NCBI GenBank assembly: GCA_022826155.1
Contig: JAJDVL010000048.1
Coordinates: forward strand, 1-64,000
DNA length: 64,000 nucleotides
Source of the DNA: Prochlorococcaceae cyanobacterium jk18x22bins.40
Lineage (GTDB): Bacteria; Cyanobacteriota; Cyanobacteriia; PCC-6307; Cyanobiaceae
Direction: 5' to 3'
Shown: positions 1 to 64,000 of the stretch, piece after piece
Layout: each line of letters starts with the position of its first letter
Numbering within the stretch: the first letter of the stretch is position 1
Position numbers and translations under genes: made by a program
The notes under the pieces: generated by a model
The model's input: only the letters and a program-made list of their open reading frames with translations
Database searches by the model: none
Told to the model about the DNA's origin: nothing

Positions 1-840
1 CCCGGCCTGTTTGTGTTTGATCAGCCAGACCCCAATCGGCAAAGCTTCAGCGCCGCGGAATTTGCGGCAGCCGGGGAACGGATCCGCAGCACCTTGGGAC
101 CCCTGGTGAAACTGCTGAAGGAGCAGAACAAGGCCCTGCGCATCGGCGTGAACCATGGCTCCTTGGCGGAGCGCATGGTCTTTACCTATGGCGACACGCC
201 CCAGGGCATGGCGGAATCCGCCATGGAATTCATCCGCATCTGCGCCGAGATGGATTTCCACAACATTGTGGTGTCCATGAAAGCGTCCCGGGCAGCGGTG
301 ATGCTGGCCTCCTATCGGCTCGTGGCGGATGCCATGGATGCGGAAGGGTTCAATTATCCCCTCCATCTGGGCGTCACGGAGGCAGGGGATGGAGACTATG
401 GACGCATCAAAAGCACTGCGGGAATTGCCACCCTGCTGGCGGAGGGCTTGGGGGACACCATCCGCGTGTCCCTGACGGAAGCGCCGGAGCGGGAAATTCC
501 CGTGTGCTTCTCCATTCTGCAAGCCCTTGGGCTGCGGAAAACCATGGTGGAGTACGTGGCCTGCCCCAGTTGTGGACGCACCTTGTTCAACCTGGAGGAC
601 GTGCTGAAACAGGTGCGCTCCGCTACGGGCCACTTAACTGGGTTGGATATTGCCGTGATGGGTTGCATTGTCAACGGTCCCGGCGAGATGGCCGATGCAG
701 ACTACGGCTATGTGGGCAAGGAACCGGGGACCATTTGCCTCTATCGGGGCCGTGAAGCAATCCGCAAGGTGCCGGAATCCGAAGGGGTGGAGGCTCTCGT
801 TGCCCTGATCAAGGAGGATGGCCGCTGGGTGGATCCCTGA
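1..840 (+). CDS. ispG: 4-hydroxy-3-methylbut-2-enyl diphosphate synthase (IspG/GcpE), 5' end outside window
   Basis: The frame is already open at base 1 (Pro-Gly-Leu-Phe-Val-Phe-Asp), so this is the C-terminal part, about 279 residues, of a gene that starts upstream; the GTG at 13 is internal. IspG reduces methylerythritol cyclodiphosphate to HMBPP in the MEP isoprenoid pathway, which supplies phytol, carotenoids and quinones. The iron-sulfur cluster region is visible: CPSCGR near base 565 and GCIVNGPGE near base 660, both standard for GcpE. The protein ends normally at a TGA. It converges on ftsY with a 31-bp gap and no obvious terminator hairpin. Identification is firm; only the start is missing. 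Confidence 0.95.
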
Positions 841-871
841 ACTGGAGCCGCCACTGACTTTCCTTGCTTGC

Positions 872-2362
872 TCAGCGGGGGCTTGCCATCAGGGCCTCAA
901 CGAACTCGAAACCGTTGAAGGGGCGTAGATCACGGAGACCTTCCCCGGCGCCGATAAAGCGGATGGGGAGATTGGCTTCACTGGCCACAGCCAGGGCCAC
1001 GCCTCCTTTGGCGCTGCCGTCCAGCTTGGTCATCACCACGCCCGTAAGCTGGGCAGCCTGGGCGAAGGCCAGGGCCTGACGCAAGCCGTTTTGCCCCTGA
1101 CTGGCATCCAGCACCAACAGGGACTCCACCACCGCGTCGGGAGCTTTACGGTCAATGATGGCGCGAATCTTGGCCAACTCCTCCATCAAGTTATGCTTGG
1201 TTTGCAGGCGGCCCGCAGTATCCACCAGCAGCAACTCCACCTGCTTGGCCTGGGCCGCGCCAATGGCGTCAAACACCACGGCAGCCGGATCCGCGTTGGC
1301 GGAAGGATTGGCGATCACCTCCACCTGGCTGCGCTCTGCCCAGATGCTCACCTGTTCCACTGCCGCGGCGCGGAACGTGTCTGCCGCCGCCACCATGCAG
1401 CGATAGCCGCTGCGCACCGCCAGGTTGGCCAGCTTGCCCAAGGTGGTGGTCTTGCCCACGCCGTTGACCCCCACCAGAAGCCAGACGTTGAGCCGCTCCC
1501 GCTGCGGAGCCAACAGGTCGCAACCCGTGGCGCGGATAGGCCGCTCAAGCTGCTGCCGCAGTTGATCCTTCAGCAGACGGAGACCTTCGCCGGGGGGCAC
1601 CACCTCCTCGTTGACGCGGTGGCGCAGGACATCCAGCACGGTATCGGTGGCCTCTACGCCCACGTCGGCCTGGAGCAACGCCGACTCCAGGTCATCCACG
1701 ATTTCAGGGGTGAGGGGGTCGTCTCCCATGCTGTCCAGCAGCCGCGTGACCAGGCCGCGACGGGTTTTCTCCATGCCCTGCCGCAGACGCCCCAGCCAGT
1801 GGATTTCCTCCAGGGACACCTCCTCCACCTGCCGGCCCTGGGCAGCGAGCACCTCGGCCGACCAGGTGAACTCCTCGTCAAAGCTGCCCAAACCGGGCTC
1901 GGGCGCCGCCTCCACGCCCTCGCCCTGCTGGGGAGGCTCTGCAGCGATGGACTGTGCGTCAAGCGCCGTCTGCCGTTGCTCCCGTTCAGCGGCTGCCCTG
2001 GCCAGCAGACCCATGCCTGTTGCCGGTGGCGGAGGGGAGATCTGCTCAGGGGATGTTGCCTCGTCTTCCGGGATCGATGATGGTGGCGCTGCCGTAGCCT
2101 TGGCCGTCTGTTCAGCCTTCAGGCGCATATAGGCTGCCCTGGCCCAATCCAGGGTGTCCTGCGCTGACGCCACGGGCGCAACCCTGGCTTGTGGGGCGGC
2201 ACCCTTCTCGGTAGACGGTCCAGGCGTGGGTTGGGTCTGCCCAGCCACTGGACTGGCCGGCGTAGCCTCCAGAGACTCGACCTCTTGAGGCCTGACCTCC
2301 GGAGACTCGACCTCCTCGCTGGGCTTCTTCACCTGACGGCGTCTAAACCAGTCAAACACCAT
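872..2362 (-). CDS. ftsY: Signal recognition particle receptor FtsY
   Basis: SRP-dependent GTPase that docks ribosome-nascent chain complexes at the membrane for insertion of membrane proteins. The first ~190 residues are Glu/Pro/Ala-rich and low in complexity, which corresponds to the variable acidic A domain. The NG domain follows with the P-loop [16 protein letters not shown], then [16 protein letters not shown] and [10 protein letters not shown] (about residue 445). At 496 residues it is long for FtsY because of the A domain. It sits directly behind nusB (4-bp gap) and DUF502 in one orientation, a probable operon and a common order in marine Synechococcus. Confidence 0.96.
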
Positions 2363-2366
2363 GGCC

Positions 2367-3008
2367 TCAGGCTCCGGCGGGGGACAACTGCGCTGCCGTC
2401 AAGCGGCGCAGGATGCCGTTGATGCGCCGCCGTCCTTCCGTATCGCTGTAGGTGCTGGCAAGGGCAACAGCCTCGTTGCACACCACCGCCACAGGGGTAT
2501 CCAACACCATCAACTCCGCAGCAGCCAGCCGCAGAATGTTGCGGTCCACCTGGGGAAGCCGGGCCAGGCGCCAGCCTTCCATCACGTCGTCCAACTGCTG
2601 ATCCAGCGTAGCGCGGTGCTCCCTCACGGCTGCAGCCAGCCTCAGGCAGTGGCTTCGCACCTGCTCCTGTTCAGCCGCCAGCAGCAACCGCGGCAGATCC
2701 AGCACGGCAGAGAGTCGGTTGATCACCTGCTCCGCCTTCTCCAGTCCCATCCGCAGGTTGTCCCGCGCCTTGGCCAACTCACGGGACCCCAGTTCACTTT
2801 CCAAAGCGTGTTGCTGTGACCTGTGCAGATCCTGGGCAGAGCGCTCCAAAGCGTCGCGCATGTGCCCATGGAGGGCGGCAAGGGCGGCAAGCAGCAGGTC
2901 CTCCAGCGTCAACTCATGGGCAGTTGCAGGGGCAGTTGTCTTGTCGCTGACCTGCCCCAGGATGAGAAGGGCCAACTCCCGAGCCAGGGAACGGCTTGAG
3001 TGGGCCAT
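2367..3008 (-). CDS. nusB: Transcription antitermination protein NusB
   Basis: All-alpha RNA-binding protein that, with NusE (S10), binds boxA in rRNA leader transcripts and promotes antitermination. The 213-residue product is longer than the ~140 residues of E. coli NusB, as usual in cyanobacteria. The C-terminal core is recognisable: LDQQLDDVMEGWRLARL, DRNILRLAAAELM, TPVAVVCNEAVALASTYSD and a final GILRRL helix. It lies 4 bp upstream of ftsY and 4 bp downstream of the DUF502 gene in an apparent operon. Confidence 0.93.
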   Translation of the reverse strand: MAHSSRSLARELALLILGQVSDKTTAPATAHELTLEDLLLAALAALHGHMRDALERSAQDLHRSQQHALESELGSRELAKARDNLRMGLEKAEQVINRLSAVLDLPRLLLAAEQEQVRSHCLRLAAAVREHRATLDQQLDDVMEGWRLARLPQVDRNILRLAAAELMVLDTPVAVVCNEAVALASTYSDTEGRRRINGILRRLTAAQLSPAGA

Positions 3009-3012
3009 GGTG

Positions 3013-3750
3013 TCATGCCCCGCCTGAGGGGAAATAGGAGATGACGGGCTGCCCCTGGGGATCCTTGTCCTCGGGAGGGGCGGAGGGCTTCTGGTCAGGA
3101 CTGAGAATCCCGGCGGAGATGATGGTTCGAAAGGCCATGTCCACAGGGATATCCAGGGTCTTCACGTCCTTCTCGGCCACCAGCGCGTACCAGCCGGTTG
3201 TGGGATTGGGGGACGTGGGAATGAAGATATTGATCATGGGTTCGGGGAAGAGGGGCTGTAGAGACTGACCCACCGGACCCGTCACAAAGGCCATGGCAAA
3301 GGAGCCTTGCCTGGGATACTCCACCAGCACCACCCGCCGAAAGCGGCTGGAGTTGTCCCCCAGCAGGGTCTCGAAAAGCTGCTTGAGGGTCTTGTAGACC
3401 GTTCCGGCAAGGGGGATGCGGATGAGGGTATCTTCGCCAAACGCAACCAGGGGACGCACCACGGCGATGCGGGCCATCAGGCCAATGAGCAGAATGGCCA
3501 GCAGCGGCACCAGCAACCCCACCATCAAGTTGATGAAGCTCAGCAGCAAGGGGTTCTGGGTTTGCAGGGGATTGAACTGCTTGGGAATGGAAGTCAGTAG
3601 CCCCACCGCGAACCGCGCCACAATGGTGGACAACCAAAGCGTTGTGGCCAGAGGGATCACCACCGCCAAGCCCGTCAACAGGTCGTTTTTGAGGTCGTTG
3701 CGCAAGCGGGTGAGGGGACCTGGGTCTATGTCTTTCGTGGGCTCCGGCAT
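3013..3750 (-). CDS. DUF502 family membrane protein
   Basis: A 245-residue protein with two clear hydrophobic segments: one at about residues 20-55 (LLTGLAVVIPLATTLWLS) and one at about 70-95 (INLMVGLLVPLLAILLIG). The soluble part has the DUF502 hallmarks IPLAGTVYKTLKQL and VEYPRQGSFAMAFVTG. Members are widespread in cyanobacteria and plants (COV-like) and have no established reaction. It is first in the cluster DUF502-nusB-ftsY, with spacing of only a few bases, so it is probably co-transcribed. Family assignment is confident; function is not known. Confidence 0.85.
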   Translation of the reverse strand: MPEPTKDIDPGPLTRLRNDLKNDLLTGLAVVIPLATTLWLSTIVARFAVGLLTSIPKQFNPLQTQNPLLLSFINLMVGLLVPLLAILLIGLMARIAVVRPLVAFGEDTLIRIPLAGTVYKTLKQLFETLLGDNSSRFRRVVLVEYPRQGSFAMAFVTGPVGQSLQPLFPEPMINIFIPTSPNPTTGWYALVAEKDVKTLDIPVDMAFRTIISAGILSPDQKPSAPPEDKDPQGQPVISYFPSGGA

Positions 3751-3818
3751 AATCCTTGCGGGTTCTCAAGTCGGCATGGAGGCAAGAACAGTCTAGTCCG
3801 TTGGCTGGTTGTCTTTGG

Positions 3819-4562
3819 TCAGCGTTTTTTGTTTTCTACGCCCGCCAAACCGGACAAGGCAACACCGGCAACGACGACGGCGCCCACCGCCAGCACCGTC
3901 TCGGGCAACTGACGGAACAACCGTGCCCCCCAGACTTCCCGCGTCTCTTCCTGGGCACGGCTCTCCTGCGCTTGCTGCAGCTCGTTCAAGTTCTGGAGAA
4001 CGATCTGCTCCAAGGCAGCCACGGTCTCCTCGGCGTCGGCATCCGGGGCAAGGCCGGGAAGGCCGACTTGCAAATTCTCCAGACGCCCCGGCTCAGCCAG
4101 GGCATCCAGGAACGCAGGGGACTGGATCCGCTCCAACTCCTCCTGCAACTGCACAGCCTCTTGCTCCATGGCAGCTTGCTGCTGGGCAAAAGTTTGTTGC
4201 AACTCCACCTCCCCCAGAATCGCGCTGCCCAGAAACAGGACAGCCAACAGGACGGCCAACGCTGCGGTGAGTTGCCACGTCAGCCGCTGGGCCGCTGCCA
4301 TGGCTTCGCCCGGCAAGGATCCGACATTGGTCTGGAGCGCCATGGCGGCAACCAGCAAGCCCAACAGGGCCATGGGACCATGGTCGTGGACAGTGAACGC
4401 CAAGGTGCTCAGGAGCACCCCGGACCCTTCCCCCTGGGGGCTGCTCACCACAACGGCCAACAGCTTCTGAAGCAGCACCGTGGTGAGCGCCAGCCCGATC
4501 CATGGGAACCACAGGGTCCGCCAACGCATGTTTGAGTTGGGAGAGAGACGCAAGGGTTCCAT
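3819..4562 (-). CDS. HpsJ-like membrane protein with central coiled coil
   Basis: A 247-residue membrane protein with about four hydrophobic segments: TLWFPWIGLALTTVLLQKLL, GPMALLGLLVAAMAL, LTAALAVLLAVLFLGSAIL and a C-terminal LAVGAVVVAGVALSGLAG. Between the third and fourth is a Gln/Glu-rich stretch (about residues 120-200) likely to form a coiled coil. The layout resembles cyanobacterial HpsJ-type proteins, named from hormogonium polysaccharide loci. The start could be the ATG at 4562 or an internal ATG at residue 12, just before RWRTLWF. It is divergent from the methyltransferase gene, with 57 bp between them. The HpsJ label is tentative. Confidence 0.55.
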   Translation of the reverse strand: MEPLRLSPNSNMRWRTLWFPWIGLALTTVLLQKLLAVVVSSPQGEGSGVLLSTLAFTVHDHGPMALLGLLVAAMALQTNVGSLPGEAMAAAQRLTWQLTAALAVLLAVLFLGSAILGEVELQQTFAQQQAAMEQEAVQLQEELERIQSPAFLDALAEPGRLENLQVGLPGLAPDADAEETVAALEQIVLQNLNELQQAQESRAQEETREVWGARLFRQLPETVLAVGAVVVAGVALSGLAGVENKKR

Positions 4563-4619
4563 CCTGCCATCCGCCTTGATCCCGAATCAAGAACAATTCC
4601 TTAGCCGTGGCCCCTGCCA

Positions 4620-5222
4620 ATGGACGATCTATCAATGGACTCGCTGCAACCGGAGGACGTGGCGGCGTGGCGTCAGCGCTGGCAGGAGGGCAACACCCCC
4701 TGGAATCTGGGCCAGCCGGCCCCGGAACTGGTGGCCGTCCTCAGCAGTTGGCGAACGGCAGGACGGGCCCTCGTGCCGGGCTGCGGCCATGGCCATGAGG
4801 TCTCCCTGCTGCAAGACCTGGGCTGGGACGCCGTGGGACTGGACGTTGCCCCGGAGGCTCTGGCCGTGGCCCGCCAGCGGGATCCACGCCCCCAATGGCA
4901 CTGCGGGGACATTCTGAATCCGCCGCTGACGTGGCAGGCCACGTTTGATCTGGTGCTGGAGCACACCTGCTTCTGTGCGTTGCCGCCCCGCTGCCGTCAA
5001 ACCTACGGCCAAGCGGTGACCAACCTGCTGCGACCTGGCGGGACTTTTCTGGGCTTGTTCTGGTGCCATTCCCGCCCCGATGGGCCTCCCTTTGGCTCCA
5101 CGCCGGAGGAATTGAAGCTCTGCTTCAGCAGGACACTGGGGTTGATCACCCTCCGGCAGGCCCAGCGCTCTGTGGAGGAGCGTTGTGGAGAAGAGTGGCT
5201 GGGCCACTGGCAAAAGCCGTAA
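4620..5222 (+). CDS. TPMT-family SAM-dependent methyltransferase
   Basis: A 200-residue class I methyltransferase. The SAM-binding motif I reads ALVPGCGHGHEVSLL (about residues 50-65), followed by VGLDVAPEALAVAR. The later LEHTCFCALPPRCRQTYG and LRPGGTFLGLFWCHSRPDGPPFG match the thiopurine methyltransferase-like group, which includes plant HOL halide/thiol methyltransferases. The real substrate could be a thiol, a halide or a small metabolite; the sequence cannot decide. The start is the ATG at 4620, although a second ATG 5 codons on (MDSLQPED) is equally plausible. Confidence 0.8.
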   Translation: MDDLSMDSLQPEDVAAWRQRWQEGNTPWNLGQPAPELVAVLSSWRTAGRALVPGCGHGHEVSLLQDLGWDAVGLDVAPEALAVARQRDPRPQWHCGDILNPPLTWQATFDLVLEHTCFCALPPRCRQTYGQAVTNLLRPGGTFLGLFWCHSRPDGPPFGSTPEELKLCFSRTLGLITLRQAQRSVEERCGEEWLGHWQKP

Positions 5223-5258
5223 TCCAACCCACAATGAACCAAAAAGCCAACTCACTTC

Positions 5259-6611
5259 ATGGTGGCCGCCCTCATTGTTCCTCCATTGGGTGCGTCCGAA
5301 CAGTTGGCTTTGCTGTGGGCAGTGGCTGTTGCCGTGGGGGCCATGGCCCGACTGGCGTCACGGCTCCTGGCCATCCCGGCCGTTGTGTTGCTGCTGGCTG
5401 GTGGATTGCTCATGGGCCGTCAGGGACTGGGCCTGATTGAACCCCTGGACCTGGGCTCCGGCCTGCAAACAGCCGTGGAGTTGCTGGTGGCCCTGGTGCT
5501 GTTCGAGGGGGGTCTGGGGTTGCGGGTGCCGGACTCCCTTCTGGGACGCCGTCTGCGCAAGCTGGTGCTCTTCGGCCTGCCGGTGACCTTAGCGGGGGGG
5601 CTGCTGATGGCCCACTACTGGGCCCAGTTGAGTTGGGAGCTGGCCGCTCTGTTTTCCGCCATTATTTCCGCCACAGGACCCACGGTGATCGCCCCGTTGG
5701 TGCGCCAGATGGGCCTACAGCCCCCACTGGCAAAACTCCTGGAAGGGGAGGGGCTGCTGGTGGAGCCCATCGCCGCTGTGGGGGCCCTGGTGGTTTTGCA
5801 GTGGATTCTGGAGCCGTTCACCGCGGGCTACGGGATTCTGGCGGTGGATCTGCTGAGCCGACTCGGCTTGGGTTCCCTCTTGGGGGCCCTGGCAGGTGGA
5901 TTGTTATTTCTCCTGCTGCAACGACTCCCTGACGAACCCATGGATTCCTTGCGGTCACAGCTTTGCCTTGGCACCTTGATGCTGCTTTCTGTGGGTTGTG
6001 AGCAGTTGATCGGCCCGGCGGCGGGGCTGCCGGCCGCAGCCGTGGCCGGCTTTGTGGTGGGCTGCCTTCTGGAATCCCGGTTGGGGGAACTGGAAAACCA
6101 GCTCGGGCAACTGGCCCAGTTGGCCGTCACCCTCCTGTTTCCCCTCCTGGCCGCGGACGTGACCTGGAGCGACCTGCGCCCTCTGGGCTGGAGAGGCATC
6201 ACCTGTGTGCTGAGCCTGATGCTGGTGGTGCGCCCCCTGGCCGTGATGCTGGGCAGCGTTGGCTCCGGCCTCTCCTGGCCTCAGAAGATCTTCCTGGGCT
6301 GGATGGCGCCGCGGGGGATCGTCAGTGTCTCCACCGCCAGCCTGTTTGCCTTGCGGTTGGAGGAGGCGGGAATCCTGGGGGCAAGCCGGGTGCAGGGGCT
6401 GGTGTTTCTCACCATCCTGATGACGGTGACCCTCAACGGCCTCGTGGCGCCGTTGCTGGCCCGCCGGCTGCACCTCACCCAAGGGCAGACCGCAACCGTG
6501 GACCATCCTCCCCCGCCCCGTGGAGCAGTTCCCAGGAGAGCAGCAAATCCGGACCCTGCAGGCATCCCAAAAGAGCTGCCCGAACTCCCTTCATCACCAC
6601 CCCCTTCCTGA
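5259..6611 (+). CDS. CPA1-type Na+/H+ antiporter (NhaP-like)
   Basis: A 450-residue polytopic transporter with about 12 hydrophobic segments from residue 1 to about 405. Diagnostic motifs are [36 protein letters not shown] (the TGPTVI form of the CPA1 ion-site helix) and [21 protein letters not shown]. It would exchange Na+ or K+ for protons across the cytoplasmic membrane. The last ~45 residues are Pro-rich and hydrophilic and are encoded over the 3' end of gltX on the other strand, a 137-bp convergent overlap. That tail may be a lineage-specific extension after loss of an earlier stop codon. Confidence 0.9.
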
Positions 6612-7899
6612 CCCCTGCCGCCTGGGCCGCTGCCGTGAGGAGGGCCTTTGCTGCCGACATCTCAAACGTCCGTGGTCGGTGCTGAAGGACGTAACCCAGA
6701 GCGGCTTGACAACCCTCAACCTGCAACTGGGCACGGCTGGCATCATCCAGTTCCGGCGTACCGAGAAACGGGCGGGCCTGTTCCACTCCGTCTTCAAGAA
6801 CCACCAGGGACGGCCCCAGCAGGGCTGACAACCGTTCCTGCCATGCCTGGGGCTGGTTGGTGTCGAGCCCGGCCTGTCGCCAGCGGGGCAACAGGGCATC
6901 CCGCAGTGTGGCCCCGTCCATGGCATGGAGCACCTGGCTGTTCAGCCAGTTGAGCTTGTCCCAGTCGAAGCGGGCCCCAGCTTTATTGACCCTGTCAAAT
7001 CCGAACACAGCAGCAGCATCCCCCAGGCCGAAGCGCTCCCCCAACTTCTTTGGCGGTGACCAGCCCAGGAGGCACATGTAGTTGCTGACGGCGGCAGCGG
7101 TGTAGCCCAGGGCCTGAAAATCGGCAATGGAGGTGACCCCGTCCCGCTTGGAGAGCTTGCGACCCTCCTTGTTGAGGATGAGCGGGGTGTGGGCGAAGGA
7201 GGGCTGGGGAGCACCGAGGGCGTTGTAGAGGAGGATCTGTTTGGCTGTGTTGGCGATGTGGTCCTCTCCCCGGATCACGTGGGTGATGCCCATGGCCATG
7301 TCGTCTACCACCACAGCCAGGTTGTAGAGAGGTTCCCCAATTTGGTCGGCAGGGGCACGGCGGGCAATGACCATGTCGCCCCCCAGGTCGGCCCCCTGCC
7401 AGCGCATGGGACCACGCACCATGTCCTGCCAGAGAATCTCTTGCCCATCCTCAATGCGGAAACGCACCACGGCATGGCGCCCCTCCTTCCGGAACGCGGC
7501 CACCTGCCGGGGGGACAGATGGCGGTGGCGGTTGTCGTAGCGGGGCGCCTGCCGGGCCGCCTGTTGAGCCTCCCGCATGGCGTGCAACTCTGCCTCGGTG
7601 GCATAGCACCGATAGGCCTGACCACTAGCCAGGAGGGTGGCAATGGCCTCCTGATGGTCCCGGCTGCGCCGACTCTGAAACACGATCTCCTCATCCCAGT
7701 CCAGCCCCAGCCAACGCAGGCCCGTCAGAATGCTGTCCGTGAAGGCCTGTCGGGAACGCTCCCGATCCGTGTCCTCAATGCGAAGCAGAAACCGGCCGCC
7801 GTGACGTCGGGCAAACAGCCAGTTGAATACCGCTGTCCGGGCGGTGCCCATGTGCAGGTTCCCCGTGGGGCTGGGCGCAATGCGAACGCGAACAGACAC
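6475..7899 (-). CDS. gltX: Glutamate--tRNA ligase
   Basis: Class I aminoacyl-tRNA synthetase that charges tRNA-Glu; in cyanobacteria Glu-tRNA also feeds tetrapyrrole synthesis through GluTR, and hemL of the same C5 pathway lies in this window. HIGH-type motif [14 protein letters not shown] at residues 8-21, KMSKS-type motif [10 protein letters not shown] at about 245, and [11 protein letters not shown] before it. The length of 474 residues is normal. The 3' end overlaps the Na+/H+ antiporter gene on the opposite strand by 137 bp. A tRNA-Asp gene lies 41 bp upstream in the same orientation. Confidence 0.96.
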
Positions 7900-7940
7900 C
7901 TGGTGGTCGTGGGATGGATGGAACCACTCAATTTTAAGGA

Positions 7941-8014
7941 CGGGACCGACGGGATTCGAACCCGCAACTTCCGCCGTGACAGGGCGGTGCTCTAACCGGT
8001 TGAACTACGGTCCC
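7941..8014 (-). tRNA. trnD: tRNA-Asp (GTC)
   Basis: Read on the minus strand this folds as a 74-nt cloverleaf. The acceptor stem pairs GGGACCG with CGGTCCC, followed by discriminator G. The anticodon stem CCGCC/GGCGG encloses the loop CTGTCAC with anticodon GTC. The T arm carries GGGTTCGAATCCC. No CCA is encoded. Confidence 0.96.
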
Positions 8015-8065
8015 AGAAGGGATTTACGATTCTAACATCCTGAGTCGGAAGACACAATACTCAAC

Positions 8066-8572
8066 TCAGCCCATCAAGCGTTGCATTTGGGCGACCATGG
8101 CGGCAATGGTGTCCGGGTTGGCTGGTTTCTGGCTGTGGCTCAGCAACTCACGGCCCAGGACCGTGCAACCCAGGTGGCCCAGTTGGATGCGCATGGCGGA
8201 GAGGATTTTCTGGCCACCGCCACCGGAATGGGTGGCCAGAGCAACGGGCTTACCGTTGAACAGGGCGCGGAAGTCTTCCGCAGCGCGGGATAGCCAGGCA
8301 ATGGCGCTGGTGAGGCTGGGGGGAATGCCTCCATTGTACTCCGGGGCACAGATCCACAGCCCACCGGCTGCCGCCATGGCCTGGTGAAGCTGCTGGAAAC
8401 CTGCTCCCGGCCCTTGGGCTTCTCCACGGGACGTGTAGAGATTCAACTCGAGGGCGGTGAGATCAAGGATGGTTGCGGGTAACCCCGCGTTTTGGCTGGC
8501 CGCCAGGACCTGCTCGGCCAACTGAACATTGCGATTGTGGCTTGCCGTCAGGATCAGAAGGGGAGATGACAT
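8066..8572 (-). CDS. NAD(P)H-dependent FMN reductase family flavoprotein
   Basis: A 168-residue flavodoxin-like reductase. The family signature is CAPEYNGGIPPSLTSAIAWLSR (split here as CAPEYNGGIP, then the TSAIAWLSR helix), preceded by the phosphate-binding TASHNRNVQLAEQ at the N terminus. It would use FMN and NAD(P)H to reduce a quinone, azo compound or metal; the sequence cannot separate these. It starts at the ATG at 8572 and is 4 bp after the small protein gene at 8577-8759, with which it may be co-transcribed. Confidence 0.85.
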   Translation of the reverse strand: MSSPLLILTASHNRNVQLAEQVLAASQNAGLPATILDLTALELNLYTSRGEAQGPGAGFQQLHQAMAAAGGLWICAPEYNGGIPPSLTSAIAWLSRAAEDFRALFNGKPVALATHSGGGGQKILSAMRIQLGHLGCTVLGRELLSHSQKPANPDTIAAMVAQMQRLMG

Positions 8573-8576
8573 GAAA

Positions 8577-8759
8577 TCAAGGACGGAAGCCCGCGGGCTC
8601 GATCAAGCGCACCTGGTTGCCCCGTGCCGTGAACTCGCGACCCTGGTCGCTTTGCACCACCACACGACCGCCGGATTTCACACGAATCACGCGGGCCCGA
8701 ACCCAGCCCATGGCTGCAGACTCAAGCACTTTGACCAGATCACCAGGCTGAAGATCCAT
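8577..8759 (-). CDS. Small basic SH3-like protein, unknown function
   Basis: A 60-residue protein with the pattern LQPGDLVKVLES...VRARVIRVKSGGRVVVQSDQGREF, alternating short hydrophobic beta strands as in small SH3-like or KOW-like barrels. It may bind nucleic acid or protein; nothing more specific can be said. The ATG at 8759 begins MDLQPGD. It lies between tRNA-Trp and the FMN reductase gene in the same orientation as both, with a 4-bp gap to the reductase gene, which supports a real gene rather than a chance frame. Confidence 0.6.
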   Translation of the reverse strand: MDLQPGDLVKVLESAAMGWVRARVIRVKSGGRVVVQSDQGREFTARGNQVRLIEPAGFRP

Positions 8760-8814
8760 GGAAAATTCGACTTAAATTAATGAACCTCAAAAACAGGGAA
8801 GGAGAGGCATCAGA

Positions 8815-8887
8815 CGCGCCGTGGAGGACTCGAACCCCCGACATCAGGTTTTGGAGACCTGCGTTCTACCAACTGAACTAACGGCGC
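8815..8887 (-). tRNA. trnW: tRNA-Trp (CCA)
   Basis: Minus-strand cloverleaf of 73 nt. The acceptor stem GCGCCGT pairs with ACGGCGC, followed by discriminator G. The anticodon loop CTCCAAA gives anticodon CCA for tryptophan. The T arm holds GGGTTCGAGTCC. It lies 24 bp downstream of rplS in the same orientation. No 3' CCA is encoded. Confidence 0.96.
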
Positions 8888-8911
8888 ACCATCCGATGCC
8901 TCCCACCCAGC

Positions 8912-9376
8912 TTAAATGTCTCGGTCAAACCGCTGCTTGACACGGGTCGCCTTGCCCACACGGTCGCGCAGGTAAAACAGCTTGGCGCGCCGCACCTTAC
9001 CTCGGCGCCGCACCTTCACGGAGGCCGTCTGGGGTGAGTGGAGCATGAAGACCCGCTCAACGCCAACGCCTTGAAAGATGCGGCGCACCGTGATGGTCTC
9101 GTGGAGACCGCTGTGGCGCTTGGCGATCACCACACCCTCGTAGGGCTGAACCCGTTCCTTGCCCCCCTCGCTGATTTTTACCCCCACTCTCACGGTGTCG
9201 CCAACGAAAATCTCCGGCAGGTCACCGGCAGGCTTGAGCTGTTCACACTCAAACGCCTCAATCAGGGCCCGACCCTTCAGGACAGGCTGGGACGGCTCGG
9301 CAGGGGCAGCACTGCTCTCCGTCTCTACTGACGGCTCATCCAGAGCATCCGGACTGATGGGGGGCGGGGCGCTCAT
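8912..9376 (-). CDS. rplS: 50S ribosomal protein L19
   Basis: L19 lies at the 30S-50S interface and helps form bridges B6 and B8. The core from about residue 40 is clear: [30 protein letters not shown], then [21 protein letters not shown] and the basic [26 protein letters not shown]. The ~35-residue acidic, Pro/Ala-rich N-terminal extension is common in cyanobacterial L19. I chose the ATG at 9376 (MSAPPPIS); an upstream ATG at 9394 adds six residues (MRSRGD). Confidence 0.95.
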
Positions 9377-9419
9377 GTCACCTCTGCTTCGCAATGAACA
9401 GTCATGAACCTTAGCCGAT

Positions 9420-9737
9420 CTACTTCCCTTTTGTCCCCATCACCCTGGGTCCAAAGCGATTCCAGGCCAGGACGCTCCCCGTGCCCAGCAGCCAGATCAC
9501 CCCCACCGCTTCAGAGAACACATACAGGCTTTTTCCTGGAGTTCCCAGCCACTCCCCCTCATGGAGCACCATCAGCCAATGCACTTGTGTCTGCTCCAGG
9601 CCCAGCCAGTCCTTACCCAGGCGATAGGTCACGCCAGTCAAGGCGCTGTTGAGCAGAGGGAGCAGCAGCAGCGGCCCTAGCCGGCCGTGCCAACGCTGCA
9701 TCAGGCCAACAGTCTGCTGCCAACCCGGTCCTTTCAT
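9420..9737 (-). CDS. Small PepSY-type membrane protein
   Basis: A 105-residue protein with two hydrophobic segments, [23 protein letters not shown] (residues 18-40) and [18 protein letters not shown] (about 75-92), separated by a loop with [22 protein letters not shown]. The pattern RWHGRLG...LTGVTYR with a following LHEGE loop resembles the membrane part of PepSY-associated proteins, often annotated as peptidase-like in marine cyanobacteria. No catalytic residues are visible. It ends 25 bp before the map-side face of rplS and is divergent from map. Confidence 0.55.
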
Positions 9738-9802
9738 GATTGCGGCAGACTCCTGTGCCCGTGCATTTGCCCTAGGTTAGGGAGCCAGGCCACGGCTCCA
9801 TC

Positions 9803-10633
9803 GTGAACAAGCTCTTTGCCGACCTCCTCATCAAAAGTGCAGGAACCGGCGGACCACGTATTCGCCAGAGCAGGCGGGGGATTGAGACCAAGTCAGCCCA
9901 GGAGCTGGCCAAGATGCGACAAGCCAGCCGGATCGTGGCCACGGTCTTGAAAGAAATCATGGCGCTGGTGGAACCGGGGCAGACCACCGCCGCGTTGGAT
10001 GCCCACGCGGAACAACGCATTCGGGACATGGGCGCCGTGCCCAGCTTCAAGGGTTATCAGGGCTTTCCCGCCTCCATCTGCGCCAGCATCAACAACGAAG
10101 TGGTCCACGGCATTCCCAGCCGTAAGCGGGTGATTCGGGACGGGGACCTGCTGAAGGTGGATACCGGGGCGTGTTTTGAAGGCTTCCACGGGGATAGCTG
10201 CGTCACCATTGCGGTGGGCTCCACCAGTGATGCCGCCCAGCGGCTGAGCCGCGTGGCCCAGGAAGCCCTGATGCAGGGTCTGGCCCAGGTGCGGGCCGGT
10301 AACACGCTGCTGGACATTGCCGGGGCCGTGCAGGATCACGTGGAGGCCCATGGCTATGCCGTGGTGGAGGACTACACAGGCCATGGCATTGGCCGCAACC
10401 TTCACGAGGAGCCCTCCGTCTTCAACTACCGCACCAACCAGTTGCCCAACATGCGCTTGCGCCCGGGCATGACCCTGGCGGTGGAACCCATTCTGAACGC
10501 AGGCGGCAAAGTCTGTCGCACCTTGCGGGACGGCTGGACCGTGGTGACAGTGGATCACTCCCTCTCCGCCCAGTGGGAGCATACGGTGCTGGTCACTCGG
10601 GACGGCTGCGACATCCTCACGGATCGGGGTTGA
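9803..10633 (+). CDS. map: Methionine aminopeptidase type I
   Basis: Removes the initiator methionine from nascent proteins; a dinuclear metalloenzyme. The metal ligands sit in recognisable motifs: [15 protein letters not shown] (two Asp), [17 protein letters not shown] (His), [10 protein letters not shown] (Glu) and [11 protein letters not shown] (Glu). NNEVVHGIP holds the conserved substrate-site His. The 276-residue length includes a ~25-residue N-terminal extension ([11 protein letters not shown]). The 3' end overlaps the SDR gene on the other strand by 17 bp. Confidence 0.95.
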
Positions 10634-11351
10634 CCACGTCTGCCGGGCGGGTGCAGAGCCGTCCATAGAGGGCACCCATCAAGCTGGCCAGGGGGGCCAG
10701 GAGGTAGGTGCAGGGATTGAAGCTCACAATGATGAGCCGCAGATCCCAGGCCGCCAAATTCAGAATCCACTCCGCCACAAAATCAGCGGACATGGGACCA
10801 TAGGGGTTCAAGCCACTCCGAAACGGTCCCAACACCAAGCGCCGGACGGGGCAGGGTGCATCCAGGCTCTGGAGGGTGAGCAGGGTTCCCAGGCTGCGCT
10901 TGCTCACTTCATAGACGGGGCTGAAGGCAGGCCCCACCTCCGCCTCGGAGGTGTTGACCCAGAGTTCACGGTGAACCCGCCGCTGGTGTGGAAGTTGACG
11001 GGTTTGACGGAAGAACAGGTCAATCAAAGCCTGGGCACTCAAGAGATTGGCCTGCAAGGTTTCGGCAATGGCTGTGGCGTCACGGCGCCCCAGGGGATTG
11101 ACGCCGTGGTTAATCACCAGGATGTCCACGTCCAGAAGCAGTGCTTCCAGGGCAGCGTCAATCTGCCCGTTCCACACCAGCCAGCGCTTGGTGGGACCAT
11201 CGTCCCGGGGGGCCGGGCTCCGGCTGATGCCAACCACCGTGGCCCCTCGGCGTTGTAACCCCTGGCGCAGCGCCGTGCCCAGGGCACCGCTGGCACCCGT
11301 GACGGCAATACGCCTTGACCAGGGATCCCGGCGCTGGTGCATAAGGGTCAT
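10617..11351 (-). CDS. Short-chain dehydrogenase/reductase
   Basis: A 244-residue Rossmann protein. The dinucleotide-binding motif is [19 protein letters not shown] near the N terminus, the NNAG-equivalent is [12 protein letters not shown], and the catalytic pair is in [11 protein letters not shown] (YxxxK). The hydrophobic C-terminal tail ([22 protein letters not shown]) could be membrane-associated. In many cyanobacteria such a domain is the second half of a sterol desaturase/SDR fusion; here it stands alone. I start at the ATG at 11351 (MTLMHQRRD), because the frame upstream to 11741 shows no protein-like sequence. Substrate unknown. Confidence 0.8.
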
Positions 11352-11444
11352 GGCCAGTCTACTGCGGGAATCCTCGCTTGTGTCCCTGCCCAGCAGCCCA
11401 TGGAGACCTCCACCGGTCACCACGTTAGCCAGAGTCAAAAACAG

Positions 11445-11789
11445 ATGTCCTTGTTTCGGCCGTACTGTGCGGCAGCGCCGGGATCCAGCTACTTTGGAGA
11501 TGCCATGGCCATGTTCTTCCGAGGAGAACTCATGGGGGTCCGGCACATTCGGGATGGGGAACCCATCGGGTTTTCCCTGCGGTGGCGGCCCGGCCAGCTT
11601 CCCGCCGACCCGTGCCCCTGCACCTTGACCATCCAACCGGTTCCGGGAGCCTGCTATCGATTCTCCGTCCCCAGTTATCAGGCTGTGCTCTGGCTGCTGG
11701 AGGTGTGCCGCAGTCTGGCAGGCCGGCCCACCGGCGAACAAGCGGTCGATCTGCCCCAGGCCTTCTGGACCCAGGTGCTTTCTGCTTAA
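11445..11789 (+). CDS. Conserved hypothetical protein
   Basis: A 114-residue soluble protein starting MSLFRPYCAAAPGSSYFGD, rich in aromatic residues and Pro, with SYQAVLWLLEVCRSL and DLPQAFWTQVL helices at the end. I do not recognise a domain. The next gene follows after only ~26 bp in the same direction, which suggests a two-gene unit with the DRTGG protein. The ATG at 11445 is preferred because upstream in-frame sequence overlaps the 5' end of the divergent SDR gene and is not protein-like. Confidence 0.6.
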   Translation: MSLFRPYCAAAPGSSYFGDAMAMFFRGELMGVRHIRDGEPIGFSLRWRPGQLPADPCPCTLTIQPVPGACYRFSVPSYQAVLWLLEVCRSLAGRPTGEQAVDLPQAFWTQVLSA

Positions 11790-11815
11790 AGTGCCTTCAG
11801 CATCCGGTCCTGGCG

Positions 11816-12901
11816 TTGTCCATCACTCTGTTGATCGGCTCGGCAGAGCCTTATAGCGGCAAGTCCGCCCTTGTGTTGGGCGTTGCCCAGTGGCTCAAAT
11901 CCCGGGGGATCAGCTTTCGCTACAGCAAACCGCTGGCCACCAGCCTGGAGCGCCAGCGCCAGCCCTCGGACCGTCTTTTTGACGATGACGCCCACTTGAT
12001 TGGGGACATGCTCCAGTTGGCGCCCAGGGACTTGATTCCCTCCCTGGCGGCGTCTGCCTCCGCCGGACAACTTGACTGTGCCGATCTGGGGCAGGCCATG
12101 GAGCGGGATTGTTTTCCGGCGCTGCAGAAGGAACTGGAGGCCTCCACAGCTCAGGTGACCATCATGGAGGGTCCTGGTTCCTTGGCCGAGGGCTGCTGCT
12201 TTGGCTTGCACTTGCCGGCCCTGGCCACCCGTCTGGATGCTCCGGTGCTGCTGATTCACCCCTGGCAGGGCAGCACCAGCCTGGAGCCGCTCCTGGATGC
12301 CGTGGATCGCTTGGAAGGACGGGCCATGGGTGTGGTGCTCAATGCCGTGGATCCGGAGGTTGTTCCTTCCTTGAGACATGACCTGGAGCCCCTGCTGAAG
12401 CGTTTCAACCTGCCACTGCTGGGTGTGTTGCCCCGCAGTCCCCTGCTGCGCAGTGTGAGTGTCCGTGAACTGAGTCAGCGGCTGAATGCGGATGTGCTGT
12501 GCTGTCCGGAGCGGCTGGATCTTCTCGTGGAAACCCTGTCCATTGGGGCCATGAGTGTCAATTCAGCCATGCAGGTCTTCCGGCGGCAGCGCAACATGAC
12601 TGTGGTGACCGGCGCGGACCGCACCGACATCCAACTGGCAGCCCTGGAAGCCTCCACCCAGTGTCTGATTCTCACAGGAGCGTCGTCCCCTCTCCCCGAA
12701 CTGATCACCCGGGCCGGGGAGCTGGAAGTGCCCCTGTTGAGGGTGAGCAAGGACACCTTGAACACAGTGGCACTGGTGGAGCGGGCCTTTGGCCATGTGA
12801 GGCTCCATGAACCTGTCAAGGCCAGCTTCGCCTTGCGTCTGATTCAGGAGAACTGCGACTTCACCCCCCTGGCGGAGCACCTCAATCTGCCCCGCTCCTG
12901 A
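11816..12901 (+). CDS. Phosphotransacetylase-family P-loop/DRTGG protein, probable TTG start
   Basis: A ~361-residue protein whose N-terminal half is a BioD/CobB-like P-loop domain: LLIGSAEPYSGKSALVLG (Walker A), VTIMEGPGSLAEG and PVLLIHPWQGSTSLEPLLDA. The C-terminal half holds a DRTGG-like regulatory domain (NVTVVTGADRTDIQLAALE type; here MTVVTGADRTDIQLAA). Such proteins resemble the N terminus of long phosphotransacetylases but lack the Pta catalytic domain, so the function is unknown. No ATG or GTG lies near the start of the conserved sequence; the in-frame TTG at 11816 (L-S-I-T-L-L-I-G) fits best. Confidence 0.7.
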   Translation: MSITLLIGSAEPYSGKSALVLGVAQWLKSRGISFRYSKPLATSLERQRQPSDRLFDDDAHLIGDMLQLAPRDLIPSLAASASAGQLDCADLGQAMERDCFPALQKELEASTAQVTIMEGPGSLAEGCCFGLHLPALATRLDAPVLLIHPWQGSTSLEPLLDAVDRLEGRAMGVVLNAVDPEVVPSLRHDLEPLLKRFNLPLLGVLPRSPLLRSVSVRELSQRLNADVLCCPERLDLLVETLSIGAMSVNSAMQVFRRQRNMTVVTGADRTDIQLAALEASTQCLILTGASSPLPELITRAGELEVPLLRVSKDTLNTVALVERAFGHVRLHEPVKASFALRLIQENCDFTPLAEHLNLPRS

Positions 12902-12933
12902 ATCCCGCCCCTGAAACAGTTGTAAAGGCACCC

Positions 12934-13491
12934 ATGGAGCAGGGTGACTGCTACCTTGCAGAGAGATTTGTGTCTCCCTTGCCCAGATCCCTTGACGTGC
13001 CCCCGGTGGATCGGGTTGATACACTGGCCCATGAATTGGCCCTGCTCAACAGCCAGGCCAAGCGGTCCATTGCCATGCTGGGATCCCGGCATGTGGCCAT
13101 GACCACGTCCCACTTGGTGGAGTTGCTGGCCAGCGCCTTGGCACGAGAAGGCCACAGCTTGCTCACCTCCGGCGCCTTGGGAACCAATGCCGCCGTCATT
13201 CGCGGTGTTCTGGCGGTCAAGCCCAGCGCCTTGACGGTGGTGCTGCCCCAGAGCCTTTCACGGCAAACCAAGGAATCGCGTCAGCAGATGGAGCAGGTGC
13301 TTCACCTGATTGAAAAGCCCGAGCACGACCACCTTCCTTTGCAAGAGGCCAGCCGCCTTTGCAATCAGGAGATTATTGAGCGCTGCGACCAACTCATCTG
13401 CATGGTGTTCCACGACAGCCACACCCTGCTGGAAACAGCCCGGATGGCGGAAGATCAATGCCGACTGGTGAGTGTGCTGTATTTTGATTAA
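12934..13491 (+). CDS. Rossmann-fold protein of the DprA/LOG-like type
   Basis: A 185-residue protein with a beta-alpha pattern AMLGSRHVAMTTSHLVELLASAL, then GHSLLTSGALGTNAAVIRGVLAV and ALTVVLPQSLSRQ, which recalls the DprA/SMF and lysine decarboxylase-like (LOG) nucleotide-binding folds. Related cyanobacterial proteins are often labelled DNA recombination-mediator protein A, but at this length only a single Rossmann core is present and there is no DNA-binding extension. Function therefore stays open. It starts at the ATG at 12934, 33 bp after the DRTGG protein. Confidence 0.6.
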   Translation: MEQGDCYLAERFVSPLPRSLDVPPVDRVDTLAHELALLNSQAKRSIAMLGSRHVAMTTSHLVELLASALAREGHSLLTSGALGTNAAVIRGVLAVKPSALTVVLPQSLSRQTKESRQQMEQVLHLIEKPEHDHLPLQEASRLCNQEIIERCDQLICMVFHDSHTLLETARMAEDQCRLVSVLYFD

Positions 13492-13495
13492 GGCC

Positions 13496-13594
13496 ATGGG
13501 CATCTGGCTGACCAGTTGGGGACTGATTGACCTGGGAGCCGTCCTGCTGGCGCTGCTGGTGTTGGTGGCGTTTCTTGCCCGCTGGCGTCGCTGA
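13496..13594 (+). CDS. Possible 32-residue single-span membrane protein
   Basis: A short frame starting with ATG 4 bp after the previous stop. The product MGIWLTSWGLIDLGAVLL continues with ALLVLVAFLARWRR. This gives one transmembrane helix of about 20 residues and a basic C-terminal cap, the typical shape of cyanobacterial small membrane subunits. It does not match any photosystem or cytochrome b6f small subunit that I can recall. Support is only the topology and the tight spacing to the gene upstream. Confidence 0.35.
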   Translation: MGIWLTSWGLIDLGAVLLALLVLVAFLARWRR

Positions 13595-13618
13595 CCGGCG
13601 TCAAGCTCTCTGAAAAGG

Positions 13619-14923
13619 TCAGGCAATCTCCGCAAAGGACTCGCGGAAGGCCTCCAGGGTGGTGTCGATGTCGTTGTCGCTGTGGGCCAGGGAGGTGAAG
13701 CCCGCTTCAAAGCCGCTGGGCGCCAAGTAGACACCGCGCTCCAACATGGCCCGATGGAGTCGGCCAAACCGCTCGTGGTCCGCCTTTTTGGCATCGGCAA
13801 AGTTGCGCACGGGCTGGTCACGGAAGAAGAAGCCGAACATGCCGCTGATGCTGCCGCCGCTGATGGGGAGCCCCGCCTCTCGGCCCGCTTCCAGAATCCC
13901 TGCCACCAAGCGCTTGGTGACGGTCTCCAGGTGGTCATAGGCACCCGGGCGCTTGAGGAGCTCCAGGGTGGCAATTCCGGCAGCCATGGCCAGGGGATTG
14001 CCGCTGAGGGTTCCAGCCTGATACATGGGACCTTCCGGAGCCACCATGGCCATCACGTCGGCCCGACCACCGTAGGCTCCCACCGGCAACCCACCGCCAA
14101 TCACCTTGCCCATGGTGGTGAGATCGGGAGTGACGCCAAAGCGGGCCTGGGCGCCGCCGTAGCTAATGCGAAAGCCTGTCATCACCTCGTCAAACACCAG
14201 CAGGGATCCCTGGTCCTGGGTGAGTTCCCGCAGTCCCTCCAGGAAGCCGGCATCCGGGGGAATGAATCCGGCATTGCCCACCACAGGCTCCAGAATCACG
14301 CCGGCAATCTGGTGCTGGTGTTCCGCAAACAACGCCTTGACGGCTTCCAGGTCGTTGTAAGGGGCCGTCAGAGTGGAAGCCGTGGCCGCACGCGGCACGC
14401 CCGGGGAGTCGGGCAGGCCAAGGGTGGCCACGCCGGAGCCCGCCTTTACCAGGAACATGTCCGCATGGCCGTGATAGCAGCCCTCGAACTTGATCAGCTT
14501 GTCCCGACCCGTGAAGGCGCGCATCAGCCGCAGGGCCGCCATGCATGCCTCCGTGCCGGAGTTCACGAAGCGCACCTTCTCCACGGAAGGCACGGCCTCG
14601 ATCACCATCTCCGCCAAGGTGTTCTCCAACAGGCAAGGGGCGCCGAAGGAGGTGCCCTGGTCCAGGGCTTCATGGAGGGCGTTGATCACCTCGGCACGGG
14701 CATGGCCACAGATGGCTGGCCCCCAACTGCCCACGTAGTCGATGTAGCGGTTGCCGTCCACGTCCCACACGGACGAGCCTTTGACGTGATCAAAGACAAT
14801 GGGGTTGCCGATGACTGAGCGAAACGCCCGGACCGGTGAATTAACGCCCCCCGGCATCAGTGCCTGGGCGGCGTCAAAGATCTCTTCGGAGCGGGTCGTA
14901 TTCAGCGGAGAAGCTGGAGCCAC
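13619..14923 (-). CDS. hemL: Glutamate-1-semialdehyde 2,1-aminomutase
   Basis: PLP enzyme that converts glutamate 1-semialdehyde to 5-aminolevulinate, the entry to haem and chlorophyll synthesis in cyanobacteria. Motifs: [13 protein letters not shown] at the N terminus, [47 protein letters not shown] and the PLP lysine in [18 protein letters not shown]. Length 434 is standard. The start is a GTG at 14923 ([14 protein letters not shown]). A palindrome lies about 30-45 bp upstream of the start. Confidence 0.96.
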
Positions 14924-14952
14924 GTCGTCGAGTTCGATGGGGTCAAATCTAA

Positions 14953-14968
14953 GGGTAAGACCTTACCC
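14953..14968. promoter_or_regulatory. Inverted repeat upstream of hemL
   Basis: GGGTAAG-AC-CTTACCC is a perfect 7-bp inverted repeat with a 2-bp centre. It lies in the 59-bp gap between hemL (start at 14923, minus strand) and the end of xth (14983). The 2-nt centre is too short for a stable RNA hairpin with all pairs formed and there is no T run, so a dimeric-protein operator for hemL is more likely than a terminator. No regulator can be named. Confidence 0.3.
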
Positions 14969-14982
14969 CTGACGCCATGCCC

Positions 14983-15795
14983 CTAGCAATCCTTTGTGGC
15001 CCCGGCAGCCAGGTCCACCACCACAGGGACATGGTCACTGGGCCGGGGCAGGCCCCGGGGCTGGCGATCAATCCAGCAGTCCTTCGCGGTGTGGTGGAGA
15101 TCCCGGGTCAGGTAAATCTGATCCAGACGCCAGCCCTCGTTCCGCCGCCAGCCTCCACTGCGGTAGTCCCACCAACTCCAGTGGCCACTCTCCCCATGGA
15201 ACCGCCGAAACACGTCCTTCAGGTCCTGCCCCAGCACCACTTGCAGGGCGTCCCGTTCCTGTTGGCTGGCCATGATGTGGCCCTTGAACTGCTGCGGGTC
15301 ATGCAGATCCCGATCTTCAGGGGCAATGTTGAAGTCCCCCACCATGCAGAGGGGCTCATCCTGCTCAAGCTGGGTAGCCACGTAGCGGCCGAGGCAGTCC
15401 AACCATGCCAGCTTGTAGCCGTAGCGCTTGCTGCCAACGGATGTGCCGTTGGGAACGTAGACATTGAGGATGCGCACCGGACCCAGGCGGCCACTGATCA
15501 CCCTCTTTTGCTCACTGAGGGCAACAGCTTCTCCGTCTTCCTCCAGCAACCCGTCAAAGCCGACGCGTAGATCCTCCAGTGGTTGACGACTGACGAGTGC
15601 CACGCCATTGTAAGCCTTCTGGCCACTGACGGCGGCTCTGTAACCCACGGCGTTCAACGGGTCATGGGGAAAGAGGTCATCGGCCACCTTGGTTTCCTGG
15701 AGGCAGAGCACGTCCGGCTGGTGCGTCTCCAGCCAGTGGACCACCTGCTCAAGCCGGACCCGCAGGGAATTGACGTTCCAAGTGGCGATGCGCAT
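14983..15795 (-). CDS. xth: Exodeoxyribonuclease III
   Basis: AP endonuclease/3'-5' exonuclease of base excision repair. Motifs of the EEP fold: MRIATWNVNSLRVRL at the start, DVLCLQETK (catalytic Glu), VYVPNG, GDFNIAPEDRDLHD and the final SDHVPVVVDL (catalytic Asp-His). I start at the ATG at 15795 because MRIATWNVNS is the canonical N terminus; the upstream ATG at 15810 would add MFGKS. It is followed by hemL in the same orientation. Confidence 0.95.
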   Translation of the reverse strand: MRIATWNVNSLRVRLEQVVHWLETHQPDVLCLQETKVADDLFPHDPLNAVGYRAAVSGQKAYNGVALVSRQPLEDLRVGFDGLLEEDGEAVALSEQKRVISGRLGPVRILNVYVPNGTSVGSKRYGYKLAWLDCLGRYVATQLEQDEPLCMVGDFNIAPEDRDLHDPQQFKGHIMASQQERDALQVVLGQDLKDVFRRFHGESGHWSWWDYRSGGWRRNEGWRLDQIYLTRDLHHTAKDCWIDRQPRGLPRPSDHVPVVVDLAAGATKDC

Positions 15796-15892
15796 GGATT
15801 TCCCAAACAAAAGACTGGATGAACGGGGATCAAAGGGTCAGGGACCCGGTCTCTCTTTATACAGTTGGGGAACAGATCCTGATGAACGTGCC

Positions 15893-16306
15893 ATGACGCG
15901 CTGGAAACGCCTCATGTTGCTCGCCTTGCCGGTCTCCTTGTTGAGCGCCTCCATGGCGCGGGGGAATACGCCGTCTTCTTCTTCCCCAGGCATCACACGG
16001 GATGATCAGCGGGAGGAGCGTTTCTATAATTTCGACAACGGTCGCCAGTCGGGAGGGGGGTTCAAGGACCCTTCCGACCTGGTCCGCCGTCTCCAGGGCG
16101 CCCGTAACCTGCAGCGCGCCACGGAACCCACGGATACCCTGGATGCCGCCCTGGAGAACTTCACCTGGCCGGACGAGGAGGATGACGACAAGCCGTGCCT
16201 CCTATGGAGGCCCGGTTGTCCACCACCGTCAATGGCCGTGGAGGAGGAGGGAGACACCGACAACGGCAGCACGCCACCATCCACTGCACTGCCCACCGCG
16301 CTTTGA
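15893..16306 (+). CDS. Secreted hypothetical protein
   Basis: A 137-residue protein with a signal peptide: basic MTRWKRL, hydrophobic MLLALPVSLLSAS and a likely cleavage after SMARG. The mature part is hydrophilic, with YNFDNGRQSGGGF, an acidic patch WPDEEDDD, the pair PCLLWRPGC that could form a disulfide, and a Ser/Thr/Pro-rich tail. No domain recognised. It lies 15 bp upstream of glcD, so it may be transcribed with the glycolate dehydrogenase genes. Confidence 0.55.
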   Translation: MTRWKRLMLLALPVSLLSASMARGNTPSSSSPGITRDDQREERFYNFDNGRQSGGGFKDPSDLVRRLQGARNLQRATEPTDTLDAALENFTWPDEEDDDKPCLLWRPGCPPPSMAVEEEGDTDNGSTPPSTALPTAL

Positions 16307-16321
16307 GTCCCCCTGCCTGTC

Positions 16322-17779
16322 GTGGCCCATTCTCCCCCTCTTGCCTGGCCTGTCATCCACAAACGCTTTACCGCGGCGCTGGGGGCAAAGCGCGTCCTCA
16401 AGCGCCGTGAGGATTTGCTGGCCTACGATTGCGACGGTCTCACCCTGCACCGCCGCGCCCCCAACCTGGCGGTGCTGCCCCGCTCCACTGCCGAGGTGGT
16501 GACCGCCGTGAAGCTTTGCGCCGAATTGGGACTTCCATTTGTGGCCCGTGGCAGTGGGACCGGACTTTCCGGCGGGGCAATCCCCAGTGAAGGGGCGGTG
16601 CTGATCATCACCAGTCGGATGCGCCGCATCTTGGAGGTTGATGTGGACAACCAGACCGTTCTTGTGGAACCCGGCGTCATCAACAACTGGGTCACCAGGG
16701 CGGTGGCGGGGGACGGCTTCTACTACGCCCCCGACCCGTCCTCACAGAACGTGTGCAGCATCGGCGGCAACGTGGCCGAGAACTCCGGCGGCGTCCATTG
16801 CCTGAAGTACGGCGTCACCAGCAATCACGTGCTAGAGCTGGAGGTGGTGTTGCCCGATGGCAGTCTGACCCGCTTTGGCGGCCAGGTGGCGGAGATGCCC
16901 GGCCTGGACCTGCGGGGCCTCTTCATCGGCAGTGAAGGCACCCTGGGTATCGCCACGGCCATCCGCCTGCGGCTGCTGCGTCAGCCGGAAACCGTGCGGG
17001 TGGTGCTGGCTGATTTTGCGGCCATGGAAGCGGCAGGGGACGGGGTGCGGCGCATCACCGCGGCCGGCATTCTGCCGGCAGGGATGGAAATCATGGACAA
17101 CTTCACCCTCAACGCCACAGAGGACCTCCTCCAGACGGGTGTCTACAACAGGCGGGCGGCGGCAGTCCTGCTGGTGGAACTGGACGGCCAGGCCGCCGAG
17201 GTGGAGGCTGCGTGCCAAGCAACGACAGAGCTGCTGACGGCCGCCGGCGCCCAAGGCCTGCGGAAGGCTGATTCCCCCGCTGAGTGTGAGCGGCTGTGGA
17301 AGGGTCGCAAGGCGGCTTTTGCCGCCATGGGTCGCATCAGCCCCAGCTACTACGTTCAAGACGGAGTGGTGCCCCGCAGCGCCCTGCCCAAGGTGCTCCA
17401 GGCCATTGCCGCCATCAGCCGCCGCTACAACCTCCCCATTGCCAACGTGTTCCATGCCGGGGACGGCAACCTCCACCCGCTGATTCTCTACGATCACCAG
17501 CAGCCGGGCATCATCCAGCGGGTGGAGCAGGCCGGCGCGGACATCCTGCACCTCTGCGTGGAGATGGGGGGCAGCATCACGGGAGAACACGGCATTGGCG
17601 CCGACAAGCGCAGCGCCATGGCCTTGATGTTCAGCACCATGGACCTGGACACCATGACCCGTGTTCGCCACGCCGTTGACCCCCAGCAACGGGCCAATCC
17701 CAATAAGCTCTTTCCCACACCCACCGGCTGCGCGGAAGCCTCCCGCCGCGCCACACGGGTGCCGGTGGAGGTGTATTGA
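16322..17779 (+). CDS. glcD: Glycolate dehydrogenase, FAD subunit GlcD
   Basis: Oxidises photorespiratory glycolate to glyoxylate. A 485-residue FAD-linked oxidase of the vanillyl-alcohol-oxidase fold: FAD-binding motifs PFVARGSGTGLSGGAIP and DPSSQNVCSIGGNVAENSGG, then VFHAGDGNLHPLILYD and the C-terminal GGSITGEHGIGADKR, all typical of GlcD. The start is a GTG at 16322. The Fe-S subunit gene follows after 18 bp, so the two form an operon. Confidence 0.94.
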   Translation: MAHSPPLAWPVIHKRFTAALGAKRVLKRREDLLAYDCDGLTLHRRAPNLAVLPRSTAEVVTAVKLCAELGLPFVARGSGTGLSGGAIPSEGAVLIITSRMRRILEVDVDNQTVLVEPGVINNWVTRAVAGDGFYYAPDPSSQNVCSIGGNVAENSGGVHCLKYGVTSNHVLELEVVLPDGSLTRFGGQVAEMPGLDLRGLFIGSEGTLGIATAIRLRLLRQPETVRVVLADFAAMEAAGDGVRRITAAGILPAGMEIMDNFTLNATEDLLQTGVYNRRAAAVLLVELDGQAAEVEAACQATTELLTAAGAQGLRKADSPAECERLWKGRKAAFAAMGRISPSYYVQDGVVPRSALPKVLQAIAAISRRYNLPIANVFHAGDGNLHPLILYDHQQPGIIQRVEQAGADILHLCVEMGGSITGEHGIGADKRSAMALMFSTMDLDTMTRVRHAVDPQQRANPNKLFPTPTGCAEASRRATRVPVEVY

Positions 17780-17797
17780 AGCCATGGAGCCGTGCTG

Positions 17798-19180
17798 ATG
17801 GCCAGACCCGCCCAAGTCCCACCCCCAACCCAGGACCTGACCGACCCCTGTGTTCACTGTGGCTTTTGCTTGACCACCTGTGCCAGCTACAGGATTCTGG
17901 GCACCGAGACCGATTCCCCCCGTGGCCGAATCCACTTCCTCAAGGCGGTGAAGGCAGGTGAGCTGAACCTGGCTGATGTGGCGGACCACTTTGACTCCTG
18001 CCTGGGTTGTTACGCCTGTGTGACGGCTTGCCCCTCCGGGGTGCGCTACGACCAGCTCATTGCCCAGGTACGGCCCCAGTTGAATACCCTGCCGGTGCGC
18101 AGCCCATGGCAGCGTCTCCTGCGCCAAGCTCTGTTCGCCCTGCTTCCCTATCCTGGCCGGTTGCGTTGGCTCTTGGCGCCGCTGCGCTGTTACGGCGGCT
18201 CATGGCTGCAAACCATGGCTCGGCGCAGTGGCCTGACCCGGTTGTTCGGGCCGGAGATCAGCGCCATGGAGCGTCTGCTGCCTCCCCTCTCCGCCGCCAG
18301 CTTTCAGGACGGCTTTCCGCTGGTGACGCCTGCCCAGGGGCCACGACGGGCGCGGGTGGGCTTGGTGCTGGGGTGTGTGCAGCGCCTGTTTGAGTCGGAG
18401 GTGAACAGCGCGGTGGTGCGGGTGTTGGCGGCCAACGGCGTGGAGGTGGTGATTCCTCCTCGGCAGGGCTGCTGCGGCGCCGTGACGGATCACCAAGGAG
18501 AGACAGCCCACACCCAGGCCCTGGCCAAGGATCTGGTAGCGGCCTTTGCCAAGGTGGTGGGGCCGGGCAAGCCGGCAGGTGACGAACCCCTGGATGCCGT
18601 TCTGGTGGCGGCCTCCGGCTGCGGCCATACCCTCAAGCAGTACAACCACATCCTGGATACCGACACCCCATGGGCAGAGGCGGGCCGTCCCTTTGCCGGT
18701 GGCGTGAAGGACGTGCAGGAATTTTTGGCGGAGTTGGGCCTCAGCGCCCCCCTCCAGCCCCTGGCGTCTCACCCCCTGAAGGCCGTTGTCCATGATCCCT
18801 GCCATATGCTTCACGGCCAGGGCATTGCCGCCGCGCCACGGCAGTTGCTGGCCGCTATTCCCGACCTCACCCTGGCCTCGCCCCTGGATGCCGGCGTGTG
18901 TTGCGGCAGCGCCGGGATTTACAACATCGTTCAGCCGGAGATTGCCTCCCAGTTGGGGGAGGAAAAATGCGCCGACCTGGCGGCCACAGGCGCCCAACTC
19001 TGCGTCTCCGCCAACATCGGATGCACCTTGCAATTGAGACAGGGTTTTGAAGCCGAAGCCGTGGGGGCGCCCTTGCCGGTATTTCATCCGGCGCAACTGC
19101 TGGATTACAGCATCCGGGGCGTGGGGCTAATCCAGCTCAGCCCTGGGCCGGGGTCTCCCGTTGCCGCAGGTGGTGGGTGA
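17798..19180 (+). CDS. glcF: Glycolate dehydrogenase, iron-sulfur subunit GlcF
   Basis: Electron-transfer partner of GlcD. Two ferredoxin-like 4Fe-4S motifs are near the N terminus: CVHCGFCLTTCASYR and CLGCYACVTACPSGVRYD. Two CCG-type domains follow, with GCCGAVTDHQGET and AGVCCGSAGIYN. I prefer the ATG at 17798 (MARPAQVPPP) over a GTG two codons earlier. The last 44 bp overlap the psb32-like gene on the opposite strand. Confidence 0.93.
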   Translation: MARPAQVPPPTQDLTDPCVHCGFCLTTCASYRILGTETDSPRGRIHFLKAVKAGELNLADVADHFDSCLGCYACVTACPSGVRYDQLIAQVRPQLNTLPVRSPWQRLLRQALFALLPYPGRLRWLLAPLRCYGGSWLQTMARRSGLTRLFGPEISAMERLLPPLSAASFQDGFPLVTPAQGPRRARVGLVLGCVQRLFESEVNSAVVRVLAANGVEVVIPPRQGCCGAVTDHQGETAHTQALAKDLVAAFAKVVGPGKPAGDEPLDAVLVAASGCGHTLKQYNHILDTDTPWAEAGRPFAGGVKDVQEFLAELGLSAPLQPLASHPLKAVVHDPCHMLHGQGIAAAPRQLLAAIPDLTLASPLDAGVCCGSAGIYNIVQPEIASQLGEEKCADLAATGAQLCVSANIGCTLQLRQGFEAEAVGAPLPVFHPAQLLDYSIRGVGLIQLSPGPGSPVAAGGG

Positions 19181-19925
19181 GATAGGCCCCGATGGCGGCC
19201 CCCAGGAACCCCAACACGTTGCGGGTGATGGGGAGCCAATCGGTGGTGCGGCTCAGCACGGGTCCCAGGCCGAAGATGATGAACATGACCCCCCATAGCG
19301 GCGCCAGCAGCAACACCCAGAGCCAGGCAACGGGGCTGCTGCTGTTGGGGCGGGGGTGAGCTGCAAAACCAGCCACCACTCCCCCCAACATGGAGATGAT
19401 GAAAGTGAGCACCCACTGCTCCTGGGGAAGACCTGGCACCACCCGACAGCCACCACGTTCCAGGCAGGTCTCCACCGCCGCCAGGGCATCCCGGATGGCC
19501 CCGTCTTCACCGTAGTCCCGTACGTAGTATTGATTCCCGAACCGGGTCTGGAGTTCCACCCAGTAGTTGCGCGGCATCAAGGCAAACATGTCGTCACCCA
19601 CACTGAAGTTGAGCAGGTTGCCGCCTCGGGGATCAGCAATGAGCACCAGGCTGCGTTCGTCCACACCCCAGAATTCCTTCACGGCCAAACCGGGGGTGCG
19701 GTCGTATTGGGTCAACACCCGCAGCTTCCACCCGTCCTGGGCTTCCACGGCGTCCAACTCCTCTATCAGGGCTTGCCGTTGAACGGGGGTGAACACACGG
19801 GCCAGGTCAATGACCGGGGTGGACTCCTCGGGCAGCAACTCGGGGTTGTTGGCGCCATGGGCAGGGGCGACCCAGGTGGAGAAGGTCAGGATCAAGCTGA
19901 GAAACAGGGCTAAGGCGCGAGGCAC
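19137..19925 (-). CDS. TPM-domain protein, Psb32-like, probable GTG start
   Basis: A ~262-residue exported protein. It starts with a signal peptide (PRALALFLSLILTFSTWVAPAHG), followed by a TPM domain (VIDLARVFTPVQRQALIEELDAVEAQDGWKLRVLTQY, then DERSLVLIADPRGGNLLNFSVGD), and ends in two or three hydrophobic helices. This order matches cyanobacterial Psb32/plant TLP18.3, lumenal proteins that protect and repair photosystem II. No ATG is near the signal peptide; the GTG at 19925 fits exactly. The 3' end overlaps glcF by 44 bp. Confidence 0.75.
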   Translation of the reverse strand: MPRALALFLSLILTFSTWVAPAHGANNPELLPEESTPVIDLARVFTPVQRQALIEELDAVEAQDGWKLRVLTQYDRTPGLAVKEFWGVDERSLVLIADPRGGNLLNFSVGDDMFALMPRNYWVELQTRFGNQYYVRDYGEDGAIRDALAAVETCLERGGCRVVPGLPQEQWVLTFIISMLGGVVAGFAAHPRPNSSSPVAWLWVLLLAPLWGVMFIIFGLGPVLSRTTDWLPITRNVLGFLGAAIGAYLTHHLRQRETPAQG

Positions 19926-19982
19926 GGTTGCAGGGCAAGAGACGGTATTCTCTTTCAGATTCAACGGGGATGGGGAGGGGGG

Positions 19983-21161
19983 ATGGGAGAGTTGGGAGAT
20001 GGGCCCTGCCCACTCTGGCTCCAACGGCGCCTTCAGGCGGCTGGCGGGGCTGTGCCCTTCTCCACCTATATGGAATGGGTGCTCCAGGATCCGGAGCACG
20101 GCTACTACGGCCATGGTCACGTGGCCTTCGGGAGAGGGGGGGATTTTGTGACGGCCGCCAGTCTGGGATCCACACTGGCCAACCTGCTGCTGCCCCAGGT
20201 GCTCCAGTGTCTTGATGCCTTGGCCAGCACAACGGAGGTCCTCAGCCTGGTGGAGTGGGGACCGGGGGATGGTGGGCTGAGCCGTGATCTGGGCATCCTC
20301 CTGGCCCAGGCACGCCCCCGGTGGCGGCAACAGTTGCAGTTGGTGCTGGTGGAAGCCAGCCCTGCCCTCCGGCAGCGCCAGATTCAGCAGTTACAGCGCC
20401 AGCCTTTGACTTGGCGCCACGCTCACCCCACCGAGCTGGCTGCCGCCCCCGTCACCGGTGTGCTCTTGGCCAACGAGTTGCTGGACGCCTTTCCGGTGGA
20501 GCGCTTTACCCGGGGGGAGGATGGGTGGCGCTGGCAATGGGTGCATTCCCCCCAGGGGCGCCTGGGCTGGTGCCCGGGACCACACCTGCCTGCCGAGATT
20601 ACGGCGCTGTTGGAGGCCGTGGGCATTCAGTTGGCTGGAGACGTCTTCCCCGTGGGCTGGAGCAGTGAGTTGGCCCTGGCTCAGCTCCCCTGGTGCCATG
20701 CAGCAGCAGCGGCTCTGCATCGGGGCTGGCTGTGGTGCCTGGATTACGGCCACACCGCCCGGCGCTACTACAGCCCCCAGCGGGCAGACGGCACCTTGAT
20801 GGCCTATGCCCAGCAGCAGGCCATGGGCAATCCCTTCCTCCAACCGGGCCGGATGGACCTCACCGCCCACGTCTGCACCGATCTGCTGCGCCACTGGGCC
20901 GCGGAGGCGGGGTGGACATGGTGTGGGGAGGTGAGCCAGGGCCAAGGCCTACTGGCCCTGGGCTTGGCCCGGCAACTGAGCCGTCTGGGCGAGGCGAACG
21001 GCCCCCCTTTGGCCCAGCGGCTTGCCCAGCGGGAGGCGTTGCTGCGGCTGGTGGATCCCGCCGGGCTGGGGGGCTTCCGCTGGTTATTCTTTCATCGGGG
21101 GTGTCCGATGCCAGCCCCGGGGGATCTGCTGGCTTTTCAGGTCCCTGGCGGTCAGGACTGA
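19983..21161 (+). CDS. MidA/NDUFAF7-type SAM-dependent methyltransferase (DUF185)
   Basis: A 392-residue protein with the DUF185 layout: FSTYMEWVLQDPEHGYYG at the N terminus, DFVTAASLGSTLANLL, the SAM motif SLVEWGPGDGGLSRDL, LLANELLDAFPVERF and LDYGHTARRYYSPQRADGTL. Homologues methylate an Arg of a complex I subunit in mitochondria; the bacterial target is not settled. It is the intact parent of a second, broken copy at 51965-52330 in this window. It converges on the TIGR03279 gene with 28 bp between them. Confidence 0.9.
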   Translation: MGELGDGPCPLWLQRRLQAAGGAVPFSTYMEWVLQDPEHGYYGHGHVAFGRGGDFVTAASLGSTLANLLLPQVLQCLDALASTTEVLSLVEWGPGDGGLSRDLGILLAQARPRWRQQLQLVLVEASPALRQRQIQQLQRQPLTWRHAHPTELAAAPVTGVLLANELLDAFPVERFTRGEDGWRWQWVHSPQGRLGWCPGPHLPAEITALLEAVGIQLAGDVFPVGWSSELALAQLPWCHAAAAALHRGWLWCLDYGHTARRYYSPQRADGTLMAYAQQQAMGNPFLQPGRMDLTAHVCTDLLRHWAAEAGWTWCGEVSQGQGLLALGLARQLSRLGEANGPPLAQRLAQREALLRLVDPAGLGGFRWLFFHRGCPMPAPGDLLAFQVPGGQD

Positions 21162-21189
21162 CGACCTCTTAGACCTTGGGAGCTTCCCG

Positions 21190-22563
21190 TCAACCTCCCA
21201 GGCAGGCGGTTACCAGGCCTTGGGCATCGGCGACGGGGAGGATCGGTACCCCCAGTCTGGCAGCCACCTGGTCCACGGTCAGGTCATCCAGGAACAGGGG
21301 AGAGCCATGGCGGAGCATGACGCTGGGCAGCAACAGTTGATCCCCCAAATCCCGACCCGCCAGCCCGTCTATCAAGTCGGCACCCGTCAGCAGACCGGTG
21401 ACCACCAGGTTCTGCCCCCAGTAAGGGCTGGGCAGGGCATGGAGAAGCAGTTCCAGGCCCTGAACACCCTGAAGACGCTCAACCACCGGCTGCAATGCCG
21501 GCCCCACCAGGCCGCCCACCACCCAACTGCAACGGCGGGGCGCCAGGAGGGCTGGGGGGAGTCGGGTTGTGGCCTGGTCCAGCGCCTCCAGGAAGGCGCG
21601 AATACTGCCCACTCCGTTGGCCTGCTGCGGCCAGTCCCCATAGGTGGAGCGGGGCGGCAGGGGCTGGGCAGCCATGAGGTACCACTCGTCCGCCAGCCAG
21701 GCAAAGCGGCTCCCCACTTGGGGGGTGAACTCCTCTTGCAGGGCCTCCACCTGGGCAATGACCTGGCGGGCCAGAGGGGGAGTCACCGGCGTCAAGTCCG
21801 CAGCGGCGGCAGGACGGAACCGGGTCAGGCCCACCGGCACCACAGCGGTGGAGAGCACCGTCGGCCAGGGTCCAACTCCCCAGCGGGCCAGGTCCCGTAA
21901 GGTGCGCTGCAACTGACGGCCGTCATTGAGGCCGGGACAAACCACCACCTGGGCATGAAGCTGCAGGCGCCGCCGGGCAAACCACTCCAACTGCTGAAGC
22001 AGTGAACCCGCTCGCTTGTTGCGCAGCAGGCGGCAGCGTAGGTCCGGGTCTGTGGCATGGACAGACACATACAACGGTGAGAGGCGCTGGGTTTCAATCC
22101 GTTGCCAGTCAGGTGGGGTCAGGTTGGTGAGGGTGAGATAGGAGCCATAGAGAAAACTGAGGCGATAATCATCATCCTTGAGGTATAAGGTGGAGCGCTT
22201 CCCCGCTGGTTGCTGGTCAATAAAACAAAACGGACAGCGGTTATTGCATTGCCGCAAACCGTCAAACAAAGCTTCACTGAATTCCAAACCCAAATCCGCG
22301 TCCATATCCTTCTCAAGCGACACGCAATGGTATTGCCCGGCTGGATCCACCACTTCAAGCGTCAACTCCTCTTCACCAATCAAAATGCGATAATCAATCA
22401 AGTCCCGGGGGGCCACACCGTTGATCCGCACAATTTTGTCACCGGGTTGAACACCAAGCTCCTCGGCAATGCTGGCGGCTTCCACCATCGTCACCACGGC
22501 CGGCTGCGGTGGGGCGGCTCCGGCGCCGTCCAGGACAGGTGTTGGCTCTGGTTCCCGCCACAT
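21190..22563 (-). CDS. TIGR03279-type cyanobacterial Fe-S protein with PDZ and radical-SAM-like domains
   Basis: A 457-residue protein. Residues ~25-75 form a PDZ-like domain (ELGVQPGDKIVRINGV). The centre has LRQCNNRCPFCFIDQQP, a radical-SAM-like Cys cluster, followed by KDDDYRLSFLYGSYLTLTNL. The C-terminal half is DUF512 (GVGPWPTVLSTAVVPVGLTRFR). This domain order defines TIGR03279, a family restricted mostly to cyanobacteria with no proven reaction. It is followed by argH, whose stop lies about 9 bp upstream of its start, in the same orientation. Confidence 0.88.
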   Translation of the reverse strand: MWREPEPTPVLDGAGAAPPQPAVVTMVEAASIAEELGVQPGDKIVRINGVAPRDLIDYRILIGEEELTLEVVDPAGQYHCVSLEKDMDADLGLEFSEALFDGLRQCNNRCPFCFIDQQPAGKRSTLYLKDDDYRLSFLYGSYLTLTNLTPPDWQRIETQRLSPLYVSVHATDPDLRCRLLRNKRAGSLLQQLEWFARRRLQLHAQVVVCPGLNDGRQLQRTLRDLARWGVGPWPTVLSTAVVPVGLTRFRPAAAADLTPVTPPLARQVIAQVEALQEEFTPQVGSRFAWLADEWYLMAAQPLPPRSTYGDWPQQANGVGSIRAFLEALDQATTRLPPALLAPRRCSWVVGGLVGPALQPVVERLQGVQGLELLLHALPSPYWGQNLVVTGLLTGADLIDGLAGRDLGDQLLLPSVMLRHGSPLFLDDLTVDQVAARLGVPILPVADAQGLVTACLGG

Positions 22564-22572
22564 AATTACTAG

Positions 22573-24069
22573 CTAGTCGACAAAGGCGGCCTTGGCCTGC
22601 TCCAGGGCTTCCCGCACCCGCGCAAATCCGGTGCCCCCTTCACTCAACCGGGCTGCCACCACCTGCCGTGGCTCCAGGACGGCAAAGATGTCCTCAGCAA
22701 AGGCCGGATGCACCTGCTGCCAACGCTTCAGGGGCACGTCCCGCAGCAGGATGCCCTGTTGAAGACAGGTTTTCACCAGGCCACCCACCAGCCCGTAGGC
22801 TTCGCGGAAGGGGACGCCTCTGGCCACCAGGTAGTCCGCCACGTCGGTGGCGTTGGCAAAGTCGTTGCCAACCGCTGCCGCCAGCCGCTGGGGCTGGAAA
22901 CTCAGGCCCTCTTCCAACAGGATGGTCATGGCCACCAGGCAGTCCCTGGTGGTGCGCACCGCGTCAAACAATCCCTCTTTGTCCTCCTGCAGATCCTTGT
23001 TGTAGGCCAGGGGCAGGCCTTTCATGACGGTCAGGAGAGCCTGCAAGTGACCAAAGACCCGGCCGGCCTTGCCCCGCACCAACTCCGGCACGTCGGGATT
23101 TTTCTTCTGGGGCATCAGGCTGCTGCCCGTCGCACAGCGGTCTGTGAGCCTGATGAAGGCAAATTCCTGAGTGGCCCAGAGGATCACCTCCTCACCGAGG
23201 CGGCTGAGGTGAACCATCACCAGACTGGCCGCCGCCAGAAACTCAACGGCAAAATCCCGATCACTCACCGCATCCAGGCTGTTGCGGTAGATCCCTGCAA
23301 AACCCAGGGCAGCAGCCGTCTGGCGCCGATCAATAGGAACGGGTGTGCCCGCCAAGGCCGCCGCCCCCAGGGGAGACAGGTTCACCCGCTGCCGCACCTG
23401 GGCCAGACGCTGGCGGTCCCGTTGGGTCATCTCCACGTAGGCCAGCAGGTGGTGGGCCAGGGAGAGGGGTTGGGCCCGCTGCAGGTGGGTGTATCCGGGA
23501 ATCATGGTGTCCACGTGGGCCTCTGCCAGGCGGAGCAGGGTTTGGCCGTAGCGGCGCAGCAACACCTCCAGTTCGTCAATCTCTCCCCGCAACCAGAGGC
23601 GCAGGTCCGTACCCACCTGGTCGTTGCGGGAGCGGCCGGTGTGGAGTTTTTTTCCCACGTCTCCCACCAGTTCAATGAGCCGGCGCTCCACGGCAAAATG
23701 CACGTCTTCGGCATCCACCCCTGGACAAAACGTTCCCGCCGCGGCTTCACGGCGCACGGTCTCCAGACCGTCCACAATCTGCTCCGCCTCCGCCGCCGTG
23801 ATCACCCCACAGGCCGCCAACATGCGCCCGTGGGCGATGGAGCCATCCAGGTCCTGTTGCAGCAAGGTCAGGTCAAAGCCGATGGAGGCGTTGAACCGGG
23901 CAATGAACGGGTGCAATGCGCCTTCAAAGCGCTGGCTCCAGCGCGGTTGCTCCTCGGGAACCTGGTGTCCGGGGTGGGGGGCCAAGCGGGTAGGGCGGGG
24001 GGCCAACTCTAGGCTCGGAGCAACGGTGCGGGTCGGATGCTGATTGTCGAGAACGTTCAATTTCGTCAT
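22573..24069 (-). CDS. argH: Argininosuccinate lyase
   Basis: Last step of arginine synthesis: argininosuccinate to arginine and fumarate. Fumarase-superfamily motifs: [68 protein letters not shown] (the GSS-x-MPxKKNP signature). I place the start at the ATG at 24069 ([10 protein letters not shown]), giving ~498 residues with a ~40-residue N-terminal extension. That start lies inside the 5' end of divergent phnC by 33 bp. A later non-ATG start cannot be excluded; the longer frame upstream is antisense to phnC and rejected. Confidence 0.92.
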
Positions 24070-24804
24070 CGGAACCAGGCTAACCATCAACCGGCGGCGC
24101 TCCAGGGTGTGAGTTTTGTGGTGCAGGAGCCCCAGATTGTCGTGCTGCTGGGCCTGTCCGGGGCCGGGAAGTCCACGTTGATGCGCTGTCTCAACGGGGC
24201 CCTGGTTCCCCAGCAGGGGCGGATCGTTTTTCAAGGGATGAATCTCCATGGCTCGCCCCGTTGCCGGCGCCGTTGCCAATACCGCATGGGCACCATCTAT
24301 CAGAACCATGCCCTGGTGCAACGGCAGACAGCGCGGCAAAACGTGCTCAAGGCCTTTGTCAGCACCCGACCATGGCTGGCGTCGTTCCTGCCGCCGGGGT
24401 CCGGGTTGCAGGCCCAGGCCTTGGCCATGCTGGACCTGGTGGGATTGGGGGAGCAGGCCGAGCAACGGGTGGACCTGCTCAGTGGCGGCCAGCAGCAGCG
24501 GGTGGGCATTGCCCGGGCCCTGGCCAACCACCCGGCACTGGTGCTGGCGGACGAGCCGGTGGCGTCCCTGGATCCCCAAACGGGCCAAGTGGTGCTGAAC
24601 CTGCTGCGGCAGTTACAACGGCGCCTGGGACTCATGGTTCTCGTCAGCCTGCATCAGCCGCACCAGGCCACAACCATGGCGGATCGCATCATCGGCATTC
24701 GCGCCGGCGTCGTAGCCTTTGACCAGCCCAGCGAGGCTGTGGATCAAGGCTTACTCAAGACTCTTTATGATCAACCTTTCCGCCGGACGTTACGATGGGG
24801 ATAG
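24037..24804 (+). CDS. phnC: Phosphonate ABC transporter, ATP-binding protein
   Basis: ATPase of a PhnCDE importer. Walker [20 protein letters not shown]-loop region [20 protein letters not shown], signature [18 protein letters not shown] and Walker [13 protein letters not shown] are all intact in 255 residues. The PhnC-type sequence HALVQR-TARQNVL supports the phosphonate/phosphate-ester subfamily. The stop overlaps the phnD start by 10 bp, indicating translational coupling. The 5' end overlaps the proposed argH start on the other strand. Confidence 0.9.
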
Positions 24805-25715
24805 GGAAAGGAGAGATCAAGCGGGCTGCCGCCATGGCGACCTGCTGTTGCATGGTTCTCCTCACGTCTGCCTGCGGTGGCGGATACCCCGGGAATCCCC
24901 TTACCGAACAGTCCACCGCTGTGGAGACCCTGGTGGTGGCTCTCGTGCCCGATGAGGACGCCGCCACTGTTATTCAAGACAATCAAGGCCTCAAATCCTA
25001 TTTGGAAACCACGTTGGACTTGCCCGTGGAGCTGGTGGTGAGCACGGATTACTCCACCTTGATTGAGGCGGCCACGCGCAACAAGACCAATCTCACCTAC
25101 TTCGGTCCACTGTCCTACGTGATTGCCCGCAGCAGGGCCCCCTTTCTGGAACCCTTTGCCGTCCGGCTGAAGGACGGCGCCAGCACCTACAAAGCCGTGT
25201 TGATCGGGAACCGGGAGCAGGGCATTCACAGCTTTGATGACGTCAGGGGGCAGACCGTGGTCCTCGGTGATCCGGCCTCCACCGGCTCCCGCCTCTTCCC
25301 CCAACTGCGCTTGGCGGAGGCGGGTCTTCAGCCGAACGTGGATTATCAGCCGGTGTTTCTGGGGGCCCATGACGCGGTGGCCAAGGCGGTGGAGCGAGGC
25401 ACCGCAGCAGCAGGGGGATTGAGCCAGGTGATCTACGACAAGCTGGTGCAGCAGGGCACCATCAACCCGGACAAGCTGGTGGTGTTGGGCACCTCCAGCG
25501 CCATCCCCCAATATCCCTGGACCATGGGCAGTGGCTTGAACGAAGAGTTGCGCCAGGCCATCAAACAGAGCTTCTACGACCTCAAGGATCCCGCCTTGCT
25601 CCAGCCCCTGCGAGCCGACGGCTTTGTCCCCGCCCAGGACAGCGACTACGACGGCGTTCGCCGTGCTGCCCACGTGCTGGGGTTGTCCTTGCCGGACCTG
25701 GTGACGGAGCCTTGA
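24795..25715 (+). CDS. phnD: Phosphonate ABC transporter, substrate-binding lipoprotein
   Basis: Periplasmic binding component, 306 residues. The N terminus has a lipobox LLTSAC about 25 residues from the first Met. PhnD/phosphate-phosphonate family features: VALVPDEDAATV, LVVSTDYSTLIEAATRNKTNLTYFGPLSYVIAR (PhnD core with the Y/GP site) and GQTVVLGDPASTGSRLFPQLRLAEAG. The start codon overlaps the phnC stop. Ligand could be a phosphonate or phosphite; no phnJ, phnX or ptxD lies in the window to decide. Confidence 0.88.
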   Translation: MGIGKGEIKRAAAMATCCCMVLLTSACGGGYPGNPLTEQSTAVETLVVALVPDEDAATVIQDNQGLKSYLETTLDLPVELVVSTDYSTLIEAATRNKTNLTYFGPLSYVIARSRAPFLEPFAVRLKDGASTYKAVLIGNREQGIHSFDDVRGQTVVLGDPASTGSRLFPQLRLAEAGLQPNVDYQPVFLGAHDAVAKAVERGTAAAGGLSQVIYDKLVQQGTINPDKLVVLGTSSAIPQYPWTMGSGLNEELRQAIKQSFYDLKDPALLQPLRADGFVPAQDSDYDGVRRAAHVLGLSLPDLVTEP

Positions 25716-25734
25716 GAGGGTAGGTGTCGCCACT

Positions 25735-26505
25735 GTGGTGCCGCATTCCTTGCGACGGGTACATCTGCTGCTTCTGGCCATAGGCGCGGCGGTGGTTCTC
25801 GCCTGTTGGCAGGTGGGGGCGTTCGACGTTCAGCGTCTCTGGGACGGCATTCAAGGGTTGGGAGAATTGCTAGGGGAGTTGTTTCCTCTCCGCGCTCAGC
25901 GGTGGCCCCATTGGCTGTTGCCCCTCTGGGACACCCTGTGCATCAGCATCGCCAGCACGGCGGTGGCGGTGGCGCTTTCACTGCCCATGGCGTTTCTGGC
26001 CAACCGGCGCACAGGACCCCATCCCTTGATTCAGCACCTGGCCCGTGGGGTGCTCAACCTGCTGCGGGCTTTACCGGATCTTCTGCTGGCCCTGTTGCTG
26101 GTGGCGGCAGTGGGGTTTGGTCCGTTGGCCGGCACCATGGCGCTGGCCGTTCACTCCGTGGGCATGGTGGGTAAATTCATGGCTGAAACCATGGAGCAGA
26201 CCGATCCGGATCCGGCAGAAGCACTGTTCAGCACCGGTGCCGACCGGCTCCAGGTGTTTGTCCATGTGCTACTGCCCCAGTGTTTGCCTGCCATGCTGGA
26301 TTTGGTGTTCTACCGCTGGGAGTTCAACATGCGCTCAGCCATCGTGCTGGGAGCTGTGGGCGCCGGAGGGATCGGGACAGAGTTGATCAGCGCCTTGCGG
26401 CTCCTGGACTATGGACAGGTCATGGCCCTTTTGCTGGTCATTTTTCTGGCGGTTGCTCTGGTGGATCAAATCTCAAGCCGATGCCGACAGAACCTCACCC
26501 GGTGA
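25735..26505 (+). CDS. phnE: Phosphonate ABC transporter, permease
   Basis: Inner-membrane component, 256 residues, about six hydrophobic segments. The PhnE-type sequence PLWDTLCISIASTAVAVALSLPMAFLANR is followed by the EAA-like loop AEALFSTGADRLQVFVHVLLPQCLPAMLD and EFNMRSAIVLGAVGAGGIG. It starts at one of two adjacent GTG codons (25735/25738), 19 bp after phnD, completing a phnCDE operon. Confidence 0.88.
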   Translation: MVPHSLRRVHLLLLAIGAAVVLACWQVGAFDVQRLWDGIQGLGELLGELFPLRAQRWPHWLLPLWDTLCISIASTAVAVALSLPMAFLANRRTGPHPLIQHLARGVLNLLRALPDLLLALLLVAAVGFGPLAGTMALAVHSVGMVGKFMAETMEQTDPDPAEALFSTGADRLQVFVHVLLPQCLPAMLDLVFYRWEFNMRSAIVLGAVGAGGIGTELISALRLLDYGQVMALLLVIFLAVALVDQISSRCRQNLTR

Positions 26506-26649
26506 GCGTTGCAAAGATCACGCCAAGGATGTGGTGGATCATCAAGATCTGAACATGGAAGGATAGAATTAGAACAGGTGTTTTATTGTCAATCTTGTAG
26601 GTGACGCTCTAGGCTAAATTCAGAGTCCTCCATCTGTAGGCATCGGTTG

Positions 26650-27576
26650 ATGGGCGTTTCCAAGTACATGGGTACTCGCACCAGTGGGCGATTCGGTGGA
26701 GACTCCATTGGCTGGTATCTCAGCAGAATTGGCAAGGAGCCCCTGCTCAGCCCCAGCGAAGAAATTGAGTTGGCCCATCAGGTGCAGGCCCTCAAGGTCC
26801 TGATGGAGACGGTGACGTCCGAACAACAAACCGTTGAGCACGGCAAGGCGCTCCGGTCGGGCAGGCGGGCCCGCAACCGCATGATTGCCGCCAATTTGCG
26901 ACTTGTATTCAGTGTAGCCAAAAAATATCAGCACCAGGGTCTGGAATTGCTGGATCTTATTCAGGAAGGCACCATCGGTCTGGAGCGAGCCGTGGACAAG
27001 TTCAACCCCAGCATGGGCTACAAGTTCTCCACCTACGCCTATTGGTGGATCCGCCAAAGCATGGTGCGCGCCATTGATAACACGTCCCGCACCATCCGCC
27101 TGCCCATTCATATCGGCGAGAGGCTCACCAAGCTGCGGCGCGTCACCCGGGATCTGTCCCATCGTTTGGGACGCCAGCCCAACCGCCTGGAACTCTCCCA
27201 TCGCATGGAGATGAGCCTGGAGGAGTTGGACAAACTTCTGACTCAGAGCCGACCCTGTACATCCCTGGATGCCCATGCCCGTGGCGACGAGGACCGTAGC
27301 ACCATCGGTGAGTTGATTGCCCACACCATCGACCATGAGCCCCTGGACGAGATGGACCGTCGCTTGCAGCAGGAGAACCTGGAGAACTGGATGGCCCAGT
27401 TGGATCAGCGGGAGCAAAAAGTGCTGTGTCAGCGCTACGGGCTTGAGGGGAACACGCCCCAGACCCTCTCCGCCATCGGCCATGACATGAAGGTGTCCCG
27501 GGAGCGGGTGCGCCAGTTGCAGGAACGGGCCATCAAGAAGCTCAAGGCGTCCGCGGCACGGCAAAAGGCGGCCTGA
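26650..27576 (+). CDS. Group 2 sigma-70 factor
   Basis: RNA polymerase sigma factor of 308 residues without region 1.1, typical for non-essential group 2 cyanobacterial sigma factors that act in light, nutrient or stress acclimation. Region 1.2: DSIGWYLSRIGKEPLLSPSEE. Region 2: LRLVFSVAKKYQHQGLELLDLIQEG and YKFSTYAYWWIRQSMVRAID. Region 3: LPIHIGERLTKLRRV. Region 4: VSRERVRQLQERAIKKL. I use the ATG at 26650; a TTG one codon earlier is possible. The ~145 bp upstream are AT-richer than the surroundings and probably hold its promoter. Confidence 0.9.
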   Translation: MGVSKYMGTRTSGRFGGDSIGWYLSRIGKEPLLSPSEEIELAHQVQALKVLMETVTSEQQTVEHGKALRSGRRARNRMIAANLRLVFSVAKKYQHQGLELLDLIQEGTIGLERAVDKFNPSMGYKFSTYAYWWIRQSMVRAIDNTSRTIRLPIHIGERLTKLRRVTRDLSHRLGRQPNRLELSHRMEMSLEELDKLLTQSRPCTSLDAHARGDEDRSTIGELIAHTIDHEPLDEMDRRLQQENLENWMAQLDQREQKVLCQRYGLEGNTPQTLSAIGHDMKVSRERVRQLQERAIKKLKASAARQKAA

Positions 27577-27594
27577 GATCCAGGCCAGCCTCCT

Positions 27595-28254
27595 GTGGAA
27601 CACCTTCACGTCTTGGGGCTTGTTGCCATTGCGGCCTGGTTGGTTGTGCTGGCCGCCATGGCTCATCTGCTGCGCCAACGGCGCCCCGATCAGGCGGAGT
27701 GGAGCCGGAAAGTTGTTCACCTGGGGGCCGGACTGGTGCTGCCCATGGCCTGGGCCACCCACATCAGCCGCACCACTGCCTTGACCGCTGCGGCGCTGGC
27801 CACAATCCTGGTGGCCGTGAACCAGCGCACCCGACTGCTGCCGGGTCTGGAGTCGGTCAACCGCCGTAGCTACGGCACCGTGGCCTATGGGTTGTCCATT
27901 CTGCTGCTGCTCTGGTGGGGCTGGCCTCAGCGGGCCGCCATTGTCGTGGCCGCCGGGCTCACGATGGCCTTTGGGGATGGGCTGGCAGGGATTCTGGGAC
28001 CCGCCTGTCCCTCCCCCGGCTGGTCCGTTCTGGGGCAACGGAAATCCCTTCTGGGCACCACCTGCGTGGCGTTGGTGGCCACGGTGGTGGGCTGGACGCT
28101 GTTTGGCGAGCACCTGAGCCTCACCCAACTACTGGTGCTGGGGGCTGCTGCTGCCGGGCTGGAGCAGGTCAGTGTGCTGGGGGTGGATAACCTGCTGCTG
28201 CCCTTGGGCACCGCAGCCCTCCTCAACCAATGGCTTGGCCCTTGGGGAGGGTAG
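27595..28254 (+). CDS. Phytol/dolichol kinase family membrane protein
   Basis: A 219-residue polytopic protein with about six hydrophobic segments. The motif WSRKVVHLGAGLVLPMAW near residue 40 and TMAFGDGLAGILGPACPSPGW with GQRKSLLGTTCV further on are typical of the CTP-dependent polyprenol kinase/phosphatidate cytidylyltransferase-like family, including plant VTE5 phytol kinase. Phytol salvage would make sense in a chlorophyll organism but is inference. Start is the GTG at 27595. Its 3' end overlaps the DAHP synthase gene by 32 bp. Confidence 0.78.
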   Translation: MEHLHVLGLVAIAAWLVVLAAMAHLLRQRRPDQAEWSRKVVHLGAGLVLPMAWATHISRTTALTAAALATILVAVNQRTRLLPGLESVNRRSYGTVAYGLSILLLLWWGWPQRAAIVVAAGLTMAFGDGLAGILGPACPSPGWSVLGQRKSLLGTTCVALVATVVGWTLFGEHLSLTQLLVLGAAAAGLEQVSVLGVDNLLLPLGTAALLNQWLGPWGG

Positions 28255-29317
28255 CCACAGCCGTGGGCAGGGCGTCACGCACCGCCGCCGCCAGGGCATC
28301 CAGCAACCGGGAGGTGGTGTCCAGGTTGATGCAGGCGTCGGTGATGCTTTGGCCGTAGGTGAGCCGGGAGAGATCCTTCGGGATTTTCTGGTTCCCCTCC
28401 ACCAAGTGGCTTTCCAGCATCACCCCGAGAATGTGGTCCGAACCGTCCCGCACATGTTGGGCTACAGATAGCAGCACCTGCTCCTGACGGTGGAAATCCT
28501 TGCAGGAGTTGCCATGGCTGCAATCCACCATGAGGCGACGGTGGCAACCGGCCCGCTCCAGGGCAGCCACAGCGGCGGCAATGTCCTCCTTGTGGTAGTT
28601 GGGACCCGCCGCCCCGCCCCGCAATACCAAGTGGGTGTCGGGGTTGCCGGTGGTGGAGACAATGGATGCCTGGCCCTGGGTGTTGATGCCTAGAAAATGG
28701 TGAGGTCGCCTTGCCGCCACCATGGCATTGATGGCCGTGGTTACCAGACCGTCCGTACCGTTTTTGAAGCCAATGGGCATGGAAAGGCCTGAAGCCATCT
28801 CGCGGTGGGTCTGGCTTTCCGTGGTGCGGGCACCAATGGCTGTCCAACTGATCAAGTCGGCGATGTACTGGGGCACCACCGGATCCAGCAACTCCGTTGC
28901 TGCGGGCAGGCCCAGATCGGCCAAGTGGAGCAACAGGCCGCGGGCCAGGCGGAGACCTGTGTTGATGTCATAGCTGTGGTCCAGGTGGGGATCGTTGATC
29001 AGTCCCTTCCAACCCACCGTGGTGCGCGGCTTCTCGAAGTACACCCGCATCACCACCTCCAGGCTCTGGCGGTGTCGGTCGTGGAGCTGCTTCAACGCAG
29101 CAGCCACCTCACGGGCCGCACCCACGTCATGGACAGAGCAAGGTCCCACAATGACCAGTAGCCGGGGATCCTCGCCGCTCAACAGGGCTTTGATGCGCTG
29201 CCGTGTCTCCAGGACCGCCCGGGCAGCGTGGGGTGATAAGGGAAGATCACCGAGGAGAACGGCAGGGGCAACAAGTGGCCGTGTCTCGACCACGTGGAGA
29301 TTGGATGTACGCGCCAT
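28223..29317 (-). CDS. 3-deoxy-7-phosphoheptulonate synthase (DAHP synthase, AroF/G/H class)
   Basis: First step of the shikimate pathway: PEP plus erythrose 4-phosphate to DAHP. Type I alpha signatures: LLVIVGPCSVHDVGAAREVA, RVYFEKPRTTVGWKGLINDP, MPIGFKNGTDG and MVDCSHGNSCKD, with HLVEGNQ and LTYGQSITDACI near the end. Length 364 is standard for the class with an N-terminal feedback region. Which aromatic amino acid inhibits it cannot be read here. Confidence 0.94.
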   Translation of the reverse strand: MARTSNLHVVETRPLVAPAVLLGDLPLSPHAARAVLETRQRIKALLSGEDPRLLVIVGPCSVHDVGAAREVAAALKQLHDRHRQSLEVVMRVYFEKPRTTVGWKGLINDPHLDHSYDINTGLRLARGLLLHLADLGLPAATELLDPVVPQYIADLISWTAIGARTTESQTHREMASGLSMPIGFKNGTDGLVTTAINAMVAARRPHHFLGINTQGQASIVSTTGNPDTHLVLRGGAAGPNYHKEDIAAAVAALERAGCHRRLMVDCSHGNSCKDFHRQEQVLLSVAQHVRDGSDHILGVMLESHLVEGNQKIPKDLSRLTYGQSITDACINLDTTSRLLDALAAAVRDALPTAVATLPKGQAIG

Positions 29318-29379
29318 GATGCCTGGATACCGTGCTCAAATGTAGGCAAAGATAGTCCCTAGGGTTTTAAGAAATCTCC

Positions 29380-31974
29380 ATGCTCGCTGCCTACCGCCAG
29401 GCTGCCGCTGAACGGCATGCTCTAGGAATTCCTCCCCTTCCCCTCGATGCCGCCCAAACCCAGGCCCTTACCGCATTACTCCAGGAGCCGCCAGCGGGGG
29501 AGGAGGAGGCACTGCTGGAGTTGTTGCAGCAGCGGGTTCCCCCCGGTGTGGATGAAGCCGCCTACGTGAAGGCCGCATGGCTGAGCGCCGTGGCCACAGG
29601 CACGGCCACCAGTCCGCTGGTATCCCCCTTGGACGCCACCCGACTGCTGGGCACCATGGCGGGGGGCTACAACGTGGCGGCCCTGCTGGAACTGCTGGAG
29701 AACCCGGACGAGGCCGTTGCCGCCTGCGCAGCCACCGGGCTGAGCGGCACCTTGCTGGTGTACGACGCCTACAACGACCTGTTGGAGCAAGCTGCCGCCA
29801 ACCCCTTTGCACGCCGGGTGGTGGACTCCTGGGCGGCAGGGAAATGGTTCAGCAGCAAGCCACCGCTGCCGGAAGAACTCACTGTCACCGTCTTCAAGGT
29901 GCCCGGTGAAACCAACACCGACGACCTGTCCCCCGCCACCCACGCCACCACCCGGCCGGATATTCCTCTCCATGCCACGGTCATGCTGGAGCGGCGTGAT
30001 CCCAAGGCCCTGACCACCATTGCCCGGTTGAAGGAGGGGGGGCATCCCGTGGCCTACGTGGGGGACGTGGTGGGCACGGGCAGCTCCCGCAAGTCCGCCA
30101 TCAACTCCCTGCTGTGGCACATCGGCCAGGACATTCCCCATGTCCCCAACAAAAGGCGGGGCGGCGTGATTCTTGGTGGCAAAATCGCTCCCATTTTTTT
30201 CAACACCGCCGAAGATTCCGGCGCTCTGCCCCTGGAGTGTGACGTCAGCCAGTTGAACACTGGAGACGTGATCACGATTCGCCCTTGGCAGGGAACCGTC
30301 ACCCATACCGCCACCGGCATGGTGGTGAGTCGTTTTACGTTGCAGCCCAGGACCATGGCCGACGAGATCCGTGCCGGTGGGCGGATCCCCCTGCTCATTG
30401 GCCGGGCTCTCACCGACAAGGTGCGCCAGCACCTGGGGCTCCCCCCGTCGGAATTGTTCATCCGACCAGGCCAGAGGGCGGATGAGGGAACGGGCTTCAC
30501 CTTGGCCCAGAAGGTGGTGGGTCGGGCCTGTGGGCTGCCTGGGGTACGACCGGGCACCAGTTGCGAGCCCATGATCACCACCGTGGGCAGCCAGGACACC
30601 ACCGGTCCCATGACCCGGGACGAGATGAAGGAACTGGCCTGTCTGGGTTTCTCCGCGGATCTGGTGATGCAGAGCTTCTGTCATACTGCCGCCTACCCCA
30701 AGCCGGTGGACCTGCAGACCCAGAAGGAGCTGCCGGACTTTTTTGCCCAGCGGGGCGGGGTGGCCCTGCGGCCGGGAGACGGCATCATCCACAGTTGGCT
30801 CAACCGCATGTTGCTGCCGGATACGGTGGGTACCGGCGGCGATAGCCACACCCGTTTCCCGCTGGGGATTTCCTTCCCCGGCGGCTCCGGAATTGTTGCC
30901 TTTGCCGCCGCCTTGGGGGTGATGCCCCTGAATCTGCCCGAGTCGGTGCTGGTGCGGTTTTCCGGGGCGTTGCAACCCGGCATCACCCTGCGGGACGTGG
31001 TGAACGCCATTCCCTACGTAGCCATCCAGCGGGGACTGCTCACCGTGGCCAAGACCAACAAGACAAACGTCTTCAACGGCCGGATCATGGAAATCGAGGG
31101 TTTGCCCGACCTGAAGCTGGAACAGGCCTTTGAACTCACCGACGCCACCGCGGAGCGCTCCTGTGCCGGTTGCACCATCGCCCTGTCCATCGCCACGGTG
31201 ACGGAGTACCTGCGCAGCAACGTGGCCCTGCTGAAGAACATGACGGCCCGGGGCTATCAGGATGCCCGCACCCTTGCGCGACGCATCGCCGCCATGGAGG
31301 GCTGGCTCGCCAACCCCCGGCTTCTCAAGGCCGACGACGATGCGGTCTACCGGGAAACCTTGGACATTGACTTGAACACCATCACGGAACCTCTCCTGGC
31401 GTGCCCCAACGATCCGGACAACATCAAACCCCTCTCCGCAGTGGCCGGTGATCCGGTGGAGGAGGTGTTCATCGGCTCCTGCATGACCAACATCGGCCAC
31501 TACCGCGCCGCGGCCAAGGTCTTGGAGGGGGTGGGCCAGGTGAAGGCCCGCCTCTGGGTCTGCCCACCGACCCGCATGGATGAGGAGACGCTCAAGCAGG
31601 AGGGTCACTACGCCACCATGGCCACGGCAGGCTGTCGCATGGAGATGCCGGGTTGCTCCCTCTGCATGGGCAATCAGGCGCGGGTTGAGGACAACACCAC
31701 GGTGGTGTCCACCAGCACCCGGAATTTCAACAACCGCATGGGCAACGGGGCCCAGGTCTACCTGGGTAGCGCCGAATTGGCGGCCGCCTGCGCCGTACTG
31801 GGCCGCATCCCCACCGTGGCGGAATACCACGGGATTGTGAGCAACAGAATCCAGCCCCTGGCAGCGGAGCTTTACCGCTATCTGAACTTTGACCAGATTC
31901 CCGGCTTTGCCCGTGGGCAAGGAAACAGCAGCAACCATGCTGAAAACACGACTCCAGCGGAGGCGAAGGTCTGA
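29380..31974 (+). CDS. acnB: Aconitate hydratase B
   Basis: Bifunctional aconitase/2-methylisocitrate dehydratase of the TCA cycle, 864 residues. AcnB domain order is visible: N-terminal HEAT-like domain (LAAYRQAAAERHALGI onward), swivel domain (VPGETNTDDLSPATHATTRPDIP) and the large 4Fe-4S domain. Cluster Cys lie in CAGCTIALS, IGSCMTNIGHYRAAAKVL and EMPGCSLCMGNQARV. It starts 62 bp from the divergent DAHP synthase start and is followed by clcA after 20 bp. Confidence 0.96.
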   Translation: MLAAYRQAAAERHALGIPPLPLDAAQTQALTALLQEPPAGEEEALLELLQQRVPPGVDEAAYVKAAWLSAVATGTATSPLVSPLDATRLLGTMAGGYNVAALLELLENPDEAVAACAATGLSGTLLVYDAYNDLLEQAAANPFARRVVDSWAAGKWFSSKPPLPEELTVTVFKVPGETNTDDLSPATHATTRPDIPLHATVMLERRDPKALTTIARLKEGGHPVAYVGDVVGTGSSRKSAINSLLWHIGQDIPHVPNKRRGGVILGGKIAPIFFNTAEDSGALPLECDVSQLNTGDVITIRPWQGTVTHTATGMVVSRFTLQPRTMADEIRAGGRIPLLIGRALTDKVRQHLGLPPSELFIRPGQRADEGTGFTLAQKVVGRACGLPGVRPGTSCEPMITTVGSQDTTGPMTRDEMKELACLGFSADLVMQSFCHTAAYPKPVDLQTQKELPDFFAQRGGVALRPGDGIIHSWLNRMLLPDTVGTGGDSHTRFPLGISFPGGSGIVAFAAALGVMPLNLPESVLVRFSGALQPGITLRDVVNAIPYVAIQRGLLTVAKTNKTNVFNGRIMEIEGLPDLKLEQAFELTDATAERSCAGCTIALSIATVTEYLRSNVALLKNMTARGYQDARTLARRIAAMEGWLANPRLLKADDDAVYRETLDIDLNTITEPLLACPNDPDNIKPLSAVAGDPVEEVFIGSCMTNIGHYRAAAKVLEGVGQVKARLWVCPPTRMDEETLKQEGHYATMATAGCRMEMPGCSLCMGNQARVEDNTTVVSTSTRNFNNRMGNGAQVYLGSAELAAACAVLGRIPTVAEYHGIVSNRIQPLAAELYRYLNFDQIPGFARGQGNSSNHAENTTPAEAKV

Positions 31975-31994
31975 ATGGGCGGCACAGCAGCACC

Positions 31995-33401
31995 ATGTTC
32001 GGCACACCCCTAAAAGCCTCCACAGTTCGCAATCTGCTGCAGCAGCGCTCCCTGGCGGTGGCGGCCACGGTGCTGCTCACCGGCCTGGGGGCGGCCTGGA
32101 CCGCGGTGCTCCTGAAAAACGGGATGACCAGGATGGTGAGCTGGCGGCTGGGGCTGGTGGAGCAGTTGGAGCCTGTGTTGGGTCGCGCCACCCCTTGGCT
32201 GGTGTTGCCCATCATCACAGGCCTGGGGGGGCTGCTGGCCGGACTGCTGGTCAAGCACCTGTCCCCCGCCGCCCATGGCTCGGGCATCACCCAGGTGATG
32301 AAATTCCTCCAGGGGCAGCGGGTGCCCATGAGCATCCGGGTGGCGGTGGTGAAGCTGCTGGGCGGCATCCTGGCCATTGGCGGGGGCTTCCCCCTGGGGC
32401 CGGAGGGTCCTGCGGTGCAGATGGGCGCCTCCGTGGCCTGTCAGATGGCCACCAATCTGAAGGCGCCACGCTCCTTCTTGCGCCTGATTGTGGCCGCAGG
32501 CGGCGGTGCCGGCATTGCGGCGGTGTTTAACGCCCCCCTCGGTGGCTTCATCTACGCCATTGAGGAGTTGCTCCATAACGCCAGGCCCGTGGTGCTGATG
32601 TTGGTGTTGTTCACCACCTTCCTGGCGGATACCTGGGGTGACGTGCTCAACTGGATCGGCTTTGGCCAGGATGAGGGCTTCACCGCAGCCGTGAGCCTGG
32701 AGGTGAGCAAAACATTCGATCTGGTGGACTTCACCTTTCGTCCCGTTGATGTTCTCTACCTCGTTCTTCTGGGCCTGGTGATTGCCGGGCTGAGTGAGTT
32801 GTACAACCGCTACGTGATTGCCATGCAGGGGGTGTGTGGCCGGGTGTTCGGCCCGCGGCCCGTGCTGCGCATGGCCCTGTGCGGCCTGCTGCTGGGCTTG
32901 ATCTTCGCGCCCCTGCCCGCGGAGTTTGCCGACGGCGCCGCCTTGAAAAAGCTGGTGGCCCTGGACCTGCGGGACGGCACTGCAGATCTGGGGGTCAACC
33001 TGGCGATTTTTGTAGCCATGTTTTTCACCACGGGCCTGGCGGCGGCGTCCGGGGCGCCGGGGGGTCTCTTTGCCCCCATGTTGATCCTGGGAGGTGCCGT
33101 GGGCCTGGTGGGTTCTGCGCTGCTGCAAACCATCACCGGCTACGCCCCCAGCAGTCTCGTATTTGCAGGGATGGCCAGCTTTGTGGCGGGTACGTGCCAA
33201 GTGCCCATTGCCGCCACGTTTATCACCTTTGCCCTCACCAAGCAGATTGTGCTGCTCAAACCCATGCTGGTGGCCTCCCTGAGTTGCTACCTGCTGGCCC
33301 GGGCCATCAATCGCCGTTCCATCTATGAACGTCAGTTGGAGTTGGAAAAACAGCACTCCATCTGGGCACCGCCGCTCATTGCCCCGGTGAGCCTGCGCTG
33401 A
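31995..33401 (+). CDS. ClC-type chloride channel/antiporter
   Basis: A 468-residue ClC transporter. Selectivity motifs are present: AAHGSGITQV (GSGIP-like), GGFPLGPEGPAVQMGA (the GxEGP motif with the gating Glu) and GAPGGLFAPMLILGGAVG (GxFxP). NAPLGGFIYAIEE follows the first helices. About ten hydrophobic helices are evident. It would exchange Cl- for H+ or conduct Cl-. The last 70 bp overlap the O-antigen-ligase-like gene on the other strand. Confidence 0.92.
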   Translation: MFGTPLKASTVRNLLQQRSLAVAATVLLTGLGAAWTAVLLKNGMTRMVSWRLGLVEQLEPVLGRATPWLVLPIITGLGGLLAGLLVKHLSPAAHGSGITQVMKFLQGQRVPMSIRVAVVKLLGGILAIGGGFPLGPEGPAVQMGASVACQMATNLKAPRSFLRLIVAAGGGAGIAAVFNAPLGGFIYAIEELLHNARPVVLMLVLFTTFLADTWGDVLNWIGFGQDEGFTAAVSLEVSKTFDLVDFTFRPVDVLYLVLLGLVIAGLSELYNRYVIAMQGVCGRVFGPRPVLRMALCGLLLGLIFAPLPAEFADGAALKKLVALDLRDGTADLGVNLAIFVAMFFTTGLAAASGAPGGLFAPMLILGGAVGLVGSALLQTITGYAPSSLVFAGMASFVAGTCQVPIAATFITFALTKQIVLLKPMLVASLSCYLLARAINRRSIYERQLELEKQHSIWAPPLIAPVSLR

Positions 33402-34660
33402 GGGGTTGCCAGGCCGTAGGCCCGGAGTCCCGCCAGCAGAAACCAGCCCGCCATATTGATGCGTGCGTCGTAATAGGGCAAATCCGTGGCATGGATGCTG
33501 GCCAGCAACAGGAACGCCGCCAGCCAGCCGCGATCAGCAATGGGGGCTGTGGCCATGCCACGGTGCATCGCCGTCACCACCACCCAGAGGGGCACCGCCA
33601 GCAGCAGCAGCGCCACGGGCACCCCAAAGCTGAGGCCCAGCTCCAGAGGCAAGTTGTGGGGATGCCCGTGGAAAAATCCGCTGCGCAAGGAATAGAGCGT
33701 CCCAAAGGCGGCCGCGCCCCAGCCCAGCCAGGGCCGCTCCAGCACCAGTTTGCTGGCGGCTGACCACTGGCTCAGGCGCGTGGTAGCTACGGGACGATCA
33801 ACCCCCTGATCCGTGAGACGCTCCCAAAGGGAATCGGGAACCGCAGCCCGCGCCAACTCCTGCAGACCGGCAGGAACACCAGGCAGCACCGCCAGCGCCA
33901 CGGACAGCAGGGCCAACAGCAGCAGTGGGAGCAGCCAGGCCCATGTCCCCGGCCCCAGCACCAGCGGGAGCGCCAGCACTGCGGTGGCCCAGGCATTGCG
34001 GGATGCGGTGAGCCACAGGCAAAGGCCGTGCAACACCACCAGCACCAGCATGGGTCCTCGCTGCCGCCAGGACCCATGGGGCCGCAGCAAACAGGCCAGC
34101 AGCAGTGGCCAGGTCAAGGCCAGCCAGGCGGCCGTGATGGTGGCGTAGTCAAACAGTCCGGAGAGGCGGCCGGCGGGATTGCCGCCGCCATCCATGTGCC
34201 AGATGACCAGATCCCCCGCCATGGACCAGGGCCCCTGCCAACCCAGGGCCATTTGCCCCAACCCGGTGACCAGGACGGGCACCGTCCCCGCCACCAGCCA
34301 GCCACTGCAACGCTGCCGCGCTTCCGGGGTGTTCAGATAGACCTGCCAGCCCCAGAATCCCCAGAACAACGGCAACCAGTTGAACAGGCCCCACCAGGCC
34401 AGGTTTCCACTCACCGCCTGGGTGGCTCCAGCCAGCAGCAGCCCCGCCACCACCACCAGCACCCGGTTCAGCCCATCGCTCCAATAGGCCGCAAATCCCT
34501 TGCGCCATGTGGCCACCACCAGGCCAGCCAGCAGCAGCACTCCGCCCAGCAGAGCACTGCTGGCCAGGAAGAACAGTCCCAACTGCACCACCATCCAGCC
34601 CCAGCGCGGCACGCCAACGGGGCAGTGGTCTTGCAGGCGCCACAGAAAACCCATCGGCAT
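33332..34660 (-). CDS. O-antigen ligase/IctB-like polytopic membrane protein
   Basis: A ~442-residue protein with about ten hydrophobic helices. The Wzy_C-like features are a large loop with DSLWERLTDQGVDRPVATTRLSQW and SAASKLVLERPWLGWGAAAFGTLY, followed by FFHGHPHNLPLELGLSFGVPVALL. These place it with O-antigen ligases; cyanobacterial relatives are sometimes called IctB, once proposed as a bicarbonate transporter. A role in surface glycan assembly is more likely. Start at the ATG at 34660; the frame upstream is not protein-like. The 3' end overlaps clcA by 70 bp. Confidence 0.75.
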   Translation of the reverse strand: MPMGFLWRLQDHCPVGVPRWGWMVVQLGLFFLASSALLGGVLLLAGLVVATWRKGFAAYWSDGLNRVLVVVAGLLLAGATQAVSGNLAWWGLFNWLPLFWGFWGWQVYLNTPEARQRCSGWLVAGTVPVLVTGLGQMALGWQGPWSMAGDLVIWHMDGGGNPAGRLSGLFDYATITAAWLALTWPLLLACLLRPHGSWRQRGPMLVLVVLHGLCLWLTASRNAWATAVLALPLVLGPGTWAWLLPLLLLALLSVALAVLPGVPAGLQELARAAVPDSLWERLTDQGVDRPVATTRLSQWSAASKLVLERPWLGWGAAAFGTLYSLRSGFFHGHPHNLPLELGLSFGVPVALLLLAVPLWVVVTAMHRGMATAPIADRGWLAAFLLLASIHATDLPYYDARINMAGWFLLAGLRAYGLATPQRRLTGAMSGGAQMECCFSNSN

Positions 34661-35238
34661 GATGGAGCGTTGCCTCAATGCCTTGTTTTTTGCAGCCCTG
34701 ACCCATTGAAATCCAGGGTTTCTGCTGGCGGTTGCGTCATGTTGTGCGCTCAAGAGCTTCTTGCTCTCGTGACAGCCACGATGGGGTTCCACGGAGGCAA
34801 GGATCAGGGGCGAATGGGTTGCCGCGATGAATGGTCAGCACCTTTTCCTGCAAGCTCCTGGGCAGTTGTATCCAGGAACTGTTGGACTTCCGCACGAAGG
34901 TATTTATTTCAACTGTCTTCACTCGTCTTCGTGGGGGCAGGGCGGGCAGTGGCTGCCACTGGTTTCTCAGTGAGGTGCTTCCAGCGGTCAACCTGAAGCA
35001 GTCCCGGTGGCGCCAGTCTCATGCCGGTGGCGCCGTCAAACGCGGTGGGGGGACGGTTGGGGAGGACGTGTTTGCCCATGAAAGCCTCCTTGGGGTTATG
35101 GGGGGTATGGCCTCAATCAGTCCTACCTCTCAAGTTCAGATTTGATTTAGGTTTCCACAGCCGCCGTTCACCAACCGTCACAAAGGGGGCTGGGCCGACA
35201 CCGCCTACACTGGTCCCACCATCCCAACGCAAGTTCAC
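34661..35238. other. Intergenic stretch without a convincing gene
   Basis: This 578-bp interval separates the O-antigen-ligase-like gene from a small frame at 35239. Short frames exist on both strands, for example minus 34737-34991 with VEINTFVRKSNSSW, but none has a recognisable domain, clear start or family-like composition. The interval is AT-richer between 34890 and 34930 and could contain promoters or a decayed gene. I see no tRNA, hairpin terminator or repeat. Confidence 0.4.
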
Positions 35239-35448
35239 GTGAGCCTGACTGGGCGCCACACCCCTGGCAACGAACAACAACAGCAAGCCCTCCTTCTGGC
35301 CCATCGCTATGGTCTGACCCTGGACGAGGCGGAGCAGGAGGAGCTGATCTGGCTCATTGAAACCATGGGTTGGGAGGAGGCGGAGGAAGAGTGTGCCCGC
35401 TCCCGCGCCATGCTGGTTCGTTCCGGGCAGTTGGAGTCCGATGGTTGA
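35239..35448 (+). CDS. Small acidic hypothetical protein
   Basis: A 69-residue frame from a GTG at 35239. The product is strongly helical and acidic in the middle (LTLDEAEQEELIWLIETMGWEEAEEECARSRAML). The composition looks like a real small protein, not a shadow frame, and nothing lies on the opposite strand. No family is recognised. The GTG start lacks a strong ribosome binding site, so the true start may differ. Confidence 0.4.
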   Translation: MSLTGRHTPGNEQQQQALLLAHRYGLTLDEAEQEELIWLIETMGWEEAEEECARSRAMLVRSGQLESDG

Positions 35449-35475
35449 GATTGAATTCAGCCCTGAGAGGGCGCC

Positions 35476-35730
35476 TTAATGTTGCGCCCGTTGCGCCCAC
35501 CAGATCTTCAGTTGGACGGCAAGTCTCCGGATAGCCTGTGGAACCGGTAGCCGGTTGGCGCTCGTCCCGGAGCCGTCTCGGGAAGGATCCCGTTGATACT
35601 CCGCCATAAAGGTGGAGATGATCCGATGGTGGCGCTCCTGCAGGGGAAACTCCAGCAGCAACTCAGCCGTGGGTTCATCCTCGGCGGTCGGGGTAGCTGC
35701 ATCCGGGGGGCGCCGGGCTTGGCGGGGATC
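35476..35730 (-). CDS. Conserved hypothetical protein downstream of tilS
   Basis: An ~84-residue protein if started at the ATG at 35730 (MDPRQARRPPD); a longer form from 35790 is possible. The core reads AELLLEFPLQERHHRIISTFMAEYQRDPS, then LPVPQAIRRLAVQLKIWW. No known domain. The start overlaps the end of tilS by 56 bp in the same direction, so the two are probably translated from one message. Confidence 0.5.
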   Translation of the reverse strand, partial: DPRQARRPPDAATPTAEDEPTAELLLEFPLQERHHRIISTFMAEYQRDPSRDGSGTSANRLPVPQAIRRLAVQLKIWWAQRAQH

Positions 35731-36793
35731 CATGGGCAGTTGAGGGACTGGCTGTCTCAGGTTTCCCCCTTTGCAGGTGGATGCACCCACCCCGCCAGCG
35801 CAAACGCCAACCCCCGTCCAGGAGTGCCATGGTCTGGTCCGTGATCTTGGGGTGGCTCAGGCTGAGCAGCAGTTGGTTGAGCTGCCGTCGATCAGGATCA
35901 CAGCCGGTGTGGTCCCGAATCCAGTGGACCAGGCAGCGGGTGGCCAGGGCGCGGGGCAGAGCCGCTAATGCCTGGGGGCCGAGGCTGGTGGACTGGTCCG
36001 CCCCCATGGCGGACAGGGCCTCCCGCGCCAGTTGATCCAGCAGGTCGCTTTCCTCCGCAAGTTGTTGGGCGCAGGCCGCCATATGGGCTACGGCGGCGCC
36101 GTTCACCCGCTCCAACTCCGGCAGCACCCGTTGCCGAATGTGGTTACGGGTCAAGCGCTGGTCCGCATTGCTGGCATCGGGCCAGATGGGCAGCTTCAAC
36201 GCCTGGCAGCACTGGAGGGTGTCCTGCCGGGTGAAGTGGAGCAGGGGGCGGGCGAGCTGGAGGCCCGGCGCCAGTGGACGTTGGGGACGAAGGCTGCCCA
36301 GACCACGGCTGCCACTGCCACGGCACAGGTGGAACAGGAGGGTCTCGGCCCGATCCGTGGCGGTGTGACCCGTCACCAGGTGGCCACAGCCCAAGTGACG
36401 GCACAGGGCGATGGCGCGGCCATAGCGCCACTGGCGCGCCGCCGCTTCGCTGGGGAGACGGCCAGCCACCTCCAGGTGACAGGGGAGACCCCACTTGGCG
36501 CAAAGGGACTGCACGTGGGCAGCATTGGCGCCACTGTCGGGCTGCCAGCGGTGATCCCCGTGGAACACCTGCAACGACCAGTGGTGGAGACGTTGAAGGT
36601 CTTGCAGCAGGCGCAGCAGGCAGAGGGAGTCCTGCCCCCCGGATACCGCCACCAGGAGGGCCGCTCCAGGGGGCAGCAACTGGGGAGACGCCAGGAGAGA
36701 CCTGTGCAGCCGGTGGTGCCAGCGGCTCCAGGAGGCGATGGATGGCGCCCGCTGCCCAGGGGAACCGGATGGGGGAGAACCAGCACGGCCCAT
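35675..36793 (-). CDS. tilS: tRNA(Ile)-lysidine synthase
   Basis: Modifies C34 of the CAU-anticodon tRNA-Ile to lysidine so that it reads AUA. The N-type ATP pyrophosphatase loop is LLVAVSGGQDSLCLLRLL (SGGxDS) near residue 50, followed by VFHGDHRW, GHTATDRAETLLFHLCRGSG and the tRNA-contact region RNHIRQRVLPEL. Length 372 is typical for the short cyanobacterial form. It is divergent from the ycf23-like gene. Confidence 0.92.
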   Translation of the reverse strand: MGRAGSPPSGSPGQRAPSIASWSRWHHRLHRSLLASPQLLPPGAALLVAVSGGQDSLCLLRLLQDLQRLHHWSLQVFHGDHRWQPDSGANAAHVQSLCAKWGLPCHLEVAGRLPSEAAARQWRYGRAIALCRHLGCGHLVTGHTATDRAETLLFHLCRGSGSRGLGSLRPQRPLAPGLQLARPLLHFTRQDTLQCCQALKLPIWPDASNADQRLTRNHIRQRVLPELERVNGAAVAHMAACAQQLAEESDLLDQLAREALSAMGADQSTSLGPQALAALPRALATRCLVHWIRDHTGCDPDRRQLNQLLLSLSHPKITDQTMALLDGGWRLRWRGGCIHLQRGKPETASPSTAHGSPPSPAPPGCSYPDRRG

Positions 36794-36865
36794 GGATGAA
36801 TGGCCAGTTTCTTGCAGACGGAACGCTTAACATGGCAGTGTGCCCGTTCCGGCTCCTTTTCGCCC

Positions 36866-37639
36866 ATGACCCTTCCCGTCCGCCTTGCGGCCTGTCTTGC
36901 TGCCCGCCAGGGCCTGAAAATCATTGCCGGCCTGCAAACCTTTGCGCCCGAGCGGGTGCGCCATGTGTGCAAAGCTGCCGTGGCGGGTGGAGCCGACCTG
37001 GTGGACATTGCCGCCGACCCCCAACTGGTGCGTCTGGCGCGATCCTGTGGCGTAACCACGGTCTGCGTTTCTGCCGTGGAGCCGGAACGGTTTCCCGCGG
37101 TGGTGGCTGCCGGGGCCGACCTGGTGGAAATCGGGAACTTCGACTGCTTCTACGAGCAGGGGCGGGACTTCACCGGGGCCGAGGTGCTGGAGTTGACCCG
37201 GCGCAGCCGGGCGCTGCTGGCTGAAGTGCCCCTGTCCGTGACCGTTCCCCACCGTCTGCCCCTGTGGGAGCAACAGCGGTTGGCGGAGCAGTTGGTGGCC
37301 GCCGGTGCGGACCTGATCCAGACGGAAGGGGGAACCAGCAGCCAACCCCAAAGCGTCGGTATCCAGGGACTCGTTGAAAAGGCGGTGCCCACCCTGGCTG
37401 CGGCCCACGCCATCAGCCGTACGGTGTCGGTGCCGGTGCTATGCGCCTCCGGCCTCAGTGCGGTGACCGCCCCCATGGCCATTGCCGCTGGCGCCGCCGC
37501 CGTTGGGGTGGGGCGCGCCGTGAACCGTCTGGAGGATCCCCTGGCCATGGTGGCGGTGGTGCGCAGTCTGCGGCAGGCCTTGACCGCCGGCGTGGCGCCA
37601 ACTGTTGCGCCCACCCTGGACTCGCCCACCCGCCGCTAG
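36866..37639 (+). CDS. DUF561/Ycf23-like protein
   Basis: A ~257-residue TIM-barrel-like protein starting MTLPVRLAACLAARQGLKIIAGL. Family features: GADLVDIAADPQLVRLARS, GADLVEIGNFDCFYEQGRDF, VTVPHRLPLWEQQRLAEQL, GADLIQTEGGTSS and SVPVLCASGLSAVTAPMAIAAGAAAVGVG. The last stretch resembles a phosphate-binding loop. The homologue in red-algal plastids is Ycf23; the reaction is unknown. I use the ATG at 36866, because the upstream frame runs into the tilS 5' end. uvrB follows immediately. Confidence 0.85.
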   Translation: MTLPVRLAACLAARQGLKIIAGLQTFAPERVRHVCKAAVAGGADLVDIAADPQLVRLARSCGVTTVCVSAVEPERFPAVVAAGADLVEIGNFDCFYEQGRDFTGAEVLELTRRSRALLAEVPLSVTVPHRLPLWEQQRLAEQLVAAGADLIQTEGGTSSQPQSVGIQGLVEKAVPTLAAAHAISRTVSVPVLCASGLSAVTAPMAIAAGAAAVGVGRAVNRLEDPLAMVAVVRSLRQALTAGVAPTVAPTLDSPTRR

Positions 37640-37645
37640 TTGCCC

Positions 37646-39655
37646 ATGGGCCAGTTTGCCCTCACAGCGCCCTATCAGCCCATGGGGGATCAGCCCCAGG
37701 CCATTGCGGAGTTGGTCCATGGCGTCCAGCGGCAGTGTCCCTACCAGACCCTTCTGGGCGCCACGGGCACGGGCAAAACCTTCACCATTGCCAACGTGAT
37801 TGCCCAAACGGGCAAGCCCACCCTGGTGTTGGCCCATAACAAGACCCTCGCCGCCCAACTCTGCAACGAGCTGCGGGAGTTCTTCCCCAGCAACGCTGTG
37901 GAATACTTTATCTCCTACTATGACTACTATCAGCCGGAGGCCTATGTGCCATCCACAGATACCTATATCGCCAAAACAGCATCTGTTAATGAAGAAATCG
38001 ACATGTTACGCCATTCGGCCACCCGGTCCTTATTTGAGCGCCGGGACGTGATTGTGGTGGCCTCGATTAGCTGTATTTACGGTTTAGGGATGCCGTCTGA
38101 ATATCTAAAGGCGGCGGTGCCCTTTTGCGTGGGCGAGGCCATTGATTTACGGCAGGCGCTGCGGGCTTTGGTCAACAACCAATACAGTCGTAACGATCTG
38201 GACATCAGCCGCGGACGTTTCCGGTTACGGGGAGACGTGTTGGAGATTGGACCTGCCTATGAAGACCGCCTCATCAGAATTGAATTTTTCGGTGACGAAA
38301 TTGAAGCCATCCGCTACGTAAATCCCATTACTGGCGAGATTTTGAAAAGCCTGGACAGCATCAGCATCTATCCCGCAAAACACTTCGTGACCCCCAAGGA
38401 CCGCCTTGAGGCGGCGCTGGTGGCCATCCGTGAGGAACTGGCGGAGCATCTGGACATGCTCCATCAACAGAACAAACTGGTTGAGGCGCAACGTCTGGAG
38501 CAACGCACCAAATATGACCTGGACATGCTCCAGGAAGTGGGTTATTGTAACGGGGTGGAAAACTACGCCCGCCATCTCACGGGTCGCCCGGCGGGCACCC
38601 CACCGGAGTGTCTGGTGGACTATTTCGCGGACGACTGGCTGCTGGTGGTGGACGAGAGCCATGTCACCTGCTCCCAGTTGCAGGGCATGTACAACGGTGA
38701 CCGCTCCCGTAAGCAGGTGCTCATTGATCACGGCTTCCGCCTGCCCAGCGCCGCGGATAACCGGCCCTTGAAGGCGGAGGAGTTCTGGAGCAAGGTGAAG
38801 CAGGCCATCTTTGTATCCGCCACCCCTGGAGATTGGGAACTGGGGCGTTCCGGGGATGCCGTCAGGCGCCAGGTGATCCGCCCCACCGGCGTGGTGGATC
38901 CAGAGATCAGTGTTCGACCCAGCGAGGGCCAGGTGGATGATCTGTTGGCGGAGATTCGCGCCCGCAGTGGGCGGGGTGAGCGCACGTTGGTGACCACCCT
39001 CACCAAGCGCATGGCTGAAGACCTGTGCGATTACCTGGCCGGCCATCACGTCAAGGTGCAATACCTGCATTCCGAGATTCACTCCATCGAGCGGATCGAG
39101 CTGATTCAGGATCTACGCATGGGCGCCTACGACGTGCTGGTGGGTGTGAATCTGCTGCGGGAAGGACTGGATCTACCGGAAGTGTCTCTGGTGGCCATTC
39201 TCGATGCGGATAAGGAGGGTTTTCTGCGTTCGGATCGCTCCCTGATTCAAACCATTGGCCGTGCCGCCCGCCATGTGCGCGGCATGGCCATTCTTTATGG
39301 TGATCAGTTGACGGATTCCATGGCCAAGGCCATTGGGGAAACGGAGCGGCGGCGTGAAGTGCAGCAGGAGTACAACAGCAAACACGGCATTACACCCAAG
39401 GCTGTGGCCACCAAAACCAAGGGCAATCCCATCCTGGCGGACCTGGAGTTGTCCAGACGACTGAGCCAGAGCCAATTGGAAACCGCCACAGCCCAGGCGG
39501 AAAACGACGACATGCCCCTTGCCGCCCTTCCCGAACTCATTAGCCAACTGGAAGACCAGATGAAAACCTGCGCCCAGGACCTGGAATTTGAAGAAGCCGC
39601 CAAGCTGCGGGATCGCATTCGCATCTTGAGACAAAAGCTGGTGGGGTCCTCTTGA
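37646..39655 (+). CDS. uvrB: UvrABC system protein B
   Basis: Damage-verifying helicase-like subunit of nucleotide excision repair. Walker [19 protein letters not shown], beta-hairpin region [33 protein letters not shown] (Walker B), [27 protein letters not shown] (motifs V-VI) and the C-terminal UVR domain [24 protein letters not shown]. About 669 residues from the ATG at 37646; a TTG two codons upstream is an alternative. It is the last gene before the CRISPR array. Confidence 0.96.
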
Positions 39656-39958
39656 AGGCGTCTCAGGGCCCCAGCCTGAAACCGGTCGGTGGCCAGGCCA
39701 GAAGGTTCAGCAGTGATCACAACCAGGAAGGCTACGCCGCTGAAAGCAATACTCGTAATTCAGCAGTTCGGGTTCATAGGTGAGCCGTGCCAGCACGTCC
39801 AGAGTTCCCCGGCTGGCAGGACGCCCTTGAACAGGCCCTGCCAGCCAGTGCCGTCACCTCTTCCTCCCAACAGGACCCTGGTTGGGTGGATTTTCAGGTG
39901 GTCTGGACGGAGAGCCTGGGACCTTGGCCTTAGGCCGATACCCCCTCGTCTCATACTG
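39656..39958. other. Gene-free segment before the CRISPR array (possible leader side)
   Basis: The 303 bp between the uvrB stop and the first repeat hold no credible gene. No Rho-independent terminator is clear after uvrB. The bases directly before repeat 1 are not unusually AT-rich, unlike many CRISPR leaders. Whether this side or the cas2 side is where new spacers enter cannot be settled from the repeats, since all are identical. Confidence 0.4.
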
Positions 39959-42900
39959 GCTGCGGATTGCGGCCCTTCCTCGGTTTGCTACACTTCATTT
40001 TCTGGGAGCTTGTCCCCATACTGATGGCTGCGGATTGCGGCCCTTCCTCGGTTTGCTACACTCCACGCTGGCTATGGCCCAGTAGCAACTATGCTGCGGA
40101 TTGCGGCCCTTCCTCGGTTTGCTACACTTGCTCTGTGACACCACCCCCAGGCTTTTGTGCTGCGGATTGCGGCCCTTCCTCGGTTTGCTACACTAGTAGC
40201 AGGAGCGGGGACGTCTGCCCTGGGGCTGCGGATTGCGGCCCTTCCTCGGTTTGCTACACTATGCTTCCTGGTGTTAAATGTTGCGTCGGGGCTGCGGATT
40301 GCGGCCCTTCCTCGGTTTGCTACACTATTCCCAGTCATATATAACACAGTAGGCGTGCTGCGGATTGCGGCCCTTCCTCGGTTTGCTACACTTTGCAAAG
40401 GTGATCGCCGCGCAGCTTGTGAGCTGCGGATTGCGGCCCTTCCTCGGTTTGCTACACTCACCACAACCACCGACCCTGAAACCCTCCCGCTGCGGATTGC
40501 GGCCCTTCCTCGGTTTGCTACACTGCAGCACGGCCAGAACCGCCAGCCTTTTTGAGCTGCGGATTGCGGCCCTTCCTCGGTTTGCTACACTTCACGGAGA
40601 GAAGCCAAACGAAAGAGCCGGTGCTGCGGATTGCGGCCCTTCCTCGGTTTGCTACACTCCTAGAGGAAGCCGCCTTCCACCATTCAATGCTGCGGATTGC
40701 GGCCCTTCCTCGGTTTGCTACACTTGGCGCCACCCTCACCAATACGGCCGGGGGGCTGCGGATTGCGGCCCTTCCTCGGTTTGCTACACTTTCTTGCCGC
40801 CTGGGAGCAGCGTGACGTGAGCTGCGGATTGCGGCCCTTCCTCGGTTTGCTACACTCATCAACACTTGGCCGCTACTGCCCAGTGCGCTGCGGATTGCGG
40901 CCCTTCCTCGGTTTGCTACACTGGCGTTGGTTTTGCCCATGTACCTAATATAGCTGCGGATTGCGGCCCTTCCTCGGTTTGCTACACTGGCCACGGGTGA
41001 CGGACGGACGCTGGACACGCTGCGGATTGCGGCCCTTCCTCGGTTTGCTACACTTCCGGCAGGCCGTGGAGCAGGGGCGACGGGTGCTGCGGATTGCGGC
41101 CCTTCCTCGGTTTGCTACACTCACCCGGTCAGCGTCGTGGAGTGCCATGGCGCTGCGGATTGCGGCCCTTCCTCGGTTTGCTACACTCATGAAGTTCAAT
41201 CGCAACGCTCTCAAACGGCTGCGGATTGCGGCCCTTCCTCGGTTTGCTACACTCTGACTGCCGTCCTTCTTTATCGCCTCTTCGCTGCGGATTGCGGCCC
41301 TTCCTCGGTTTGCTACACTCACTATTGGTGCGTGGGCCATCTGTCACTCGCTGCGGATTGCGGCCCTTCCTCGGTTTGCTACACTTGCAGGCGGACGAGG
41401 TCTCCGTCCACGCGGGGCTGCGGATTGCGGCCCTTCCTCGGTTTGCTACACTGCTCGATCGACACGAGGACCTGGAACTGGGGCTGCGGATTGCGGCCCT
41501 TCCTCGGTTTGCTACACTCTGTCGTCGTCAGCGGCCCTGAGGTCGTGGGCTGCGGATTGCGGCCCTTCCTCGGTTTGCTACACTCAGGGGATCCTGTACT
41601 CCGATTGATCCGATAGCTGCGGATTGCGGCCCTTCCTCGGTTTGCTACACTAGAGTCTTTGATGTTCTTGAGATCGAGGTCGCTGCGGATTGCGGCCCTT
41701 CCTCGGTTTGCTACACTGCGTTGAGCGACGCCTTCAAAATGCAAAATGCTGCGGATTGCGGCCCTTCCTCGGTTTGCTACACTGGCCTGGATCACGGTGC
41801 CGAAAACCTGTGTGCTGCGGATTGCGGCCCTTCCTCGGTTTGCTACACTCACTGGCACGGCGCCTGTCATCACTGATGGGCTGCGGATTGCGGCCCTTCC
41901 TCGGTTTGCTACACTGGCTTGCGTTTCTCGGCGTTGTTTGGTATGGCTGCGGATTGCGGCCCTTCCTCGGTTTGCTACACTCAGCGCCAACCACGGCAAC
42001 AGCGCCAACCAGCTGCGGATTGCGGCCCTTCCTCGGTTTGCTACACTTTCTAGCAATTTTCCGCTGTCCCCGAACGTGCTGCGGATTGCGGCCCTTCCTC
42101 GGTTTGCTACACTCGTTGCGCGTGAGGTCGCGCTTGAGGCATTGCTGCGGATTGCGGCCCTTCCTCGGTTTGCTACACTCAGCCCACCTGTCGCGCGATC
42201 GAGTGAGATGCTGCGGATTGCGGCCCTTCCTCGGTTTGCTACACTCCGTCCCAGGTGGTGTTGCTGTAGGTCAGGCGCTGCGGATTGCGGCCCTTCCTCG
42301 GTTTGCTACACTCACCCAGGCAGGGTTCTCCATGCGTGTCACGCTGCGGATTGCGGCCCTTCCTCGGTTTGCTACACTCCCGATGTTGTCGCCCATCACC
42401 ACCTCGTAGCTGCGGATTGCGGCCCTTCCTCGGTTTGCTACACTCCCCTCCTTCGTATTGAAGATCTTGAGATGGCTGCGGATTGCGGCCCTTCCTCGGT
42501 TTGCTACACTCCCCTTTGCTCGATTCTAGCTTAGCTTATCGCTGCGGATTGCGGCCCTTCCTCGGTTTGCTACACTGTGTCGGGAAAGCTCTGGGATCTG
42601 TTGCTGGCTGCGGATTGCGGCCCTTCCTCGGTTTGCTACACTTACAACAGCGGTGAGCAGTCGCGCCATTGGGCTGCGGATTGCGGCCCTTCCTCGGTTT
42701 GCTACACTCGGATCGTCCTGACAAAAACGCATCACTGTGCTGCGGATTGCGGCCCTTCCTCGGTTTGCTACACTTAAGACTGTATTACAGATTGTTCAAA
42801 TCTGGCTGCGGATTGCGGCCCTTCCTCGGTTTGCTACACTCGGCACGCTGGTGGTGTTGAGTGCCAACTGGCTGCGGATTGCGGCCCTTCCTCGGTTTGC

Positions 42901-44226
42901 TACACTCGCCGGTGAACGCAGCAGCGACACAGAGCAGCTGCGGATTGCGGCCCTTCCTCGGTTTGCTACACTCTCTCGCGTCTGTCTGGAACCGCTTCAC
43001 CAGCTGCGGATTGCGGCCCTTCCTCGGTTTGCTACACTCAGCGGCACAAAGCCAACGATGCTGGGATCGCTGCGGATTGCGGCCCTTCCTCGGTTTGCTA
43101 CACTCGGCGCGAATCCCCGAGTCATCCAGCCCAGGCTGCGGATTGCGGCCCTTCCTCGGTTTGCTACACTCATGAAATTCAACCGCAACGCTTTAAAAAG
43201 GCTGCGGATTGCGGCCCTTCCTCGGTTTGCTACACTGGTCCTGTCGTGGCCCGGTCGCGCCTCGGTGCTGCGGATTGCGGCCCTTCCTCGGTTTGCTACA
43301 CTCCGGATCCCGGCGCTCCACCGCTGTGAGCAGCTGCGGATTGCGGCCCTTCCTCGGTTTGCTACACTGATGCCGGGGGCCGCGTGGTAGGCGGCAGCGC
43401 TGCGGATTGCGGCCCTTCCTCGGTTTGCTACACTTGTGCTTGGTCAATTTGGTCTCCTGGGAATGCTGCGGATTGCGGCCCTTCCTCGGTTTGCTACACT
43501 AAAGAGTTGAGTCGTTGGGAATTGAGAATTGCTGCGGATTGCGGCCCTTCCTCGGTTTGCTACACTTCCACTGCCATCCACCATCCAATGAAAAATGCTG
43601 CGGATTGCGGCCCTTCCTCGGTTTGCTACACTGCGGAAGAACATCGACAAGTTTCAGTTTGGGCTGCGGATTGCGGCCCTTCCTCGGTTTGCTACACTAA
43701 TGGGCGCCCTTCAGATGCAGCGGCAGACGCTGCGGATTGCGGCCCTTCCTCGGTTTGCTACACTGCTGACCGAATTTCCCGTACAGGCTGTTGAGCTGCG
43801 GATTGCGGCCCTTCCTCGGTTTGCTACACTCGTGAATGCCGCTGACACGTCTGTGCACAGGCTGCGGATTGCGGCCCTTCCTCGGTTTGCTACACTCAAC
43901 GCGCTGAATGCTGGCGGCAATGAGGTGCTGCGGATTGCGGCCCTTCCTCGGTTTGCTACACTCCGCTGAGCCATGAGCATTGCCAGTCTCGCGCTGCGGA
44001 TTGCGGCCCTTCCTCGGTTTGCTACACTCTTGGCCAGCAACGACCGCTTCCGAGAGAGGCTGCGGATTGCGGCCCTTCCTCGGTTTGCTACACTCCCACG
44101 GGTTCACCCCATCAGCCCAGTTACGCTGCGGATTGCGGCCCTTCCTCGGTTTGCTACACTCCTGGTACTCCAGGTCACGGCGTCGTCAGCGCTGCGGATT
44201 GCGGCCCTTCCTCGGTTTGCTACACT
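39959..44226 (+). CRISPR. Type II-C CRISPR array: 65 repeats, 64 spacers
   Basis: I counted 65 copies of a 36-bp repeat that begins GCTGCGGATTGCGGCC, continues CTTC and ends CTCGGTTTGCTACACT. The first is at 39959-39994 and the last at 44191-44226. As far as I can see all copies are identical, with no degenerate end repeat. Of the 64 spacers, 57 are 30 nt, six are 31 nt and the first is 32 nt. The repeat is very close to the one I recall for Parvibaculum lavamentivorans. The tracrRNA on the same strand pairs with this orientation, so crRNAs are plus-strand and the array runs opposite to cas9-cas1-cas2. Confidence 0.99.
39967..39994 (+). promoter_or_regulatory. Promoter-like element inside each repeat (first copy shown)
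   Basis: Within every repeat, TTGCGG at repeat positions 9-14 and TACACT at 31-36 are 16 bp apart, with TG one base before the second hexamer. This reads as a -35 box and an extended -10 box directed into the next spacer. Neisseria meningitidis type II-C repeats carry the same kind of terminal extended -10, which drives one short transcript per spacer. Function here is inferred from sequence and position. Confidence 0.5.
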
Positions 44227-44275
44227 ACCGATCCCCAAAAGCCGCTCAGCGCCACTGGTTTCACCTATTTCAAGC

Positions 44276-44626
44276 TCAGAAAAACTCCAACTGGGCGGGT
44301 GAAACTGGTGGCTCTTGGCGCATTTTTCCCATGTAGGTCTCGATCCGGCCAAACTGCTTGTCTGTGATGGTCAGGAAGCGCACCTCCCCTGCTGAGGGAA
44401 CGCAGCGGCCAATGCGGACCACATGGATCCTGGCGTTCTCAATGGAGGCGCAGTGGCGGATGTACACCGAGTACTGCATCATGGTGAAGCCATCCCGGAG
44501 CAGGGCCTTACGAAACCGGGTGTAGGCCTTGCGGGCTTTGGCCGTATCCGTTGGCAGGTCGAACATGGCAATCACCCACATGGAGCGCCATCCCCAAGGA
44601 ATTTGCCGCACCGGCCCCGACGTCAC
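44276..44626 (-). CDS. cas2: CRISPR-associated endonuclease Cas2
   Basis: Structural half of the Cas1-Cas2 integrase that inserts new spacers. A 116-residue ferredoxin-fold protein: WVIAMFDLPTDTAKARKAYTRFRKAL with the conserved Asp at residue 23, MMQYSVYIRH and VRFLTITDKQFGRIETYMGK. The start overlaps the cas1 stop as ATGA. Only 49 bp separate its stop from the last CRISPR repeat. Starting at Met16 (MWVIAMFDL) would give a more usual length, but the coupling with cas1 favours the ATG at 44626. Confidence 0.95.
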   Translation of the reverse strand: MTSGPVRQIPWGWRSMWVIAMFDLPTDTAKARKAYTRFRKALLRDGFTMMQYSVYIRHCASIENARIHVVRIGRCVPSAGEVRFLTITDKQFGRIETYMGKMRQEPPVSPAQLEFF

Positions 44627-45567
44627 AGGCCATCCCTTGGCTCTGCTTGCTCAAGAGGGTCCAACTGCAAAGGCAGCCCTGTGGGAAGAGATAAGGTGCG
44701 ATCCCCACCAGTCAGGGCGCGGCAGAGGGAGGCTGCGCTGGTGTGCAAGGCCAGCAACAGGGGTTCACGCCGCTGCCCCACCCAAATGGTTTCATTCAGT
44801 AACGAAAGCAAGGCTGCACGGGTCTCCCGTTGGGCCACCCTGGGCACAGAGGCGCCATTGCCGTCCACCAGCAGGCGAACCCGCCAATCCACATAGGGCC
44901 TGTAGGGCTCCAGCAGATCATCCGCAAGGCAAAACGGATTATTGCGGTGGCGATGGTGTACACCGAGGGAAGGAATCAAGCCAGTGGCCACAATGGCCCG
45001 CGCCACCGCGGCCCGCAGTACGGCGTAGCCGTAGTTGAGCAGGGCGTTCACACCCTCAGCCTCCCGGTCACGGTGAAACCCTCGGCCAAACAGGAGAGGC
45101 CAATATCGCTGAGCAGCCTGGGCCTCCAGGTTATCCGGATCGCCTGAGCGGACTTTCCTGGCCATGGCCACCAGCCTCTTGTGGCCTTCATTAAACTGGG
45201 CCAGCACCACGGCTTGTTGGCTGATCTTGGCCCGCACAATGGCTTGCCAAGCTTGTTTTCGCACTGGCTCACTGGCCAGCACCTGGGCACGGTGCCGCTC
45301 AGCTTGCACATGGTGGGCATCCAGGGGCAACATCATGCCGATGGGGAGGTGATCGCGCCCTGTAACCAGCACTGTGGCGCCTGCGGCCAACAGTTCCAGA
45401 AATACTGCTTGGGTGTAGGTAGCGCGGACGTCATCTACAATCACCACACCCAAATCTTCAATGGGCAGGGTTGCCTTGGGGAGATCAGGCCTCTGGATCA
45501 CCAACTGGCGATGAGCAACAGAGAGGCGCGTGCCAGGTGTCGAGAACTCGATTGTTTTACGGAGCAT
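44623..45567 (-). CDS. cas1: CRISPR-associated endonuclease Cas1 (type II)
   Basis: Integrase subunit, 314 residues. Metal-binding residues fit the family: Glu in NLEAQAAQRYWPLLFG (about residue 148), His in PSLGVHHRHRNNPFCLADDLLEPYRP (about 204) and Asp in the same helix (about 219). The sequence LGVVIVDDVRATYTQAVFLELLAAGATVLV is the type II form. It lies 11 bp after cas9 and overlaps cas2 by four bases. No csn2 or cas4 is present, which defines subtype II-C. Confidence 0.96.
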   Translation of the reverse strand: MLRKTIEFSTPGTRLSVAHRQLVIQRPDLPKATLPIEDLGVVIVDDVRATYTQAVFLELLAAGATVLVTGRDHLPIGMMLPLDAHHVQAERHRAQVLASEPVRKQAWQAIVRAKISQQAVVLAQFNEGHKRLVAMARKVRSGDPDNLEAQAAQRYWPLLFGRGFHRDREAEGVNALLNYGYAVLRAAVARAIVATGLIPSLGVHHRHRNNPFCLADDLLEPYRPYVDWRVRLLVDGNGASVPRVAQRETRAALLSLLNETIWVGQRREPLLLALHTSAASLCRALTGGDRTLSLPTGLPLQLDPLEQAEPRDGL

Positions 45568-45578
45568 CGTTGAAGCAC

Positions 45579-48500
45579 TCAGTCGTTTGCCAGGCGAACT
45601 CGTCCAATTGGATCAATGGAGACCTTTTCTGCGTGACTTCTCAATAGCAAGGAATTCACTGTCGGCCGTGTTCTACTTTCTCCTGCTGCATCATTATGGT
45701 CAACAATCACGACCTGACCAGATGACCAAATACTTTCAATAATCACTATCTTGATTTTATTATCTTGTGTGAGCCTTAATGAATCACCCTTAGACAAAGA
45801 CATACGAAACTTTGCGCCGTCATTGCGCTCACGTTGAACGATGGGCTGTCGTCTCGTCAAACGTTGTGAAGCCTCGAGTAAGCTAACGGAATCATAGTCC
45901 ACTTCCCCATTGGACAGTTCATAAAGCGCTATGTGATGATTACCATCCAAGTCAGCATAGCCCTTGATAGTTGATTTCACTGGAGTCATCAGTTTAATTT
46001 GCTGCTTTACGAGCAAGCGTACCTTGCGAACTTCTGGACCACCATCTCCCAAAGTTGGATAAGAGCCCTGAAAAGCCCTCTTTGGATCACCACCATGCTT
46101 TTCCACCCAATCCCTGACAATTCTGCGCACCTCATCGTCGCGGATCTTCTCTCTCAATTCTGTTCTACTTAACGCCTCAACATTCTTCCGTGTGACAAAG
46201 AGTCGATAGTCTATCCTACCTGTCGTTTCCTCTTTGCACGTATCGCCGTAAATTGTCTCCTTGTGAAGCCTCCCGGAAACTTTCTTGCGGACGCGATGGG
46301 ACACAACAATGGCTTCCACAGCCTTTTCAGCATCACTGCGGATTGTCTCCCAAGGAGGTGAGAAGCTGGGTTTCTGGACGGTGGGGCGGAGATTGTCCTT
46401 GTCTTGCCAGTAACGAGAGAGCTTTTGCGTCATGCCAGGGTGCGTGCAGGCAACTGTCAGGGCGTCGACGGCATGGTGGCGATGGTCGGCACGGTTTTTC
46501 TCGCCGGTGTCTCCCAGAATCCTGTTCAAGCCCCACAGTCGGCGCAGGTGTGCCGTGACCCGTCCCGACACAGCCTGAACCCTGACCTTAGTCTCTTGGT
46601 CAGGCCATAGCTGCTTGAGATAGGCAACAGCCTCTCGGGCAGCATATCCTGTATCATTGAGCTGCCGCTCAGAAAAATCATCCGGGATTGCTGTTGCCAG
46701 AAATCTTTTTACTTTACCAGGAGACATGCCCACACCTCCCTTCCCGTTTGCTTTCATCTTTTCCAGACGACTAACTATATCTTTCCATTTCTCCTGGTCA
46801 TGACCAAGAAACTCAAAAGGTGTTTTGTTGCCTTTTTGAAGATTAAAATCTCTCCTACAAAGAGTCTTATTTCTAAAGCTATCATCTAAAGAACGAGAAC
46901 GTGGCCAAATATGTTCAACTTCAAATTTGTTGTTTTGAAACAGGTCCTCAAAACAAATATGGTCACCGGTGTAAGGACACTGATGGCCACACTCGTTCCA
47001 CAGCATCCACTTCTCAATATCGTTGCGTGAGGGTTCGGAGAATCCTTCTTTTTCCTGAAGTCCTTTACGGGCTTCATCGCGGCGCTTCTCCTGGCGCTTC
47101 ATTCCCTTTTGTTTTTCCTCCCGCTCCCGCTTGGAAAGACCCACATCCCGCGCCAGCTCAACGCGGATCTGATCCGGCTTTCCAAACATATCAATCAGGT
47201 TATTGGCCACTTTGCGCAACTCATTGCGTGTCCGTGCTACGGTGGGATTGCGTAGGCTGGCAATGTGATCACACTCTTGTTTGTTCTTGGGACTGGGCAG
47301 GTGATCAAAGCATCGGCTGGTCTGCTCTTGATGATTGGGAAATATTTCTTCACGCCATGGGGCCATGTCAGGCCCATTGATAATTTCACCAAACCGCACA
47401 CCCGCTTCCAGTAGGGGCAGAATCTTCTGCAATGCTTCCGTTGAGTAGGGCTCCCAACCTGTGGGAAGCTTCAAAGTCTTGATTTTCTTCGCCTGCTCAT
47501 CGGACGCGCCAAACCTGTCCATGAAATACCGTGCTGCCTGTTCCCTTTGTTCTGTCCGCTCCTTGGCCGAACGGATAACAACCCGCTGCCCCACAACCCC
47601 ATAATCTGCTTTCCAGAGACGTTCAGGCAAATCGTCTCGGATCTCTTGCCGACGTGGATGATCTGGCCAGGCTTCGCCAAAGATGTCCGCCAGCTTTGCC
47701 TCAATCATATTCCCGAGCAGTTTGTTTTCTCCACCCTGCTCCAAGTTGAACTTCAGAAGCTTTTCATCTACAGACCGGTTCCGCCTTCGATAGAAAGACT
47801 TCAGGGCTTGCCGAACTCCTGGCCATGTCATGGAGGCCCGGGTTTGCAGTTTGGCCAGAATGGCTTGACGTTCTTCTTCATCCAGACAGCGCTGCTCCGT
47901 GCCCACAAGCTGGAGATTGTTCAGCTTTTCCAGCATCCGCCGTTGCTGGGATAGCCAGGATCCTCGTGGACAAAGGTCTGCCCCAGGCAGAAAGCGACAC
48001 TTGCCAAGGGTCTTGAGGCGCCAGAAAACAGGTCGCTGGTCAAAAATAGCCCCACGCACCTCTGCCTTGGCCTGATCATTGGGCAAACAGGGTGCCCATA
48101 TCTGATCAAACTCATCCTCAACAACTTTACGGGTGGCGTGTCTGCCCCGCTTGCGCTCGTTCGGTTCCCGTTCCGCCAGCCAAGCGCCAAGGGTTTTGCC
48201 CTCCCGTTCCAGGGCTTGCAGGGTGTCCTCCCGTGCAGACATTGCCTGCTTATCTGCTTCCTCCTGATCTGCATCCCTGTTCCTGGTCTCAGTCTCGTCA
48301 TCACCAGCAATCTCGTCAATATCCCGCCCTTTGAAATGCCGCCGCTGGGCCAGATGATAGATGGCCCGCCCCACAGCATAGGGGGACAAGCGATCACCCT
48401 CAAAAATCCATTCGGGAAGCCCAGCCCGTTCAGCCTTCATGGCCGCAAATACTTCGTGGCATGACCCATCAGATTCCGCCTGTTGAAGATTGAATGCCCA

Positions 48501-48815
48501 TTTGCGCAGTTGATAGGGATCAGCTTCCATGACCTTGCTCCACTCGGGTGAGTTCCGCTTTGGGAGGAAGCCATGCTGATGCAGCAGTTCACCCAGCTCC
48601 TGGCGCCGCTGACGCCGCCGCCGCAACTGGCGCCGTCGCATCCGCGCCGCACGGCGATCCTGGTTCAGAGGGACTAAAGCCTTGGGGTCACGGGCTTCAG
48701 GAAAGATGCGCACCCCAAGCCGATGGATCTTGCCGTTTCCCTGCTCAGGATCATGGTCAATGACCGCAAATCCAATAGACGTGGTGCCGATATCAAAACC
48801 GAAAACCAATGCCAT
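45579..48815 (-). CDS. cas9: CRISPR-associated endonuclease Cas9, subtype II-C
   Basis: RNA-guided DNA nuclease of 1078 residues, in the compact II-C range. RuvC-I: FGFDIGTTSIGFAVID with catalytic Asp8. Arg-rich bridge helix at about residues 53-80 (RRAARMRRRQLRRRRQRR). RuvC-II: IRVELARDVG near 553. HNH: NKFEVEHIWPRSRSL with catalytic His near 632 and FRNKTLC near 650. RuvC-III: ADHRHHAVDALTVAC near 782. All catalytic residues are present, so the protein should be active. Codon use at 46600-47100 is more AT-rich than in neighbouring genes, which fits acquisition by transfer. Starts at the ATG at 48815. Confidence 0.98.
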   Translation of the reverse strand: MALVFGFDIGTTSIGFAVIDHDPEQGNGKIHRLGVRIFPEARDPKALVPLNQDRRAARMRRRQLRRRRQRRQELGELLHQHGFLPKRNSPEWSKVMEADPYQLRKWAFNLQQAESDGSCHEVFAAMKAERAGLPEWIFEGDRLSPYAVGRAIYHLAQRRHFKGRDIDEIAGDDETETRNRDADQEEADKQAMSAREDTLQALEREGKTLGAWLAEREPNERKRGRHATRKVVEDEFDQIWAPCLPNDQAKAEVRGAIFDQRPVFWRLKTLGKCRFLPGADLCPRGSWLSQQRRMLEKLNNLQLVGTEQRCLDEEERQAILAKLQTRASMTWPGVRQALKSFYRRRNRSVDEKLLKFNLEQGGENKLLGNMIEAKLADIFGEAWPDHPRRQEIRDDLPERLWKADYGVVGQRVVIRSAKERTEQREQAARYFMDRFGASDEQAKKIKTLKLPTGWEPYSTEALQKILPLLEAGVRFGEIINGPDMAPWREEIFPNHQEQTSRCFDHLPSPKNKQECDHIASLRNPTVARTRNELRKVANNLIDMFGKPDQIRVELARDVGLSKREREEKQKGMKRQEKRRDEARKGLQEKEGFSEPSRNDIEKWMLWNECGHQCPYTGDHICFEDLFQNNKFEVEHIWPRSRSLDDSFRNKTLCRRDFNLQKGNKTPFEFLGHDQEKWKDIVSRLEKMKANGKGGVGMSPGKVKRFLATAIPDDFSERQLNDTGYAAREAVAYLKQLWPDQETKVRVQAVSGRVTAHLRRLWGLNRILGDTGEKNRADHRHHAVDALTVACTHPGMTQKLSRYWQDKDNLRPTVQKPSFSPPWETIRSDAEKAVEAIVVSHRVRKKVSGRLHKETIYGDTCKEETTGRIDYRLFVTRKNVEALSRTELREKIRDDEVRRIVRDWVEKHGGDPKRAFQGSYPTLGDGGPEVRKVRLLVKQQIKLMTPVKSTIKGYADLDGNHHIALYELSNGEVDYDSVSLLEASQRLTRRQPIVQRERNDGAKFRMSLSKGDSLRLTQDNKIKIVIIESIWSSGQVVIVDHNDAAGESRTRPTVNSLLLRSHAEKVSIDPIGRVRLAND

Positions 48816-48826
48816 GCAACAACCCC

Positions 48827-48855
48827 TTGCACAAGCTGAGAGAGAATGCTATTAT
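48827..48855 (+). promoter_or_regulatory. Sigma-70 promoter for tracrRNA
   Basis: TTGCAC at 48827-48832 and TATTAT at 48850-48855 are separated by exactly 17 bp, and TG at 48847-48848 makes an extended -10. The predicted transcript start, near 48862, falls right at the anti-repeat. The element lies between the cas9 start codon (48815, minus strand) and the tracrRNA, pointing away from cas9. Confidence 0.75.
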
Positions 48856-48861
48856 CGCATA

Positions 48862-49003
48862 CGTAGCAAACCGAGAAGTGGTCTCCGAATTGGTTGGCTG
48901 CTTGCAGCCGCTTTTCGCAGCAAAATGACCCTTCGTGTGGGCTCGGCATCCCAAGGTCAACCGCCGGCACCCCAAACCCTCGCCCCAGGGCGGGGGTTTG
49001 TTG
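48862..49003 (+). ncRNA. tracrRNA of the type II-C system
   Basis: The anti-repeat GTAGCAAACCGAG (48863-48875) is complementary to repeat positions 21-33. AAG-T-GGTC (48876-48883) extends the pairing to repeat position 13 with one bulged T and one G-U pair, and CGCAGC (48916-48921) pairs with repeat positions 1-6. Between these parts lies an extra hairpin, GGCTGC-TT-GCAGCC (48896-48909). Downstream, TGACC (48926-48930) pairs with GGTCA (48955-48959) around GTGGGCTCGGCATCCCA, a segment very like the Parvibaculum tracrRNA as I recall it. The RNA should guide RNase III processing and bind Cas9. The end is set by a hairpin. Confidence 0.85.
48973..49003 (+). terminator. Terminator-like hairpin of tracrRNA
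   Basis: CAAACCCTCGCCC (48973-48985) can pair with GGGCGGGGGTTTG (48988-49000) over up to 13 pairs including one G-U, with the innermost pairs opened for the loop. The following bases TTGCATC are a weak T run. In cyanobacteria strong hairpins without long T tails are common, so this is the likely 3' end of the tracrRNA. Confidence 0.65.
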
Positions 49004-49094
49004 CATCAAGCCATGGGGGTGGTGTGCTGGCACAGGTAGGAAAAACACCACACAGTCGCCACCATCATCTTCCGGCCACGGGTAGGACTTGAGC

Positions 49095-49865
49095 CTACCC
49101 CCTCCGCACCACCACCAACCCCACGCAAAGGACGCCAATCAAGGGGCCTGGAGGGAGATTCAGGAGGAGGGCCAACAGGAAGCCGCCAACGCTGAGCGCC
49201 ATGCCGGCCGCGGAAGCCCTGAGCACCGCCTGTCTCAGGCTGGTGGCTCCGGCCAGGCCAACCAGGGCGGGCGCACACATGAGACCGATCACCAGCACCA
49301 CCCCCACGGCAGCCATACTGCTGACGATCACAAAGGCCGTGATCCCCGCCATGGCCAGTTTCAAGGTGCGCAGCGGCAGGCCACTGGCTGCCGCCCCCAT
49401 GGGATCCACCCCCAAAAACACCAGAGGGCGGTAGCAGGTCGTAAAGAAGAGTCCTTGCAACAGGAGGCTGCCCCCGGCCTGGAGCAGGTCCACCTGCCGG
49501 GTGAGCAGCAGGTCTCCAAACAGGGTGGCCTCCAGGTCCACCCTGATGCCCAGCAGGGGGATCAGCAACACCCCGAGCCCCATGGACCCGGCCAGGACGG
49601 TGTTCATCACGGCGCTGTGGTTGGCGGTGTTCTGTCCGGGAACCAGAAGCCGCTCCGCCACAAGGGCGCCCAGGAGACCACTGAGGGATCCGCCCACGCT
49701 GGGGGGAAAGCCGAACGCCACAGCCAGGGCCAGGCCCGGCAGCACGGCGTGGGAGATGAGGTTGGCCTGAATGACCCGCCCCTGCAAAATCAGCAAGGCG
49801 CCGCTGATGGGGCACAGAGCGCCGGTCAACAGAGCCAGCAGCAGAGGGGAAATCCACCAGCTCAT
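49095..49865 (-). CDS. znuB: Zinc ABC transporter, permease
   Basis: A 256-residue ABC-3 family permease with about eight hydrophobic helices. Family motifs: QGRVIQANLISHAVLPGLALAVAFG, FGDLLLTRQVDLLQAGG and VSSMAAVGVVLVIGLMCAPALVG. It follows znuC by 51 bp in the same direction and faces the divergent znuA. Zinc is preferred over manganese because of the partner ZnuA with its His-rich loop. The end lies about 90 bp past the tracrRNA end on the opposite strand. Confidence 0.87.
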   Translation of the reverse strand: MSWWISPLLLALLTGALCPISGALLILQGRVIQANLISHAVLPGLALAVAFGFPPSVGGSLSGLLGALVAERLLVPGQNTANHSAVMNTVLAGSMGLGVLLIPLLGIRVDLEATLFGDLLLTRQVDLLQAGGSLLLQGLFFTTCYRPLVFLGVDPMGAAASGLPLRTLKLAMAGITAFVIVSSMAAVGVVLVIGLMCAPALVGLAGATSLRQAVLRASAAGMALSVGGFLLALLLNLPPGPLIGVLCVGLVVVRRG

Positions 49866-49916
49866 GGCAGACCGCCTCCCCGGTCAGGAGCCATCCGCAT
49901 CCCGCCTGTCCAAGGT

Positions 49917-50675
49917 TCAACCACAGCAATGGTTCCCCATGGTCACATCATCAAGGGCCTGTCGCACCTGATCGGGGGCGCCGTCGGCGCGGAGCACCTG
50001 GTCCAACACCAGCACCCGGTCATAGGCGTTCAAGGCGGGACCCCAATCGTGGCTGCTGACCAGCAGGGTGAGCCCGGCATCACTGAGCTGACGCATCAGG
50101 CCCAGGAGAAGCTGACGGGACGGGGGATCAATGGCGGCGCAAGGTTCATCCAGCAGCAGCACCTCGGCCGGCTGCACCAGGGTGCGGCCCAGCAAAGCGC
50201 GCTGTTGTTGCCCGCCGGAAAGCTGGTCAAGGCGCTTGCCCGCCATGGCCCCCAAGCCCACCCTCTGCAACGCCCCGTCCACGTCGCAACAACCAGGACG
50301 GTGGGACGCCAACCGCCCCAGCCCGGCGAACTCCGCCACCGTGATGGGAAAATGCCAGTCGATTTCCCCCTTCTGGGGCATGAGGGCAATCCGCCGCCGG
50401 CATCGGCGTATCGGCGCACCATCCAGCTCCACCACCCCGGCGCTGGGCTGGAGTTGGCCCTGCAACAGGTGCAGCAGGGTGGACTTGCCGGCGCCGTTGG
50501 GACCCACCAGGGCGGTCAGGCTGCCGGGGCGAAGCTGGAATGTAATCCGATGAAGCACCCGCTGCTCACCGTAGTGGTAGCTGAGGCCACAGGCCCGCAG
50601 CCCCGGTGTTGCTGGAAGCGCCGTCTCGACAGTTGCAATGGACCCTTGGGCGGATCTCAAGATGTCCATTCTCAA
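49917..50675 (-). CDS. znuC: Zinc ABC transporter, ATP-binding protein
   Basis: ATPase of the zinc importer. Walker A ALVGPNGAGKSTLLHLLQG, Q-loop IALMPQKGEIDWHFPITVAEFAGLG (the DW-FP-TV pattern is typical of ABC-3 partners), signature [15 protein letters not shown] and Walker B EVLLLDEPCAAIDP. Length 252. Start ATG at 50675 or the ATG two codons on (50669). An inverted repeat in the znuA-znuC gap overlaps these start codons, so the true start may lie further downstream. Confidence 0.87.
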   Translation of the reverse strand: MRMDILRSAQGSIATVETALPATPGLRACGLSYHYGEQRVLHRITFQLRPGSLTALVGPNGAGKSTLLHLLQGQLQPSAGVVELDGAPIRRCRRRIALMPQKGEIDWHFPITVAEFAGLGRLASHRPGCCDVDGALQRVGLGAMAGKRLDQLSGGQQQRALLGRTLVQPAEVLLLDEPCAAIDPPSRQLLLGLMRQLSDAGLTLLVSSHDWGPALNAYDRVLVLDQVLRADGAPDQVRQALDDVTMGNHCCG

Positions 50676-50691
50676 GTAGAGAGCGAGAATG
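50667..50691. promoter_or_regulatory. Inverted repeat in znuA-znuC region, possible Zur site
   Basis: CATTCTC (50667-50673) and GAGAATG (50685-50691) form a perfect 7-bp inverted repeat with 11 bp between the arms. The half-site GAGAATG resembles Fur/Zur-type boxes, and the element lies in the divergent control region of the zinc uptake genes. A Zur repressor would be expected to silence both directions at adequate zinc. No zur gene is in the window. Confidence 0.4.
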
Positions 50692-50725
50692 AGTCTAAGT
50701 CAATGGTAGCATCAGGAGCGCAGGA

Positions 50726-51907
50726 ATGGGTTTGGCGCCCACAAAACCAATGATTCGACGTTTGACCGGCTTTGCCTTGGCGATGGTGTTGCTGGGTGGC
50801 CTGGCCACAGGGTGCAGTCGCCCGCGATCGTTGCAGTCGTCCGGCCCGGCCGAGTCCGGGGCGGACAATCTCCAGGTGCTGGCGGCCGACGGGGTGCTGT
50901 GCGACCTGACCCGCACCCTGGCCACGTCGTCTTTCACCGTCCATTGCCTTCTGTCCGGTGAAGAGGATCCCCATACGTTCTCCCTGTCCCCGGAGCAGCG
51001 GGGCCTCCTGGAGCAATCCGATCTTGTGCTCATCAACGGCCATGGCCTCACTTCCGTCCTGGCCACGCTTGCTGAAGAGGGAAGGGCCGTGGCCGTGGCG
51101 GAGGCCATTGAACTCCCGTCGTTGGAGGAAACCGACCCGCTCCCCATGGCCGACCACCATGACGATCACGGCCACAGCGAGGGCGATGACCACGGCCATG
51201 GAGACCGCCACGAGTTGAGCCACGGCGGGGAACACCATGACGATCATGACGACCACCATGAGCTGAGCCACAGCGACAGCCCCGATCCGCACTACGACGA
51301 TCACCATGACCACGACCATGACCACGGCGGTGTGGACCCCCATGTGTGGCATGACCCCGGGAACACCCAGGCCATGGCCATGGTGGTCACCCGGGAGTTG
51401 ACCCAACTGGCGCCGGAAGACGCAACAGCCCTCTGGATGCTGAATCAGGAGACAATCGCCGTGCTGGAGGAGATGGGCGCTTGGGCTGAGCAGCAAGTGG
51501 AGACCATCCCACCCCAGCAGAGGGTTCTGGCCACCCGCCACAAGGCGTTCGGATATTATGCCCGGCGGTACGGCTTCAGGGAGTTGGCGCTTCAGGGCTT
51601 CAGCACCACCGAAGCAGTACGGCCGGCCGTATTGGCCAATTTGCGCCGTGAATTGGCGGAAGCCAACGTGGTTGCTCTCTTCCCGGAGCATGACCCGCCC
51701 GGTCAGTCTCTGCGAGTGATTTCCCAGCAGAGTGGCATTCCCCTCAGCCCCCGACACCTGATTGCCGACGGCCTTGCTGCTGGCCGGAGCACCGTGGAAA
51801 CCTTCGTGGGCAACACCTGCGTCATCACCAACGGATTGCAAGGGCAGTGTGACGAGGCGGGAGGGGAAGCGTTGGCCAGCCGTTGGCGTGCGCTGGCGGA
51901 TCAATAG
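50726..51907 (+). CDS. znuA: Zinc ABC transporter, substrate-binding lipoprotein with long His/Asp loop
   Basis: Periplasmic zinc receptor of 393 residues. A lipobox LATGC follows a hydrophobic signal segment (ALAMVLLGGLATGC). Between about residues 140 and 210 there is a very His/Asp-rich insert (ADHHDDHGHSEGDDHGHGD, HDDHDDHHELSH, DDHHDHDHDHGG), then GVDPHVWHDPGNTQAMA, a metal-ligand strand. The second lobe has ATRHKAFGYYARRYGFREL with another ligand His. The loop is longer than in E. coli ZnuA and suits zinc scavenging at low supply. An internal ATG at 50750 (MIRRLTG) is an alternative start. Confidence 0.92.
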   Translation: MGLAPTKPMIRRLTGFALAMVLLGGLATGCSRPRSLQSSGPAESGADNLQVLAADGVLCDLTRTLATSSFTVHCLLSGEEDPHTFSLSPEQRGLLEQSDLVLINGHGLTSVLATLAEEGRAVAVAEAIELPSLEETDPLPMADHHDDHGHSEGDDHGHGDRHELSHGGEHHDDHDDHHELSHSDSPDPHYDDHHDHDHDHGGVDPHVWHDPGNTQAMAMVVTRELTQLAPEDATALWMLNQETIAVLEEMGAWAEQQVETIPPQQRVLATRHKAFGYYARRYGFRELALQGFSTTEAVRPAVLANLRRELAEANVVALFPEHDPPGQSLRVISQQSGIPLSPRHLIADGLAAGRSTVETFVGNTCVITNGLQGQCDEAGGEALASRWRALADQ

Positions 51908-51964
51908 TCGTCAATTGAGCGCCAGTTGGTTGGCCGAGCAGCCATGTCCCTGGCTTGACTGCTC

Positions 51965-52330
51965 TCACCAACTTTCAAAGGGTTCTGCCAACACCAGCAG
52001 ATCCCCAGGCAGTGGCGTTGGGCAGCCCCGACGAAATAGCAACCAGCAAAATCCCCCCAGTCCAGAAGGATCCACCAGTCGCAGCAACACCTCCCGCTGG
52101 GTGAGCCGCTGGGCCAAAGGGGGACGGTCCGTCTCACCGAGGCGGCTCAGTTGCTGGACCAGGCCCAGGGTCAGCACGTCTTGGCTCTGGCTCATTTCAC
52201 CACACCATGTCCAGCCCGCCTCCTCAGCCCAGTGGCGCAGCAGGTCAGTGTAGACGTGGGCAGTTGAGATCCATCTCGCCCGGCTGGAGGAAGGGATTGC
52301 CAATAGCCTGCTGTTCATTCTGGCGGTGTG
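51965..52330 (-). pseudogene. Truncated, frameshifted second copy of the midA-type methyltransferase
   Basis: The minus strand encodes about 90 residues (VYTDLLRHWAEEAGWTWCGE, LGLVQQLSRLGETDRPPLAQ, LLRLVDPSGLGGF) that match the C terminus of the intact gene at 19983-21161 at most positions. Upstream, DNA corresponding to QQAxGNPFLQPG-MDL is still readable but in another frame: an extra base near 52268 separates it from the following part. Beyond 52330 the similarity ends. The N-terminal SAM-binding half is absent, so this is a dead fragment. Confidence 0.85.
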
Positions 52331-52768
52331 GCGGTGGCGGCCCTGCTGAGCTCCGCCATCGTTGGCCGTTGGGCGGTCTCCGGTAGTCAGGCAGATCCAC
52401 AAGGGCAGTAGGAAAGCTACCGGGGCCTGGCCAAGGTGCCGGGTCTGCCTGCCATGCTGCTGATCAGCAGCATGGCTACCTCTATTATTATCATCCTGCA
52501 GCAAAGCGCCCTGCCCCTGGATCTGGTGCGCGGCAGCCTGGGGCGGCCTGCCCTGGAGCTTGTGATGGGCAATCTGGTGGTGGCTGTACAGTTGGTATTG
52601 CTGGAGGTGATGCAGCTCCCCGTTTTCCCTGGCAATAGTGGATTGTAAGCCCGTCTCCCAGGGCGGCAGGAGCGCTCCAGCAATCTTGCAGGGCATCCCC
52701 ACCTGCTGGGGGACGGTGCAGCCAAGCCGCAACTGCCACGCCTTGGGCAGCGGGTCCGAGTTCATGAT
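52331..52768. other. Non-coding stretch, possibly decayed DNA
   Basis: No intact gene. A plus-strand frame at 52436-52648 gives a hydrophobic peptide (LPAMLLISSMATSIIIILQQ, then LVMGNLVVAVQLVLLEVM) that could be two remnants of membrane helices, but it lacks a clear start and family match. The segment joins the midA fragment and the AT-rich membrane protein gene and probably represents a deletion scar. Confidence 0.4.
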
Positions 52769-53512
52769 ATGGTGGCCACATCCGCAGTCTCCTTGATGGT
52801 AGCCCCCAGCGCGTCGAAGATCACGAACTCGAAATCCGAAGTGATCCGAACTCCTTGGGGAGACTTGGTGCCAACAGTTGATGTGTTGCCTGTTGTCTAT
52901 ATTCTATTGGCGTATGGCGTTCTTCACTTTTTACCCTTCCAGATTTTGGGGTGGTTGGCGAATGAGGATGGACTGGCTGAATGGTTACAGTTCTGCGGTT
53001 ACTTGTTTGCAGGTTTCTCGGCTTTAGTCGTTCTTGTCAAAGGGAGATTTCCATCTAGTTCAGTACAGGTATTTTGGTGGATTTTATTGACTATTTTTTG
53101 TTTCTTCATTGCAGGTGAGGAAATTAGTTGGGGAGAGAGAATTACAGGGATTGGCTTTGATACATTGCGTGACTTAAGTACACAGGGAGAATCGAATTTT
53201 CATAACTTGGAGGAGATTCAGACTTATTTACATTTCTCTTTCATCGCCTCTGGACTCTTCTTTGGGTGGATTGGTTGGAGGTTCTGGCCGTCAATTCAGG
53301 CCTTTCCTGCAAAGCGTTTTAGTTTATATTTTCTGTTTGTGGCTTTGTTTTATACTTACTTTGATTTGTCATATATTGTATATGGTGATCGGATCAGAAA
53401 TTACCAAGAGGTCTTTGAATTGTTAATGGCGCTTGGTCTGTTTTTACATTGTTTTTCTTACGCTCGCCCTTTGCTGCATTCAAGGCGCAGTTCCAGTTCC
53501 TCTCGGGATTGA
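52769..53512 (+). CDS. AT-rich polytopic membrane protein with GEEISWGERITG motif
   Basis: A 247-residue protein with about six hydrophobic segments (VLPVVYILLAYGVLHFL, FCGYLFAGFSALVVLV, VFWWILLTIFCFFIAG, FSFIASGLFFGWIGW, FSLYFLFVALFYTYF, FELLMALGLFLHCFSY). The loop after the third reads AGEEISWGERITGIGFDTLRD, a paired-Glu motif I have seen in uncharacterised bacterial membrane proteins. From about 52880 the DNA is clearly AT-richer than its neighbours, which indicates recent transfer. A second ATG at 52796 (MVAPSASK) could be the start. No function assigned. Confidence 0.65.
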   Translation: MVATSAVSLMVAPSASKITNSKSEVIRTPWGDLVPTVDVLPVVYILLAYGVLHFLPFQILGWLANEDGLAEWLQFCGYLFAGFSALVVLVKGRFPSSSVQVFWWILLTIFCFFIAGEEISWGERITGIGFDTLRDLSTQGESNFHNLEEIQTYLHFSFIASGLFFGWIGWRFWPSIQAFPAKRFSLYFLFVALFYTYFDLSYIVYGDRIRNYQEVFELLMALGLFLHCFSYARPLLHSRRSSSSSRD

Positions 53513-53785
53513 TCTGTCTTCAATCCACTGGATTGCTGGGTGAATGCTTTTGGTGAATCCACCAATTGGTCCCTTGGGATCAAGGCACCCCGTTCTCTCC
53601 AAATTCCCATGAAAGGGAATCTGGAAAACGGCAAACCGAGAAACAAAAAGTGGAGCAGGCCATTATGGCGGGTTCACAACGGACAGTCATCCCAACGGGG
53701 CTTCCCATCGACACTTTGACATGGGAACAGCAACACCATGGTCTCCCGGCTGGCTACTGCTGGGAGATATTGATGGTTCCCGTAA
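53513..53785. other. Gene-free spacer before the IS element
   Basis: 273 bp without a credible coding frame. A possible weak hairpin is formed by ATTCCCATG and the nearby AAGGGAAT around 53603-53620, downstream of the membrane protein gene, which might act as its terminator. Nothing else seen. Confidence 0.3.
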
Positions 53786-54823
53786 GGGCACCTCTGAACA
53801 AGATCTCTGGGGGGTAGCAAGAGCGGTAAGATGGAGTCCTGATTGGAGCTTGGCTGGGATGGAGAGGGTGTAGAGGAGCTTTGCGGATCTTGAGTATGAG
53901 AGCAAGAAACACAAGACGCGGAGGGAGGGTTTTCTGGAGAGGATGGAGGTGCTGGTTCCCTGGGAGTGTCTGCGGGAGGAGACCAGGCCGTACTACCCAA
54001 AAGCCGGCAGGGGGAGAGCGTCCTATGAGCTGGAGTCCATGTTGCGCGTGCATTATGTGCAACTCTTCTACAACTTCAGCGATCCAGCCACCGAAGACAT
54101 GCTCTATGAGATTGAGAGGGTGCGACGTTTTACCGGTATCAGTCTGAACAAGGTGCCGGACGAGACGACGATTCTCAACTTCCGCCATCTGCTGGAGCGT
54201 CATGGGTTGCCCCAGATGTTGTTTGAGAGCATCAAGGAGCATCTGCCAGAAGAAGGGCTGATACTTAAAGAAGGAACGATTGTGGATGGCAGTATCATTG
54301 AAGCGTCCAGTTCGACGAAGAACCAAAAAAGGGAACGGGATCCAGAGATGAAGCAGATCCAGAAGGAGAATCAGCGGCACTTCGGTATGAAGCTCCACGT
54401 GGGAGTAGATGATCAAAGCGGTCTGGTCCATAGCCTGGCGACAACCTCTGCCAACAGGCATGGCCTGACAGCTTCAGAAGAGTTGCTCCACGGAGAGGAA
54501 GTCCGTGTTTGGGGAGATGGAGGGTACCGTGGAATGGAGAAGCGTGAGGCCCATAAGGATCGCCAGTGGCATGGCACGTTGCCATGGGTCCGTCACAGCG
54601 CAGGAGATGGGCCAGAGATGAACTGGAACGGCTGATGGAAGCGTGCAAGTCCGGTGTGAGGGTTAAGGGGGAACAGGTCTTTTTCTATGTGAAGCAGATG
54701 TTTGGCTACCGCAAGGTGTGCTACCGCAGCCTGGAGAAGAAGGAGAATCGGCTGGCCCTGGTGCTTGGATTTGCCAATCTGCTGCGGGGAGAATCCTGTA
54801 TGGTGTGATGTTCACGAGATAGC
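53786..54823 (+). mobile_element. IS5-family insertion sequence, decayed
   Basis: The element is defined by the transposase remnant inside it. The left boundary is suggested by GGGCACCTCTGAACAAG at 53786, similar to IS5-type terminal repeats. On the right, TGTTCACGAGATAGC at 54809-54823 is a poor inverted match to it. Neither end is certain and no target-site duplication was identified. The transposase carries a frameshift and lacks an obvious start, so the copy is inactive on its own. Confidence 0.55.
53877..54808 (+). pseudogene. IS5-family transposase broken by a 5-bp tandem duplication
   Basis: The product begins SFADLEYESKKHKTRREGFL directly after an in-frame TAG and Arg codon, with no ATG until MEVLVPW at 53943. 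DDE residues: Asp in GTIVDGSIIEAS, Asp in VWGDGGYRGMEK and Glu in RVKGEQVFFYVKQMFGY. At 54567-54576 the sequence TGGCATGGCA is a tandem copy of TGGCA; removing one copy restores DRQWHVAMGPSQRRRWARDEL, the expected IS5 sequence. So one small duplication split the gene into two frames, ending at 54635 and 54808. Confidence 0.9.
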
Positions 54824-54868
54824 TGTATCTGATTACCGTTAATCAGGTAGAAAGCTAATCATTCAGCA

Positions 54869-55391
54869 TCACTTTTGACGACGGGTAGCTCTTCTTAAGG
54901 GGTATATCCCACTCATCACAACCCAGCATCTTGCATGGTCAATCTTTATGGACTTATTCAGAAATTCCTTAAGCTTGTCCATAGTCTGGAAGTCAATCCT
55001 CTCGCCCACGCTTCTAATTTGCTCATTTAATAAATCCAATTTTCTCAACACTTGCACAAATCCGTGAGCAGTCACACCTGCATTCACTGCTGCCAGATAG
55101 GGGAACATCCACTGAAGAGCTCGTGCCGTATGAACAGAACAGGACAGGGGATGGCTTTTACCATATTTTTAGAGCATTGCCATCGCGCAACCACATCACC
55201 GTCTTTTCCGCCACAACATCGGCTCTTCCTGCCATCTCTCGCACAACACCGCCTACCCGTTCATAGACACCCCTATTCAATCCTTTGGTGATGGAAACAG
55301 GAATATTGGTGGCGACCTTGACAGCCGAACTGAAGATCTTGAGCGTGGCGGAGGAGGAGTTGCCGAAGAGGTCCCCAATCTGTTGAATCAT
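54869..55391 (-). pseudogene. Helical hypothetical protein split by a frameshift at an A run
   Basis: Two minus-strand frames read as one protein. The first (55391 to 55158) gives MIQQIGDLFGNSSSATLKIF to VMWLRDGNALKIW and stops. The second, in another frame, reads GKSHPLSCSVHTARALQWM, then FPYLAAVNAGVTAHGFVQVL and LDLLNEQIRSVGERIDF to 54869. The switch falls at AAAAA near 55168, a likely slippage site. The product would be ~175 residues with a hydrophobic segment followed by a coiled-coil-like region. Family unknown. It may be a decayed gene or a sequencing error. Confidence 0.5.
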
Positions 55392-55985
55392 CGGTGGGCG
55401 TGCAGGAGAACATGGTTAAGGTCGCAAACGACCGCTGGCTTCTGAGGCCACCTTCACTTGGCTCAAAACAAAATCAGGGTGAGATGGCTGATCCAAGGGG
55501 ATGGCCCTTGTTCAGCAGTGGAGAGCAGGAAGGATGGCAGTGCGTCCCTGGTAGGTTGCTGAATGACCGACCTTGGGTTTATCTTCGACTTATTCAGAAG
55601 AGCCAGGAGACGAGCAGCTTCAGGCAATACTTGGCGACAATAATGATGCGGCTCTCTCTGCTGTCTTCGTTGTGGGGCAATCCCCACCCGCAAGAGGCCT
55701 GATTTCAGCAACGGTTGCCGCGTCCCACCGTCCATGCTGGGGTCTGTTTCCGCCCAATTGTCCATGACCCTGGATCAACTCCTCACAACTGCGGTCAGCG
55801 TCTTCACAGCGTCCGTCGTCCTGACCCTCTGGCGGGCCTCCACGGCAACGGGTTCCAACAGTCGCTGAATTCCCTTTCAGGAGGCAAACAAATCCCACCT
55901 CCGGTGCCGTATCCCCTCGTGAGGCGTCGGACCTGCAAGGCAGTCTACCGTTGGGAGGCGTGAACCGTCTCCCAACGCGACAGCC
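55392..55985. other. Intergenic region with one possible 34-residue frame
   Basis: 594 bp with no convincing long gene. At 55764-55868 (plus) a frame of 34 codons begins MTLDQLLTTAVSVFTASVVL and continues TLWRASTATGSNSR, which has the shape of a single-span membrane peptide, but no ribosome binding site precedes it and it matches no small subunit I know. The rest appears non-coding. Confidence 0.35.
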
Positions 55986-56798
55986 ATGGAATCCATTGAC
56001 TGGCTCTGGATCATTCATCCTGCCCTCGCTGTCGTTCTCATTTATCCCCTCGCGGGTGTGGTGATGCGCTTGGGTGTGCAAACCCGGCGGCGCCGGGTGG
56101 ATGACGCCAACCTGCCTGCCAATGCTGCCCGTGATCACGTGGACCTGGGCAAGTGGTTGGCAACAGGGATGGTGGTCCTTGTTCTGGTAGCTGTCACCGT
56201 TCCTATCTTCACCAAGTCCTTCTGGCCCGATCCTGATCCGGAGAGCCTGCAAGCCTTATCTGTTCTGCTGGTCCATGGCACGGATCACGCCATGACCGGG
56301 AACGGCGGCAGCCCACAGGATTTGCGGGGCCTGTCCCTTCTTTTGGCCTTGGCCGGCACGGTCATTGCCCTGGTGGTGCTCTGGCGGGTCCAGCAACGCT
56401 GGCAGCGCATCCTTTTTGCCCTGCTCACCTGGGGAGGGATCCTGGGTCTTGGCGCCCAGCCGGAGGTGTGGCGTGTCAGTGACGACCCCCGCACCTTTGC
56501 GTTCTGGACATCCCATTACTGGACGGGTGTAGGGCTGGTGGGGCTGATGGTCTTCTCCATGGCGATCCGGCCGGAAATTGTGCGGCGCCTGGCCTGGCGT
56601 CGGGTACACATTGTCATCAACATCCTGGTGGTCATCCTGTTTTTTGCCCAAGGGATCAGCGGTCCCAAGGATTTGCTGGAAATCCCCCTGCACTGGCAGC
56701 AACCCGCCATCTACCAATGTGACTTCAACGCCCGCCGCTGTCCCCAGGCACTTGAGCAGGTCACAGTAGAGCCCTCGATGGTGCATCCTGTGGGCTGA
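55986..56798 (+). CDS. DUF4079 family membrane protein
   Basis: A 270-residue polytopic protein with about seven hydrophobic segments, starting ESIDWLWIIHPALAVVLIYP. It shows the cyanobacterial DUF4079 pattern: His in WIIHPALA and TSHYWTGVGLVGLM, with RRVHIVINILVVILFFAQGISGPKDLLEIP. The conserved His and the cytochrome b561-like layout suggest, but do not prove, haem binding. It is intact, although it lies between decayed segments on both sides. Confidence 0.8.
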   Translation: MESIDWLWIIHPALAVVLIYPLAGVVMRLGVQTRRRRVDDANLPANAARDHVDLGKWLATGMVVLVLVAVTVPIFTKSFWPDPDPESLQALSVLLVHGTDHAMTGNGGSPQDLRGLSLLLALAGTVIALVVLWRVQQRWQRILFALLTWGGILGLGAQPEVWRVSDDPRTFAFWTSHYWTGVGLVGLMVFSMAIRPEIVRRLAWRRVHIVINILVVILFFAQGISGPKDLLEIPLHWQQPAIYQCDFNARRCPQALEQVTVEPSMVHPVG

Positions 56799-56809
56799 GA
56801 GGACCGGTT

Positions 56810-57495
56810 GTGCAACTGTTGCCCACGCTGCTGGTGGTGCTCACCTGCTGCTGGCTCATCCGGCGTTCCGAAGACCAATGCCCCCATGGCGGCGGCGCCT
56901 GGCCATTGTGCTGATCATCAGCCTGGCGGCCCGTTATCTCCTCTGGCGGGTGTTGTTTGGCCTGAACCAGAAAATCCCCCATGGCGTTGGGCTTGAGTTG
57001 GCTGCTGCTGGCTTGCGAAGGCTGGCTGATCCTGACGGGCCTCCTGCAGATTGGCTTGTCGTTCTCCGGGCGGGGATCGCATCGCCGCTGCAGCGGACGG
57101 CGGGGCCCTGCTGCAACGGTGCCCCAGCCTTCTCATGCCCGCTACCCCCGCCGCCGGGGACGCCAGCACGCCAAAGCGGGCAATCTCAACGAGGCGCTAC
57201 CCCACTGCCATGGGGAGTTGATGGCGGTATTTGAGCCGGTGCGAGACAGTGTATGGGCCAACGCCCCAAGTCCCGCTGGGCCTGGAGTTTGATGCTGCCC
57301 ACTCTGGTGCTGTTCGTCCTCAACGGCTGGAATTTCCTGAGGCTGCTGTCCGTCCTGCCCCCCAGCCCGACCATGGCCGCCATGCCCAGCCAGCAGCAGG
57401 CGGAGGGGAATCGGCTTGTGGGACTCCTCTGGAGTGGGCTGAATTTCGTCGGTCAGCCGCCATGCCCGCAGGTCCATGGCGCCCAATTCCCGTAG
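56810..57495 (+). pseudogene. Remnants of a cellulose-synthase-like GT2 glycosyltransferase
   Basis: Pieces in alternating frames resemble one BcsA-like protein. QLLPTLLVVLTCCWLIRRSE starts at a GTG at 56810; RRRLAIVLIISLAARYLLWR with VLFGLN follows in another frame; then LSWLLLACEGWLILTGLLQI. Next comes GRQHAKAGNLNEALPHCHGE with LMAVF at about 57165-57230, the diagnostic HAKAGNLN motif of cellulose synthases. Last, from 57253, is RWAWSLMLPTLVLFVLNGWN, like the C-terminal membrane helices. The catalytic UDP-binding region, the DxD strand after VF and the QxxRW site are missing, so several hundred codons were deleted and frames broken. Confidence 0.7.
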
Positions 57496-57574
57496 CCATT
57501 ACTATGGATGAAGAGCCCTGTGTGCCAACCCGCCTCCTTGCCGCCTTGTACTTACCTGACGACGGATTGCAACC

Positions 57575-57751
57575 ATGCCCCTCATTCCCCGCTGGCGTTT
57601 CATGACCAGTGAAGCCAAAGCCCTGGTTCGCACCATGGGGATCTCCGTCATCCTGCTGCTGGTGGTCCTGGTGGCGTTCCGCACTCTCGCCGGCCTGCTG
57701 TGGCCCATTGTGCTGGTGGGTTTTTTACTCTGGCTGTTACTCAGACGTTGA
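57575..57751 (+). CDS. 58-residue membrane protein
   Basis: A short frame from the ATG at 57575 to the TGA at 57749. The product has a basic N terminus (MPLIPRWRFMTSEAKALVR) and two hydrophobic parts (GISVILLLVVLVAF and LAGLLWPIVLVGFLLWLLL) ending in RR. The composition and clean start favour a real gene. It lies 34 bp upstream of tRNA-Thr. Family not recognised. Confidence 0.5.
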   Translation: MPLIPRWRFMTSEAKALVRTMGISVILLLVVLVAFRTLAGLLWPIVLVGFLLWLLLRR

Positions 57752-57785
57752 GCGGGTGGTTTAAGATCCAAGCCTCCCGGTCCAT

Positions 57786-57857
57786 GCCGGCATAGCTCAG
57801 TGGTAGAGCAGCGCTTTTGTAAAGCGAAGGTCGTCGGTTCAAATCCGTCTGTCGGCT
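57786..57857 (+). tRNA. trnT: tRNA-Thr (TGT)
   Basis: A 72-nt cloverleaf. Acceptor stem GCCGGCA pairs with TGTCGGC with one G-T pair, followed by discriminator T. The anticodon stem CGCTT/AAGCG encloses TTTGTAA, anticodon TGT. D loop AGCTCAGTGGTAGAGC and T arm GGTTCAAATCC are standard. No CCA encoded. It marks the border between the decayed stretch and intact genes. Confidence 0.95.
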
Positions 57858-57885
57858 TCTAGCAACAGTGGTCCAGGTGAGTGAT

Positions 57886-60800
57886 ATGGCCCAGCATCAA
57901 TGGCGGTTCTGGATTGACCGGGGGGGCACGTTCACCGACATCGTGGCCAGAACTCCGGACGGCAGCCTCAAAACCCATAAACTGCTTTCCGATAACCCCC
58001 GACAATCCCTGGACGCACCGGTGCAGGGCATTCGGGAGGTGCTGAACCTGGCCCCGGGAGACCCCATTCCGTCCCAGGCCATTGCCGAGGTGAGGGTAGG
58101 CACCACCGTGGCCACCAATGCCCTGCTGGAGCGCAAAGGCGAGCAGGTTGCCCTGGCCGTCACCCGTGGGTTTCGCCATGCTTTGTCCATTGGCAACCAG
58201 GCCCGGCCCCGCCTGTTTGACCTGGAGATTCGCCGGACCGAGTTGCTCTACACCCAGGTGGTGGAGATTGAAGAACGCATTGATGCCCAGGGCCGGGTCG
58301 TTCGCCCCCTGAACCACCACCAGACCCGCGCCACCCTCCAGGCGGTCCATGACGCGGGGATTCGCACCCTGGCCGTTGTGTTGCTCCATAGCTACCGTGC
58401 CCCGGCCCATGAACAGATCTGTGGGGCCATTGCGGCGGACATCGGCTTCCGTCACGTCTTCCTCAGCCACCAGGTGAGCCCCTTGATCAAGGTGGTGGGG
58501 CGCGGTGAGACCACCGTTGTGGACGCCTATCTCTCCCCTCTCCTGCAGCGTTACGTGGACCACCTGGCGGCAGAGTTGGGGGATGTTCCCCTGCTGTTCA
58601 TGCAGTCCAGCGGGGGCTTGACGGCAGCACGGCAGTTTCAGGGGAAAGACGCCGTTTTGTCCGGTCCTGCAGCGGGCGTGGTGGGGGCTGTGGCGGTGAC
58701 GAAAGCCGCGGGGTTCGGTCCCCCCATGATCAGCTTCGACATGGGAGGCACCTCCACGGACGTGAGCCTCTGCCATGGGGGGTACAGCCGCAGCCTGGAG
58801 GCCCAGGTGGCCGGCGTCCGTCTCCAGACGCCCATGCTGAACATCCATACGGTGGCGGCGGGCGGGGGCTCCGTCTGTTCCTTTGCCCAGGGTCGTTACC
58901 AGGTGGGGCCGGACAGCGCCGGCGCGGATCCGGGCCCAGCCTGCTACGGCCGTGGCGGTCCCCTCACGGTGACGGACTGCAACCTGATCCTGGGCAAGTT
59001 GCAGTCCCAGCATTGTCCCACCGTGTTTGGCCCCAACCGCCAGTCTGCCCTGGATCCGGTGGCGGCCCGTCGGAAGCTGACGGCCATGGCGGCCGCCGTT
59101 GCCCAAGCCACAGGACAACCCCAATCCCTGATGGCTGTGGCAACGGGCTTCATCACCGTTGCCGTGGAGACCATGGCCAAAGCCATGAAGACCATCTCCC
59201 TGGAGCGGGGCTGCGAGGTGAGGCACGCCACCCTCTGCGGGTTTGGGGGCGCCGCCGGGCAACATGCCTGTCTGGTGGCGGACGTGTTGGGAATTCGCCG
59301 CATCCTGTTCCACCCCATGGCCGGCGTGTTGTCCGCCTATGGGCTGGGCCAGGCCGCGATTCGCGCCCTACGGCAGCAGTCCCTCAATCGTCCCCTTCCC
59401 CTGGGCAGCCGGTTGGAGCAGCCCGTGGCGGCCACCCTGGATCACCTGGCCCAGGCCGCCCGGCAGGCGGTGGCCAGCCAGGGCGTCCACCCCACGCGGA
59501 TCACCGTCCAGCGCCGTCTTCACCTGCGCTATGACGGCTCCGATACCGCCCTGGAAGTACCGGCCGGCAGTCCAGCGGGCATGGTGGAAGAGTTCACGCG
59601 TCGCCACCAGCAGCGCTACGGCTTTTTGATGGAGAACAAGCCGTTGATCATCGCCACGGCTGCGGTGGAAGCCGTTGGCCATGCCCAGCCGCTGGCTCAA
59701 CCCCGTCAGGACCACAAGGCAACCCAGCCTGCCACACCCATCAATAGTGTGGTGGTGGTCCTCAGCGGTCGCCCCCACATGGCGCCGGTCTATGATCGGA
59801 CCACGCTCCGGGCCGGTGTTGTTCTGTCGGGACCCGCCTTGATCAGTGAGGCCGTGGCCACAACCGTTGTGGAGCCAGGCTGGCAAGCCCAACGTACCGA
59901 CCAGGGCGATCTGATCCTGGAAAGAACAGGCGCAAAAGCAGAAGGTCCTGTTATTGCCAGGGAGGTGGATCCGGTGATGTTGGAAGTGTTTCACAGCCGC
60001 TATATGTCCATTGCGGAACAGATGGGCGTCACGCTGCAAAATACAGCGTCTTCTGTGAACATCAAGGAGCGCTGTGATTTTTCCTGTGCCGTCTTTGATA
60101 CCCACGGCAATCTGGTGGCCAATGCTCCCCACCTGCCCGTTCACCTGGGTTCCATGTCCGAGAGTGTGCGGCAGGTGGTGCAGGCCCAGGGAGCCCGCAT
60201 GAAACCCGGTGATGCTTACGTCCTCAACAGCCCCTATCTCGGTGGCACCCATCTGCCGGATATCACGGTGATCACCCCTGTCTTTGATCCACGAGGACAG
60301 GACGTTCTGTTTTATGTGGGCAGCCGGGGACACCATGCGGACGTGGGGGGAATCTCCCCCGGCTCCATGCCTCCCAACTCCCGCTCCATTGGGGAGGAGG
60401 GGGTGATCATTCCCATCAGCAGGATTGTAGAGGCGGGACGCTTTCAAGAGCAAGCCATGCGGGCTATTCTCACCAGTGGACCCTATCCCGTCCGCAACCC
60501 TGATCAAAACATTGCCGATTTACAAGCCCAAGTTGCTGCCAATGCCCGTGGCGTGGCGGAGTTGCAGCAGCTTGTGGAGGAATTCCAACTGGCCACTGTT
60601 CAAGACTACATGGGCCATGTGCAAGCCAACGCCGAGGAGTCTGTCCGCCAGGTAATCTGTTCCCTGAACAGTGGTCAATTCTCCTATGAATTGGATAACG
60701 GCGCCATGGTTCAAGTCACGGTGTCCGTTGATCATCAACAACGCAGCGCCGTTGTGGACTTTACCGGCAGCAGCCCCCAGTTGGGCAATAATTTCAATGC

Positions 60801-61494
60801 CCCAACAGCCATCACCAGAGCTGTGGTGCTCTACGTGTTTCGTACGTTGGTGAAGGCCAATATACCCCTCAATGAAGGTTGTCTCAAGCCCATCACCATT
60901 GTGGTGCCCCAACCCTCCATGTTGGCGCCCCGGGATCCAGCCGCGGTGGTGGCGGGGAACGTGGAAACCAGTCAAGCCTTGACCGATGCCCTCTATGGCG
61001 CCTTGGGGGTGATGGCCGCAGCCCAGGGCACCATGAATAACCTCAGCTTCGGCAACAAGAACCATCAGTATTACGAAACCATTGGCGGCGGCTCTGGCGC
61101 TGGACCGGGGTTTGCCGGGGCCGCCGCCGTGCAAACCCACATGACCAACTCCCGTCTCACGGATCCTGAAGTGTTGGAATCCCGATTCCCTGTGCGGGTG
61201 GAGTGTTTTGAGATCCGCGAGGGCTCTGGCGGCGCCGGGCGCTATCCCGGTGGGGATGGGGTCCGCCGCCACCTGCGCTTTCTGGAGCCCATGGAGGTGA
61301 TGATCCTGGCCAACCGCCGCCGCATCCCACCCTACGGCTGTGCCGGGGGCAGCCCCGGAGCCCCGGGCCGAAGCTGGCTGGAGCGCGCCTGTGGGGAAAC
61401 CGTTCCGCTGGGAAGCTGTGATCGGGTGCAGGCCCAGGCAGAGGACTTGGTGGTCATTGAAACACCGGGTGGAGGCGGGTATGGATTCCCTTGA
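57886..61494 (+). CDS. Fused 5-oxoprolinase/hydantoinase (HyuA-HyuB)
   Basis: A ~1202-residue enzyme. Residues 1 to ~690 are HyuA-like with the actin/ASKHA fold: [19 protein letters not shown] at the N terminus, [14 protein letters not shown] and [19 protein letters not shown]. From ~694 it is HyuB-like: [39 protein letters not shown] and [22 protein letters not shown]. This fusion is the eukaryote-like form of ATP-dependent 5-oxoprolinase, which opens 5-oxoproline to glutamate. Substrate could also be a hydantoin. I use the ATG at 57886 (MAQHQW); a GTG at 57868 adds six residues. Confidence 0.9.
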
Positions 61495-61551
61495 AATGAC
61501 AGGTACAGATGTGGATACACTGCTCCCGACCCCATGGAGATGCCAGGAGCC

Positions 61552-62601
61552 ATGCGCATTCTCGTTGTCTCCACTGCCGTAGGACCCATTGGCCAGGGCC
61601 GTGGCGGCGGGGTGGAGGTGACCATTGATTCCCTCGTGCGTGGCCTGGTGGATCGGGGGCACCAGCTCATGACGCTGGCGCCGGAAGGATCGGAACCATG
61701 TGGTTGCCCCATGGGCACAGTGGCCGGACAACTCCAGCCCCCTTGGCAACAGCAGTCGCGGGATGCCCCCATCGTGCAGCCGCCTGACGGCGTGCTGGCC
61801 GCCATGTGGCGCGAGGCCTGGGCTTCGCAAGACCGCCACCACGTGGTGTTGAACCTGGGTTACGACTGGCTGCCCCTCTGGCTTGGTCCCTGCTTTACCA
61901 CCCCCGTCCTCCATTTGATCAGCATGGGCAGCCTGAGCCAGGCCATGGATCAGGCTGTTGTCGACGTGGCCAACACCCACCAGGGACACCTGGCGTTTCA
62001 TAGCAAGAGCCAGATGGAAAGCTTCGGCATTCACCACGGCACGGTTGTGGGCAATGGTTTTGATCTCGACACCTATCGTTTTGTCCGGGAGCCGGAGCCG
62101 CTCCTGGGCTGGGTGGGACGCATTGCGCCGGAAAAGGGCCTTGAGGATGCCGCCGCGGCAGCGGCCTTGTTGCACATACCGTTGGCTGTGTGGGGCCGAG
62201 TGGAGGACCCTGCCTACAAGGCCCGAGTAATGGCGGACCATCCCGCCTGCGATTTCCGCTGGCAAGGGTTTCTGCCCCCCTTGCAGTTGCGCCAGGAGCT
62301 GGGGCGCTGCGCAGTTCTGCTCATGACCCCCCGCTGGCAGGAAGCCTTTGGCAATGCGGTGGTGGAGGCCATGGCTTGCGGTGTGCCCGTGGTGGCCTAC
62401 CGACGGGGTGGACCCCGGGAAACCGTTGACCATGGCCTCACAGGATTCCTGGTGGAGCCTGGCCGGGTGGCGGAGTTGGCCACCGTGGTGGACAAGGCCT
62501 GCCGTCTGGACCGCTACAGGATTCGCCTCCGCTGCCAGGAGCGCTTCGGCATTGCCCCGTTTGCCCAACGCCTGGAGGACTGGATCCTGGCTGCCCTATG
62601 A
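61552..62601 (+). CDS. GT4 glycosyltransferase, probable UDP-glucose:tetrahydrobiopterin glucosyltransferase
   Basis: A ~349-residue GT-B enzyme. The N terminus MRILVVSTAVGPIGQGRGGG continues VEVTIDSLVRGLVDRGH and closely resembles the BGluT enzyme of Synechococcus PCC 7942 as I recall it. The donor site shows GWVGRIAPEKGLEDAA and LMTPRWQEAFGNAVVEAMACG, then VPVVAYRRGGPRE. BGluT glucosylates tetrahydrobiopterin, a pterin that may act in UV-A sensing or photoprotection. Other ATGs lie at 61534 and 61540. Confidence 0.78.
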   Translation: MRILVVSTAVGPIGQGRGGGVEVTIDSLVRGLVDRGHQLMTLAPEGSEPCGCPMGTVAGQLQPPWQQQSRDAPIVQPPDGVLAAMWREAWASQDRHHVVLNLGYDWLPLWLGPCFTTPVLHLISMGSLSQAMDQAVVDVANTHQGHLAFHSKSQMESFGIHHGTVVGNGFDLDTYRFVREPEPLLGWVGRIAPEKGLEDAAAAAALLHIPLAVWGRVEDPAYKARVMADHPACDFRWQGFLPPLQLRQELGRCAVLLMTPRWQEAFGNAVVEAMACGVPVVAYRRGGPRETVDHGLTGFLVEPGRVAELATVVDKACRLDRYRIRLRCQERFGIAPFAQRLEDWILAAL

Positions 62602-62634
62602 TGGATCTATCCCATGGACTGAAGACCAAGCCCC

Positions 62635-63459
62635 ATGCCGACTCTCCTGGCAGAGCTTCCCTGGAAGGAGTTGGTGGCGTTGCTGGGCATGGGTGGACTG
62701 GCAGGTTTTTGCGCGGGGTTGCTGGGGATTGGCGGTGGGCTGGTTGTTGTGCCAGGTATGCTGCTGCTGCTCAGCTACCACGGCTACCCTGACGATGTTG
62801 TCCCGCCCATGGCGGCTGGCACCAGCCTGTCCCTGATGGTGTTCACCGCCACAGGTTCGGCCCTGTCCCATTTGCGTCAGGGGACCGTTTGTTTGGCCGT
62901 GTTGCGCAGGTTGCTGCCTTGGGTGATGGTATCGGAGTTGTTGGGCGTCTTCCTGGCCAACATCATCAACGCCCATTTCCTCGAAATCCTCTTCGGCCTG
63001 CTGGTGTTGGCGTTGGCCGTGGATTTGCTGCGCCGCTCTGTTCAACCTGCTTCTCCAGCCGTCCCCACCGTGAACCATCCCAGGACACTGACAATGGTTA
63101 TGGGCAGTGCCATTGGCTTGAAAAGCGGCTTGTTTGGCGTGGGGGGCGGCGCGTTGGCGATCCCCTATTTCAATTGGCTCGGCCTTTCCCCCCGTGAAGT
63201 GGTGGGCACCACGGCCCTGCTCACATGGCCCGTGGCCGTTGTGGGGGCAATGGCTTACGGTTTAAGTCCACTCCCCATGAACGATCCTCTGATCGGTGTT
63301 GTGGGCAGCGTGTATTGGCTGGGGGTGCTGGTGATGATCCCGGCAACCGTACTGATGGCACCCCTCGGCGCCACGCTCTGCCGGATCTTTCCCCAGGATC
63401 AGCTCCGCCGGGTCTTCGGTGTGTTTCTGCTGGTGGTTGGCGTGCGAATTCTGCTGTAA
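62635..63459 (+). CDS. TauE/SafE (TSUP) family permease
   Basis: A 274-residue membrane protein with about eight helices in two repeats. The family signature occurs twice: GFCAGLLGIGGGLVVVPGML near residue 20 and LKSGLFGVGGGALAIPYFNWL near 160. Members export sulfite, sulfoacetate or related organic anions. It follows the glycosyltransferase by 33 bp in the same direction, but no functional link is evident. Confidence 0.87.
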   Translation: MPTLLAELPWKELVALLGMGGLAGFCAGLLGIGGGLVVVPGMLLLLSYHGYPDDVVPPMAAGTSLSLMVFTATGSALSHLRQGTVCLAVLRRLLPWVMVSELLGVFLANIINAHFLEILFGLLVLALAVDLLRRSVQPASPAVPTVNHPRTLTMVMGSAIGLKSGLFGVGGGALAIPYFNWLGLSPREVVGTTALLTWPVAVVGAMAYGLSPLPMNDPLIGVVGSVYWLGVLVMIPATVLMAPLGATLCRIFPQDQLRRVFGVFLLVVGVRILL

Positions 63460-63494
63460 GGCAATCCTGGCGTCTCGCGAGGACACCTGCTTCA

Positions 63495-64000
63495 ATGCGG
63501 TTGCCACCGCTGCCTGCAGGACTCCCCACCTTGGGTCAGTACCCGCGCCCATCTTCTGATTTGCCTGCCCAGGACCGGGTAGGCGCCCAGTTCAAACACC
63601 GGCAGCACACCAGAATTGCCCTGAAGGCACGCCGCGCCAGGGTCCCCGTCCGGGAAGTGCTGTTGTGGCTATTGGTGAGCGTTGTGGGCGTGTCTGCCGT
63701 CACCATTAGCGCTCTTATTGCCCTGGCGCCAACCCTGACCGATAGCGGGGAAACTTGGCAGAGCCAGGACCGGCCTCGACAAGGCCACGCGGTGGCGGAG
63801 CCCTTGCGCGTCGCCCTGGATGGGGAGCATTTCTACCAGTTGGATCTGGACCCACGCCAAGTGGAGTTTGACCTTCTCCGTGGCTGGGATCGAGAACAGG
63901 AGGCGTTTGCGGATCCTGATGCCCTGGCCTTCATCTCGGGTCCCATGTATGAGCGCTACTACTGGCCCGACCCCAGGCTGGAGAAGGCTATTGATCAGAC
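63495..64000 (+). CDS. Membrane-anchored exported protein, 3' end outside window
   Basis: The frame from the ATG at 63495 stays open to the window end, giving ~168 residues. A hydrophilic N terminus (MRLPPLPAGLPTLGQY) is followed by basic residues and one membrane helix VREVLLWLLVSVVGVSAVTI at about residues 55-75, then a soluble region LRVALDGEHFYQLDLDPRQV, DALAFISGPMYERYYWPDP. The last part faintly recalls phosphodiester glycosidase (NAGPA-like) proteins, but too little is present to decide. Confidence 0.55.
   Translation, partial: MRLPPLPAGLPTLGQYPRPSSDLPAQDRVGAQFKHRQHTRIALKARRARVPVREVLLWLLVSVVGVSAVTISALIALAPTLTDSGETWQSQDRPRQGHAVAEPLRVALDGEHFYQLDLDPRQVEFDLLRGWDREQEAFADPDALAFISGPMYERYYWPDPRLEKAIDQ

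Follow-up and report, generated by a model that had tools for sequence, protein, structure and literature searches.

The window, a stretch of 64,000 nucleotides from a Prochlorococcaceae cyanobacterium, contains a CRISPR array in which two spacers, numbers 19 and 49, are close variants of one sequence. The question raised by this locus is how a single array came to hold both. Our preferred answer, to which we assign a probability of about 0.85, is that the two spacers are independent captures of one coding position from two diverged relatives of the same element, most likely a virus. The features of the locus are compiled in Table 1.

Table 1. Features of the CRISPR-Cas locus (positions are those of the window).
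Feature	Position	Strand	Sequence or basis
CRISPR array	39959..44226	+	repeat GCTGCGGATTGCGGCCCTTCCTCGGTTTGCTACACT; crRNA orientation according to anti-repeat and predicted tracrRNA
Spacer 19, older of the pair	41188..41217	+	CATGAAGTTCAATCGCAACGCTCTCAAACG
Spacer 49, younger of the pair	43171..43200	+	CATGAAATTCAACCGCAACGCTTTAAAAAG
Leader-end flank, last repeat to cas2	44227..44275		starts with ACCGATCCCCAAAAGCCGCTCAGCG; kept beside arrays of relatives G005 and G008
cas2	44276..44626	-	TIGR01573, E 2.2e-18
cas1, type II form	44623..45567	-	TIGR03639, E 2.5e-76
cas9, 1078 aa	45579..48815	-	TIGR01865, E 1.4e-187
Sigma-70-like promoter, extended -10 (TGC TATTAT), before anti-repeat	48828..48855	+	one found, 0.2 expected
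Predicted tracrRNA, anti-repeat from 48863, G+C-rich hairpin at end	48863..49000	+	in silico

Genes cas9, cas1 and cas2 are contiguous, the array follows directly, and neither csn2 nor cas4 is present. This gene content and layout, together with the predicted tracrRNA, are those of a type II-C CRISPR-Cas system. The array consists of 65 repeats of 36 nt, all identical, and holds 64 spacers (57 of 30 nt, six of 31 nt and one of 32 nt).

The anti-repeat located upstream of cas9 matches, apart from bulges, the repeat read on the opposite strand, and its duplex with the plus-strand repeat was calculated at about -48 kcal/mol. Since anti-repeat and promoter lie on the plus strand (48828-48890), the crRNAs are predicted to be plus-strand transcripts with the 3' end of each spacer on the PAM side. 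This bears out the first-pass annotation, which had taken that end of the spacer as the PAM-side seed. A canonical T-run terminator was not found for the predicted tracrRNA, and Rfam returned no RNA family in the locus. The end of every repeat, TGC-TACACT, resembles an extended -10 element, which would be expected if the crRNAs here started from promoters within the repeats, as they do in other II-C systems. Judged by anti-repeat and leader flank, the array would run opposite to the cas operon (cas genes on the minus strand, crRNA on the plus strand) and toward the leader. Both features, transcription opposite to the cas operon (PMC3936727) and toward the leader (PMC8092290), are published for type II-C loci.

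The flank on the cas2 side recurs next to the arrays of two relatives, and in one of them the other end of the array carries a degenerate repeat. The conserved flank together with this degenerate repeat places the entry of new spacers on the cas2 side, and this array polarity makes spacer 49 the younger of the pair.

Spacers 19 and 49 are equal in length and end points and match in one register at 25 of 30 positions. Their positions and sequences proved exact, as did the five mismatches claimed at positions 7, 13, 23, 25 and 29. They are by far the most alike pair in the array, with a best local score of 18, the next being 12. When the 64 spacers were shuffled 200 times, the top in-register match of any pair never exceeded 20 of 30, and in 60 Markov-1 simulated arrays the top local score was at most 12.5. 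As neither control ever reached the values of the real pair, the similarity is real and beyond chance.

Duplication of spacers within arrays occurs, and one of the two spacers might be a copy of the other, produced by recombination between repeats and subsequently mutated at five positions. Five changes per 30 bases are implausible next to 65 repeats (2340 bases) without any mutation, and the identity of all 65 repeats implies that the divergence did not arise within the array. The changes moreover respect codons, for which there would be no reason in a non-coding array. For practical purposes this excludes a copied and then mutated spacer.

This codon pattern is seen when both spacers are read from the ATG that follows their first base, a C. 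The shared codons are ATG AAR TTC AAY CGC AAC GCT (CTC/TTA) AAA, encoding MKFNRNALK; spacer 19 carries AAG, AAT and CTC where spacer 49 carries AAA, AAC and TTA. Ten shared residues had been proposed, of which the nine with complete codons stand. Of the tenth codon only the first two bases lie within the spacers (CG- in spacer 19, AG- in spacer 49). Likewise, four of the five changes are synonymous as claimed, while the fifth falls in the split codon and would preserve arginine in both only if third bases outside the spacers allow it.

Six frames were examined, three of which are open in both spacers. Only frame +2 is without replacements, the remaining open frames requiring 3-5 each. When five substitutions were drawn at random 300,000 times, at least one of the six frames stayed open and fully synonymous in 0.04-0.13% of cases, and in 0.2-0.4% when a transition bias was applied. 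It is therefore highly improbable that the shared frame is a coincidence at a site that is non-coding or translated in a different frame, as the probability for random changes is 0.0004-0.004 with all six frames counted. Accident would gain from the small basis of the test, which is five substitutions only, and from the fact that no protein was identified. Of the 4.5 synonymous sites in the nine codons, 3 differ (about two thirds), and no residue does; the count includes one non-synonymous step, which stems from averaging over the intermediates between CTC and TTA. The synonymous sites thus look near-saturated, and the divergence shows the pattern of a translated sequence. Of the first-pass proposal that the spacers derive from the same coding start in diverged but selected relatives, the frame test and the synonymous counts uphold one coding position under purifying selection. 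The start itself is an assumption, as the ATG could encode an internal methionine.

Independent capture of the two spacers would proceed as follows. Cas1-Cas2 would capture a homologous stretch of 30 bp within one protein-coding gene, once from each of two relatives of a mobile element, with Cas9 recognising the PAM during capture by analogy to known type II systems. Between the two events, at least 29 other spacers that are still in the array would have been added. In the meantime the site would stay PAM-competent, and the peptide MKFNRNALK would be kept while synonymous positions diverge heavily. Spacer 49, being nearer to the leader, would be taken later and would provide a matching guide against the second lineage. 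General knowledge of Cas9 makes it plausible that guide 19 would match variant 49 poorly and work poorly on it. What the data show directly are the spacer sequences, the frame bias, the elements that set the orientation and the signs of array polarity; a virus as the source, the ATG as the start of the gene, the PAM and the effect on interference are what we infer. Equal length and end points of the two spacers are expected from a fixed PAM ruler.

The identical end points, used twice, might also reflect a hotspot of acquisition, or priming, in which Cas9, led to the new virus by the old and mismatched spacer 19, favoured recapture there. For Flavobacterium columnare, uneven spacer uptake and possible II-C priming have been described (PMC8092290). 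Yet uniform sampling alone predicts 0.02-3 same-site pairs per array, about 0.05-1 in most combinations, for 16-64 spacers from one virus family, genomes of 20-60 kb and a PAM every 16-64 positions. A repeatedly used capture site, as suggested in the first-pass annotation, is hence not needed. No second pair exceeds chance either: spacers 11 and 55 score 12, a value that 15% of the simulations also attained. Nor do the two smaller related arrays, with 35 and 5 spacers, contain a comparable pair; their best score is 12, against 18 for spacers 19 and 49. A hotspot or priming is unlikely on these grounds, and the narrower claim that the shared end points result from II-C priming, with the mismatched old spacer directing recapture in the diverged virus, somewhat more so. 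If it were true, the array would be refreshing an outdated guide.

A further alternative is stepwise escape: selected by spacer 19, one virus lineage would have altered the seed of this site and later been captured again, giving spacer 49. Given plus-strand crRNAs, three of the five differences indeed lie within the last 8 bases, the seed side. By position alone this enrichment has a P of about 0.10, and the clustering to which attention had been drawn is not significant. As free codon positions dictate where changes can fall, there is no sign of seed-directed escape. One change would have been enough for escape, but here the silent differences are spread over the spacer, and the change of the leucine codon (CTC/TTA) takes two steps. 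Such heavy silent divergence speaks for two long-separated lineages and not for stepwise escape of one, which we regard as very unlikely. The pair is accordingly unlikely to be a record of co-evolution in the sense of escape; with about two thirds of the synonymous sites differing, it looks like the trace of two old lineages.

Searches for the source of the pair covered 50,697 phage records, 72,556 plasmids, 2.9 million viral contigs (IMG/VR), 84,980 genomes (GTDB) and the genomes of relatives; at the sensitivities used, neither the spacers nor MKFNRNALK identified a protospacer in them. This counts against the preferred reading, although a site missing from databases does not disprove it. Exact degenerate searches of IMG/VR and the GTDB genomes for MKFNRNALK, MKFNRNA and KFNRNALK returned no source gene. 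Short or C-terminal pattern matches to the peptide were unrelated, with no likeness outside the peptide itself. When the pair and other spacers were compared with phages by blastn, nothing was obtained for spacers 19 and 49. The plasmids yielded only low-complexity or chance-level matches in blastn, and tblastn with joined spacer peptides gave no match. Comparison of the spacers with 25 relatives revealed partial matches of 17-28 nt only. The site of the pair was found neither elsewhere in the host genome nor in 40 relatives, nor in 300 genomes of the same family with up to 3 mismatches allowed. The source of the two spacers is therefore external and foreign, most likely a virus.

Comparable cases are known. 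In a Synechococcus hot-spring mat, a spacer site in a viral lysozyme-like gene varies almost only silently or conservatively, down to 70% nucleotide identity (Heidelberg et al. 2009, PMC2612747). The two cases share a coding spacer site with mostly silent or conservative variation among virus relatives. In the mat the variation was seen between spacer and virome reads, whereas here both variants are spacers in one array and are known from that array alone. In Desulfofustis of the 'pink berry' consortia, two stored spacers address one protospacer sequence in two phages (PMC10370329). These are likewise two separately stored spacers for one site, but they are mutual reverse complements, in contrast to spacers 19 and 49, which have the same strand and register and are 17% diverged. 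The II-C locus of F. columnare has in common with the present one the 36-nt repeats, an array transcribed toward the leader or variable end, a PAM side facing the leader and natural acquisition driven by viruses, which is probable here. In F. columnare phages and PAM (NNNNNTAAA) have been identified, whereas the present evidence is the array sequence (PMC8092290).

Silent variation at spacer sites and two spacers per protospacer are thus already known; what is new is a clean example with both variants kept in one array. Such a pair shows from the array alone that its target site is translated, and which strand and frame are used, while leaving existing knowledge of CRISPR unchanged. It also yields an exact peptide and nucleotide sequence for tracing a cyanobacterial virus that is otherwise unknown, and it shows that two old lineages of one virus family were encountered by the host. 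The genome comprises 51 contigs; should the assembly represent a population, strains could be mixed in the array, which would weaken the claim that one host lineage met both viruses.

Among the other spacers, number 58 (window positions 43765-43794) reads NSLYGKFGQ on its complement, a motif known from protein-primed family B DNA polymerases. It shares 25 contiguous bases with the polymerase gene of Arthrobacter phage Mendel (E 0.07). This suggests that a phi29-like virus infects this cyanobacterium. In a scan of 63 viral loci that carry such a polymerase, run with all spacers, spacer 58 alone rose above control, nothing was found for spacers 19 and 49, and no phi29-like cyanophage was recognised among these related loci. 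The match of spacer 58 thus does not identify the target of the pair. Spacer 35 matched a phi29-like capsid protein at 22 of 31 positions, which was not above control. Patterns for spacers 56 and 57 found nothing in IMG/VR. Spacers 11 and 55 (40659-40688 and 43567-43596) are identical at 16 of 23 positions at an offset of 7, and their complement is readable as I-x-W-W-x-A. They could represent a second diverged capture, with the chance level of their score given above; as further homologous pairs, neither 11/55 nor 26/38 rose above chance.

Copies of the CRISPR repeat also occur singly outside arrays in relatives. One that is slightly degenerate, with 5-6 mismatches, is present in two species of the genus, at about 1746-1781 of locus L023 (G000:C28:35745-35779, minus strand) and at 1987-2022 of locus L028 (G003:C134). 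The surrounding 636 bases are 98% identical between the two species, and no 12-mer from the 40 bases that follow the repeat was found in the window. A possible reading of this solitary repeat is a remnant or a regulatory crRNA-like element. Another relative has two more solitary repeats with 3 and 6 mismatches (L026 and L027, on G001:C16 and G001:C168), and the one on G001:C16 is bordered by ACCTTCACGTCTTT on both sides.
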